Positions 1-41,957 of a stretch of 41,957 bases of DNA are shown here, piece after piece; position 1 is the first letter of the stretch, and every line of letters starts with the position of its first letter. Below the pieces are notes generated by a model that saw only the letters and a program-made list of their open reading frames with translations, was not told the DNA's origin and made no database searches. Origin of the DNA: Acidobacteriota bacterium (GTDB taxonomy: Bacteria; Acidobacteriota; Thermoanaerobaculia; Multivoradales; JBCCEF01); assembly GCA_039028635.1 (NCBI GenBank), contig JBCCHV010000060.1, positions 1-41,957 on the forward strand, written 5' to 3'. Both the position numbers and the translations under genes were made by a program.

Positions 1-2487
1 CTCGACGACGCCATCCGCCGCTACGGTGAAGCCGCCGAGATCAGCCGGCGGCTCGACGACCCGACCGGGGAAGCGATGGCGCGTATCCTGTTCGGTGTGG
101 TGCAGCTCCGCGCCACCCACCTCGACGAAGCCCGCCAGGCCCTCGAAGAAGCCCACCGACTCGCACCGGCGGACAGTGCCCTCGCCGCCCGCGCGCTCAA
201 TTTTCTCGGCCAGGTGGCGGCACGGCGAGCCGACCAGGAAGCGGCCCGCCGGCTTCTCGGCGAAGCCCTCGAGCTCTACGACCGACTCGGCGTCCGGGAC
301 CGCGACGTCGGCATCGCCACCATGGAGCTCGGCATCCTCGACTGGCGGCGCGGCGACCTCGCAGTGGCGGAGAAGCGCTACCTCAGGGCGCGCGAAATCT
401 TTCAATCGGACCCGAGCCAGCGCGTCTATCTGGCTTGGGTGGTCCAGAACCTCGCCCTGGTGGCTCACAGCCGTGGCGACCTCGCCACCGCCGAGGACCT
501 GCTGCAGCGCGCCCTGACGCTGCGCCAGCGACCGGATCGCAAGACCTACGGCGAAGCCGTGGCGCGCTTCAATCTGGCGTCGCTGCAGATCGAGCGTGAG
601 AACTTCGAAGGCGCCCGCCGGCAGCTCGAGCAGGCGATCGAAGTGATCGCCGAGCGGCGTCCCGGCTCCGACGCCGAAGCGGAGGTGCTCACCGGCCTCG
701 CCCGGGTCGCCACCGAGCAGGATCGATTCGCCGCCGCCGAAGAGTACCTGGCACGCGCCGAAACGACCGTTCGCCAGCGCCTACCGCAGGGCTTCGACCA
801 CGCCCTGGTCCACTACACGGCGGGCCGGCTGGAGCTGGCCCGCGGCAACCCGGCCGCGGCCGAAGAGCGATTTCGCCGCGAGATCACCATCCGGCGGCGC
901 ATTCAACCGGCGACGGGCGACCTCGCCCGGGCCCTCCATGCCCTCGCCCGGGTGCGCCAGCAGCGCGGCGATCCGGCACAGGCTCGCCGCCTGCTCATCG
1001 AAGCGGTCGAGGCGCTCGAAGCCCAGCGCCAGCGCCTCGGCGGTCCCCACGAGGCCCTCGCCCTGTTCACCGACCGCTACGCCAAGATCTATAAAGATCT
1101 CATCGCCCTGCTCCTCGACGGCGGCGAGACGGCGGCCGCCTTCCGCATCTCGGAGCGCTACCGCGCCCAGGGATTGTTGGCCCTCCTCGCCAGCCGCGAG
1201 CTCACCTTCGGCAAGGCATTGCCGGAACCTCTGCGCCGCCAGCGGCAGGAGAACGCCCGCGCCTACGATGCCGCCCAGGCGGCTCTCGCCAACCTCGCAT
1301 CGAGCAGTGATCCGGCGTTGCTGGCGCAACACCTCGACGGCCTGCGCGAGCTCCAGCGCCAGCGCGCCGAGATCGACCGCGCCGTCTGGCAACAGGATGA
1401 CCGCCTGCGCCACCTCGAAGCAGGGCGAGCGATCGCCCCCGATGCGCTCGTCGGCCTGCTGCCGGCGGGCACCTTGCTGGTCTCCTTCGTGGTGCGCGAC
1501 GACGAGCTGATCTCCTTCACCCTCGGCGCCGACGCCGAGCTCGCGGCCGAGCGCTCGCCGATCCCCCGCCACCAGCTCGGCCAAAGGGTGGAGCGCTTTC
1601 AGCTTCTCAACCACCATCGCGACAGCGACGAGGCGGCCCGGCGGCAGCTCGCCCAGGACCTTTGGAGCGAGCTCTTCTCGGTCTGGCAGGAGCGCCTCGC
1701 CGACGCCGATCGTCTGTTGGTGATCGCCGACGGACCGCTCCATCGCCTGCCCTTCGCCGCCCTGCTCACCGCCGACGGTCACTACGCCATCGAGTCCTGG
1801 GGGCTGCAGCAGGTGGTCTCGGCCACCGTCCTCGCCGAGCTCGCGGCGCGCCCTGCGCGCCCTGCGAACCGTGTCGTCGCCTTCGCCGACCCGACCAGCA
1901 CGACCATCGACGGTCGCCCGCGGCCACCGCTACCGGCCGCGCGGCGCGAAGCCCGCGGCCTGGCGCGCCGCTTCCCCGGCACTACGGTTCTCACCGGTCG
2001 GCACGCCTCGGAACCTGCCGCCAAGGCCTTGCCAACGACCGCCAACTGGCTTCACTTCGCCTGCCACGCCCGCATCGATCATCGCTTTCCCCTCGACTCC
2101 TACCTCGCCCTGGCTCCGGGCCGGAACGGCGACAACGGCCTGCTGCAGGCCTGGGAGGTGTTCGAGGAGATGCGCCTCGAGAGTGATCTGGTGGTGCTGT
2201 CGGCGTGCGACTCGGGCGGCGGCCGGGCGGTCGACGGCGACGGCACCATCGGCCTGACCCGCGCCTTCCACTTCGCCGGTGCCCGCTCCGTCCTCGCCAC
2301 CCAGTGGCCGGTGGCCGACGGCTCGACGGCGGACCTGATGGATCACTTCTACAGCGCCCTCGAAGCCGGCGCCTCGCCGGTGGAGGCCCTCCGCCGGGCG
2401 CAGCGCGACTTCCTCACCGGCCAGACCCAACCCAGCCGCCAGCATCCCTTCTACTGGGCCGGTTTCCAGCTCTTCGGACCCGGGTAG
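1..2487 (+). CDS. TPR-repeat protein with C-terminal CHAT (caspase-like) peptidase domain, 5' truncated by window
   Basis: The frame is open from base 1, so the true start lies outside the window. At least 828 residues are visible. The first two thirds are Ala/Leu/Arg-rich helical repeats of TPR type, with recurring A..y.E.AL-like units up to about base 1000, followed by a coiled-coil-like stretch. The C-terminal third is a CHAT domain. The predicted catalytic His is in HFACHA (codon at 2065-2067) and the Cys in LSACDSG (codon at 2206-2208). The tail has the family's typical ARSVLATQWPV and HPFYWAGFQLFG motifs. CHAT proteins are caspase/separase-related cysteine peptidases. TPR-CHAT proteins are common in bacteria with complex signalling, and some are activated in defence against phage, but nothing adjacent identifies a target. 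The family call is firm; the substrate is unknown. Confidence 0.9.
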   Translation, partial: LDDAIRRYGEAAEISRRLDDPTGEAMARILFGVVQLRATHLDEARQALEEAHRLAPADSALAARALNFLGQVAARRADQEAARRLLGEALELYDRLGVRDRDVGIATMELGILDWRRGDLAVAEKRYLRAREIFQSDPSQRVYLAWVVQNLALVAHSRGDLATAEDLLQRALTLRQRPDRKTYGEAVARFNLASLQIERENFEGARRQLEQAIEVIAERRPGSDAEAEVLTGLARVATEQDRFAAAEEYLARAETTVRQRLPQGFDHALVHYTAGRLELARGNPAAAEERFRREITIRRRIQPATGDLARALHALARVRQQRGDPAQARRLLIEAVEALEAQRQRLGGPHEALALFTDRYAKIYKDLIALLLDGGETAAAFRISERYRAQGLLALLASRELTFGKALPEPLRRQRQENARAYDAAQAALANLASSSDPALLAQHLDGLRELQRQRAEIDRAVWQQDDRLRHLEAGRAIAPDALVGLLPAGTLLVSFVVRDDELISFTLGADAELAAERSPIPRHQLGQRVERFQLLNHHRDSDEAARRQLAQDLWSELFSVWQERLADADRLLVIADGPLHRLPFAALLTADGHYAIESWGLQQVVSATVLAELAARPARPANRVVAFADPTSTTIDGRPRPPLPAARREARGLARRFPGTTVLTGRHASEPAAKALPTTANWLHFACHARIDHRFPLDSYLALAPGRNGDNGLLQAWEVFEEMRLESDLVVLSACDSGGGRAVDGDGTIGLTRAFHFAGARSVLATQWPVADGSTADLMDHFYSALEAGASPVEALRRAQRDFLTGQTQPSRQHPFYWAGFQLFGPG

Positions 2488-2589
2488 GGGACGACCGCCA
2501 GCCCTTCTCAACCCGCTCCCGGGAAGGCGCAAAGCTCTGTTTTGGTTATAGTTGAAGCCAACGCTACCGGACTCGACCGGTAGCCCACG

Positions 2590-3702
2590 ATGATGAACGA
2601 TCCTTTCGCCTCGTCCCGCGGCTTTCGAGCCCTGCTGGTTGCCGCCGCCCTCGCGGTGCTCGCCCAGACCTTGCAATGGGCCCAGGCGCTCCTGGTTCCC
2701 TTCCTACTCTCCGTCTTCCTGGCGGTGATCGCAGCCTCTCCGGTCGCCTGGCTGCGCCGCCACGGCGTGCCCAACTGGACCGCCGTCGTGCTGGTGGTGG
2801 TGGCGATCATGGCCGGCGTGGTGGCCGTCGCGGTGTTCATCGGACGAACGATCAACGAGTTCACCAGCCGGATCCCGATCTACACCGAACGCCTGCAGGA
2901 AGAGCTGATGTCGATGTCCGGCGACCTCGGCCAGCGCCTTTCCCTGCAGGAGCTCTTCGAGAGCGTCGAGCCCGGAGCGGTGATGAACCTGGTTTCGGGC
3001 ATGCTGGCGGCCCTCAGCGGCGTGCTCGGCAACGCTTTCCTGATCTTCTTCACGGTGCTCTTCCTGCTGCTCGAAGCGTCCGGCTTCCCGGCCAAGATCC
3101 AAGCCGCCTTCGGCGGCTCCGCCGGCACTCAGCTCTACTTCAATCGCGCCGCCGACGACCTCAAGCACTACCTCAGCATCAAGACCGCCACCAGTCTCTT
3201 CACCGGCGCCGCGGTGGCCACCTGGGCCGCCCTGGTGGGAGTCGATTTCGCTCTCCTCTGGGGCCTGACCGCTTTCCTGCTCAACTATGTCCCCAACATC
3301 GGCTCGATCATCGCCGCCATCCCGGCGGTCCTGCTGGCCTTCATCCAGCTCGGCCTCGCCTCGGCGGTGGTGCTCGCCCTGGGCTACATCGTCGTCAACC
3401 TGACCGTCGGCAACCTCATCGAGCCGCGGGTGATGGGCAAGCGCCTCGGGCTGTCCACCCTGGTGGTCTTCCTCTCGCTACTGTTCTGGGGTTGGGTGCT
3501 CGGTCCCCTCGGCATGCTGCTGTCGGCTCCCCTCACCCTGACCATCAAGATCGCCATGGAAGCCAAGCCTTCGACGCGCTGGTTCGCGGTCCTCCTCGGA
3601 CCCGAGATCCGGCCGACGGACGACCCACCGGCGCCGCAGGAGGAGCGACCGGCCGAGATCGCGCTGTCCGAGTCGCCGGAAAGCGCCGGCGAAGCGCGCT
3701 GA
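2590..3702 (+). CDS. AI-2E family transporter (UPF0118/DUF20-type permease)
   Basis: A 370-residue integral membrane protein. Two hydrophobic segments lie near the N-terminus, then a soluble stretch (about residues 90-140), then a block of membrane segments containing the family signature LLNYVPNIGSIIAAIP and the G-N-L-I-E-P-R motif. Length and domain order match the family. Known members move AI-2, export indole or act as Na+/H+ antiporters, so the substrate cannot be read from sequence. The start is one of two adjacent ATG codons; no strong Shine-Dalgarno is visible. The C-terminal 40 residues are a Pro/Glu-rich cytoplasmic tail. It converges on the next gene, with only 9 bases between the two stop codons. 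Confidence 0.88.
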   Translation: MMNDPFASSRGFRALLVAAALAVLAQTLQWAQALLVPFLLSVFLAVIAASPVAWLRRHGVPNWTAVVLVVVAIMAGVVAVAVFIGRTINEFTSRIPIYTERLQEELMSMSGDLGQRLSLQELFESVEPGAVMNLVSGMLAALSGVLGNAFLIFFTVLFLLLEASGFPAKIQAAFGGSAGTQLYFNRAADDLKHYLSIKTATSLFTGAAVATWAALVGVDFALLWGLTAFLLNYVPNIGSIIAAIPAVLLAFIQLGLASAVVLALGYIVVNLTVGNLIEPRVMGKRLGLSTLVVFLSLLFWGWVLGPLGMLLSAPLTLTIKIAMEAKPSTRWFAVLLGPEIRPTDDPPAPQEERPAEIALSESPESAGEAR

Positions 3703-3711
3703 CGGGATTCC

Positions 3712-4335
3712 TCAGAAAATCTCGAAACCAAAGCTCGCCGCCAGCCAATAGACACCGACGGCAATGGCGGCGATCGCCGTCACCAGCAGCACCCGCCGCA
3801 GGGTGCGTTCGCCGCCTCGCCCCCCGAGACGGCCCACCAGCCAGCCGAAGACGGCCATCGCCACGATGGCGCCGACGAGATAGGTGGCGAGATATCCCAG
3901 CGCCTGCCGCTGCGATCCGGCGACGGACGGCAGCACGACCCACAGGTGGGCCAGCCCCGCGACTCCGTGAACCCAGCCGACGGCGAAGGCCGCCAGCAGA
4001 CCCCGGCCCATTGAGGCGGCGGCAACGCTGCCGGCGGGGCGCCGCGTGCGCCAGGCCGCCAGCACTCCCATCACGATCAACAGGACCCCGACCAGAGCTT
4101 CGGCCCAGCGCGACAGAACGGCGACGTCGAAGGCGATCGCCAGAGTGGCATTGAGAAGCCAAGCGAGGAGCCCCAGAAAAACCACCCCGACCCCGTGACC
4201 GGCTCCCCAGACGGCTCCCAGGGCGGCGCCGCGACGCCCCCGAGCCGCCGCCAGCGGCGCCACCGCCGCCAGGTGATCGGGGCCCTGGGCGGCGTGGGCG
4301 ACCCCGGCGACGAAGCCGGTCCACCACCAGCTCAT
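3712..4335 (-). CDS. NiCoT/HupE-like membrane protein, possible nickel or cobalt transporter
   Basis: 207 residues, about six hydrophobic segments. The first segment carries HAAQGPDHLAAV and the second GAVWGAGHGVGVV. These resemble the HX4DH and GHG signatures of the nickel/cobalt transporter superfamily (NicO, UreH, HupE-like proteins). Here the spacing between the first His and DH is five residues rather than the classical four. A further His pair (VGWVHGVAGLAHL) lies in the second half, consistent with an internally duplicated metal-binding transporter. The gene follows the nuclease-like lipoprotein gene on the same strand after 33 bases, so the two may be co-transcribed. No hydrogenase or urease genes are in the window. 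The superfamily call is moderate; the metal is inferred. Confidence 0.65.
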   Translation of the reverse strand: MSWWWTGFVAGVAHAAQGPDHLAAVAPLAAARGRRGAALGAVWGAGHGVGVVFLGLLAWLLNATLAIAFDVAVLSRWAEALVGVLLIVMGVLAAWRTRRPAGSVAAASMGRGLLAAFAVGWVHGVAGLAHLWVVLPSVAGSQRQALGYLATYLVGAIVAMAVFGWLVGRLGGRGGERTLRRVLLVTAIAAIAVGVYWLAASFGFEIF

Positions 4336-4368
4336 GGCACCCTCCGGCGCCAGCGGCGGCGAGCCCGC

Positions 4369-4890
4369 TCAGCGCTGCTGATCACGCCACTCCCAGGGCG
4401 GCAGAGCGCCCGCCTGAGACCACAAGCCGCGGCCAGCCTGGCGCGCCTCCGCTTCGATCGCTTGATAGTCGTCGCGCCGCGGTGCGTAGCGTCGGTACCA
4501 CCAGGCCCAACCCGCCGCCAGGAGCTCGGAGTTGAGCTCTTCACCCGAGTCGCCGCGCACGATGGCGACGGTGCGACCGTAGCGGTCGATGCCGACCACC
4601 TCGATCTCGACCCACCGATCGAGCCAGGACGCTTCGACGAAGGAGCGCGCCTCCTCGCCACCGGGCTGCCCGCCCTCGGGGCAATCGACTCCCCACAGCC
4701 GGACCTCGACCGCCAGCCCGTCGACCTCGACCTGCAGGCTGTCGCCGTCGACCACCGAGGTCACCCGGCCGCGCAGCGACGTCGCCTCTTTCTCCGGCGC
4801 CGCCGGTGGACATCCCAGCAACATCACCACGACCACCAGCAGGGAAACGCGGCACAGCGGCGCCCGGAGACGATCTCTCATGGCGCGCAT
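4369..4890 (-). CDS. Thermonuclease-like (SNase fold) lipoprotein
   Basis: 173 residues. I place the start at the ATG ending at 4890 (a second in-frame ATG ends at 4881), because longer versions would run back across the divergent Smr gene. The N-terminus is a lipoprotein signal: a basic start, a run of Val/Leu and the lipobox LLGC. The rest is a staphylococcal-nuclease domain: RGRVTSVVDGDS, then RLWGVDCPE, a Glu a few residues later (GGEEARSF), and DRYGRTVA. These contain the equivalents of the active-site Arg, Glu and second Arg and the Asp of the calcium site. The end LLAAGWAWWYRRY...EAEARQAGRGLW is typical of the family. It is expected to cut DNA or RNA, or bind calcium, on the outside of the membrane. 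It may be co-transcribed with the downstream metal-transporter-like gene. Confidence 0.85.
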   Translation of the reverse strand: MRAMRDRLRAPLCRVSLLVVVVMLLGCPPAAPEKEATSLRGRVTSVVDGDSLQVEVDGLAVEVRLWGVDCPEGGQPGGEEARSFVEASWLDRWVEIEVVGIDRYGRTVAIVRGDSGEELNSELLAAGWAWWYRRYAPRRDDYQAIEAEARQAGRGLWSQAGALPPWEWRDQQR

Positions 4891-4944
4891 CGTAACGGAC
4901 TCGGCCAGCGTTGGCGGACCCGGTTTCGATATTCTGCGGCCATC

Positions 4945-5235
4945 GTGACCGAAGACACTCCCCAGGACGACCTCGAGCCGATCGAGCTGGCGATCACCGA
5001 CGTACTCGATCTCCACAGCTTCCCACCGCGGGAGGTACCGAATCTGGTGCGCGACTACCTCGACGCCGCCTACGATCAGGGCTTGCGGGAGCTGCGCTTG
5101 ATTCACGGCCGCGGCATGGGCGTGCAGCGCCGCACCGTCCGCACTCTGCTCGAGCGCGACCCACGGGTGATCGAGTTCGGCGACGCCCCCGCCGAGGCCG
5201 GCGGCTGGGGGGCCACCTGGGTGCGCATGCAGTGA
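4945..5235 (+). CDS. Small Smr-domain protein
   Basis: 96 residues from a GTG start at 4945. The protein is essentially one Smr domain, the MutS2 C-terminal type: LDLHSFPPREV near the N-terminus, a helix, then LRLIHGRGMGVQRRTV and a terminal WGATWVRM strand. LDLH and HGRG are the two conserved motifs of this nuclease-like fold. Smr domains nick DNA or cleave RNA; stand-alone small versions have no settled substrate. A frame open much further upstream exists but runs antisense through the nuclease gene, so the GTG is preferred. The stop overlaps the start of the next gene as GTGA, indicating translational coupling to the histone-deacetylase-like protein. Confidence 0.82.
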   Translation: MTEDTPQDDLEPIELAITDVLDLHSFPPREVPNLVRDYLDAAYDQGLRELRLIHGRGMGVQRRTVRTLLERDPRVIEFGDAPAEAGGWGATWVRMQ

Positions 5236-7073
5236 GTCGCCTGGAGCGCTTCTCGACCGCCCTCCGGCGGCGCTGGCGCAAGCTCTCCCAGGTACTCGAG
5301 CGGCGCCCCGTCGAGCTGGTCTACGGCCCGGGCTACTACTTCACCCTCGCCTCCGGCCTGCACGACCCGCGACGGGGTGAGCGCGTGCTGGCGTTCCTGG
5401 AACAGCAAGGACTGCTGCGCGAGAGCTCCCTCCACGAGCCCCATCCGGTGACTCTCCAGCTACTCCGGCGGGTCCACGACGAGGCCTATCTCGATGCCCT
5501 CCACCACCGCGACGCGCTCACCCGTGCGGTGGGCTACGGGCTCAGCGACAGCGAGCACGATGCGCTGCTGGCGGCACAACGGTTGATGACCGGCGGGACG
5601 GTGTTGGCGACCCGGCTGGCGCGCGCCAGCCGCGGCACGGCGATCAATCTCGGCGGCGGCTTCCACCACGCCTTCGCCGACCGGGCGGAGCGCTTCTGCG
5701 TCTTTCACGACATCGCCGCCGCGATCGCCGATCAGCGCCGCCAAGGCTTTGCCGGCCCCATCCTGGTGGTCGACCTCGACCTGCACGACGGCGATGCCAC
5801 CCGCGCCCACTTCGCCGACGACGCGAGCGTCCACACCTTTTCGATCCACAACCTCACCGGCACCCCTCGAGAAGCCGTCGAGGCCACCGTTCTCGAGCTC
5901 GGCGATGGCGTGGGCGACGACCTCTATCTGACGACCCTGCGGCGCGAGCTGCCGCCGGTCGCCGAACGCCTGCGGCCGGAGCTGGTGTTCTTCCTCGCCG
6001 GCACCGATCCGGCCGAGGACGACAAGCTCGGCGACTGGACGATCACGGCGGAGGCGATGGTCGAGCGGGATCGTTTCGTCATCGACCTCATCGGCCAGGC
6101 GGAGCCGGATCGAGGCTCCCTTCCCGGCCGCGTGCCGCTGGTCATGGCCCTCGCCGGTGGCTACGGTAGCGACACCTGGCGTCACACCGCCCGCACCGTC
6201 TCCTGGCTGCTCGGTGGCGAGGTTCTCGAACCGCCGTCGACGGAGTCCATGACCCTGGCCGGCTACCGCCGCCTGGCGGCTCGCCTGCGCCCCAGCGAGC
6301 TCACCGGCGAAGGTCCCGGTAGTAGCGAAGACTGGGGGTTGACCGAGGAGGACATCTACGGCGCCCTCGGTGGCTCCACCCGCAAGGACCGCTTCCTGAA
6401 CTACTACTCGGCCCACGGCGTCGAGCTCGCCCTCGAGCGCGCCGGGATCTTCGATCGCCTGCGGGCGCTCGGCTATCGCCACCCCAACCTGGCCTTCGAC
6501 CTCGACAACGCCAGTGGCGAGACCCTGCGGGTCTACGGCTCGCGCCACCAGCGCGAGCTCCTCATGGAGCTGCGCGTGCGACGCGACAAGGGCACCCTGC
6601 GCGGTTTCGAGATGCTGCGCGTCGAATGGCTGCTACTGCAGAACCCGCGACGCGCCTTTTCGGACCGCCAACCTCGCCTGCCGGGCCAAGCCCATCCCGG
6701 CCTCGGCATGCTGCGCGATGTCGTCGCCCTTCTGGTGCTGGTCTGCGACCGACTGCAGCTCGACGGCCTGCTCTTCGTGCCCTCCCACTTCCACACCGCC
6801 AGCCAGTCCCGCCGGGTCCTGCGCTTCGTCGACCCGGCCGCCGAGGGCCAGTTCCGCGCCCTCGACGACCTCCTGGCCTCTCTTCCCCTCGCCGCCGCCA
6901 CCCGCGCCGTGTCCGAAGGCCGCGTGCGCTACCGGGACACCGGCGAGACCTTCCGCTGGCAACCGGTCCCGATGGTCCTGCCGGTTTCGGACGCCCTCGA
7001 GTCGGCGGTCAAAGGCGCCGACTACGAGGCCGAGGCGGAACGCGCCCGGCAGGCCCAGCGCTTCGACCTCTAG
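5232..7073 (+). CDS. Histone deacetylase-family protein with an unassigned C-terminal domain
   Basis: 613 residues from a GTG that overlaps the Smr stop codon (GTGA). Residues about 30-345 form a zinc deacetylase domain of the HDAC/acetoin-utilization family. It has the tandem histidines in GGGFHH (H145, H146), zinc ligands in DLDLHDGD (D181 or D183, H185) and AGTD (D259), and the catalytic tyrosine in AGGYG (Y311). All key residues are present, so an active amidohydrolase is likely. The last 260 or so residues (from about ELTGEGPG onward) are not part of the HDAC fold. They contain ERAGIFDRLRALGY, LRVYGSRHQRELLMELRV and GLLFVPSHFHTASQSR and have no family I recognise. The protein ends in a TAG supplied by a repeat element. 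Confidence 0.85.
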   Translation: MSRLERFSTALRRRWRKLSQVLERRPVELVYGPGYYFTLASGLHDPRRGERVLAFLEQQGLLRESSLHEPHPVTLQLLRRVHDEAYLDALHHRDALTRAVGYGLSDSEHDALLAAQRLMTGGTVLATRLARASRGTAINLGGGFHHAFADRAERFCVFHDIAAAIADQRRQGFAGPILVVDLDLHDGDATRAHFADDASVHTFSIHNLTGTPREAVEATVLELGDGVGDDLYLTTLRRELPPVAERLRPELVFFLAGTDPAEDDKLGDWTITAEAMVERDRFVIDLIGQAEPDRGSLPGRVPLVMALAGGYGSDTWRHTARTVSWLLGGEVLEPPSTESMTLAGYRRLAARLRPSELTGEGPGSSEDWGLTEEDIYGALGGSTRKDRFLNYYSAHGVELALERAGIFDRLRALGYRHPNLAFDLDNASGETLRVYGSRHQRELLMELRVRRDKGTLRGFEMLRVEWLLLQNPRRAFSDRQPRLPGQAHPGLGMLRDVVALLVLVCDRLQLDGLLFVPSHFHTASQSRRVLRFVDPAAEGQFRALDDLLASLPLAAATRAVSEGRVRYRDTGETFRWQPVPMVLPVSDALESAVKGADYEAEAERARQAQRFDL

Positions 7074-7104
7074 CAGGCTGCGGACGGGGATTCTTTAGCA
7101 GCCT
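7071..7104 (+). repeat. Short degenerate copy of the stop-codon-linked repeat
   Basis: The stop codon of the HDAC gene is the first TAG of TAGCAGGCTGC. This is the same terminal sequence found at 11516, 11927 (minus), 15352 and 15575 (minus). Here the copy is short: AGGCTGC at 7075-7081 pairs with GCAGCCT at 7098-7104 around a 16-base loop. It lacks the long inner module of the other copies. It may act as a hairpin at the transcript end, but no U-tract follows. Confidence 0.6.
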
Positions 7105-7176
7105 CCAGGAGAGGATTTTCCCGAGCGTTAGAATCCGCCTGCCGCCATTCCCTGGACCGATCGAGAGGAGCAAGCC

Positions 7177-8622
7177 ATGGGATCGACTCGCCAACCCGCC
7201 ATCCTGCTCACCGCCCTGGTCTTCGGACTGGCCCCGATTGCCCCCAGCGAAGGCGCGACGAGCTGCTACGACGAATCCTGCGCCACCACCTGCACACCGC
7301 CGGCCCCGGTCGCCATTTCGACCCTGGTGGCGCCGAGCGACTTTCCTGCCGGCGCTCAGCTACCGGTCGCCTTCGTGGATCCCGGCGACGGCCGTGGCAA
7401 GCGCCTCATCGCGACCCAAGAAGGCGCCATCCTGCTGTGGGACGGCGTGCGCCAGAGGATCGAATCGACCTTCTTTCTCGATCTGCGGGACGACACCGGC
7501 GGTCCGGTCCTGGCGGGCGGCGAACGTGGTCTCCTCGCCCTCGCCGTCGACCCCGAGTACCCGGACAACGGACACTTCTACGTTTTCTACACGCGACGCA
7601 ACTCGGGTCCCGGCACCGCCGGTGATGTTGTCATCGAGCGCTACACCCGCTCGACCACCAACCGCAACGTCGCCGACCCTGCCTCGGCCCAAACCATCCT
7701 GGTCATCGATCATCCGGCGGGCAACCACAACGGCGGCTGGCTGGCCTTTGGTCCGGACGGTTTTCTCTACATCTCGACCGGCGACGGCGGCGGCGGTTGC
7801 GACAGCAATCAGGGTACCGGCGGTGACGGTCAGCGCCTCGACACCCTGGCCGGCAAGATGCTGCGCATCGATGTCCGCGGCATCGACGGCAGCGCCACCG
7901 CTCCCGATGACTGCGGCGTCGGCGCCACCAATTACACGGTGCCTTCGACCAACCCCTTCTCGGGCCAGGAGCCGGCCTGTGACGAAGTCTGGGCCTACGG
8001 CCTGCGCAACCCCTTCCGCTTCAGCTTCGATCGGCTGACCGGCGACCTCTATATCGGCGACGTCGGACAGAACAAGTGGGAAGAGATCAATCTGCAGGCG
8101 GCCGCCACGCCGGCACCGGTCAACTTCGGCTGGGTGTGCCGCGAGGGCTGTGAGACGGCCGGCAATGACGAGTCCGGCTGCTCGACCGCCGGCTGTCTCG
8201 CGGACGGTGGCACCACCTGTCAGTTCCCCCGCCCCAGCGGTCAGCTCTGGGACCCCGTCCTGTGCCACTACAACGGCGGTTGGGGCGCCATCATGGGGGG
8301 CTATCGCTATCGTGGCAGCGAGGTGCCGAGCCTCTTCGGCGACTACTTCTACGGCGACTCCGCCTGCGGCCAAGTGTGGAAGACCACCACCCTCGACCCG
8401 AGCAACCCGGCCACCATCGCCGCCTCCTGCTGGGCCAACGGTTTCGGCGCCGGTTACGGCTTCGCCGAGGACCGCCGAGGTGAGCTCTATCTGGTGGTCG
8501 GTGGAGCCAGCCGGATCAGCTGCATTCACAACGGCGCCGGCTGTACGTGGGCCGGAGATGTGCTGTTTGCCGACGGCTTCGAGTCGGGCAACACCACCGC
8601 CTGGAGCGCCTCGGTCCCGTAG
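7177..8622 (+). CDS. Exported PQQ-dependent aldose/glucose dehydrogenase-family beta-propeller
   Basis: 481 residues, preceded by GAGAGGAG eight bases upstream of the ATG. A signal peptide covers about residues 1-27. The body is the soluble glucose/aldose sugar dehydrogenase propeller (GdhB/YliI type): GERGLLALAVDPEY, NHNGGWLAFGPDGFLYISTG, the calcium/PQQ-site region STGDGGGG, VWAYGLRNPFRFSFD and GDVGQNKWEEIN. Asn-His-Asn-Gly carries the likely catalytic base. It would oxidise sugars or related polyols outside the cytoplasm, using PQQ that is made or imported elsewhere. Unusual Cys-rich insertions are present (for example near CREGCETAGNDESGC). The C-terminus GDVLFADGFESGNTTAWS is a tail shared with the exported protein ending at 11518. 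Confidence 0.85.
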   Translation: MGSTRQPAILLTALVFGLAPIAPSEGATSCYDESCATTCTPPAPVAISTLVAPSDFPAGAQLPVAFVDPGDGRGKRLIATQEGAILLWDGVRQRIESTFFLDLRDDTGGPVLAGGERGLLALAVDPEYPDNGHFYVFYTRRNSGPGTAGDVVIERYTRSTTNRNVADPASAQTILVIDHPAGNHNGGWLAFGPDGFLYISTGDGGGGCDSNQGTGGDGQRLDTLAGKMLRIDVRGIDGSATAPDDCGVGATNYTVPSTNPFSGQEPACDEVWAYGLRNPFRFSFDRLTGDLYIGDVGQNKWEEINLQAAATPAPVNFGWVCREGCETAGNDESGCSTAGCLADGGTTCQFPRPSGQLWDPVLCHYNGGWGAIMGGYRYRGSEVPSLFGDYFYGDSACGQVWKTTTLDPSNPATIAASCWANGFGAGYGFAEDRRGELYLVVGGASRISCIHNGAGCTWAGDVLFADGFESGNTTAWSASVP

Positions 8623-9109
8623 TCGCTGCCCTCGGAGGTCCGACCACTCCGCCGAGAGCGACAAGAAGGGGTTCGCCTCATTGGCAAGCCGAGGTCCCGG
8701 CCAGGGGTGGGGCCCTCGGACATTCTCGACGTCTCTGATGTCGAAGGACCCAAGAGTCCCTCAGGACTCCTACCCACATACCCTCCTGAGACCCTGACCA
8801 TCGCCACCGCGACCGAACTCTAAAGTCTTTTTAAACAGTTATTTAGAGATCCCCCGACAGAGTTCGGAAGGGTCACCGCACCGACCCCGGGAAGTCGGTA
8901 AATAGGGAGATCCATAAACATATTTTGACTTTCGAATGTCATTCTGGTTTTATTTTCAATCACCAGACATTGGTTACACAGACGTTGATTCCGCCCTCGG
9001 TGGGGGCCGAGGTCGAGGTGGATTCGTCTCACCTGGAACCAGGTCTGGTCGTGTCGTTTTTTTATGAGAAGGCATCAACCACTCGACTCCCGCAAGGGAA
9101 GGAGGCTCC
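8623..9109. other. 487-bp intergenic region with hairpins and an AT-rich promoter-like stretch
   Basis: No convincing gene is seen. CTCAGGA (8760-8766) pairs with TCCTGAG (8784-8790) and may end the dehydrogenase transcript, although no U-tract follows. CCGAACTC (8813-8820) can pair with GAGTTCGG (8860-8867), or its last bases can join CTCTAAA (8818-8824) pairing with TTTAGAG (8842-8848); the two folds exclude each other. A small dyad, ACCTGG-AA-CCAGGT, lies at 9031-9044. Positions 8820-8960 are markedly AT-richer than the surroundings. Confidence 0.5.
8925..8954 (+). promoter_or_regulatory. Candidate sigma-70-type promoter for the exported-protein pair
   Basis: TTGACT at 8925-8930 is followed after 18 bases by TTTATT at 8949-8954, a 5/6 and 4/6 match to the -35 and -10 consensus. 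The stretch is AT-rich in otherwise GC-rich DNA. Transcription from here would give a leader of roughly 150 bases before the ATG at 9110. This was read by eye only. Confidence 0.4.
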
Positions 9110-9667
9110 ATGAGGAAGCATGGAATTCTGCTCCTGATGCTCGCCGCCGCGGTGATTTTCAGCACCATCCCCGCCGCCGCATCCACCTTCGTCGCCATCG
9201 ACACCAAGGACCTGGTCAACAAGTCCGACCAGATCGTTCAAGGCAAGGTCACCGAGACCGAGTCCTTCTGGGACGAGACCGGTCGCGTCATCGTCACCGA
9301 GGCGCTGATCCAGGTCGAAGACACGCTCGCCGGCAAAGCCGAGAGCTGGGTCCGCGTGCGCACCTTCGGCGGTGAGGTCGACGGCTACACGGTGGAGGCC
9401 CACGGCTTTCCGAAGTTCGAGGTCGGTGAGCGTCTGGTGGTCTTCCTCGAGAACCCCGACAACCTCAACGAGGCAAGCCGGGTAATGGCCTATCAGCAAG
9501 GCCACTTCCGCATCGTCGAACAGGACGGTGTCGAGAAGGCCGTTTCTACCGCCGACGGTGGCGGTTCCCTCCTGTCGCTGACCGGTGATCTCGCCCTGGC
9601 GCCGCACTTCGATTCCCTCGACGACCTTCGGCAGCAGGTTCGCAACCTCCGGGCAGACCGGAAATAA
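9110..9667 (+). CDS. Exported protein of unknown function, partner of the matrixin-like protease
   Basis: 185 residues with a strong Shine-Dalgarno (GGAAGGAGG) before the ATG. A signal peptide covers about residues 1-24, ending AAAS. The mature part is a predicted all-beta domain: DLVNKSDQIVQGKVTETES, then VIVTEALIQVEDTLAGK, VRTFGGEVDGY, FEVGERLVVFLE and MAYQQGHFRIV. I know this pattern (a 'possible loss to signal' strand set with GGEVDG and GERVLLFL) from exported proteins beside, or fused to, matrixin-like metalloproteases in environmental bacteria. No catalytic residues are evident. Only 28 bases separate it from the downstream protease gene, so the two are one transcription unit. A prodomain, inhibitor or chaperone role for the protease is inference. 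Confidence 0.75.
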   Translation: MRKHGILLLMLAAAVIFSTIPAAASTFVAIDTKDLVNKSDQIVQGKVTETESFWDETGRVIVTEALIQVEDTLAGKAESWVRVRTFGGEVDGYTVEAHGFPKFEVGERLVVFLENPDNLNEASRVMAYQQGHFRIVEQDGVEKAVSTADGGGSLLSLTGDLALAPHFDSLDDLRQQVRNLRADRK

Positions 9668-9695
9668 CCACCACTGATCCAGGGAAGGCAAAACG

Positions 9696-10448
9696 ATGAA
9701 AAAGCACTCTCGTCTCATCATCGCGGTCGCTCTCGTCAGCCTGGTGGTCGCGACCGCCGCTTCGGCCTATGTTCTGCTCAGCCCGCGTCGGAGCTGGAGC
9801 AGCACGCCTAACTACATCGTCGACAACCGCGGCCTGAGCTCCGTCAACGACGGCAACGGCGGCACCACCCGCACCCGCAACGCCATCGTCTCGAGCGCCG
9901 CCTGGAACGGCGCCGGCGCCGGCACCGTGATCAACGCCACGATCGGCTCGGTGGCCAGCTTCAGCCTCGGCGACAACGTGCCGATGCTCAACTTCCGCGA
10001 CCCGATCGGTGCCTGCACCGGCACCTGCCTGGCGGCTAACTTCACAGGCTTCTTCACCGGCGGCACCATCAACGATGCCGACATCGTCACCAACACCGCC
10101 TATAGCTGGACCTCCCAAGGCGAGGATCCGGGTGGCTCCGGCTGCAGCGGCGAGTTCTACATCGAAGGTGTGATGGTGCACGAGATCGGCCACGGCCTCG
10201 GCATTGCCCACACCAACGTCAGCGGCGCCACCATGTTCCCCTCGGTGTCGGCGTGCAACAACGGCCCGGCGACCACCGCGGCCGACGACAACGCCGCCAT
10301 CAACGACCTCTACGGCGGTGGCGGCGGCGGCGGCCCGAACTCGTGCTTGGGCAACTGCGGCGGTCAGGCGCCGGGCGGCTGCTGGTGTGATCGCTTCTGC
10401 GCCTTCTTCGGCGACTGCTGCAGCGACAAGGTCGCGCGGTGCGGCTAG
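9696..10448 (+). CDS. Exported matrixin-like (M10-type) metalloprotease with somatomedin-B-like C-terminal domain
   Basis: 250 residues, with AGGGAAGG ahead of the ATG. An N-terminal signal/anchor covers residues 1-25. The catalytic domain has the metzincin zinc motif HEIGHGLGIAH (H162, E163, H166, H172) and a Met-turn methionine at about M180 (ATMFPS), as in matrixins. A glycine-rich linker (about residues 206-214) leads to a 36-residue module with eight cysteines: SCLGNC, GCWCDRFC, GDCC, then a final C. This spacing is that of somatomedin-B domains, which are best known from vitronectin and other animal proteins. There is no separate cysteine-switch propeptide, so latency may depend on another factor, perhaps the upstream gene product. 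It is expected to act outside the cell on protein substrates. Confidence 0.87.
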   Translation: MKKHSRLIIAVALVSLVVATAASAYVLLSPRRSWSSTPNYIVDNRGLSSVNDGNGGTTRTRNAIVSSAAWNGAGAGTVINATIGSVASFSLGDNVPMLNFRDPIGACTGTCLAANFTGFFTGGTINDADIVTNTAYSWTSQGEDPGGSGCSGEFYIEGVMVHEIGHGLGIAHTNVSGATMFPSVSACNNGPATTAADDNAAINDLYGGGGGGGPNSCLGNCGGQAPGGCWCDRFCAFFGDCCSDKVARCG

Positions 10449-10492
10449 TTTCCGACTGAGCGGCTCGGCAAAGCTTTGCCGGGCTCGCTTCG

Positions 10493-10518
10493 AGCCCCCT
10501 CTCCGGAGGGGGCTTTTT
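10493..10518 (+). terminator. Rho-independent terminator after the protease gene
   Basis: AGCCCCCT (10493-10500) pairs with AGGGGGCT (10507-10514) around a 6-base loop, and TTTTT follows. A perfect 16-bp palindrome, CGGCAAAGCTTTGCCG (10466-10481), lies just upstream. Together they should end the 9110-10448 transcript. Confidence 0.85.
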
Positions 10519-10774
10519 CATGGGCGCCATCTTGTGAACTTGGGCCAGCCCTCACCAGAGCCCTTGGCGAGGGGCCACAGGTGGCAGAAGATGGAGCATC
10601 CGCCGGCACCGCGAACTGGTCGTACGGAAATTCTGCGAGGAGCGCAACCGGCGAATAACGCAGCAGGTTCAGCGACATACGGCCGTGCAGCGGAGATCGA
10701 GTGAGAAGATCGGGCTAGAATCGAATCCGATACTCATCGTGGCAATGCAACTCCTAGGGAAGGATGGGAAGAAA
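10519..10774. other. Intergenic stretch before the next exported-protein gene
   Basis: No gene is supported. The 3' end holds a good Shine-Dalgarno (GGGAAGG with a further GGGAAG) before the ATG at 10775. A possible -10, TAGAAT, lies near 10724, without a clear -35. An in-frame ATG further upstream (10745) is possible but would spoil the signal peptide. Confidence 0.4.
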
Positions 10775-11518
10775 ATGAGATTCTCCAACTGGCTGGGCGC
10801 TCCGCTCCTCGCCCTCGCCCTGCTGGCCTCCGCCGCCAGCGCTGAGATCGTCGACGAGAACAGTCCGTCCTGGGCCTTCTTCGAAGAAATTCCCGCCGGT
10901 CTCGGTAGCTTCGGCCCCGGCCCGGACACCCCACCGATGGGCAATGGCAGCGCCGCCTTCGCCATCGACGGCACCGGCCGGCTCATCCTGGGCACCAACC
11001 GCTTCGCCGGCACCCGTCTCGACCAGCTCACCACCTTGACCTACTGGACCTATCGCAGCTCCGGCAGCTCGAGCGTCGCCATCAGCCTGCAGCTCAACGT
11101 CGACTACGACCTCACCGATGGCGACGGCAGTTGGCAAGGACGCCTGGTGTTCGAGCCCAGCAACACGCCGACGGCGATTCTCGACAACACCTGGCAAGAA
11201 TGGGACAGCCTCGCCGGCTCCTGGTGGTCGAGCGGAGCCCCGGGCAACGGCACCTGTCCGATCTCGTCTCCATGCACCACGGCGGAGGTCCTCTCGGCCT
11301 TCCCGGACGCGGGCATCCAGGCCGGACCCATACTCGGAGTGCTGCTGCTCAAGGCCGGTGGCCCCTGGGCCCCGGCCTTCTTCGGCGCCGCCGACGGACT
11401 CACCGTCGGCGTTGACGGCACCGACACGGTGTTCGACTTCGAAGAGGACGCGGTGCGCATCTTCGTCGACGGCTTCGAGTCCGGAACCACGCTGGCCTGG
11501 AGCGATACGGTTCTCTAG
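10775..11518 (+). CDS. Exported protein of unknown function with DGFESG-type C-terminal tail
   Basis: 247 residues. The ATG at 10775 is chosen over earlier in-frame starts because it sits after GGGAAG and begins a clean signal peptide (MRFSNWLGAPLLALALLASAASA). The mature protein is rich in Gly, Ser, Thr and aromatic residues: FAGTRLDQLTTLTYWTYR, SVAISLQLNVDYD, WQGRLVFEPSNTP, GLTVGVDGTDTVFDFE. This reads as a beta-sandwich, carbohydrate-binding-like or jelly-roll fold, but no enzyme motif is seen. The last 20 residues contain VDGFESGTTLAWS, nearly identical to the tail of the sugar dehydrogenase ending at 8622. Its stop codon TAG is the first three bases of a repeat element. The function is unknown. 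Confidence 0.75.
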   Translation: MRFSNWLGAPLLALALLASAASAEIVDENSPSWAFFEEIPAGLGSFGPGPDTPPMGNGSAAFAIDGTGRLILGTNRFAGTRLDQLTTLTYWTYRSSGSSSVAISLQLNVDYDLTDGDGSWQGRLVFEPSNTPTAILDNTWQEWDSLAGSWWSSGAPGNGTCPISSPCTTAEVLSAFPDAGIQAGPILGVLLLKAGGPWAPAFFGAADGLTVGVDGTDTVFDFEEDAVRIFVDGFESGTTLAWSDTVL

Positions 11519-11927
11519 CAGGCTGCTGAAAAAGGCCGCTTCGCGTCCTTTTCCAGGCCTGCTAGCTGTCTGTTTCGAGAGGGGCTACGCGCCCCTGACT
11601 GCGCGTCCCGGGCTGAGCGCCCCTGACTGCGCGTCCCGCTCCGGCCTAAGAAGCATGGTTCTTGGGCCTCCTCTCCCGTCGCGGCGGCGGCTGAGCCGCC
11701 GAGCCCTCTCGGGCCCGGAAGCAGTTTGCTGAAAAACTCTTGACTCGGAGCATCTTTGGTCCTCAAGAGCTCCCGAGCCCGAGGGGCGAGGCGGCGGCTG
11801 AGCCGCCGAGGACGGGGGTGAAGGCGCGCGACATGCGCGCGCGCTTGAGGGAGGCGCCTTTAGCCCCCCTGAAAATAAACAGCAGGCGCTGAAGAAGCCG
11901 CCACGCGGCTTTTTCAGCAGCCTGCTA
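11516..11927. repeat. Long composite inverted-repeat element filling a convergent intergenic region
   Basis: The element starts TAGCAGGCTGCTGAAAAAGG and ends with the inverse CTTTTTCAGCAGCCTGCTA-type sequence. Its two outer TAGs are the stop codons of the flanking convergent genes. Each end can fold on itself (for example, 11881-11927 forms a stem of about 20 bp). The inner part, from about 11570 to 11725, is an inverted copy of 15397-15530. It contains a 22-base unit twice, at 11589-11610 and 11617-11638 (period 28), where the other copy has it once. A second module (about 11727-11927) carries further GC-rich palindromes. No open reading frame has a coding character. It is probably a non-autonomous mobile element or a REP-like structure that also acts as a bidirectional transcript end. 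Confidence 0.8.
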
Positions 11928-12890
11928 GCCGGCGGCGCAGGGCTCCGACAGGGCGACGGGTTCGTCCTCGGGCTCGCTCTTCTCCACCTTGCGCGGACGC
12001 TTGGAAAGCAGCGCCACGGCCCCGAGGATGAAGCCGCCGGCGATCAGGGTCCGCCAGCCCACCGGCTCGCCGGCGAACAGCCAACCGAGGATCACCGCCA
12101 CCACCGGATTGACGTAGGCGTAGGTGGCGACCAGGGTCGGGTCGACGTTGCGCACCATCCAGGCATAGGCGCTGAAGGCGATCAACGAGCCGAAGACGAT
12201 CAGGTAGGCCAAGGCCGCCAGGGAAGTGAGAGAAAAGGCGCTCGGATCGAGATTCTGAAACTCGCCGAAGCCGGCGCCCGTCAAGCCCAACAGCGCGCCA
12301 CCGGTCAGCATCTGCAGGCTGGTCGCCAAGGGGTTCGACTCGGGCATGTCGGCGCGCCGCGAGTAGAGAGAGCCGATCGCCCAGGAAAGGGCCGCCAAGG
12401 GCACCGCCACCGCCGCCGGCCAGTACAGGCCGCCACCTTCGGGCGAGTTACCCGGCGCCGTCAAGACGGCCACGCCGACGAAACCCACCACGATGGCGAA
12501 GACGGTTCGCGGAGTCGGCCGCTCACCGCTGCGCGACAGCATCAGGAGGAGCACGATCCACAAGGGCTCGGTGCCCACCAGCAGCGCCGCCCAGCCGGAC
12601 GGAATGTAGTGCTCCGCCCACACCACCAAGCCGTTGCCGCCGAGCAGGAGCAGGCCACCGATGATGGCAGCGTGACGCCACTGCCGGCCGGTCGGGGCCT
12701 TGGCACCGCGCCAGCGCGCCCAGCCGTAGAGCACCAAGCCGGCGATCACGAAGCGAACGCTCGCCATGGTGAAGGTCGGCAGGGTCTCGATGGCGAAGCG
12801 AATCGCCAGGTAGGTCGAGCCCCAGATCAGATAGACGGCGGTGAAGGACAGGATCATCTTGAGGCGAAAGGCCCGCTGTGCTTCGGTCAT
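11925..12890 (-). CDS. EamA/DMT-superfamily exporter
   Basis: 321 residues, about ten hydrophobic segments in two EamA repeats. The first repeat opens with FTAVYLIWGSTYLAIRFAIETLPT, the usual start of YedA-like members, and the second with AWMVRNVDPTLVATYAYVNPVVA. The ATG at 12890 overlaps the stop of the upstream regulator gene as ATGA, so this start is preferred over longer in-frame extensions. DMT exporters of this group commonly export amino acids or other small metabolites. Coupling to an Lrp/AsnC regulator suggests that an amino acid is both signal and substrate, which is inference. The last residues are charged and cytoplasmic. The stop codon TAG belongs to the adjacent repeat element. 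Confidence 0.88.
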   Translation of the reverse strand: MTEAQRAFRLKMILSFTAVYLIWGSTYLAIRFAIETLPTFTMASVRFVIAGLVLYGWARWRGAKAPTGRQWRHAAIIGGLLLLGGNGLVVWAEHYIPSGWAALLVGTEPLWIVLLLMLSRSGERPTPRTVFAIVVGFVGVAVLTAPGNSPEGGGLYWPAAVAVPLAALSWAIGSLYSRRADMPESNPLATSLQMLTGGALLGLTGAGFGEFQNLDPSAFSLTSLAALAYLIVFGSLIAFSAYAWMVRNVDPTLVATYAYVNPVVAVILGWLFAGEPVGWRTLIAGGFILGAVALLSKRPRKVEKSEPEDEPVALSEPCAAG

Positions 12891-13360
12891 GAGGACTCCT
12901 CCTGCTGCATTTCGAGCGGCAGACGCCCAGTTTCTTTCATGCTGTCGAGAACCACCGTCGTACGCGTCGAAACCACCGCGGGAATGCACCCGATGCGCTT
13001 CCGCAACAGTCTGCCGAGATCACTCCCGGAGGTCGCCCGCACTTTCACCAAGTAGCAGTCCTCTCCCGCGACGTGGTGGACTTCGAGAACCTCCGGCAAG
13101 GCGGCGAGAGCTTCCCCGGCGCTGTCCTCGCTGGCCACTTCCTCGGTCCTCACGAAGACGTAGGCCAGCAGACCGAGGCCGAGAGCCCGCGGGTTGAGCC
13201 GCGCTTCATAGCCCTCGAGAACGCCATTGCGCTCCAGCTTGCGAATGCGCTCGAGCACCGCCGAAGCCGCGAGATCCACCTGCCGCGCAATCGCTGCGTT
13301 GGATTCGCGAGCGTTTTCCTGCAGTATTTCGAGAATTTTGCGGTCAATACTGTCGATCAT
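12887..13360 (-). CDS. Lrp/AsnC-family transcriptional regulator
   Basis: 157 residues. The N-terminal AsnC-type winged helix-turn-helix (LDRKIL-like start, then NAAIARQVDLAASAVLERIRK) is followed by the RAM ligand-binding domain (LAYVFVRTEE, VLEVHHVAGEDCYLVKVRA, GCIPAVVSTRTTVVL). The length is typical. The ATG ends at 13360. Its stop overlaps the exporter start as ATGA, so regulator and exporter form one operon, a common arrangement for amino-acid-responsive export. The intergenic region upstream has operator-like repeats, suggesting autoregulation and possibly control of the divergent lipase-like gene. Confidence 0.92.
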   Translation of the reverse strand: MIDSIDRKILEILQENARESNAAIARQVDLAASAVLERIRKLERNGVLEGYEARLNPRALGLGLLAYVFVRTEEVASEDSAGEALAALPEVLEVHHVAGEDCYLVKVRATSGSDLGRLLRKRIGCIPAVVSTRTTVVLDSMKETGRLPLEMQQEESS

Positions 13361-13382
13361 TCTCCATCACCTCGATTTCACC

Positions 13383-13523
13383 GACGATTCGACTGCAATA
13401 ATGGACGAAAGAGCGTCCCCTGTCAACCCGATTCTTGCGAATCTCCAGACGATTCAACTGTCAATAGACCATCAGGCCGACGTAACGACGACCGATTGCT
13501 TACATCGCCGACATTAAGTCGGC
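13383..13523. promoter_or_regulatory. Candidate operator cluster between divergent regulator and hydrolase genes
   Basis: A 13-base direct repeat, GACGATTCGACTG at 13383-13395 and GACGATTCAACTG at 13448-13460, is spaced 65 bases apart, close to six helical turns; both copies are followed by CAATA. Downstream is a perfect dyad, GCCGAC-ATTAA-GTCGGC, at 13507-13523. An AT-rich-centred dyad with phased repeats suits an Lrp-type octamer wrapping DNA. The assignment to this regulator is inference. Confidence 0.5.
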
Positions 13524-13617
13524 ATCATCCGTCTAACGATTGGGTCGAGCGGAATGCTCAGGTCAGTCGCCCCACGGGCGCAAAATCTCTCCTTCGGACG
13601 AGCCGGCCGGCGAAACG

Positions 13618-13655
13618 CTTCCTCCTCCCTCAGCCACCCTCGGGGGAGGAGGAAG
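13618..13655 (+). promoter_or_regulatory. Hairpin masking the Shine-Dalgarno of the lipase-like gene
   Basis: CTTCCTCCTCCC (13618-13629) is perfectly complementary to GGGAGGAGGAAG (13644-13655): a 12-bp stem with a 14-base loop. The 3' arm is the whole Shine-Dalgarno region, ending five bases before the ATG at 13660. Folded mRNA should block ribosome entry, so a switch (temperature, ligand, protein or antisense RNA) or translation-coupled opening is expected. Smaller hairpins lie upstream (CGCCC-CAC-GGGCG at about 13568-13580). Confidence 0.7.
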
Positions 13656-13659
13656 AAAA

Positions 13660-15354
13660 ATGTCGATATCGCAACGAGTTTTACTGACTGCCGGCCTATC
13701 GGTGGCAGCCCTTGTCCTTTCCGCCTGCCAGGCCCCACCCTGCACGTCGGCGCCGGCGAATCCCATCGGCTCGCCGGTGAGCGACAGCGAGTGGAAGGCG
13801 TCGGTGCGCAACAACTGCTTCGGTAATCTGTCGCGGCTCAACCGCTGGTTCGGGAAGACGACCACCATCGTCCCCAAACAGAGCCCGGCCCAGTTCTTCA
13901 TTCCGGTGGGCGAGGCGCGCCTCAACCAGGGCATCGACTCCGGCAATGTCGTGGTGCTGGTGCACGGCTGGGCTCCCGGCTTCCGGGGGGCCGTCGATCG
14001 CGCCGGTGGCCGCCTGCTGTGGTGGCAGGACGGAGCCACCAATTCGGACGGAATCTTCACCTCTGATTGGGCCTGGGTCGCCACCCGGGGTGACGACATT
14101 CCCTTGACCATCACCGAGACCGGCACCTTCCAGGAGATCATCGGCCACGACGCCGATGCCATCGTGCTCGGCTACTCGTGGATCGACGACTCGTCCACCA
14201 TCGACGACTCCTTCGTCGACCTCGAGTACGTCTATCGCTCCGAGGCCTACACCAGCACCAACGGCCTGCGCCTGGCCAACGCCCTCGAGCAGACCCTGGG
14301 GCCGAGATTCTGGAGCAATCCCACCAACACCCTCCAGCTGATCGGCCACAGTCACGGCTCGAAGGTCGCCACGGTGGCCACCCTGGCGCTGCAGCAGCGC
14401 GGACGGCGGGTGCACCACCTGACCACCCTCGATTCACCCGAGAGCAGCATCACCCTCGAGGGCAACGGCGCCAATCTGCTCGGCTTCTACCTCAATCAGA
14501 TCAACACCAACGACGGCATCGGCGCGACTTCCGGGACCTTCGTCGACAACTACGTGTCCTACTTCGGAGTCGCCTTCCAGGGCACCACAAACGCCAACCG
14601 CATCGTCAACACCATCTTGAATCCCGAGGTCTACTCCTGCACCTCCGCCGGCGACCGCCACTCCTACTCCGCGGAGTGGTACGGCGGCGCCGCGGCGGCG
14701 GCCAAGAAGTTCAACCTGTTCGCCCTCGGTCTCGACTGGCCGCCACCGCAGATCCCTAACCGACCAGCCCTCAACCAACGGTGGAGAGGCGGCATCACGG
14801 AGCCCAACCAGTGGCCCTTGACGGCCGGGCTGCTGGGCTCGCTGGGCTGTCTCTCGAGCGCCAAGGGCTGCATCTACAGCTCCACCCCGACGGTGGTCAA
14901 AACCCTGAACAGCTTCGGCAACACCAGCGGCAACCCCACCGGCACCCTGACCATGAGCGCCAGCGGCAACGGCGTCATCTCCGGCTACCGCGGCTCCACC
15001 GGCTTCGGCTCGAGCCAGTTCGGCATCGGCTTCGATCTCGAATGGACGAATCCGCAGGACGGCGACTACCTGGTGATCACCGGCAGCACCGATCCCGTCG
15101 GCACCCAGGAAGTTCTGTTCGTGATGGACGGCAAGTCGGCAATCACCGGGCGCAACCCGGTGGCGATCAACGCCTTCGTCGTCGACAGCCTGGAGTTCTT
15201 CGTCTACTTCCTGCCAACGCCGAACAACCGCATCGGTCGAGTGACCCTGAGCGGCCTCGCGGCGGTCAACCAAGACTGTCCCTCGACCGCCGATCTCGAC
15301 CAGGAGGGCGACCCCGACGCCGAGCTGGCCACGACGGAGACCGAGGACGCCTAG
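13660..15354 (+). CDS. Lipoprotein alpha/beta hydrolase (lipase/esterase-like)
   Basis: 564 residues. The ATG at 13660 follows a very strong purine-rich Shine-Dalgarno and starts a lipoprotein signal ending in the lipobox LSAC. The body is an alpha/beta hydrolase: an oxyanion-hole strand VVVLVHGWAPG, a nucleophile elbow GHSHGS (Ser in LQLIGHSHGSKVAT), a likely acid in LTTLDSPES and a candidate His in DRHSYSAEW. The hydrolase domain ends around residue 370. About 190 further residues form a beta-rich domain (GTLTMSASGNGVISGY, DGDYLVITGSTDP, FVVDSLEFFVYFLP) with no assigned family. The tail is acidic and the TAG stop is provided by a repeat. It should act at the cell surface or in the periplasm on esters. 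The control hairpin upstream is its oddest feature. Confidence 0.78.
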   Translation: MSISQRVLLTAGLSVAALVLSACQAPPCTSAPANPIGSPVSDSEWKASVRNNCFGNLSRLNRWFGKTTTIVPKQSPAQFFIPVGEARLNQGIDSGNVVVLVHGWAPGFRGAVDRAGGRLLWWQDGATNSDGIFTSDWAWVATRGDDIPLTITETGTFQEIIGHDADAIVLGYSWIDDSSTIDDSFVDLEYVYRSEAYTSTNGLRLANALEQTLGPRFWSNPTNTLQLIGHSHGSKVATVATLALQQRGRRVHHLTTLDSPESSITLEGNGANLLGFYLNQINTNDGIGATSGTFVDNYVSYFGVAFQGTTNANRIVNTILNPEVYSCTSAGDRHSYSAEWYGGAAAAAKKFNLFALGLDWPPPQIPNRPALNQRWRGGITEPNQWPLTAGLLGSLGCLSSAKGCIYSSTPTVVKTLNSFGNTSGNPTGTLTMSASGNGVISGYRGSTGFGSSQFGIGFDLEWTNPQDGDYLVITGSTDPVGTQEVLFVMDGKSAITGRNPVAINAFVVDSLEFFVYFLPTPNNRIGRVTLSGLAAVNQDCPSTADLDQEGDPDAELATTETEDA

Positions 15355-15575
15355 CAGGTTGCTGAAAAACTCATCGTCAACCTGCTCCCGGGCCCGGAAG
15401 GGCCCGGCGGCGGCTTAGCCGCCGCGACGGGAGAGGAGGCCCAAGAACCGCGCTTCTTGGGCCGGAGAGGGGCGCTCAGCCCGGGACGCGCAGTCAGGGG
15501 CGCGTAGCCCCTCTCGGAAATAACAGCTAGCAGCGCTGGAAAAGTCGCGAAGCGGACTTTTTCAGCAGCCTGCTA
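15352..15575. repeat. Second long inverted-repeat element, inverted copy of the one at 11516
   Basis: It fills the whole gap between two convergent genes. The left end is TAGCAGGTTGCTGAAAAA and the right end, read on the minus strand, is TAGCAGGCTGCTGAAAAAG; their TAGs are the stop codons of the hydrolase and ppc genes. Read on the minus strand, the inner 130 bases match the plus-strand inner module at about 11570-11725. The ends fold as hairpins (for example, 15528-15574). No coding frame is credible. Confidence 0.8.
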
Positions 15576-18287
15576 ACCGGTGTTGCGCAGTCCTTTGGCA
15601 ATGCCGTTGACCGTCGCCACCAGGGCCTCCAGCAGGTCGCCGGTGGGACGATCGGCGGCACGCCAGCGGCGCAGCAGATCGATCTGCAGCAGGCTCATCG
15701 GGTCGACATAGGGATTGCGTAGCTGGATCGAGCGCTGCAGGGTGGGGTCGCGGTCGAGCAGTCGGGTACCGCCGCGTAGGTCGAGAACCCAGCGCACGGT
15801 GCGCTCGAACTCTTCCTCGATGCGGGGAAAGATCTCGCGCCCGACCTCTCCGGCCAGGGTCGCATAGCGGCGGGCGATGCCGAGATCGGCCTTGGCGAGC
15901 ACCATCTCGGCGTCATCGAAGAGGTTGCCGGCGAAGGCCAGGTCGCCAGCCAGAGCCACCAGCTCGTCGCGCCCGAAATCCTCCGCCGCGGCCTCCAGAC
16001 CGCTGCCGAGGCCGAACCACCCGGGCAGGATGTGACGGCTCTGGGTCCAGGCGAAGACCCACGGAATGGCGCGCAGGTTCTCGATGCCCTGCCTGGAACG
16101 CCGCGACGCCGGCCGCGAACCGATCGCCAGGCGCTCGATGACGTCGATCGGCGTCGCCTGCCGGAAGTACTCGAAGAAGCGTTCGTGGTCGTAGATCAGG
16201 CCGCGATAGGCCGCCCGGCTGCGCTCCCCCACCCGACTCAGAATTCGCTGCCAGCGTTCCGCCCGTGGATCCGCCTCGGCCGGTAGCGCGGTGGCCAGGG
16301 CGACGGCACCGAAGGAGCGCTCGAGATTGCGCAGGGCGATGCTGCGCACCCCGAACTTGGCGTGGATGACCTCCCCCTGCTCGGTCACCCGGAGGCGCCC
16401 ACCGACCGAGCCGGCCGGCGCCGCCAGCACCGCCCGATGCGTCTTGCCGCCGCCGCGGCTGATGGTGCCGCCGCTGCCGTGGAAGAGGGTCAGGCCAACG
16501 CCGGCCGCAGCCATCACCGCCGACATCGCCGCCTGCGCCTTCTGCAGCGACCAGCGCGACGACGCCATGCCGCCGTCCTTGTTGCTGTCGGAGTAGCCGA
16601 TCATCACCACCTGGCGCTGGCCGCGGTCCGCCAGATGGGGACCGTAGACCGGATCGTTCACCATCCGCTCGAGCACCGTCGGTGCCGCCTCGAGATCTGG
16701 CACCGTCTCGAACAGAGGCGCAACGTCGAGGGGGACCGGGCCCTCTCCTCCGAGGCCGGCCCAACGGGCCAACAGGAGCACGCTGAGGACATCGTCGACA
16801 TCCTGCGCCATGCTGATGATGTAAGGACCGACGGCCTGATCACCGTAGCGCTGCTGGGACTCGCCGATGGCACGAAAGACCTCCAGCGTCTCGGCGGCCT
16901 GCTCGTCGTCGGCGGCGAGATGCGGGGCCGCCGCCTCGGCGAGGGCTTGGTGCAGCCGCGCCACCCGCTCGGCGACGGGGCGCTCCTCCCAGCTCGAATC
17001 CCCCAGCAGACGGCCGACCACGGCCCGGTGCACCAGGCCGTCCTGGCGCACGTCGAGAGTGGCGAGGTGAAAGCCGAAGGTCTCCACCCGACGCAGCGCC
17101 CGGCGCACCGCGAAGAGGCCGGCGTGATCGCCGCGGTGGTTGCGCAGGCTGCGGGCGATGCCGCGCAGATCGTCGAACAGCTCCTGCGGTCCGGAGTAGG
17201 CCTCGGCAGCATCCCGCGCCGTCGCCGCGAGGCGCGCCACCATCAGCTCGAGGAGAACGCGATAGGGCATTTCGCGATGCCGCGGCCGCACCGCCGCGAA
17301 GGCTTCCGGGAAGAGCTCGGCATACTCGCGCTGCCGTGCCAGCACTCGTTCGTCCACCGCCACCCGCGACAGGCTCTGGCTGAGGCGCCGGGAGAGCTTC
17401 GCGAGCTCCTCGCGATAGAGGTCGAGGACCAGCGCGCGGTGGCGCGCCAGCGTTGCCCGCAGGGTGCGGGCGGAAACATTGGGATTACCGTCCATGTCGC
17501 CCCCGACCCAGGAGGCGAAGCGGAATGGGCTGACCAGGTGGACCGCTTCGGCAGGCGCCCCGTAGACCGCCGCCAGGGCGGCCTCGAGGTCTTCACAGAA
17601 CGGCGGCACGACGCGGTACAGCACCCGCGTGACGTGGAACAGGACGTGCTCGCGCTCGTCCTCGACGGTGGGCTTGAGGGTCGGACTTTCCTCGGTCTGC
17701 CAGGCGGCGGTGACCTCGGCGCGGATCCGCGCCAGGGTGCGCGCCTCCTCCGGCGGGGTGAGGGAAGGATCGAGGCGATCCACCAGCAGGCGAACGATGC
17801 GCTGGTCCTTCTCCAGCACCAGGCGCCGCGTCGCCTCCGTCGGATGGGCCGTGAACACCGGCTCGATGCGGACCTCGCGAAACAACGCCGCCACCTCCTC
17901 GAGACCGAGGCCGCCATCGCGCAGCCGGCGGACGGTCTCCTCCATGCCCTCGCGCTGCTCCGAGCCCTGGCGCTGGTAGTGCCGACGGCGCCGGATGCGG
18001 TGCACCGTCTCGGCGAGATTGACTACCGCGAAGTAGGTCGAAAAGCTGCGTGCCAGCTCACCGGCCGCGACCGCCTCCAGGCCGCCGACCTGCTCCTCGA
18101 GGGTGCCATCGGCGGCAGCGTCGCCCAGGCGGCGGCCGATGGCCGCATGGCGCGCCGCCTCGACGCACTCGAACAGCCCGCCCCCGCCCTGTTCACGGAT
18201 CACCTCGCCGACCAGCGCCCCGAGGGTGCTGACGTCCTCGCGCAGCGGCTGGTCCTTCTCCGGAAAATCGATCTGTCTCGGATCCAC
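15573..18287 (-). CDS. ppc: Phosphoenolpyruvate carboxylase
   Basis: 904 residues from the GTG ending at 18287, which has GAGGAGG four bases upstream. A TTG ending at 18314 would add nine residues but has its SD directly abutting. It carboxylates PEP to oxaloacetate in the cytoplasm to refill the TCA cycle. Visible motifs: VFTAHPTEATRR (catalytic His near residue 148), GGDMDGNPNV, SDSNKDGG, LRVTEQGEVI and the invariant C-terminal RNTG. The glycine-rich active-site loop reads FHGSGGTISRGGG. The second Arg is present, but the position usually occupied by the first Arg (HGRGG) is Ser (codon at 16473-16475). Length and motif order are otherwise normal. The gene stands alone, and its TAG stop lies in the repeat element. 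Confidence 0.95.
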   Translation of the reverse strand: MDPRQIDFPEKDQPLREDVSTLGALVGEVIREQGGGGLFECVEAARHAAIGRRLGDAAADGTLEEQVGGLEAVAAGELARSFSTYFAVVNLAETVHRIRRRRHYQRQGSEQREGMEETVRRLRDGGLGLEEVAALFREVRIEPVFTAHPTEATRRLVLEKDQRIVRLLVDRLDPSLTPPEEARTLARIRAEVTAAWQTEESPTLKPTVEDEREHVLFHVTRVLYRVVPPFCEDLEAALAAVYGAPAEAVHLVSPFRFASWVGGDMDGNPNVSARTLRATLARHRALVLDLYREELAKLSRRLSQSLSRVAVDERVLARQREYAELFPEAFAAVRPRHREMPYRVLLELMVARLAATARDAAEAYSGPQELFDDLRGIARSLRNHRGDHAGLFAVRRALRRVETFGFHLATLDVRQDGLVHRAVVGRLLGDSSWEERPVAERVARLHQALAEAAAPHLAADDEQAAETLEVFRAIGESQQRYGDQAVGPYIISMAQDVDDVLSVLLLARWAGLGGEGPVPLDVAPLFETVPDLEAAPTVLERMVNDPVYGPHLADRGQRQVVMIGYSDSNKDGGMASSRWSLQKAQAAMSAVMAAAGVGLTLFHGSGGTISRGGGKTHRAVLAAPAGSVGGRLRVTEQGEVIHAKFGVRSIALRNLERSFGAVALATALPAEADPRAERWQRILSRVGERSRAAYRGLIYDHERFFEYFRQATPIDVIERLAIGSRPASRRSRQGIENLRAIPWVFAWTQSRHILPGWFGLGSGLEAAAEDFGRDELVALAGDLAFAGNLFDDAEMVLAKADLGIARRYATLAGEVGREIFPRIEEEFERTVRWVLDLRGGTRLLDRDPTLQRSIQLRNPYVDPMSLLQIDLLRRWRAADRPTGDLLEALVATVNGIAKGLRNTG

Positions 18288-18326
18288 AGGGCCTCCTCGC
18301 TGATCTTGGTCCAACTCCTGCCGAGC

Positions 18327-18656
18327 CTACTTCGGCGGCAGGGTGTTGACGAAGCCTTCACAGCGGGCGATCCAGTCCGCCAGGTCCGCATCCGCCGCGT
18401 AGCCCGGTGGATCGACGAACAGGAACCCCTTGAGAGGCCGACCGGTGAAGTCCATCTCGCGGGCGTGAGGCCGGGCGAGGCAGTCCTCGAACTGCTCCGG
18501 ACCGACCCGCGCCATCAGCGTTTCGGCGTTGACGCCGACGCACATGTGGCCCCGCACCATGAAGGCCAGGCCACCGAACATCTTCTTTTCCACCACGTCG
18601 GTGCGACCGTCTAAGTGCTGCCGCACCCGCTCTGCCAGTCCCTCGTCATAGGCCAT
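18327..18656 (-). CDS. TfoX N-terminal-domain protein
   Basis: 109 residues consisting of one TfoX-N domain: VVEKKMFGGLAFMVRGHMCVGV, LMARVGP, REMDFTGRPLKGFLFV and a final ADLADWIARCEGFVNTLP. Stand-alone TfoX-N proteins are widespread. They are related to the N-terminal part of the competence regulator TfoX/Sxy, but their own role is not established. It lies 39 bases upstream of ppc on the same strand and could share its transcript, although ppc has its own good ribosome site. No clear Shine-Dalgarno precedes the ATG. Confidence 0.85.
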   Translation of the reverse strand: MAYDEGLAERVRQHLDGRTDVVEKKMFGGLAFMVRGHMCVGVNAETLMARVGPEQFEDCLARPHAREMDFTGRPLKGFLFVDPPGYAADADLADWIARCEGFVNTLPPK

Positions 18657-18736
18657 CGCCGAATTCTAACCCCAACAAGGCGTCGAAGAAAATATTATGA
18701 TAAACTACAATAAAAAATAACCGACAAGGGGTCACA
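18657..18736 (+). promoter_or_regulatory. AT-rich promoter region of the orphan gene
   Basis: The base composition changes abruptly here. TACAAT at 18706-18711 (5/6 to the -10 consensus) and TATGAT at 18696-18701 are candidate -10 boxes; no good -35 is seen. AAGGGG at 18726-18731 is a Shine-Dalgarno five bases before the ATG at 18737. Confidence 0.45.
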
Positions 18737-20143
18737 ATGATTGTATTCTCCTCCGAATTTCCAATCACAACTCATCGAAGACCAAAAGAGTTCCTGCAGT
18801 CAATTCAAAAATGGATCCTAGGGTCACCACACACCTCTCTCAACAAGTCCATCTTCAAGGAAATCAATAGCTCGAAAAGCTGGTCACTAACAGAAAATAA
18901 CGAGACTATTGAATATATCCGCGCAGAGTCTTCGACCAGACAGATCACTTCAATTAGGTACACGAAGATCAGTGACGAAGTTAAATGGACTACCACAGCC
19001 TCACTCTCAATTGAGCACGACTCCTGGATTGGAGTTCGAACATTCTGCGAGTCGACTAACCCAGGGAGAAACCTCCCACCCGTAAAGAAACCTATAATTA
19101 TTAAGAATCTCCTAGCAGATTTCGGAGGAGGAAAGGATGGCATACTCCCAGTCCAAACGACCCCACACAGACTTAACAACGTAGACATTGATATCGCCAT
19201 CCTACTAATCGCTGGAGGATCGAAGTGCTACCTTCCTATCGTATATCTAAGCGCCCCCTTTAGATCAAGCGACGAGCACATTAACCCCAACACGCTGAGC
19301 CAGGACCTCTCAGGAATGGCACACGTGGTCGTAGAGCCCAATCGGGAATTCTCAATTCGCCTAAAACAAGACGTCGACTCGCGAAATGTTTACGGAGGCA
19401 CCGCTGGAATTTACTGGCCCGACGGCGGCGGAAAAGATTCATTCTTTTTAGGTCATGAGTTTGACTCAGTCGAACAGATATCGAATGGCATCAAGGAGGC
19501 CCTAAGAACTTCACTCATTAGTCGGCGCCCTCTCCAGCGATGCACCTGGGGTGCCGCAAAGGAATTTTCCTCGCAAATCAAGATTCAAGAACTCAAAGAT
19601 CGGGGCTCTCAAGAGATTCAAGAGTACATTGATTCTTTCGACCAGGAAATTGAATCCAAGAACCAGCAAATTGATGACGCCAACAAAGAAATCGACAGAC
19701 TCAGACAGGAAGTCAAGAGTCAGCCAGCCAACTTTGTCGCAGGCTCCGGACTCACCCTCCATCCAGGAAACGAACAAGAACTCTTTCCAGGGGAGGCAAA
19801 AGAATTTCTAATCGAAGCGCTTCAATCCCATGCCATGAATAGCTTGCAAAAGGATAGTCGAAAACGCAGACTCCTAGAGTCGATTTTGGAGTCAAATATT
19901 ACAGCTACTCAGACAGCAAATCGGCGCAAGAAAATCAAGAATCTCTTCAAGGGATTCAAGAAGATAACAGCAACGATCAGAAGCGAGCTTCGAAAGCTCG
20001 GACTCTCAATCAATGAAGAAGGCAATCACTTGAAAATATCAATCGAGGGGGACCAGCGATTCAAAGTCACCACTTCGAAGACGGGAAGTGACCATAGAGG
20101 GGGACATAACATTGGAGCACAGATTAATCGATCCTTTTTCTAA
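18737..20143 (+). CDS. AT-rich orphan protein with coiled coil and HicA-like C-terminus, probably acquired
   Basis: 468 residues, Lys/Asn/Ser/Ile-rich and encoded by DNA visibly poorer in GC than every neighbour: a clear sign of transfer. The N-terminal half (about 1-270) is a predicted alpha/beta domain with WILGSPHTSL, RTFCESTNPGRNLPPVKKPIIIK and TAGIYWPDGGGKDSFFLG. A coiled coil follows (about 285-330, EIQEYIDSFDQEIESKNQQ). The C-terminal part has a basic helix (NRRKKIKNLFKGFKK), then LRKLGLSINEEGNHLKI and KTGSDHRGGHNIGAQI. The helix-strand-GNH pattern resembles HicA/dsRBD-like RNA-binding folds, and 'KTxSDHRxGxN' recalls C-termini of large defence-associated proteins. No nuclease motif is certain. 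Its TAA overlaps the convergent arfB stop by four bases. A defence or genome-conflict role is inference. Confidence 0.7.
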   Translation: MIVFSSEFPITTHRRPKEFLQSIQKWILGSPHTSLNKSIFKEINSSKSWSLTENNETIEYIRAESSTRQITSIRYTKISDEVKWTTTASLSIEHDSWIGVRTFCESTNPGRNLPPVKKPIIIKNLLADFGGGKDGILPVQTTPHRLNNVDIDIAILLIAGGSKCYLPIVYLSAPFRSSDEHINPNTLSQDLSGMAHVVVEPNREFSIRLKQDVDSRNVYGGTAGIYWPDGGGKDSFFLGHEFDSVEQISNGIKEALRTSLISRRPLQRCTWGAAKEFSSQIKIQELKDRGSQEIQEYIDSFDQEIESKNQQIDDANKEIDRLRQEVKSQPANFVAGSGLTLHPGNEQELFPGEAKEFLIEALQSHAMNSLQKDSRKRRLLESILESNITATQTANRRKKIKNLFKGFKKITATIRSELRKLGLSINEEGNHLKISIEGDQRFKVTTSKTGSDHRGGHNIGAQINRSFF

Positions 20144-20571
20144 CTTTCATTCCGAAAGTCTCCCGCCCTACGACCGCGCTTGACCTCGCTGCGCCGCCGC
20201 TTGGCCTCGAGGCGACGCTTCTTGGCGCCCTTCGACACCCGAGTCCGGGTGCGCTTCTTGGGCACTTCGAGGGCCGCCGCCACCAACTCGCCGAGCTTGA
20301 CCCGCGCCGCCTCGCGGTTGGCGGCCTGGGTGCGGTGTTTTTGCGACACCACCCGCAACACCCCATCCTTGTTGATGCGAGTCGCCAGGCGTTCCGCGAT
20401 TCGAGTTTTCTGAGCCTCGCTCAGCACCGTCGACTGCGGCACATCGAAGCGCACCTCCACCCGGCTCTCCACCTTGTTGACGTTCTGCCCCCCGGGCCCC
20501 GAGGCGCGCGAGGCCCGGTAGGTCAGCTCGTCTTCCGGAATCTCCAGGCCCGGTCGCACGAAAAGGGCCAC
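20140..20571 (-). CDS. arfB: Alternative ribosome-rescue factor ArfB (YaeJ-type peptidyl-tRNA hydrolase)
   Basis: 143 residues. The class I release-factor catalytic domain has the GGQ motif in SRASGPGGQNVNKVESRVEV, with the family's RA.GPGGQ.VNKV context but without codon-recognition domains. It is followed by a lysine/arginine-rich tail (KKRTRTRVSKGAKKRRLEAKRRR). In ArfB such a tail inserts into the empty mRNA channel, so the protein frees ribosomes stalled at mRNA 3' ends. It is the last gene of a minus-strand run, seven bases after the M28 peptidase gene. Its stop overlaps that of the AT-rich gene by four bases, so the acquired gene was inserted right at its 3' end. Confidence 0.92.
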   Translation of the reverse strand: MALFVRPGLEIPEDELTYRASRASGPGGQNVNKVESRVEVRFDVPQSTVLSEAQKTRIAERLATRINKDGVLRVVSQKHRTQAANREAARVKLGELVAAALEVPKKRTRTRVSKGAKKRRLEAKRRRSEVKRGRRAGDFRNES

Positions 20572-20578
20572 GGCCGAA

Positions 20579-21553
20579 TCAGTCCTGGTGGTCGAGGACC
20601 ACCTGATGGAGTCCTGCCACCACTTCGGCCATGCGGCCGTAGTCCAGCCGGTCGGCGGTGTCGCCTTCGGTGTGGTACGCGAAGTTGCGGTAGAAGGAGG
20701 TGTCGGTGACCATCAGCCCCGGAAAGCCCTGATGCCAGTAGTTGAGGTGGTCCGAGAAGTCGAGACCCCGCACCAGATTGGCGGGAGCATTCATCGACAC
20801 CACCGGCAGATCCGACGCCGAGCCCAGGCTCGCCTTGATCCGTCGCACCAGGAAGCCATCGCGAAACCGCCCGACGACGGCGATGAAATTGCCGGTGGTG
20901 GGATAGAGGCGCGCGATCAGGGGCGAGGGATAGGTCTGGCTACCGGGCTGGTCGGAAAAGTAGCCGATCATCTCGATCGAGATCATGAAGGCGACCTCGG
21001 CCCCGGCGGCCCCCAGGGAGCGGGCATGCACCGCGCTACCCATGTTCTGGGTGCGAAAGTACGGCGGTTCTTCCAAGGTGTAGGCCACCAGGTGGAGCGG
21101 TCGCTGCAGCTCCTGATCGGCGAGCAGCCGGGCGAGCTCGAGCAGCGCGGCGACTCCGCTGGCGTTGTCGTCCGCCGCCGGGTAAACGTCATAGGCGTCG
21201 TAGTGGGCTCCGAGGACAATCGCCTCGCCCTCGGTCGGCCCCAGGCGGAGGATGACGTTGCGATAGGTCTTTCCGTCGGCCTGATAAGGCTGCTCCTCGA
21301 CCCGCGAGCCGGCCGCTTCGAAGTGCTCCCGGATGTAGGCGGCGGCGCGATCGAGGTTCTCGGGATGATCATGGTCCCGCGGCACCAGGTCCTGCGACAA
21401 CACCTCGACGTGCTGCCGCAAAGCCGCCCCGTCGACCGCCGCCGGCAGCACCGAAGCCCGCGGGAAGACCAGCGGCTGCTGCACCCAGACGAGCAGCAGA
21501 ACGGGAGCCAACAGCAGCGAAAGAAGCAGAGCGAGACGCGCTTTTTTCATCAT
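20579..21553 (-). CDS. Exported or membrane-anchored M28-family zinc peptidase
   Basis: 324 residues. The N-terminal hydrophobic segment (about 7-25) is a signal or anchor. The M28 aminopeptidase domain shows the co-catalytic zinc ligands: GAHYDAY (H117), AADDNASG (D128/D129), the catalytic Glu pair in LEEPPYF (E161/E162), IEMIGYF (E194) and a final His in AYHTEGDTAD. LDFSDHLNYW and VTDTSFYRN complete the usual substrate loop. It should remove N-terminal residues from peptides outside the cytoplasm. It lies between a sodium symporter and arfB on the same strand. Two ATG codons are adjacent; the first is used here. Confidence 0.9.
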   Translation of the reverse strand: MMKKARLALLLSLLLAPVLLLVWVQQPLVFPRASVLPAAVDGAALRQHVEVLSQDLVPRDHDHPENLDRAAAYIREHFEAAGSRVEEQPYQADGKTYRNVILRLGPTEGEAIVLGAHYDAYDVYPAADDNASGVAALLELARLLADQELQRPLHLVAYTLEEPPYFRTQNMGSAVHARSLGAAGAEVAFMISIEMIGYFSDQPGSQTYPSPLIARLYPTTGNFIAVVGRFRDGFLVRRIKASLGSASDLPVVSMNAPANLVRGLDFSDHLNYWHQGFPGLMVTDTSFYRNFAYHTEGDTADRLDYGRMAEVVAGLHQVVLDHQD

Positions 21554-21595
21554 CCGATGCGATCCGGTCCAAGGAGGCTGCGGCGCGCTTCGCGA

Positions 21596-23014
21596 TCAAT
21601 CGCGCCGGCCAGCCCCAACGGCATATCCCACCACCGCACTCAAGATACCCCACAGAATGTAGCCCAGGCCGCTGTCGGCGAGCCAGGTCGGTTCGACCGC
21701 CGCCAGGAAGCCTCGGGTCTCGAGGAAGTAGGCCGCCACCGTGCCGGCGAAGCCGGCGATGGACGAAGTGGTCACCGCGGTGCGCCGGGCCCAGGGCAGG
21801 AAAACCGCCGCCACCGGAAAAGCCACCGCCGTGGTCAAGATGCCCGCCGAGAGATAGAACAGATCCCACAAGCTCTCGGTGAAGAGGGCGAAGACGCCGC
21901 AGGCGATCAACACCACCAGGGTGAGGCGGCGCGAGCTGCGCCGCCGCCGCAGCGCCATCAGGTCATAGCCCAGGCTGAGGGCCATGACATTGGCGCAGGT
22001 GTCGATGGTGCTCATCGCCGCCGCCACCAGGCCGACGGTGGCGATCGCGCGCAGCCAGATCGGGGCATAGGCGTCGATGAAGGTGGCGAAGATGGCGTCA
22101 CCGTCGTTGCCCAGAAACGCCGGAGCCTGGCCTTCCACCGGTGGAAAGAGCACCAGCGCCGCCAGACCGATGAAAAGCGGCAGCAGCCCGACGAAGAAGG
22201 TCGCGTTGAGCATCGCCAGCAGCGTTCCGCGGCGCGCGGCCCGGCCATCGCGAGCAGCCTGCACCCGCACCCAGAGGTCGGTTTCGAAGAGCCATCCGGG
22301 GAGATAGGCGACGAAGGTCAGAAGGATCACCGCCAGGCCGGGGGAAAAGAGATCGTTCCATGGCCGCCCGGAGGACGGGGCCAGGAGCTCCGCCCCGGGC
22401 CAGCCGACATCGGGATTGCGCGCCAGGGCCGAGGCGGCGACCAGTGCGACCAGGACGACATAGATCGCGACCACCCCGTACTGCAGCTTGTCCGTCGCCA
22501 CCACCGCCCGCAGGCCACCGACGGAGGCATAGATCGCCACCAGCAGGGTGATCACCGCGATCACCAGCGAAACCGGCAGGCCGAGACCGGGCGCGAGCAG
22601 TGACGCCGCGACATAGATCTCGGCGCCGCCCCAGATCAGGAAGACGGCGGCGATGGCGCAGGCGACGGCGCGCCGCGCCGGAACACCGAAGCGCTCCCCC
22701 ACCATTTCCGGCTGGCTGAAGGCCGGCAGAGCACGGTATCGGCGCGCCAGAAGATAGATTCCACCCAGGCTCAGCAGCCAGGGAACGGTGATCAACCAGA
22801 GCGCGCCGAGGCCATAGCCGTAGAAGAGCTGGGCGGCATAGACGCAGGACCACGAAATCGACATGAAGCCGGCCGAGATCGAGAGGCCGACGGAGCCGGC
22901 GCCGAGGTTGCGGCCGGCATTCCAGAAGGCCTCACCGCCGGGATCGCCACGGCCGGCCCGCCACCCCAGATAGAGCGTGGCTGCGGCATAGAGCAGCAAG
23001 GCCAGGGCGATCAT
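21596..23014 (-). CDS. Sodium:solute symporter (SSS family)
   Basis: 472 residues with about 13 membrane segments. The core has the SSS pattern: WNAGRNLGAGSVGLSISAG and SISWSCVYAAQLFYGYG near the N-terminus, IYASVGGLRAVVATDKLQ in the middle (the SSS signature) and AAAMSTIDTCANVMALSLGYD in the segment that carries the Na2 site. GGAG precedes the ATG. The substrate is unknown. Lying between two exported or anchored peptidases (M14 and M28), it may import amino acids or short peptides they release, which is inference from context. Confidence 0.88.
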   Translation of the reverse strand: MIALALLLYAAATLYLGWRAGRGDPGGEAFWNAGRNLGAGSVGLSISAGFMSISWSCVYAAQLFYGYGLGALWLITVPWLLSLGGIYLLARRYRALPAFSQPEMVGERFGVPARRAVACAIAAVFLIWGGAEIYVAASLLAPGLGLPVSLVIAVITLLVAIYASVGGLRAVVATDKLQYGVVAIYVVLVALVAASALARNPDVGWPGAELLAPSSGRPWNDLFSPGLAVILLTFVAYLPGWLFETDLWVRVQAARDGRAARRGTLLAMLNATFFVGLLPLFIGLAALVLFPPVEGQAPAFLGNDGDAIFATFIDAYAPIWLRAIATVGLVAAAMSTIDTCANVMALSLGYDLMALRRRRSSRRLTLVVLIACGVFALFTESLWDLFYLSAGILTTAVAFPVAAVFLPWARRTAVTTSSIAGFAGTVAAYFLETRGFLAAVEPTWLADSGLGYILWGILSAVVGYAVGAGRRD

Positions 23015-23078
23015 CGTCGCTCCGGGCTTCGCAGCGGGCTACATCCCGACCATGCCAAGACCGGCCCCGGGATCGAGC

Positions 23079-24983
23079 TCACCGAGGGACCTCGGCGCCC
23101 GCCGCGGAAGCCGTATCCGGGGCCCCGGGTGATCGCGTTTCGAGCGCCAATCCGGCGGTCACCGCCGCCAGCCCGCCTTCACCCACGGCGACGATCGGTA
23201 GAACGCCGAAGCGAGCATCCCAGTAGGGCGTGCGCCGGTACCACCACTGCCAACGCGCCCAGGCATTGCCGGCGAGGTCCGGGTCTTCGTCCAGAGCACG
23301 TTGCCATTCGGCGGCGATCGCGTCATCGGCCAGCATCTCTCGCACCAGCGGCTCGAGAACCCGCGGCTCGATGTACTCCTTGCGCTCGAGCACCGACGAC
23401 AAGTAGCCCCAGGCGAAGAGCGAGTCCGGCGCCTGCGGCTCGAGGAGCTGCACCGCCACCTCGAAGTCCGGCTGGGCGGCTGGGATCCACAAGGCACCGG
23501 CGGGTACTTCGATGTCCTCCTGGCGCCGCTCGAGGTCGGCCTCGACCCGCGTTTGCCCTTGGTAGGAAGCGCTCGCGTAGGTCGGATTACTCACCCGCAG
23601 GGTTTCGCCGGAGACCACCACGGCGCGCCGAAAGGTCTGGCTGCGCAGGCCGTGGGCGGCGATGCGTTCGGCGATCACCGGCCAGCCGGGCATCACCAGG
23701 TAGCCGCGCGGCCGCGGCGCCGTGCGGTCCGGTTCCGAGGCGTGGACCCAGGGCACCTCGACCTCCCGGATCTCGCCCCGACGAAAGTGGGTCAAGGGAC
23801 GTCCCATGGCCTGGGAGGGTTCCTGATACCACTCGTAGAAGGGCACCCGGTGGCGATCCGCCGGCGCCCGTTCGCGCCAGGTGATGACGATCTCCGAGGG
23901 CTCGGCTCCGGGACGCCCCTGGCGCACCGTACGGCTCTCAGCGTTGGTCACCGCGGCGATCAGCCGGCGGCCCGACCGCCCCACCTCCGCCAGCACGGCG
24001 ACCATGAAGTCGAAGTTGGCTCGCACCCGCGCCTCGTAGGGCTTGTAGGAGTGGTTCTCGACCAGCAGGGACGGGCGATGACGCAGCGGGTAGTAGCCGG
24101 TGGCGAAGCGCGGCTCGGCAACGCGACTGCTGAAGCCCTGGCTGGGATCATCCGGGTTCTTGAGCGAAATGTAGGGACCGATGCGGTGCCCGGCAGCCGC
24201 CGTCGCCGCCAGGGCCGCCGGCATGTGATCCTCGAGCCAGGTGGCGACGGAGGGGGCGATCTGAGGCCCTTCCGCCCACGACCACGTCAGGACCCAATCG
24301 TGGTCCGAGCCATCGGTGACGTGATTGTCGATGTGGAGGTGAGGCCGCCAGTGGTTGAACAGCGCGATGACGGCGCGGCCCTCCGGCGTCGCCACTTTGA
24401 GGTGATCGCGGTTGAGGTCGAAGCCGGCAGTGTTGGTGCGAAAGCCCATGCCGTCGACGGGACCGTTCTGGTTCGGCCGGTTGAAGGGCGACATCCGCTC
24501 GTGGCCATCGACGTTGTAGATCGGCAAGACCACCAGGGTGGCCGCGTCCTGCAGCTCCGGCAGGCGCCCCAGGACCAGATCGCGCAGCAGCATCAGGCTG
24601 GCGTCCTTGCCATCGATCTCGCCACCGTGGATACCGTTCTGGATCATCACGATCGGCTTTTCGGGCGCCACCCCGGGCCGCGGCTGGAAGCTGCGGTGAC
24701 TGGAGTAAACCACCACCGGCAGGGGACGTCCCTCTCCAGACTCACCGTAGTAGGAGAGCTCGAGCAAGGGCGAGCGTTCGACCAAGCGCTCCACGAAAGC
24801 GATCGTCTGATCGTAGGTGGAGGTCGCCCGAAAATCGCTCTGCTCGGCCACCGTCAGCAGCTCCGCGGGGATCGGCGAAGGATCGCGGCTGGGTGCCTCG
24901 GCCAGGCCGACGGTGCTCGAAAGCGCCACCGCCACCGTCCAGTTCGTGAGTCGGATCGCTGTCTTCCTGCCCCAAGACTTCAT
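23079..24983 (-). CDS. Exported M14-family zinc carboxypeptidase
   Basis: 634 residues, with a signal peptide at about 1-30. The M14 metallocarboxypeptidase motifs are visible: NGIHGGEIDGKD (zinc ligands H119 and E122), GFDLNRDH (substrate-binding Asn-Arg, 191-192), HIDNHVTDG (third ligand H221) and a late Glu in LLVENHSYK that fits the general base. The family's domain is about 300 residues. The remaining C-terminal 270 residues (from about REVEVPWVHASEPD) contain a predicted beta domain and an Arg/Trp-rich end (WARWQWWYRRTPYWDARF). It would trim C-terminal residues of peptides outside the cell. The gene starts 10 bases after the CoA-transferase stop, so it is co-transcribed with metabolically unrelated genes. 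Confidence 0.88.
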   Translation of the reverse strand: MKSWGRKTAIRLTNWTVAVALSSTVGLAEAPSRDPSPIPAELLTVAEQSDFRATSTYDQTIAFVERLVERSPLLELSYYGESGEGRPLPVVVYSSHRSFQPRPGVAPEKPIVMIQNGIHGGEIDGKDASLMLLRDLVLGRLPELQDAATLVVLPIYNVDGHERMSPFNRPNQNGPVDGMGFRTNTAGFDLNRDHLKVATPEGRAVIALFNHWRPHLHIDNHVTDGSDHDWVLTWSWAEGPQIAPSVATWLEDHMPAALAATAAAGHRIGPYISLKNPDDPSQGFSSRVAEPRFATGYYPLRHRPSLLVENHSYKPYEARVRANFDFMVAVLAEVGRSGRRLIAAVTNAESRTVRQGRPGAEPSEIVITWRERAPADRHRVPFYEWYQEPSQAMGRPLTHFRRGEIREVEVPWVHASEPDRTAPRPRGYLVMPGWPVIAERIAAHGLRSQTFRRAVVVSGETLRVSNPTYASASYQGQTRVEADLERRQEDIEVPAGALWIPAAQPDFEVAVQLLEPQAPDSLFAWGYLSSVLERKEYIEPRVLEPLVREMLADDAIAAEWQRALDEDPDLAGNAWARWQWWYRRTPYWDARFGVLPIVAVGEGGLAAVTAGLALETRSPGAPDTASAAGAEVPR

Positions 24984-24993
24984 GGCGAGATCC

Positions 24994-26184
24994 TCAGCCG
25001 CCTTTGCGTCGCACCGCCCACCGCATCAGCAGGCGGCGCAGGCTGAATCGGCGTCCAATCCCGGCCGAGCGCCGCTGCAGTACGGACATCTCGATTCCGA
25101 GCTCGTCCAGGATGGCGCGAGTATCTTCTCCCAATCGCGGCACGCGGTCACCGCCGCGCGGCCGAAAGCCATCGAGACGCGCCGGAAAGGCTATCCGGGT
25201 GGAGCCGTCGGAACGCCGTTCGACGACGCCGCGATGCTGCGCCTGGGGATGCTCGAGGGCGGCTTCCGGGGAAAGAATCGCCTCGAGGGGGAGGTCCTGG
25301 GCGGCGGCCAGCTCGATCCACTCGGCGGCCGTGCGCTGCGCCAAGGCGTCCGCCACCTGCTGGCGCGCCTCGGGTCGGCGATCGAGATGTAGCGGCCGCA
25401 AGTCGTCGCGTTCGGCGGCTTCGCAAAAGCGCTCCCAGAAGTGCGGCTCGAGGGCGGCCAGGGCCAGCGGAACATCGTCCCGCGAGCGGTAGACGCCGTA
25501 ACAGGGCAGGGCCCCGGTCAACATCAGCGGATCGCCGACCGCCTTGGCGCCCCCCGCCTCCTCGGACCAGGCCAGCAGATTGCCGTGCAGAGCCGCGTCG
25601 AAAAGGGAGGCATCGATGTGCATGCCCCGGCCGGTTCGCCGACGCTCGTGCAGGGCGGCGAGAATCGCCGCCAGGGCACTCCAGGCACCGGCCAGGTCGG
25701 CTCCCGGCAAGGCCGGCAGCGACGGCACCGAAGCCAATCCTCCGGCCACCGCCAGGTAGGTGAGGTCGTGACCGCTGCGGGTCGCCCAGGGCCCGCCCTG
25801 GCCCCAGCCGGTGAGGGAGCAGTGAATCAGCCGCGGATGGCGCTCCCGCAGCAGCTCCGGGCTCAGCCCCAAGCGCGCCAGCGTTCCCGGACGCAGATTG
25901 TCGAGCAGGACGTCGGCGTGCTCGAGGATGGCCTCCAGAACCTCGCGTGCCGCTTCCTTCTTGAGATCCAAGGCGACACTCTCGACGCCCGCCAGCAGTA
26001 GCGACGCCAGCGAGCTCTGGCCGTCGACCAGGGGCGGCGCCAGACGCACCGGATCGCCCAGCCGAGGCTCTTCGACCTTGAGCACCCGGGCCCCGAGGTC
26101 GGCGAGCAGCCGGGCCGTCAGCGGGCCCGGCAGCAGTCGGCTGAGATCGACGACCAGCAGGTCGCGGAGGGGCGAAGCGGTCAC
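24994..26184 (-). CDS. Class III CoA-transferase (CaiB/BaiF family), alpha-methylacyl-CoA racemase-like
   Basis: 396 residues from a GTG. Family motifs: LVVDLSRLLPGPLTARLLADLGARVLKVE at the N-terminus, DNLRPGTLARLGL, and GHDLTYLAVAG, which holds the catalytic Asp and resembles the GHDINYLA of 2-methylacyl-CoA racemases. GRGMHIDASLFDAAL follows in the small domain. It could racemise 2-methyl-branched acyl-CoAs or transfer CoA between acids. Directly upstream (15 bases) is a FadI-type thiolase, which supports a role in branched or unusual fatty-acid breakdown. The last 30 residues are strongly basic. Confidence 0.88.
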   Translation of the reverse strand: MTASPLRDLLVVDLSRLLPGPLTARLLADLGARVLKVEEPRLGDPVRLAPPLVDGQSSLASLLLAGVESVALDLKKEAAREVLEAILEHADVLLDNLRPGTLARLGLSPELLRERHPRLIHCSLTGWGQGGPWATRSGHDLTYLAVAGGLASVPSLPALPGADLAGAWSALAAILAALHERRRTGRGMHIDASLFDAALHGNLLAWSEEAGGAKAVGDPLMLTGALPCYGVYRSRDDVPLALAALEPHFWERFCEAAERDDLRPLHLDRRPEARQQVADALAQRTAAEWIELAAAQDLPLEAILSPEAALEHPQAQHRGVVERRSDGSTRIAFPARLDGFRPRGGDRVPRLGEDTRAILDELGIEMSVLQRRSAGIGRRFSLRRLLMRWAVRRKGG

Positions 26185-26199
26185 CGAGTGATGGTCAGC

Positions 26200-27636
26200 C
26201 TACTCGCGCTCGACGACGGCGGCGAAGCCGGTGCCGCCGGCGGCACAGACCGTCACCAGGCCGAAGTTCTCGCCCCGTCGGCGCAGCTCGTGGAGCACCT
26301 GCATGGTGACCCGGGCCCCGGTGGCGCCGAAGGGATGCCCGATGGCGATGGAGCCACCGGTGACGTTGAAGCGATCGAAGTCGATCTCACCCACCGGCGC
26401 GCTGCGACCCAGCTCGTGGAGAGCGAACTTGGGCGACGCCAGCGCCTTCAGGTTGGACAGGATCTGCGCCGCGAAGGCCTCGTGCATCTCCACCAAATCG
26501 ATGTCCGAGAGCTTGAGGCCGGCCGAATCGAGGGCCAGCGGCGCGGCATAGGCGGGTCCCTGGAGGAGCTGCTCGCCGGGGTTGACGGCGGCAAAGGCGA
26601 AGGACCGCAGATAGCCGAGGGGCTCGTAGCCGAGAGCCTCGGCGCGCTTCTCGCTCATCATCAGCACCGCCGCGGCGCCATCCGTCAGCGGGCTCGAGTT
26701 GCCGGCCGTCAAGGTGCCGTAGCGCTTGTCGAACACCGGCTTCAGGGTGCTCAGCTTCTCGAAGGACGAGTTGGCGCGGATGCCATTGTCGGCCAGCACC
26801 GGCTCGCTGTACTTCGGCGGCGGGAAGGTGGCGGCGATCTGGTCGGCGAAACGACCATCGGCCTGGGCCGCCGCCGCCCGCTCGTGGGAGAGCTGGGCGA
26901 TCTCGTCCTGGGAGCGGCGCGAGATGTCGTTTTCCTTCGCCATCTTTTCGCACGACTGACCCATGGTCTCGCCGGTGGTGTACTCAGCGATCGCCGGCGC
27001 CACCGGCGCCAGGTCCTTCGGGCGCAGCTTGGAGACGATCGCCAGCTTGTCCGACACGGACTTGGCCTTGGCGAGCTCCATGAAGCGGTGGGCGGCGTTG
27101 CTCGAGAAGCGAATCGGAACGTTTGACAGGGACTCCGCTCCACCGGCGAGCACGACATCGCACTCGCCCTTCAGGATCGCCTCGGCACCAAAGGTGATGG
27201 CGCGATTCGACGAGGCACAGGCCAGGCTGACGGTGCTGCCCGGAATCTGCATCGGCAAATTCGAACGGAAGACCACCTCGCGGCCGAGATTGGGAGCCTG
27301 CAGCGACGGCACCACGACTCCGAAGACGGAAAGCTGGATCTCGTTGGGGTCGATCGCCGTCCGCGCCAACAGCTCGGACGTCGCGACGCCGGCCAGATCG
27401 ACCACGTCCATGTCCTTGAACACCGTACCGGAGCGCACGAAAGGAGTCCGGCAACCGGCCACGATGGCGACTCGACCGCCCGGCCCCTTGAGCTTCTGGC
27501 GCACCCCCCGACGCTTGACCCGAGCCTTCTCGCCGTGGGTCCAAACGGTGTCGGCGCGCTGGGTGATCTCTTCGACGGCGCTCGCCTCGTTGGGCGCCGG
27601 CAAGGGCGAGGGATAAGGACGAATCGGTTCTGCCAT
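26200..27636 (-). CDS. fadI: FadI-type acetyl-CoA acyltransferase (3-ketoacyl-CoA thiolase)
   Basis: 478 residues; GGAGG lies upstream of the ATG. It carries out the last step of beta-oxidation, cleaving 3-ketoacyl-CoA to acetyl-CoA and a shortened acyl-CoA. Active-site residues: Cys140 in VSLACASSN, EMHEAFAAQ, His in GGSIAIGHPFGATGAR and Cys in VTVCAAGGTG. Long stretches (PVAPAIAEYTTGETMGQ, GYLRSFAF, HELRRRGENFGLVTVCAAGG) match the FadI subgroup rather than FadA. An N-terminal extension of about 45-54 residues precedes the conserved RVAIVAGCRTPF start, longer than in enterobacterial FadI. No fadJ partner is in the window. Confidence 0.9.
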   Translation of the reverse strand: MAEPIRPYPSPLPAPNEASAVEEITQRADTVWTHGEKARVKRRGVRQKLKGPGGRVAIVAGCRTPFVRSGTVFKDMDVVDLAGVATSELLARTAIDPNEIQLSVFGVVVPSLQAPNLGREVVFRSNLPMQIPGSTVSLACASSNRAITFGAEAILKGECDVVLAGGAESLSNVPIRFSSNAAHRFMELAKAKSVSDKLAIVSKLRPKDLAPVAPAIAEYTTGETMGQSCEKMAKENDISRRSQDEIAQLSHERAAAAQADGRFADQIAATFPPPKYSEPVLADNGIRANSSFEKLSTLKPVFDKRYGTLTAGNSSPLTDGAAAVLMMSEKRAEALGYEPLGYLRSFAFAAVNPGEQLLQGPAYAAPLALDSAGLKLSDIDLVEMHEAFAAQILSNLKALASPKFALHELGRSAPVGEIDFDRFNVTGGSIAIGHPFGATGARVTMQVLHELRRRGENFGLVTVCAAGGTGFAAVVERE

Positions 27637-27701
27637 AGGTCAAAGGCCTCCTTAGTGGACGCTCATCTTACCGCACTGCGGCGTGACGCCGATGACGGCG
27701 C

Positions 27702-28412
27702 CTACCAAGTTGTCGTCACCACTTCGATACCGCACCGGTGCCAGGGGTCCGGCGCTACCGGCTCCTCACCTTCGACGATCACCAGCCGCAGGCGCCCCAG
27801 GGGGTCCCGCCGGCGATGCTTCGGAGTCAGCGACGAAGCCAAGGCCTCGGCCTCGGCGGATCGCCCAAAGTATACGGTGGGACGGGCCCACAGGATGGTC
27901 GGCAGGGCGAGATCGGGGGTCTCCGCCAGCACCACCGCAGCGCCCTCCGCGAGGGACCAGCGCAGACCGGCGGCGGTCACCGGCGCGGGCAGCGGATCGG
28001 CGAGGACCAGGACATCGCGCTGCGACCCGGCGGGCGGCAATGCCGCGAGGAGATCTTCGGCGGCCGTCGGAGGGAGGTGCAGAGGGACGGCGGCGGGCGA
28101 GTTTTGCCGCACCTCGGCATCGATCTCTGGCTCGCCATCGGAGGCGCCCGGCCGAGCCCATCCGGTAGGCAGGTCCGCGCCACCGATCTCGGCAGACCGC
28201 TGCTCGCCGGCCAGGGCGAGACTGATCGAGAAGACGCCGAGCCCCGGCTCTGTCGCCGCCGCGGCCAGGCCGGCGGCAGCCAGAAGCCGGCTCAGCCGCT
28301 CGACGCGCTGCGCCACCGCCGACCAGCTACTCCAACGCCAGTCGAGGCCGGCGCGGTAGAACAACCACGGCTCCTCCGGCCGCGCCGCTGCTCGGCGGCC
28401 CAGCCACTGCAC
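27702..28412 (-). CDS. ANL-superfamily (acyl-CoA synthetase)-like short protein, possibly a remnant
   Basis: 236 residues from a GTG with no clear ribosome site. The N-terminus, PEEPWLFYRAGLDWRWSSW followed by a helix VAQRVERLSRLLAAAGL, looks like the start of an acyl-adenylating enzyme. The end, LRLVIVEGEEPVAPDPWHRC then EVVTTTW, recalls the middle of such enzymes. However, the AMP-binding P-loop (SSGTTGxPK) and the later YGxTE and TGD motifs are absent, and the length is under half of normal. It is therefore either a degenerate remnant or a small non-catalytic homologue. It sits upstream of the thiolase and CoA-transferase genes, where an acyl-CoA ligase would fit. The protein is Ala/Leu/Pro-rich. 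The coding call is moderate; the family call is weak. Confidence 0.5.
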   Translation of the reverse strand: MQWLGRRAAARPEEPWLFYRAGLDWRWSSWSAVAQRVERLSRLLAAAGLAAAATEPGLGVFSISLALAGEQRSAEIGGADLPTGWARPGASDGEPEIDAEVRQNSPAAVPLHLPPTAAEDLLAALPPAGSQRDVLVLADPLPAPVTAAGLRWSLAEGAAVVLAETPDLALPTILWARPTVYFGRSAEAEALASSLTPKHRRRDPLGRLRLVIVEGEEPVAPDPWHRCGIEVVTTTW

Positions 28413-28432
28413 GGGGGAAATTTCAGAAGGGG

Positions 28433-28711
28433 TCAGGCGGTGAGCTTTTCGAAGGCGCTGCGGATCTTCTTCTCGATCACCGGCTTCATCATCGACGCCG
28501 GCGGTTTGAGGTCCGCCCGGCCCACCAGGGCACCGTTCTCGAACACCACCGTGCCCTTGGCCCCGGGACCCGTGAGGTGCAGCACATCACCGTCCCAGCT
28601 ACGCTGCAGCATGCCTCCTGGGAACTGCTCGTGAAGGGCCGTATCGAGCACCGGCCGAGCCTCGGCCATCGAGGAAAAGCGCGTCGGGATTTCGATTTTC
28701 AACTCGCTCAT
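28433..28711 (-). CDS. Polyhydroxyalkanoate-system family protein (PHA granule-region type)
   Basis: 92 residues from the ATG ending at 28711; longer frames would cross the divergent gene. The pattern is an N-terminal short strand (LKIEIPTRF), a helix (MAEARPVLDTALHEQF), then SWDGDVLHLTG, a beta-hairpin (GTVVFENGALVGRADL) and a C-terminal helix (MMKPVIEKKIRSAFEKL). This matches small proteins annotated as polyhydroxyalkanoic-acid system family, seen near PHA genes in other bacteria. No PHA synthase is in the window, and the biochemical role is unknown. It heads the long minus-strand run, with 52 bases between it and the divergent DUF502 gene. Confidence 0.7.
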   Translation of the reverse strand: MSELKIEIPTRFSSMAEARPVLDTALHEQFPGGMLQRSWDGDVLHLTGPGAKGTVVFENGALVGRADLKPPASMMKPVIEKKIRSAFEKLTA

Positions 28712-28763
28712 GGCCCGAGAAGATAGCACAGGCAAGGGCCTTCTTCCCTGATAGTCTGAGGCC

Positions 28764-29528
28764 GTGAAGTCGCCGTCCGAAGACACTTCCCGCAGACCTC
28801 CCGAGCCCCCTCCCTCGCGCCCCCTGCGGGCGCGCTTTCGCCGCCTGCTGCTCGCCGGGCTGCTGATCCTCACGCCGGTCGCCGTCACCACCTGGGTGCT
28901 GGTGCAGCTCTTCCGCATCATGGACGGCATCTTCGCGCCGTTGGTGGATCAGGTCCTCAGCCGAGCCCTTCAGCAGGAGGACATCCACGTTCCCGGCACG
29001 GGAATCGCCCTCACCCTGCTGGTGGTGTTGATCCTCGGCTGGCTGTCGACCAACGTCGGTGGCCGGCGGGTGCTGCGATTCTTCGAACGCATGCTCTACC
29101 GCGTGCCCGTCGCGAGCACCATCTACGGCTCGACCAAGGGCATTCTGCAGGCCGTTTCGCGGGATCGCACGGAGGCCTTCAAGCGGGTAGTGATGGTCGA
29201 GTACCCGAAGGCGGACATCTTCGCCCTCGCCTTCGTCACCGGCAACGCCCGCTGGGCCAAGATCGACCCGCGGATGGACGACTTGCTGCTGGTCTTCGTG
29301 CCCACCACCCCCAACCCGACCAGTGGCTTTCTCCTGCTGGTGCCACGACAAGAGGCGGTCGAGCTTCCGATCACCGTCGAGGAGGGCATTCGGATGGTGA
29401 TCTCCGGTGGTCTCCTGTTGCCGCGCATGGAGGGCCCTCGGGGCCGCGGCCCCCTGGCCAGCAAGCAGCCGCCGGATGCAGCGGCCCAGGCCGCAGAGGG
29501 TCCGCGCTCGGAGACAGGCGAGGACTGA
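28764..29528 (+). CDS. DUF502-family membrane protein
   Basis: 254 residues from a GTG. Two membrane segments (about 27-50 and 80-97: LLLAGLLILTPVAVTTWVLV and IALTLLVVLILGWLSTNVGG) flank the typical DUF502 region. Then come FFERMLYRVPVASTIYGSTKGILQ, KRVVMVEYPKADIFALAFVTG, VFVPTTPNPTSGFLLLVP and EEGIRMVISGG, all hallmarks of the family. The function is unknown; the plant homologues are the COV proteins. The C-terminal 35 residues are a hydrophilic, low-complexity tail. Confidence 0.9.
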   Translation: MKSPSEDTSRRPPEPPPSRPLRARFRRLLLAGLLILTPVAVTTWVLVQLFRIMDGIFAPLVDQVLSRALQQEDIHVPGTGIALTLLVVLILGWLSTNVGGRRVLRFFERMLYRVPVASTIYGSTKGILQAVSRDRTEAFKRVVMVEYPKADIFALAFVTGNARWAKIDPRMDDLLLVFVPTTPNPTSGFLLLVPRQEAVELPITVEEGIRMVISGGLLLPRMEGPRGRGPLASKQPPDAAAQAAEGPRSETGED

Positions 29529-29595
29529 AGGACGCCAAGAGTCCGGAACAGAACCTGCAGGAAAGAGGGACGTTCGCTCGCCTGGAGCCTCGAAA

Positions 29596-31332
29596 ATGCC
29601 AGAAACGCCCCGTCTCCGCTCCCCGATCGCTGCCACCTTGGCCGCCGCCTTGCTCCTTCTGACCCTGAGCCCCGCCGCCACGGCGCAGAAGATCGCCAAT
29701 CCCAAGCTCTACGAGGAAAGCCTGCGCTTCGCCCACGAGGTGATGCAGCGCTACGGCATCCTCGACGATCCCGCCACCCTGCGCCGGGTGGCCGACATCG
29801 GCTACCGAGTGGCCCGCGAATCGGGCTACGAGGGCTACCCGCTGACCTTTCACCTGGTCGACATGCCCGAGCCCAATGCCTTCGCCCTGCCGGCAGGGCA
29901 CATCTTCATCACCCGCGGCATGCTCGACCTCGACCTCACGGACGACATGCTGGCGGCGCTGATGGGACACGAGATCGGCCACGTGGTCTTCGAGCACCAC
30001 CTGAAGATTCGCAAGAAGGCCACCTTGATGAGCGTCCTGTCGCAGGTGCTGCTGATCGGAGCAGCGGTCGGCGCCAGCGAGTCGAACGACAATCGCCGGA
30101 CCCCGACCGGCCCCTATCGCTCGCCGGAACCCTACGGCACCGGGGACCGGGTTCAGGGCGCCGCCGCCGCCGGCCTGATCGTCAACGAGCTCCTCCTGCG
30201 CAGCTTCTCGCGCGAGCACGAGGACGAGTCCGACGAAGAAGGCCAGCGTTGGGCCGCCGCCGCCGGCTTCGGACCCAACGGAGCCGCCGAGCTGATGGCG
30301 CGCATGGGGGAGCGCATTCCGCAGGCCGAGAAGTACGGCTACTGGCGCACTCACCCCTTCTTCTCCGATCGCGTACGCGCCGCCGGAGCCCGTTCCGAGT
30401 TCCTCAAGCGCCGGCCGCCGCGACCGGCCGACGAGTTCCGCATTCGAACCCAGGCGGCACTGATCACCCAGCTCGAATCGAAAACCCTGCCGGAGGAGTT
30501 CGTTCCGCTCCTTCGTCAAGAAGCCCTGACCGCCTGGCCGGTGGGACCGGCGGCGGAGAAGATCCGTTTTGCCGTGCTCGACGAGCTGCGCACCGCCGAG
30601 CTCGAGCGGCCGGCCCTCGAGCGCGACTACGGTCGCCTGATCGGCGCCTACCGCGAGCAGGCCGAGGAAGTCGCCGAGCTGTCGCCGCAGAGCCCCGCCC
30701 TCGGCCGCCTCGAGCGCGAACGCGACGCTCTCGAAACGGAGCGCCGGGCGCTCTATCCGGAAGCTCGCAAGATCCTCACCGCCGGCGTCTTCGAAACCGC
30801 CTTCCTGGAACGCTTCCAGAGCAACTTTCCGGAAGCCGAGGAAGCTCCCAAGGTCAGCCTGGCGTTGGGTGACTCATACAGTCGTCTGGGGAATCAAACG
30901 GACGCCGTTCGGCTCTACCTGAAGAGCTGGCAAGGTGCCCCAGAGAGCCCGGAGGGGCAACGCGCCGCCGCCGGCCTGCGCAACTTGACGCCCTATCTCG
31001 AACGACTGGCAGCCCTCGAGCAACTGGTCCTGCAGGAACGGGATGGCGAGATCCGCGAGCTCGCCCGCCAACGCCTGGACCAGATCGCCGGCAGCTTCGG
31101 CGAGATCGACAACGGCGCCGAGTACCTGCAACGCTTCCCGAATGGCAGCCAGGTCGAGCAGGTGGCGCAGCGGGTCGAAAGCCTCGCCGACAAGCTCTAT
31201 GCCGAAGTCGTCCTCTACCAAGCCCTCGGCGACACCGTCAAAGCGCTCGACCGGATTCAGAAGATCCTCACCCACGCACCGCGCTCCCACGCCGCCGACC
31301 AGCTCCGCGCACAGGCCGTGACAGAGACTTGA
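29596..31332 (+). CDS. Exported M48-family zinc metalloprotease with long helical C-terminal region (BepA-like)
   Basis: 578 residues from the ATG at 29596. A signal peptide covers about 1-30, ending ATAQ. The M48 domain has NAFALPAGHIFITRGML, the zinc motif MGHEIGHVVFEHH (H125, E126, H129) and a third ligand in SREHEDESDEEG (E209, in an ExxSD variant of ExxAD). The rest is helical and TPR-like (SLALGDSYSRLGNQTDAVRLYLKSW). This layout resembles BepA/YfgC, which handles misassembled outer-membrane proteins in the periplasm. Unlike BepA, it has a long central insertion with a Gly/Pro/Asn loop (ESNDNRRTPTGPYRSPEPYG). The 186 bases after it hold no gene; a lone TTGACC lies at 31451. Confidence 0.87.
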   Translation: MPETPRLRSPIAATLAAALLLLTLSPAATAQKIANPKLYEESLRFAHEVMQRYGILDDPATLRRVADIGYRVARESGYEGYPLTFHLVDMPEPNAFALPAGHIFITRGMLDLDLTDDMLAALMGHEIGHVVFEHHLKIRKKATLMSVLSQVLLIGAAVGASESNDNRRTPTGPYRSPEPYGTGDRVQGAAAAGLIVNELLLRSFSREHEDESDEEGQRWAAAAGFGPNGAAELMARMGERIPQAEKYGYWRTHPFFSDRVRAAGARSEFLKRRPPRPADEFRIRTQAALITQLESKTLPEEFVPLLRQEALTAWPVGPAAEKIRFAVLDELRTAELERPALERDYGRLIGAYREQAEEVAELSPQSPALGRLERERDALETERRALYPEARKILTAGVFETAFLERFQSNFPEAEEAPKVSLALGDSYSRLGNQTDAVRLYLKSWQGAPESPEGQRAAAGLRNLTPYLERLAALEQLVLQERDGEIRELARQRLDQIAGSFGEIDNGAEYLQRFPNGSQVEQVAQRVESLADKLYAEVVLYQALGDTVKALDRIQKILTHAPRSHAADQLRAQAVTET

Positions 31333-31518
31333 TGAACGGTCTCGCGAACCATCCTCGATCGGTGACACCGCCGTCCTCCCCAGGGGGCGATGGCCCTCGG
31401 GAAAAGGCCCGGGGAGTCGCAATCCGGGCTGGCATGGCTCCTGCAAACTATTGACCTCAGGAGCGCAGAACCGGGGTCGCCGCGACGCGGTGGTACCATT
31501 AGGGCTAGCAGGCTCATC

Positions 31519-32409
31519 ATGAATCGCTTCCGCCCCATCCCCAGCCCGATGGCGCTAGTCGCCGCGATCCTGGCCTGCGCTCCTATCTCCCCCCTTTTCG
31601 CAGACGACGTTCACCTCACCAACGGTCGGGTTTTCGAGGACGTGGTGGCCCATCGTTCGGGTGACCAGGTGACCATCGAAATGTCCTGCGGCGGGGAGAT
31701 CACTCTGGCGGCGGCGCGCATCGAACGCATCGAGCGAGCCCGCGCCACCTTCGAGGACTATCGCGAGCGCGAGCGAACCCTGCGCCTGCAGCGCGACGCG
31801 ACGGCCCAGGATTGGCTCGACCTCGCTTACTGGGCCGAGGAGAACGAGTTCCCTAACGGTTACCGTGAGTCCCTGCTGCGGGCCAGCCGGTTCGACGCCA
31901 ACCTGCCGGGCCTCGCCCCCTTGTTGCGAGAGCTCGGACTGGTTCAAGACCCCAAGACCAGCGAGTGGATCAGCCAGGACACCTTCAATCGCCGTCAGGG
32001 GCTGGTGCAGTATGACGGTCGCTGGGTCAGCGCCGAGGAACGCTATCGCCAGGTTCGGCAGGCGGAAGAGCGGGCCGTCGACGCGCGTCGGGAGCGCATC
32101 CTCAAGCGCCTGACGGAGATCGAGATCGAGCGCCAAATCGTCGAAACGGCGCGCCGTCAGCGCCCGGCGCCACCGACCACCGTGGCGGTGGTCGCGGCTC
32201 CTGCTTTCCCGGTTTTCGTGGCGCCCGGTTATTACTACTCGCCGCCGGGTCCGACCCCGCCGCCGAGCACGGCGCCTCCGGCGGCCGAGACGCCGACCAC
32301 CGGCGAGCGTAACTACGGCCGCTCGATCTCGTCGACCGCGATCATTCCCGGTCGCCTCAATCCCGGCGTCTCCTCGCCACCGGGCTCCCTCGGCAGCGGC
32401 ATCCGCTAG
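31519..32409 (+). CDS. Exported protein of unknown function
   Basis: 296 residues from the ATG at 31519. A signal peptide covers about 1-27 (ending LFAD). The mature N-terminus, VHLTNGRVFEDVVAHRSGDQVTIEMSCGGEITLAAARIERIE, is a small beta unit of the kind seen in bacterial 'trigger' proteins that begin with LxNGxxxEG. A helical part follows (TLRLQRDATAQDWLDLAYWAEEN, LLRASRFDANLPGLAPLLRELG), with SEWISQDTFNRRQGLVQYDGRWVS, a conserved-looking 'Gly-x-W' unit found in TPR-linked exported proteins. The C-terminal third is Pro/Ala/Thr-rich and probably disordered, with YYYSPPGPTPPP. No catalytic motif is visible. Confidence 0.75.
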   Translation: MNRFRPIPSPMALVAAILACAPISPLFADDVHLTNGRVFEDVVAHRSGDQVTIEMSCGGEITLAAARIERIERARATFEDYRERERTLRLQRDATAQDWLDLAYWAEENEFPNGYRESLLRASRFDANLPGLAPLLRELGLVQDPKTSEWISQDTFNRRQGLVQYDGRWVSAEERYRQVRQAEERAVDARRERILKRLTEIEIERQIVETARRQRPAPPTTVAVVAAPAFPVFVAPGYYYSPPGPTPPPSTAPPAAETPTTGERNYGRSISSTAIIPGRLNPGVSSPPGSLGSGIR

Positions 32410-32462
32410 CCGGCTTGCAGCGACCGCGGGCCCGAGAAAAACCTTTCGAAAATTCGCGTTGG

Positions 32463-32554
32463 CCTGCAACCTTGGAGCAGGTCGGACGTAATTGAAAGCG
32501 TAGGCCCGGAAGCAAACAAACTCCGGAGACCCTACCGCATAACCTCCTTGGCAC
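32463..32554 (+). ncRNA. Candidate structured RNA or leader preceding a strong terminator
   Basis: CCTGC (32463-32467) pairs with GCAGG (32477-32481). A larger stem-loop runs from GCGTAGG (32498-32504) to CCTACCGC (32531-32538), with an inner CCGGA/TCCGG helix. The strong terminator at 32555-32587 follows directly, and the MFS gene starts 45 bases later. This could be a small RNA, the 3' end of the upstream gene's transcript, or an attenuator controlling the transporter. I could not match it to 6S, SRP or a known riboswitch. Confidence 0.35.
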
Positions 32555-32587
32555 ACGGGGCGCAAACGCGCCCCGTATTTTTATTTT
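32555..32587 (+). terminator. Strong rho-independent terminator
   Basis: ACGGGGCGC (32555-32563) pairs perfectly with GCGCCCCGT (32568-32576) around an AAAC loop, followed by ATTTTTATTTT. The stem is 9 bp and nearly all GC. Confidence 0.92.
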
Positions 32588-32632
32588 CAGCGGCCTTCGC
32601 CGCGGCGCCTCGGACCGAGGCAGAATGACGTC

Positions 32633-33901
32633 ATGGCCCTCCTCCGCCCCCTGCTGCAGCTCTATCGTGACGCCTTCCGCGGCATCTCCGCAGACGTCTG
32701 GCTGTTCTCGACGGTCGCTTTCATCAACCGCACCGGCACCATGGTGCTGCCCTTTCTGGTGCTCTACCTCACCGCCGAGCGCGACTTCAGCACCGGCTAC
32801 GCCGGCTTGATGCTGAGCCTTTACGGCATCGGCTCGACCCTCGGCACCCTCGCCGGCGGCTGGCTCTCGGACCGCATCGATCCGGTGCGTTTCCAGATCG
32901 CCAGCCTGACCGCGGCGGGCGGCCTGTTCACCCTTCTCGGCCTCCTCCGCGATGCCACGGCGATCGCCCTCTGCATCCTCGCTGTCAGCTTCGCCGTCGA
33001 ATCCTTCCGGCCGGCCAACTCCCTCACTCTGGCTCGGCTGAGCGCGGCCGATGGCAAGATCCAGGCCTTCGCTCTGCGGCGCCTGGCGCTCAACTTCGGC
33101 ATGACCTTCGGCGCCGCCATCGGGGGCTTCGTGGCGGCTCGCAGCTATGCCTGGATCTTTCCCGTCGATGGCGCCACGTGCCTGCTGGCGACGGTCCCCC
33201 TCTGGCTCTGGCTGCGTCGCCGCGGAGGCTCTTCGGCGACCTCGGTGGTCACTGCCGAAACCACCATCGCGCCCAACAACCGGCGAACCCCGCTGCGCGA
33301 CCGTCCCTTCCTGGTCCTGATCGGTCTCACCGCCTTGCTGGCGATCATCCTGTTCCAGCTGTGGAGCAGCTATCCCCTCGCCCTGACCGACCGCTACGGA
33401 CTCGAGGAGGACCGGATCGGCCTGCTGATGGCGATCAATACGCTGCTGATCGTCGCCCTCGAAATGGCCCTCGCCCAGCTCCTGAAGCGCCGCTCACCGC
33501 TGCGCGTCGCGGCTGCCGGAGCGCTGTTTCTGGGGGTCGGCGTCGGTCTCACCGCCTGGGGCTCGACCTTTGCGTTCGCCGCCGCGGCGGTGGTGGTGTG
33601 GACGGTCGGCGAGATGCTCTGTTTTCCATTCCTCGAGGGCTTCGTCGCCCAACGCGCCGAAGGGCCGAGGGCCGGGCGCTACATGGGGCTTTTCGCCAGC
33701 ACCTTTTCCTTCGCCTTCATCCTGGCCCCGGCCATCGGGACGATGGTCTTCGAGCGTTGGGGCGACGCCGTTCTCTGGCACGGCTGCACCGTCGCCGGCG
33801 TCTTGCTGTGCCTGGCCTTCCTGGCTCTCGCCCGGCGCATCGCCGCCGGCCCGGCAGGCCCGGAGCTCACCACGCCGACCGCCGCAGCGGCCGGTCAGTA
33901 G
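32633..33901 (+). CDS. Major facilitator superfamily transporter
   Basis: 422 residues with 12 predicted membrane segments in two halves. The MFS loop 2-3 motif appears as GSTLGTLAGGWLSDRIDPVRF. Other MFS-like features are LARLSAADGKIQAFALRRLALNFG in segments 4-5 and DRYGLEEDRIGLLMAINTLL after the central loop. The overall type resembles drug/metabolite exporters of the YfcJ/MdtH kind; the substrate is unknown. The ATG at 32633 has only a weak GAGG upstream. A terminator 46 bases before the start means it needs its own promoter or read-through. It overlaps the convergent next gene by seven bases. Confidence 0.88.
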   Translation: MALLRPLLQLYRDAFRGISADVWLFSTVAFINRTGTMVLPFLVLYLTAERDFSTGYAGLMLSLYGIGSTLGTLAGGWLSDRIDPVRFQIASLTAAGGLFTLLGLLRDATAIALCILAVSFAVESFRPANSLTLARLSAADGKIQAFALRRLALNFGMTFGAAIGGFVAARSYAWIFPVDGATCLLATVPLWLWLRRRGGSSATSVVTAETTIAPNNRRTPLRDRPFLVLIGLTALLAIILFQLWSSYPLALTDRYGLEEDRIGLLMAINTLLIVALEMALAQLLKRRSPLRVAAAGALFLGVGVGLTAWGSTFAFAAAAVVVWTVGEMLCFPFLEGFVAQRAEGPRAGRYMGLFASTFSFAFILAPAIGTMVFERWGDAVLWHGCTVAGVLLCLAFLALARRIAAGPAGPELTTPTAAAAGQ

Positions 33902-35538
33902 CAGTAGGGACCGCGCTTCGCTTCGGGTTTGCGGTAGCGAGGGCGCAGCTGCAGCAGCTGAACGTCCGCCGGATCGGCGCCCTGCACCGCCAGCCAGCGA
34001 TAGAGCTCACCCCAGAGGTTCTGGCGCGCCCCTTTGTTGCCACTGCGAGGAGACATCAGGGCCGGTGTCCAGCGAGCCGGAAACTTGCCAGAGTAGCCAT
34101 TGACCGACGGAGTCCCGGCCACCTCCGCCACCCAGATGGCATCGATATGAAGGAGCCAGTTGGGAATCCGCCCGCCGCGCTGACTGATCAGAAAGGTGGT
34201 CTTCTCCGGATCGACCTGCTCCGCCAGGCGCTCCACCAGACGATGCTCTTGCTCGGCGTCATAGGTGGTCGGCGCCCCGAGTTGCTCGACGCAACACAAC
34301 AGGGCGAGCCCGACCACCCAAGGCCGCCAACCGGAACCGGCCCGATCCACCAACCAGGCAATCGTCACCCCTGCCAGAAGCGGCAACAGGAGCAGGCCCA
34401 GGCGACACAGCACTCGCACCGCCGAGACCCCAGGAACGAGCTCGAAAAACACCCGCCAGAGGGACACACCGCCCACCGCCGTCGTCACCGCGACCAGCAA
34501 GAGGGCGACGCTCCCAAGCCATCGCATCGCCAGATGACGGCGACCGCTCACCAGGGTTGCGACCACGACTCCGGTGGTCAACAGGCCGACGCCGACCGCC
34601 TGCTCGAGGGAGTCTGGAACCGGGAGCGTGTCGCGCATCCAGTCATAGAAATGGCTCGCCGGCGCCACGAACAGCCAGCTGGTGAGCCGCGGCAAGCCAC
34701 CGACCACCTCGGACCACTGCCGCAAACCGACCTCGCCGGCGGCGGCACCATAGCGTTGCGCCCAGGGAACCAACAGCAGGGCGGCGCCGAGACCCCAGCC
34801 CGACAGAGCCCAGAGATCGTCCCGCCAGGCGGCCAGCAGTGGGCGACGCAAGGCAGACTGGGCCAATCCGGCGACGGCAAAGGTCACCAGAGCCAGCAAC
34901 AGGAAGAAGCCGAGATAGAACCCCCCGTAGAGCTGCGCCACCGTCGACAGAGCCACCACTCCCAAGCTCCAGCGACGAGCCCTGCGGTTCCCGGAGAGGG
35001 ATTCCAAGTGGCGTCCATAGGCCAGCGCCCCGCCGATGGCGAGCAGGACGAAGAACATCGGCAGCAGTTGGGGGTGGGAGACCTGGTTGAGATGCGAGAC
35101 CGGAAAGGCGATCAGAAAAGCCCCCAGGGCCGAGGCCAAGCGGCTCGCCGGCAGCGACCAGCGAAGCAGGGCGAAGGCCGCCACGTAGTTGAGCCAAAAG
35201 ACGAACAGCAACCAACCGACGTAGGCCTCGAAGGGCTCGAATCCCAAGCCCCGAGCCAGCCAGTAGGGGGGCGCGAAGCTGAGCAGAAAGTCGCTGTAGG
35301 CGTAGGTGTTCTCTCCCGCCGGGAAGAACATCGGCAAATCCCACAACGGCTGGTGATGTTCCTCCCCGGCCACCCAGCCCCAGGTGTGCTCGAGGAGGTA
35401 GTGATTGAAGCGCGTATCGCCACAGTCGCCCGGAGTCCTCTCGGCGCCGGCGACCAGCGTGCGGGGGTGCACCACCGCCAACGCCAGCAGACCGAGCACT
35501 CCCGCCAGCAGGAGGTCGCGCCCTCGAAGACCTGTCAT
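33895..35538 (-). CDS. Multi-pass membrane protein, GT-C glycosyltransferase-like, paralogue 1
   Basis: 547 residues from the ATG ending at 35538. This start is chosen because its first segment aligns with the upstream paralogue; a GTG at 35637 would overlap that gene. About ten or more membrane segments are visible. The first periplasmic loop has DCGDTRFNHYLLEHTWGW and LWDLPMFFPAGENTYAYSD, with acidic residues placed as in GT-C-fold lipid-sugar transferases and YfhO-like proteins. Further segments carry AQLYGGFYLGFFLLL and VRVLCRLGLLLLPLLAG. The C-terminal soluble part has VNGYSGKFPARW and ends YRKPEAKRGPYCY. It probably transfers a sugar from a lipid carrier outside the cell; donor and acceptor are unknown. 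No glycan operon surrounds it. Confidence 0.65.
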   Translation of the reverse strand: MTGLRGRDLLLAGVLGLLALAVVHPRTLVAGAERTPGDCGDTRFNHYLLEHTWGWVAGEEHHQPLWDLPMFFPAGENTYAYSDFLLSFAPPYWLARGLGFEPFEAYVGWLLFVFWLNYVAAFALLRWSLPASRLASALGAFLIAFPVSHLNQVSHPQLLPMFFVLLAIGGALAYGRHLESLSGNRRARRWSLGVVALSTVAQLYGGFYLGFFLLLALVTFAVAGLAQSALRRPLLAAWRDDLWALSGWGLGAALLLVPWAQRYGAAAGEVGLRQWSEVVGGLPRLTSWLFVAPASHFYDWMRDTLPVPDSLEQAVGVGLLTTGVVVATLVSGRRHLAMRWLGSVALLLVAVTTAVGGVSLWRVFFELVPGVSAVRVLCRLGLLLLPLLAGVTIAWLVDRAGSGWRPWVVGLALLCCVEQLGAPTTYDAEQEHRLVERLAEQVDPEKTTFLISQRGGRIPNWLLHIDAIWVAEVAGTPSVNGYSGKFPARWTPALMSPRSGNKGARQNLWGELYRWLAVQGADPADVQLLQLRPRYRKPEAKRGPYCY

Positions 35539-35608
35539 CGGAGTGCCCCGACGAGTCCTACCCTCGGCCGTCGCGAGGCTGAGCCTTCCCCCTGCCAACC
35601 GGTACCCA

Positions 35609-37321
35609 TCAGAAGCAGTAGCGGCCGGTTCGGCCACGCCGTTTGCGGTAATTGGCGGGCACCTGCAGAAGCTGTACGTCCCAAGGGTCGGCGCCGTGGT
35701 CTTCGAGCCAGCGGGCGAGGGTCATGCGAAGCTCCTGCCGTACCGGCCGGGTGCCACTCTTCGGGTCTCCCAGAGTCCGCGACCAACCCGCCGGGAAACG
35801 TCCGGAGTAGCCGTTGACGGTGGGAACGCCCGCCGCTTCCGCCGCCCACATGGCATCGATGCTGAGCAACCAGCCGGGAGAGCCGCCGCCGCGCTGGCTG
35901 ACCAGGAAGGCAGGAAAATCCGGATCGACCTGCTCGGCCATCGTCGCCACCAGCGCCGACTCGCGCCACGGGTCGTAGCTGCGCGACACGCCGAGTTGCT
36001 CGGCACAACACAGCAGCCCGAGAACGGCCCCAATCCCCCAGCGCCAGCCGCGCTGTCCAGCGAGCAGCAGCGGCAGACTCAGACCCGCCGCCAGGGGTAG
36101 CACCAGAACACCGACGCGACAGATCGCCCGAGTCGCCGCCAATCCCGGGTGCAGGGCATAGACCAATCGCCACAGCGAGCCCTGCTGACCGAAGAAGATG
36201 GTGGTCAGCAAGACCATCCCGCCGGTCACCAACAGCAGCACCTGAACTGCGGGATGACGACGGCGGAGAAACAGCGCCCCGACCATCATGAGGGTGGTCA
36301 AGAGGCCGATCCCAATCGCCTGCTCGTAGGCCGCCGGCAAGCCGCCGAAGGGGCCCGTGCCTTTCATCCAGCCATAGAGATGGCTGGCGTCACTGACGAA
36401 GATCCAGCTCACCGGCCGCGGTAGGTACTGGGCCACCTCGTTCCAGGATGGAACGCCGCTGCGGCCCGCGACCGCTGCATAGTGACTAACCAGCGGCACC
36501 AGCAGCAAAGCTCCTCCGACACCGGCACCGAGCCAAACCCACAGATCGCGGCGCAGGGCCCGCAGCAGGGGACCGCGGAGGCTTCGCACCAGCAAGACCG
36601 CCGCCAATACGCCGGCCAGGATCAAGCCCCAGAAAAATCCGAAATAAAACCCGCCATAGAGCTGCGCCACCGAGGCCAACACCAGCGTGACGATCGCCGG
36701 CCAGGGTCGCCCTGGCGACGAGTCGCGCTGCCCTCGGACCAGAGGTTTGCCATAGGCGATCACGGCCCAGAGAGCGAGCAGCACGAAGAAACACGGCAAG
36801 AGCTGCGGGTGGGGCGTCTGGTGGAGGCGCGAGATCGGGAAGGCGATCAGGAAGGCCCCCAAGGCGGCCGCTGTGGTTCCCGCTCCGCAGCCCCGCCGCA
36901 GCAGGAAAAAGGCTGCCAGGTAGTTGAGCCAGAGCACGGCGAAGAGCCAGCTCCGGAATGCCCCTTCGGGCCCTTGCCCAAGGGCCCGCGCCAACCAGTA
37001 AGGGGGTGCCAGGGAGAGGAGCAGGTCGCTATGGGCATAGGTGTCTTCCACCGCCGGGTAGAAGATCGGCAGGTCCCAGAGCTCGCGGTGGAGCTCCTCA
37101 CCGCGCAGCCAGCCCCAGGTGTGCTCCAAGAGAAAGTGGTTGAAGCGGCTGTCCCCACAGTTGCCCGGCACCCGGGTCTCGGAGGCGAGGAAGGTCTGCG
37201 GGTAGGAAACCGCCAGCGCCAGCAGTCCGAGCATCGCGGCCAGAACGAGCTGACCCAGCCAGTGGTTCTGGGCGAACGGACCGCGACCGCGAGGGATCGT
37301 CGACGATGGAGTGGAGACCAT
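35609..37321 (-). CDS. Multi-pass membrane protein, GT-C glycosyltransferase-like, paralogue 2
   Basis: 570 residues from the ATG ending at 37321 (a TTG four codons upstream is possible). It is a clear tandem paralogue of the next gene downstream. Shared blocks include LGLLALAV.yPqTf, NCGDSRFNHFLLEHTWGW, LWDLPIFYPAVEDTYAHSD, LAPPYWLARALG, FLIAFPISRLHQTPHPQLLP, AQLYGGFYFGFFWGL, VNGYSGRFPAGW and the end YRKRRGRTGRYCF. The conserved acidic/Arg loop before the second segment is the likely active site. The two genes are 70 bases apart and on the same strand, so they are probably co-transcribed and arose by local duplication. The sequence has diverged substantially elsewhere, suggesting distinct substrates. 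Confidence 0.65.
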   Translation of the reverse strand: MVSTPSSTIPRGRGPFAQNHWLGQLVLAAMLGLLALAVSYPQTFLASETRVPGNCGDSRFNHFLLEHTWGWLRGEELHRELWDLPIFYPAVEDTYAHSDLLLSLAPPYWLARALGQGPEGAFRSWLFAVLWLNYLAAFFLLRRGCGAGTTAAALGAFLIAFPISRLHQTPHPQLLPCFFVLLALWAVIAYGKPLVRGQRDSSPGRPWPAIVTLVLASVAQLYGGFYFGFFWGLILAGVLAAVLLVRSLRGPLLRALRRDLWVWLGAGVGGALLLVPLVSHYAAVAGRSGVPSWNEVAQYLPRPVSWIFVSDASHLYGWMKGTGPFGGLPAAYEQAIGIGLLTTLMMVGALFLRRRHPAVQVLLLVTGGMVLLTTIFFGQQGSLWRLVYALHPGLAATRAICRVGVLVLPLAAGLSLPLLLAGQRGWRWGIGAVLGLLCCAEQLGVSRSYDPWRESALVATMAEQVDPDFPAFLVSQRGGGSPGWLLSIDAMWAAEAAGVPTVNGYSGRFPAGWSRTLGDPKSGTRPVRQELRMTLARWLEDHGADPWDVQLLQVPANYRKRRGRTGRYCF

Positions 37322-37461
37322 GGTGCGCGCCAAGTATCGGACGAGAGAGGGGCCGGAAGGAAGCTACCAGCTCACCGGAAAGCCGTCCACCGGGCGGGCG
37401 TTACGGGGGGACTCGGCCCGACAAGCTAAGATTGGCAGAACAACCGACCCGGGAGCGAACC

Positions 37462-37950
37462 ATGGCACGAAGGCCCCTTGCCGGCCTGCTTCGGCTGGCC
37501 ATCTACGGCGCAGTTCTCTATTTCGGAGTCACCGAGCTCTGGCCCTGGCTGCAGGCCAAGGTGGTGGGAACCGGCAGCAACACCGCCGCCGTCGCCACCA
37601 GCGCAGGCAACAGCGAAGGATCCGTCTGTGTCGAAGCGGCCCAGGGCGTCAGCCGCGACCTCGCCATCGAAGCGCGAGCCTTCCGCACACCACCCCACGA
37701 CCTCGCCGCCTGGGGCCAGTCCACGGCACGCATCAACGACGCCATTTCCAGCGCCGAACGCCGCTGCACCTGCCCCGAAGAATCCTGCCGCACCGCCCGC
37801 CGCGGCCTCGACGAGCTGCGTCGCCTCCACACCATCTTCGACGGCATGATCCGCGGCGACACCAGCTCCTTCGGCAACCCCGCCGTCCAGCGCGAACGGG
37901 TCGACGACCTCCTCGACCGCGCCCGGGCGCTAGCACGCCAGGGCAGCTAG
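37462..37950 (+). CDS. Small membrane-anchored protein of unknown function
   Basis: 162 residues from the ATG at 37462, after GGGAG. One N-terminal membrane segment (about 8-27, LLRLAIYGAVLYFGVTELWPW) is followed by a Gly/Ser/Thr linker. The helical extracytoplasmic part contains four cysteines: VCVEAAQ, then RRCTCPEESCRTARRGLDEL. The CxC....C spacing could be a disulphide-bonded helical hairpin. It ends with a helix rich in Arg and Asp. I do not recognise a family. It is divergent from the GT-C-like pair, with 140 bases between them. Confidence 0.65.
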   Translation: MARRPLAGLLRLAIYGAVLYFGVTELWPWLQAKVVGTGSNTAAVATSAGNSEGSVCVEAAQGVSRDLAIEARAFRTPPHDLAAWGQSTARINDAISSAERRCTCPEESCRTARRGLDELRRLHTIFDGMIRGDTSSFGNPAVQRERVDDLLDRARALARQGS

Positions 37951-38082
37951 CGGGAAGGCTCCGAACGCGGTCTTCGTCGGTGGGGGGTGCAAGGCCAGCA
38001 GTTGGGTCTTCCCATTGATTCGCCTATTCCCGGCCTCAGATTATTCAATCAGTCAACGACTCAAAGATCGAAGTCCTCGAAT

Positions 38083-38112
38083 AGAGGTGAGCAACATGTG
38101 CAGCTCGCCTCT
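38083..38112 (-). other. Hairpin downstream of the Imm53 gene
   Basis: AGAGGTGAGC (38083-38092) faces GCTCGCCTCT (38103-38112), a 10-bp stem with one wobble or mismatch. It starts just past the Imm53 stop on the minus strand. No U-tract follows, so it may be a weak transcript end. Confidence 0.4.
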
Positions 38113-38116
38113 CCCA

Positions 38117-38422
38117 TCAATGAGATGGATTGAGGTCGGCGACAAAATCGATAAATCTTGACATCAGTTCTTCCAGGTTTTCGGGACCCCCAAATCCTCT
38201 AAACTCAGAATCGACGACCTCAATGCGAACCCAGTCGCTATCGGAACGGCCTTCGACCAAACTCGGAGACGCATACCCTTCCAATGAGAACCCGGACAGG
38301 TCAACCCTCAACAACCATCCCGGATTGTCAAGAGTCTTTAGTTCTATTCCGCTACCGTGCTCCCAGCTTCCATCGCATTGTTTTGCGAACCAAACCTGAA
38401 GGTCTTCGAGTGCACTTGGCAT
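38117..38422 (-). CDS. Imm53-family immunity protein
   Basis: 101 residues. It has the recognisable Imm53 pattern: LQVWFAKQCDGSWEHGSGIEL, TLDNPGWLLRVDLSG, DWVRIEVVDSEFRGFGGPENLEELMSRF. Imm53 proteins are predicted cytoplasmic immunity proteins of polymorphic-toxin systems. It lies 257 bases beyond the immunity candidate that directly follows the Rhs gene, on the same strand, and its base composition is AT-richer than the Rhs core. Its cognate toxin is not evident next to it, so it may be an orphan immunity gene left from an earlier toxin tip. The intervening 38423-38679 holds no gene that I can support. Confidence 0.82.
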   Translation of the reverse strand: MPSALEDLQVWFAKQCDGSWEHGSGIELKTLDNPGWLLRVDLSGFSLEGYASPSLVEGRSDSDWVRIEVVDSEFRGFGGPENLEELMSRFIDFVADLNPSH

Positions 38423-38679
38423 ACTCGCCCCCTGACCAGAAAGAGGCTCTGATCGAGCCCGTTGTCAGATTCCCACCTGCAGCGATAGCTTGAGGTGTCG
38501 TTGGCGTGAAGCGCCGTATTGGGCATGCCAAATGAGAGCGCTGAGGTGGCTGTCTAGCCCGTCTTCGCTCGCCCTCCAACAGCCCTGCTCAGCCTTCGCG
38601 CTAGCCAAGAAATCTCTCTTCTCGCAGCCTCAGAACCTCGACCCAATCCAGCCTCAATCTTAGCCACTTCGTCTGGGCG

Positions 38680-38967
38680 CTAAGAAACCGTCTTCTCCCC
38701 AACAACCCGCAGAACTGCTGACAGCCACACCAATGCATACCCGATGGGAGGATTCTCGCCGCTGAGAATTGCCGACAGCTCTTTACAGTCATCACTTAAC
38801 TGACCTACAAACAATTCTTCAGGATCGCAAGCAGGGTTATAGACATGCTCCTGAGGCACCGACCAGTAGAAGTCTTCCTCTACTCTCACATCCCCCCTTC
38901 CCGTTGACTCCAGGTAATCGAAAAGGATATTGGATACAATTCGCAAGTCTTTCACTTTCACAATCAC
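38680..38967 (-). CDS. Probable cognate immunity protein of the Rhs toxin
   Basis: 95 residues from a GTG that overlaps the Rhs stop codon (GTGA), the tight coupling expected of a toxin-immunity pair. It is a small acidic protein: LRIVSNILFDYLEST, VEEDFYWSVPQEHVYNPACDPEELFVGQLSDDCKEL, then YALVWLSAVLRVVGE. I recall similar small proteins beside polymorphic toxins but cannot name the family. The role as inhibitor of the Rhs C-terminal toxin is inferred from position and coupling. Confidence 0.7.
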   Translation of the reverse strand: MIVKVKDLRIVSNILFDYLESTGRGDVRVEEDFYWSVPQEHVYNPACDPEELFVGQLSDDCKELSAILSGENPPIGYALVWLSAVLRVVGEKTVS

Positions 38968-41957
38968 AAGGAACCTCCAGCCTGGTTCTTGATCTGCATT
39001 TCAAAATTTTCAATCTGTCTCTCAAGGCTCTTGATCCGTCCCTCGATGATCTTTTTCCTTCTCTCGGGACTTGCCTTTCTGAGGAACCCCTTATTGTCAA
39101 ATTTATCAGGATTTCTCTTGAAGTCCGCAAGCTTCTTTTTATGACTTTCCAGCTGACGCTGAAGGCCACGAGTTGACTTAGGAGACTTGGCTCCCCCCAG
39201 CCTACTCTTAGCTCTTGAGAACGCACGAGCAAGGGCGCCTTTGGCGCGTTGAATCAGGACCTTGCCGCCAACCGCCCCTGCTACCCTAGCGGTCGTCAAT
39301 CCACCCAACGCTCCCACTACGCCTAAAGCACCTCCCTGAGCCCTTCTCTTGACATTGAGATGGTACTGCTCAGTCGTGATCTCGCCATTGTGGAGGGCCT
39401 CGATGTCGCGCTCCAATGCCAGCGCGACCGAGGTCTCCCTTCCATCGGGGTCCACAAACTTGACCGGGTTGCCTCGCCCATAGGCATAGCGATTCCAGCT
39501 CTGGGGCGCTCCGGGCTTGCCGGATTCCCTGGCCGGATCGACTGAGAGAAACCGCCCGTTCAGCGGATTACAGTACCGGGCATGCATGTAGTCGAGGTCA
39601 TCGCCCTGACCGGCGGTGCCGTGGGTGTCCCGCTCGTGGCCGGTGAACTTCATCCGCTCACTGGACCCATTGGGCACGGACTCTTCCCCAAACGGGAAAT
39701 AGGTATGAAGGCCGGCGCTTCTCCCATCGGCCTTGGTGATGAGCCGGGGCGTGCCGAGATGGTCGAGGTGGAAGAAGCGTAGCCCCTCGGCCGGCCTCCA
39801 GGAAGCCAGCAGCTGACCATCCCGGTGGATGTGGTCTTCCCGGTGGTTCCAGGTGCCGGCGGAGCCTCCGACGGTGCCCCAGGTGCGCAGCACCTGACCG
39901 CCGAGATCGCGCAGGGTCCAGGTCTCTTCGATCGGGCTTTCGGCCCAGTGGAGGGTGTTGATGCGCTCGTCGTCGGCGGTGTAGAGGTAGTAGTCCTCGA
40001 TGGCACCGTTGCCGCTCTGCTTGGACCTCAGCTTGGACAAAGCGTCCCAGGTGTAGGTGTAGCCGGTCGTGCCGGAGCCGAAGTGGAGCTGGTTGCCGGC
40101 GGCGTCGTAGCCGGTGGCACTCAGGCGGTTGGTGGAGCGGACGATGCCGTAACCGCGGGTCGTCGAAATGCCGGAGCGCACGGTGGAGACGGCAGAGATG
40201 TTGCCGAAGGCGTCGTAGCTGTAGCTTTGAGAGTTGCCCCCGCCCATGGTGCCCTTCACCACCCGTGAGACGGCGTCGTACTGGTAGACCTCGTCGCCGA
40301 GAAACTTGACGTTGCCAGCGCCGTCATACTGATAGACCAGCCCCTGGCTCTGCTGGAGGGGCGTCGATTCCGTCAAACCGACCACGCCCGAGGCCCCGAT
40401 CGAGCCTGGCCGCCGGATGCCGAAGGCGTCCTTGCGGTGATAGGTCGAGGTGCCGTTGACGTGAGCCACCGTGTCGAGCATGCCGTGGTCATGATAGGTG
40501 ATCGACGGCGCATAGCCCGGCACGGCGGTGAGCCGGCCACGGGTGTAGCTGTTGGGCACGGTGCGGTTCGTCGTGGTGCCGGCGCAGGGCGAGTGCAAAC
40601 ACTGCGGATAGGTGCGCGAGGTGACGTTGCCGAGGTCGTCGTAGATCCAGGACTGGTGGAAGGTCTGCAGGGACGACAGCGTCGTCCTTCGCTGCGACGG
40701 CCGGCCGGCCACGCCGCCAAAGGTGTAGACCTCCTGCACCGAGACGTCGACCTCGCCCGCCGAGGGGTTCCAGGGCGGGGCGATCCAATTGTGGCGGATC
40801 GCCGTCTCGACCTTGCCCAGGGAGCGGTTGCCCGCCCAGGCCCCAGTGCCGTAGGTGAACTCCTTGATCGGCCGCTGGATACCTCCCTGGTATCGCCGCT
40901 CCTTGATCCGAGTCAGCCGCCCCTGGGCGTCGTAGTCCTGCAGCAAATCGAAGGCGCCACTGGAGGCGCCACCAGCCGACCCAATCCGCCGCCGCCCGGC
41001 GTTGCCCAAGGCGTCGTAGTCCGAAAACTCGAGGCTGCCGTTGCCGAAGGTGCCGAGCTCCGGGTGCTTCTCACGGGTCAAGAAACCCCGGCCGTCGTAG
41101 TCGAAGAGGCGGGCCTGGCTGACCCCTTGGGCGGTCGTATGCACCCGCGTCAAGCGGTTGGCGGCATCGTAGCTGTAGTGGGTCGAGACGTTGGCGCCGC
41201 CCGGAGCCGAGGGCTCCTCCACCTCGATCAGTCGCCCGTAGGCATCGGAGCGCTCGATCGTCGATGACGGCGTCTCCTGCCCTACCGTGCCAGTGGCCAC
41301 CGACACCGTGCGCTTCACCTGCCGGATACCACGGTACTCGAAATCGATCGCGTGGGCGGCACCGTCCGGAGGCACGATCTCCGCCGGACGGCCGAAGGGA
41401 TCGTAGTCCTGGTGGAAGGTCTTCTTCACCCCGGAGGTGGTGCCCGAGTGGGCGACGCTCTTCCAGCGCAGCCAGCCGTTCGGGTAGTAGGACGAGACCT
41501 GCTTCGAGGTCACACCGCCGGGCAGCTCGTCCCGCTCGTGCCAGACCCGGCCGAAGGAGTCGTACCAGGAGGCCTGCGAGGTCAGGGCCGTTCCCGTGGT
41601 CTGCCCTTGGGCGCGACGCCGGACGTTGATGCGGGCGAGTTGGCTCGAGGTCGGCTTCTTGTACTCGTACTCGACCCAGGCCCCAGAGGTGGGTTTCTCC
41701 GCCGTCAGGCGCCCGAGAGCATCGTAGGAGTAGTCGGTGATCAGCCCCGCCGGGTCGACGCTGCGCTTCGGCAGACCGGTCGCCTTGTCGATGGTGAGAT
41801 TTCTCACGAAGTGGCCTTCGCGGAGCGGCAGCGTGCCGCCCCCCGGGGCGAGGAACTTGGTCTTCGCCGACAGCCGATGCTCGATCGTGTGGGCCATCCG
41901 GTAGTCCGGCGTGCCGAGGCCGGTCGTGCACCAGCTGCTGCTCGTCGTCAGGCCGGC
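38964..41957 (-). CDS. Rhs/YD-repeat polymorphic toxin, 5' truncated by window
   Basis: The frame stays open to the right edge, so the start lies outside; 997 residues are visible. Many YD repeats are present (YSYDALGRLTAE, YSYDAANRLTRV, YQYDAVSRVVKG, YTYTWDALSKL). They build the beta-cocoon that encloses the toxin. The Rhs core ends with DLDYMHARYCNPLNGRFLSVDP and NRYAYGRGNPVKFVDPDG. The last 155 or so residues are the variable tip: an Ala/Gly-rich hydrophobic segment (GGALGVVGALGGLTTARVAGAVGG), then a basic domain HKKKLADFKRNPDKFDNKGFL and RRKKIIEGRIKSLERQIENF. This tail motif recurs at the ends of many Rhs proteins. DNA for the tip is AT-richer than the core. It is delivered to competitors or neighbouring cells; toxic activity is unassigned. 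Confidence 0.92.
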   Translation of the reverse strand, partial: AGLTTSSSWCTTGLGTPDYRMAHTIEHRLSAKTKFLAPGGGTLPLREGHFVRNLTIDKATGLPKRSVDPAGLITDYSYDALGRLTAEKPTSGAWVEYEYKKPTSSQLARINVRRRAQGQTTGTALTSQASWYDSFGRVWHERDELPGGVTSKQVSSYYPNGWLRWKSVAHSGTTSGVKKTFHQDYDPFGRPAEIVPPDGAAHAIDFEYRGIRQVKRTVSVATGTVGQETPSSTIERSDAYGRLIEVEEPSAPGGANVSTHYSYDAANRLTRVHTTAQGVSQARLFDYDGRGFLTREKHPELGTFGNGSLEFSDYDALGNAGRRRIGSAGGASSGAFDLLQDYDAQGRLTRIKERRYQGGIQRPIKEFTYGTGAWAGNRSLGKVETAIRHNWIAPPWNPSAGEVDVSVQEVYTFGGVAGRPSQRRTTLSSLQTFHQSWIYDDLGNVTSRTYPQCLHSPCAGTTTNRTVPNSYTRGRLTAVPGYAPSITYHDHGMLDTVAHVNGTSTYHRKDAFGIRRPGSIGASGVVGLTESTPLQQSQGLVYQYDGAGNVKFLGDEVYQYDAVSRVVKGTMGGGNSQSYSYDAFGNISAVSTVRSGISTTRGYGIVRSTNRLSATGYDAAGNQLHFGSGTTGYTYTWDALSKLRSKQSGNGAIEDYYLYTADDERINTLHWAESPIEETWTLRDLGGQVLRTWGTVGGSAGTWNHREDHIHRDGQLLASWRPAEGLRFFHLDHLGTPRLITKADGRSAGLHTYFPFGEESVPNGSSERMKFTGHERDTHGTAGQGDDLDYMHARYCNPLNGRFLSVDPARESGKPGAPQSWNRYAYGRGNPVKFVDPDGRETSVALALERDIEALHNGEITTEQYHLNVKRRAQGGALGVVGALGGLTTARVAGAVGGKVLIQRAKGALARAFSRAKSRLGGAKSPKSTRGLQRQLESHKKKLADFKRNPDKFDNKGFLRKASPERRKKIIEGRIKSLERQIENFEMQIKNQAGGSL

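Follow-up and report, generated by a model that had tools for sequence, protein, structure and literature searches.

CTAG-flanked repeats on TAG stop codons of an Acidobacteriota genome are probable MITEs with IS5-like ends

Introduction

CTAG-targeting MITEs of the IS5 type are already in print; statements on this and the other known systems refer to the accessible parts of the cited reports. MITEPsy1 of Pseudomonas syringae pv. phaseolicola is short, has inverted ends and no open reading frame, is called IS5-like and inserts at CTAG or YTAA, and its terminal repeat has CTGAAAAAGCC in common with some of the ends described here (PMC3189936). It differs from the present repeats in its length of 100 bp, its few copies (5 and 1 in its table) and its other outer end bases, and the accessible part of the report contains no mention that we found of a stop-codon bias (PMC3189936). 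IS5 of Escherichia coli has a DDE transposase and duplicates Py-T-A-Pu, CTAG being 15 of 24 listed targets (PMC5493358, PMC10379815). The present repeats resemble it in the IS5 family of the proposed partner transposase and in the predominance of CTAG, and may share its Py-T-A-Pu target, but IS5 is autonomous, whereas the two genomes of the genus studied here have no detected transposase. Gene sparing through restoration of TAG has likewise been published for a transposon with a CTAG target, TnRErm46 of Rhodococcus equi: for some of the genes hit, the target site provides the TAG stop and the gene remains uninterrupted (PMC6794481). TnRErm46 differs in being a large resistance element that encodes its own transposase, has other end sequences and occupies few sites (PMC6794481).

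A literature search, with subscription journals mostly outside its reach, yielded no report in which a MITE on stop codons is described genome-wide. The pneumococcal repeat RUP has a helper family other than the IS5 type. RUP, BOX and SPRITE of Streptococcus pneumoniae are similar to the present repeats in being short, high-copy sequences with clustering and nested insertion, and a terminator-like structure has been discussed for SPRITE; by description, their sequences are different ones (PMC10969869).

Repeat copies in the window

The window analysed here is a stretch of 41,957 nucleotides from an Acidobacteriota bacterium. The original prediction was that five of its gene ends share one motif, the TAG of which serves as the stop. 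A motif scan bore this out, as all five copies of the 11-base motif were exact at the edges listed in Table 1 and each TAG closed an open reading frame. At ≤1 mismatch the scan returned 5 matches, compared with a mean of 1.04 in 100 shuffles, 2 of which reached 5. CTAG was present at four of the five ends and the fifth (15573-15575, minus) read TTAG, also as predicted. Genes closed by these stops include an EamA-family transporter (PF00892, E 2.4e-38), phosphoenolpyruvate carboxylase (PF00311, E 1.1e-261), a histone-deacetylase-family gene (5232-7073; PF00850, E 2.6e-43) and a weakly hydrolase-like gene (13660-15354) whose top Pfam match, PF00975 with an E of 1.8e-5, was just under the cut-off. 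The window copies sit between convergent genes.

Table 1. Coordinates of repeat features in the window
Feature	Position	Strand	Description
Composite element	11519..11924		Left a-type end unit fused to a second unit, inner end 11719-11722 through 11924
Left edge CTAG of composite	11515..11518	+	TAG is the stop of gene 10775-11518; from sequence and predicted gene end
Right edge CTAG of composite	11925..11928	-	Minus-strand TAG ends the EamA-family transporter gene; from sequence and predicted gene end
28-bp tandem duplication in composite	11582..11637	+	11582-11609 and 11610-11637, 93% identity
Simple a/b-type element, 218 bp	15355..15572		Paired ends
Left edge CTAG of simple element	15351..15354	+	TAG is the stop of gene 13660-15354 (start inferred); from sequence and gene end
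Right edge of simple element, read as CTAA on plus and as TTAG on minus	15573..15576	-	TAG stop of phosphoenolpyruvate carboxylase
Candidate shrunken relic	7070..7115	+	Gene 5232-7073 stops here; CTAG, 11-base motif and 7-bp inverted repeat

Both long copies, originally given as 412 and 224 bp, were paired-end elements with strong folds, but the larger one proved to be a composite with a second left-type end starting at 11719 (AAGCAGTTTGCTGAAAAA). Its outer inverted repeat is 20 bp long and perfect, while the inner end at 11722 has 1 mismatch; three comparable composites of 376-406 bp were present in the genome sample described below. The repeat search reported the expected 28-bp-period duplication for the composite only and not for the second long element, and the matching inner modules in opposite orientation were recovered as stretches with 92% (11548-11624 versus 15468-15544) and 81% (11599-11728 versus 15378-15507) complementarity. 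Individual folding held for four ends (z of −3.1 to −6.6 relative to shuffles) but not for the 7071 end (z of −0.33). The latter has the exact 11-base motif but no TGAAAAA after it and extends for only ~45 bp, and is at best a relic. Folding of the whole elements was far above that of shuffles, with z values of −10.6 for the composite and −7.1 for the simple element when the flanking TAG was included.

The strong folding of ends and whole elements, together with the location of the window copies between convergent genes, favours an explanation in which the elements are bidirectional transcription terminators retained by selection at such sites. However, no terminator-like site, with a GC-rich stem and a T run, was detected within 11400-15700, compared with a mean of 3.7 in shuffles, and the predicted replacement of the native terminator by a bidirectional hairpin was not upheld. 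Furthermore, 35 of the 135 ends sampled from the genome adjoin genes reading away. Retention as terminators is, in our assessment, unlikely. An Rfam search of the window at gathering score returned no matches.

Copy number and edges in the home genome

A total of 297 ends were detected at ≤2 mismatches in the 6.28-Mb home genome (G000), while the reversed pattern gave 0. The sample consisted of stretches targeted at the first 100 listed of these 297 places, all exact matches containing TAG, so that one end of every targeted element was pre-chosen for TAG, as well as the window and 16 stretches of 20 kb chosen at random. At ≤3 mismatches there were 162 raw matches; 27 with 2-3 mismatches and without a preceding TAG were discarded, leaving 135 ends. 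Pairing by nearest partner, a rule that resulted in the window composite being counted via its inner unit, yielded 50 paired elements, 41 of them measuring 165-251 bp. CTAG preceded 120 of the 135 sampled ends. Both edges were CTAG in 36 of the 50 pairs, with CTAG/TTAG in 7 and TTAG/CTAA in none. The tetramer was depleted in the sample, as anticipated, with 408 occurrences observed versus 1852 expected from base composition and 902 from a Markov model.

The elements are thus short, dispersed in many copies and bounded by terminal inverted repeats, all of which are features of MITEs, and they are too short to encode a transposase of their own. The motif was present in 12 of 40 genomes compared, the home genome being counted among the 12.

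Association with TAG stops

The TAG stop of a predicted gene was touched by 37 of the 50 sampled elements versus 39 of 108 element-free non-coding CTAG sites (p 1.4e-5), the gene calls being those of a home-made, unbenchmarked gene finder. At the level of single ends, 54 of the 135 lay at stops. A frame test placed the TAG of 90 home-genome ends in the stop frame in 52 cases, in other frames in 12 and in neither in 26; the corresponding numbers for 129 ends from many phyla among the GTDB matches listed were 42, 14 and 73. Both distributions were above those of the CTAG controls, which needed 450 bp upstream and include CTAG inside elements. In a CTGAC control the three frames differed although no element was present (63, 397 and 148 of 869), indicating that only the CTAG controls are valid for this comparison. 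Variant ends of the type found in G013, a genome from the same order, showed no such bias: of 13 ends, 9 were in neither category and the rest were split 2 and 2 between the stop frame and the others. Since the motif of the ends is found across many phyla, the association lends itself to broad testing. The link of the elements with stop codons is real, and the genome-wide copy count and the sampled stop fraction and flanking tetramers agree with the predicted dispersed element that lands on CTAG and on TAG stops.

The same test bears on whether random insertion has truncated genes, the edge TAG being just the first stop met. All three frames would then be expected alike, but 52 ends were on the TAG frame versus 12 off it, a bias by which this explanation is largely refuted.

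Comparison with a same-genus genome

Orthologs in a second genome of the genus (G001) were compared at ≥50% identity, with alignments ending no more than 25 residues from either C-terminus. Of 14 home-genome stops with an element, 13 had an orthologous stop without one, and at 10 of these 13 the nearest 400 bp were also element-free. Both filled and empty sites therefore exist, as in a MITE family and in line with the predicted mobility, and the element is not generally kept, which further argues against selection for a terminator. For C29:62514 and C40:49308 both flanks aligned to the second genome and the site was empty there. Two other candidates, C5:111118 and C27:58912, were rejected as empty sites since the locus in the second genome also holds an element or its remains.

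Truncation would account for C21:90312, where the protein of the second genome extends 13 residues beyond the home-genome end and the home-genome edge is GTAG. Against it, protein ends differed by ≤1 residue from the ortholog in 6 of 13 cases, and phosphoenolpyruvate carboxylase has kept its C-terminal NTG, which was shared by 10 of the 11 orthologous ends that could be read, this protein being one of the 10. The NTG test first required NTG by pattern; of two loci omitted in this way and then read, L254 ends in TTG and L257 is cut off. The phosphoenolpyruvate carboxylase ortholog in the same-genus genome has a TAG stop and no element. Random truncation is accordingly highly improbable. For annotators, a TAG marking the edge of a repeat may be the native stop instead of a truncation.

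The stops in the second genome were TGA at 8 of the 13 loci. Conversion of TGA stops to TAG by insertion was considered and rejected: TAG was found there for 5 of 13 element-bearing TAG genes versus 13 of 23 element-free TAG genes (p 0.49), so that ordinary stop turnover suffices.

Transposase-bearing relatives and a proposed mechanism

A full-length relative with a transposase, as sought in the original prediction, was found in other genomes. Among the GTDB matches listed, from a scan that required CTAG at one end, L091, L076 and L090 have the same ends on elements of 1289-1365 bp with one open reading frame of 361-369 residues. The L091 protein matched NF033581 IS5 (E 1.8e-82), PF05598 and PF01609; the protein scan covered L091 alone, L076 and L090 being judged by eye. 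A 1344-bp segment in G013 has the variant end on both sides and includes an IS5_4 match (E 3.4e-75); among the pairs listed for this variant end, 8 were 164 bp apart. IS630-type ends had also been entertained, an idea given up on finding IS5-type transposases flanked by the ends seen in the repeats. No IS5_4 transposase was found in the home or same-genus genome by a family search, and a search of the home genome with one protein likewise found no transposase. The family search had matches in 6 of 21 genomes and in 6 of 14 controls, indicating that it was able to find such genes. The tie of these transposases to the home-genome copies rests on shared end sequence.

The repeats are, with high probability, non-autonomous MITEs with IS5-family-like ends that were presumably mobilised by an IS5-type transposase and inserted at CTAG, sparing TAG stops. 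The transposase would come from a complete IS5-type element, whether extant or lost, would act in trans and would recognise the terminal repeat CAGG(C/T)TGCTGAAAAA. Insertion at CTAG, or more loosely at YTAR, would leave CTAG at each edge. TAG can be read on either strand of CTAG, and with such a target an element would often fall exactly on a TAG stop, re-forming TAG at the junction and leaving the protein unaltered; where convergent genes share one tetramer as overlapping stops, both would keep their stop. Insertions within genes would mostly be lost and, as CTAG is scarce, surviving copies would accumulate on stops. Selection may be a cause of the enrichment, as may a choice of stops by the transposase. 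The genome offers a clear, countable case in which a stop-codon target may allow very high copy numbers of a mobile element at little cost to a compact genome.

Length of the target duplication

The 7 CTAG/TTAG pairs among 50 are not predicted by a clean 4-bp duplication and count against an IS5-type CTAG MITE. They could reflect duplication of TA only, with the element carrying the next base (ends GCAGG...CCTGC), which would leave the MITE assignment unchanged but alter the chemistry and the target. The element-borne base would then supply the last base of the stop and TAA would become TAG on insertion. Consistent with this, TTAG/CTAA pairs, as expected from a 4-bp duplication at TTAG, are absent from the home-genome sample, and one gene has an element and a TAG stop in the same-genus genome but no element and a TAA stop in the home genome. 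On the other hand, four-base duplications have been reported for IS5 (Py-T-A-Pu, mostly CTAG; PMC5493358) and likewise for MITEPsy1 (PMC3189936), at least one TTAG/CTAA pair (L112) and at least four CTAG/CTAA pairs occur among the GTDB matches listed, where CTAG was demanded at one end, and point mutation after insertion could yield CTAG/TTAG pairs. Duplication of TA only is a serious contender that we stop short of favouring.

A broader proposal, which we regard as doubtful, is that this end type treats stops as a safe harbour to a greater extent than the scarcity of CTAG would explain. It would involve a preference for the ends of genes, convergent stops with a common YTAR among them, rewriting of TAA to TAG by TA duplication and the element's own G, and a general strategy of this end across phyla.

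Repeat ends and elements in the window

The original prediction placed the motif TAGCAGG(C/T)TGC at five gene ends (tabulated below); each was an exact match and every TAG closed an open frame. The inverted inner modules and the 28-bp duplication were likewise confirmed. Individual folding of the ends held for four of them but not for the short copy at 7071 (z −0.33, not exceptional), while both window elements folded far better than shuffled sequences. The longer element was classed as a composite because an additional left-type end begins inside it. This copy, a short inverted repeat (7070-7115) that carries the 11-base motif where a histone-deacetylase-family gene ends, may be the remnant of an element that has shrunk.

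Repeat-related features of the window
Feature	Position	Strand	Length	Detail
Motif at stop	7071-7073
Motif at stop	11516-11518
Motif at stop	11925-11927	minus
Motif at stop	15352-15354
Motif at stop	15573-15575	minus
Composite element	11519-11924			second left-type end from 11719
Simple unit	15355-15572		218 bp	flanks CTAG and CTAA
CTAA	20140-20143			plus gene stop TAA; minus gene stop TAG

Copy number and relationship to IS5 elements

In the home genome (6.28 Mb, 117 contigs), TAGCAGGYTGCTGAAAAA had 147 forward and 150 reverse matches with up to 2 mismatches, and the reversed pattern, used as a control, had none at this tolerance. Matches numbered 44 and 51 in a genome of the same genus (G001) and were present in 12 of the 40 genomes searched, the home genome counted, and hence in 11 of 39 relatives. 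A scan of GTDB genomes detected exact CTAGCAGGYTGCTGAAAAA in at least 118 stretches; those listed come from records named Acidobacteria, Alpha-, Beta-, Gamma- and Deltaproteobacteria, Nitrospirota, Chloroflexi, Planctomycetales and others. Many of the home-genome matches listed lie no more than a few hundred bases from a contig end (e.g., C1:146, C4:296, C18:158 and C21:123); the repeats, therefore, probably broke the assembly, and the copy count may be too low.

Among the GTDB matches listed, three stretches (L091, L076 and L090) carried the same ends around elements of 1289-1365 bp with one ORF of 361-369 residues. The L091 protein belongs to the IS5 family (NF033581, E 1.8e-82; also PF05598 and PF01609), and the other two were assigned to class by eye. 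In a genome of the same order (G013), a variant end, TAGGAGCTTGCTGAAAAA, flanks a 1344-bp stretch that matches IS5_4 (E 3.4e-75); at least eight pairs of this end, among the matches listed, are 164 bp apart. The occurrence of the same ends on IS5-type elements identifies the repeats, on sequence grounds, as MITEs with IS5-type ends. A family search of the home genome and G001 gave no IS5_4 match; the helper transposase of the home genome could have been lost or be missing from the assembly.

Element types were examined in 608,889 bp of merged sequence (stretches around listed home-genome ends, random 20-kb stretches and the window), in which 135 of 162 raw end hits were accepted and 50 pairs formed. 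Length was 165-251 bp in 41 of the 50 paired elements, and the tetramer before the end was CTAG at 120 of the 135 ends, TTAG at 7 and others at 8. When classed by subterminal modules (a, b and c), 33 of 49 elements were of one short a/b type (mean pairwise identity 0.83, range 0.70-0.98); a c end was common to the minor types. Seven of the 49 exceeded 300 bp, including composites in which an a-type and a c-type unit, from two MITE types, are fused at a common hairpin motif. Composites of ∼376-414 bp occur in several copies (home genome C1:119689, C6:30091 and C27:58912; window 11519-11924), and hence the fusion may itself be mobile. CTGCTAG adjoins 30 of the 135 ends, being in 24 of these, as judged by eye, the end of a neighbouring copy, so that end sites are not fully independent. 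As the edge of the element re-creates the target, copies can stack, and back-to-back elements with one common CTAG were observed (C6:30494-30499, C13:47213-47218, C30:16906-16911 and others).

Residence at stop codons

Genes were predicted with a home-made hexamer gene finder. At 54 of the 135 ends a predicted gene stopped on the TAG; of the others, 39 faced a gene ending before the edge, 35 faced a gene reading away, 5 had no gene and 2 lay within a gene. At least one edge was a stop in 37 of the 50 pairs and both edges in 7, the window composite entering this count by its inner unit, although its two edges are also both stops. Background CTAG sites numbered 170 in 361,957 bp (random stretches and window), with 13 in elements, 69 intergenic, 49 within genes and 39 at stops. 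Stop contact was, therefore, more frequent for elements (37/50) than for non-coding CTAG sites (39/108; p 1.4e-5).

A test independent of gene finding recorded the frame in which an open stretch of ≥120 codons reached the TAG. For 90 exact home-genome ends this was the stop frame in 52, the other two frames in 12 and none in 26, compared with 129, 148 and 349 for 626 CTAG controls (p 3.4e-7). Among the GTDB matches listed, 129 ends gave 42, 14 and 73, compared with 92, 179 and 658 for 929 controls (p 2.5e-8). The 31 G001 ends gave 17, 5 and 9, while the bias was absent at the variant G013-type ends (2, 2 and 9; n = 13).

IS5 is described as duplicating Py-T-A-Pu, mostly CTAG (PMC5493358; PMC10379815), the IS5-like MITEPsy1 as targeting CTAG or YTAA (PMC3189936), and TnRErm46 as targeting CTAG and supplying TAG stops to some target genes, which stay intact (PMC6794481). 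The stop-sitting repeat is thus a new, very abundant case of an already known kind of element. The main text of a review of prokaryotic MITEs contains neither of the search terms "stop codon" and "CTAG" (PMC10969869); added here are counts of stop-codon residence throughout the genome and across phyla.

Filled and empty sites and the target

Comparison of 94 ortholog pairs between the home genome and G001 found an element on the home-genome stop in 14. The G001 stop was without an element at 13 of these (5 TAG and 8 TGA); at the other, on C27, the end motif was at the stop in both genomes. At 10 of the 13 sites the G001 stop had no end motif within 400 bp, and at 3 (C27, C5 left gene and C16:28027) it had one. 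The protein ended within one residue of its G001 ortholog in 6 of the 13. Both flanks aligned at C29:62514, with an empty CTAG stop in G001, and at C40:49308, where G001 lacked the element. Of the 11 readable PEP carboxylase loci, 10, among them that of the window (15573-18287), have a C-terminal NTG and one has TTG; in G001, TAG directly follows NTG with no element at the stop.

We read the association with stops as target choice plus survival. CTAG, which was scarce in the sample (408 observed versus 902 to 1852 expected), would be the site taken by the transposase; insertions within genes would be lost and those on stops would be harmless, because the site is re-formed. The excess over other non-coding CTAG sites may be due to loss of promoter-side insertions as well or to a true preference for gene ends. 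A terminator scan of 11400-15700 lent no support to the terminator role claimed for the element.

A target duplication of TA is favoured by the CTAG/TTAG pairs (7/50) and by one gene with an element in G001 (stop TAG) and none in the home genome (stop TAA). A four-base duplication, whether or not mutation followed, fits the kinship with IS5 and, among the matches listed, a TTAG/CTAA pair in one GTDB stretch (L112) and four CTAG/CTAA pairs. At the element-free CTAA of 20140-20143, two predicted genes converge and overlap by their stop codons; the simple unit seems to have filled a site of this type. Such a 4-bp stop overlap occurs in 6 of 45 element-free convergent gene pairs, this one among them.
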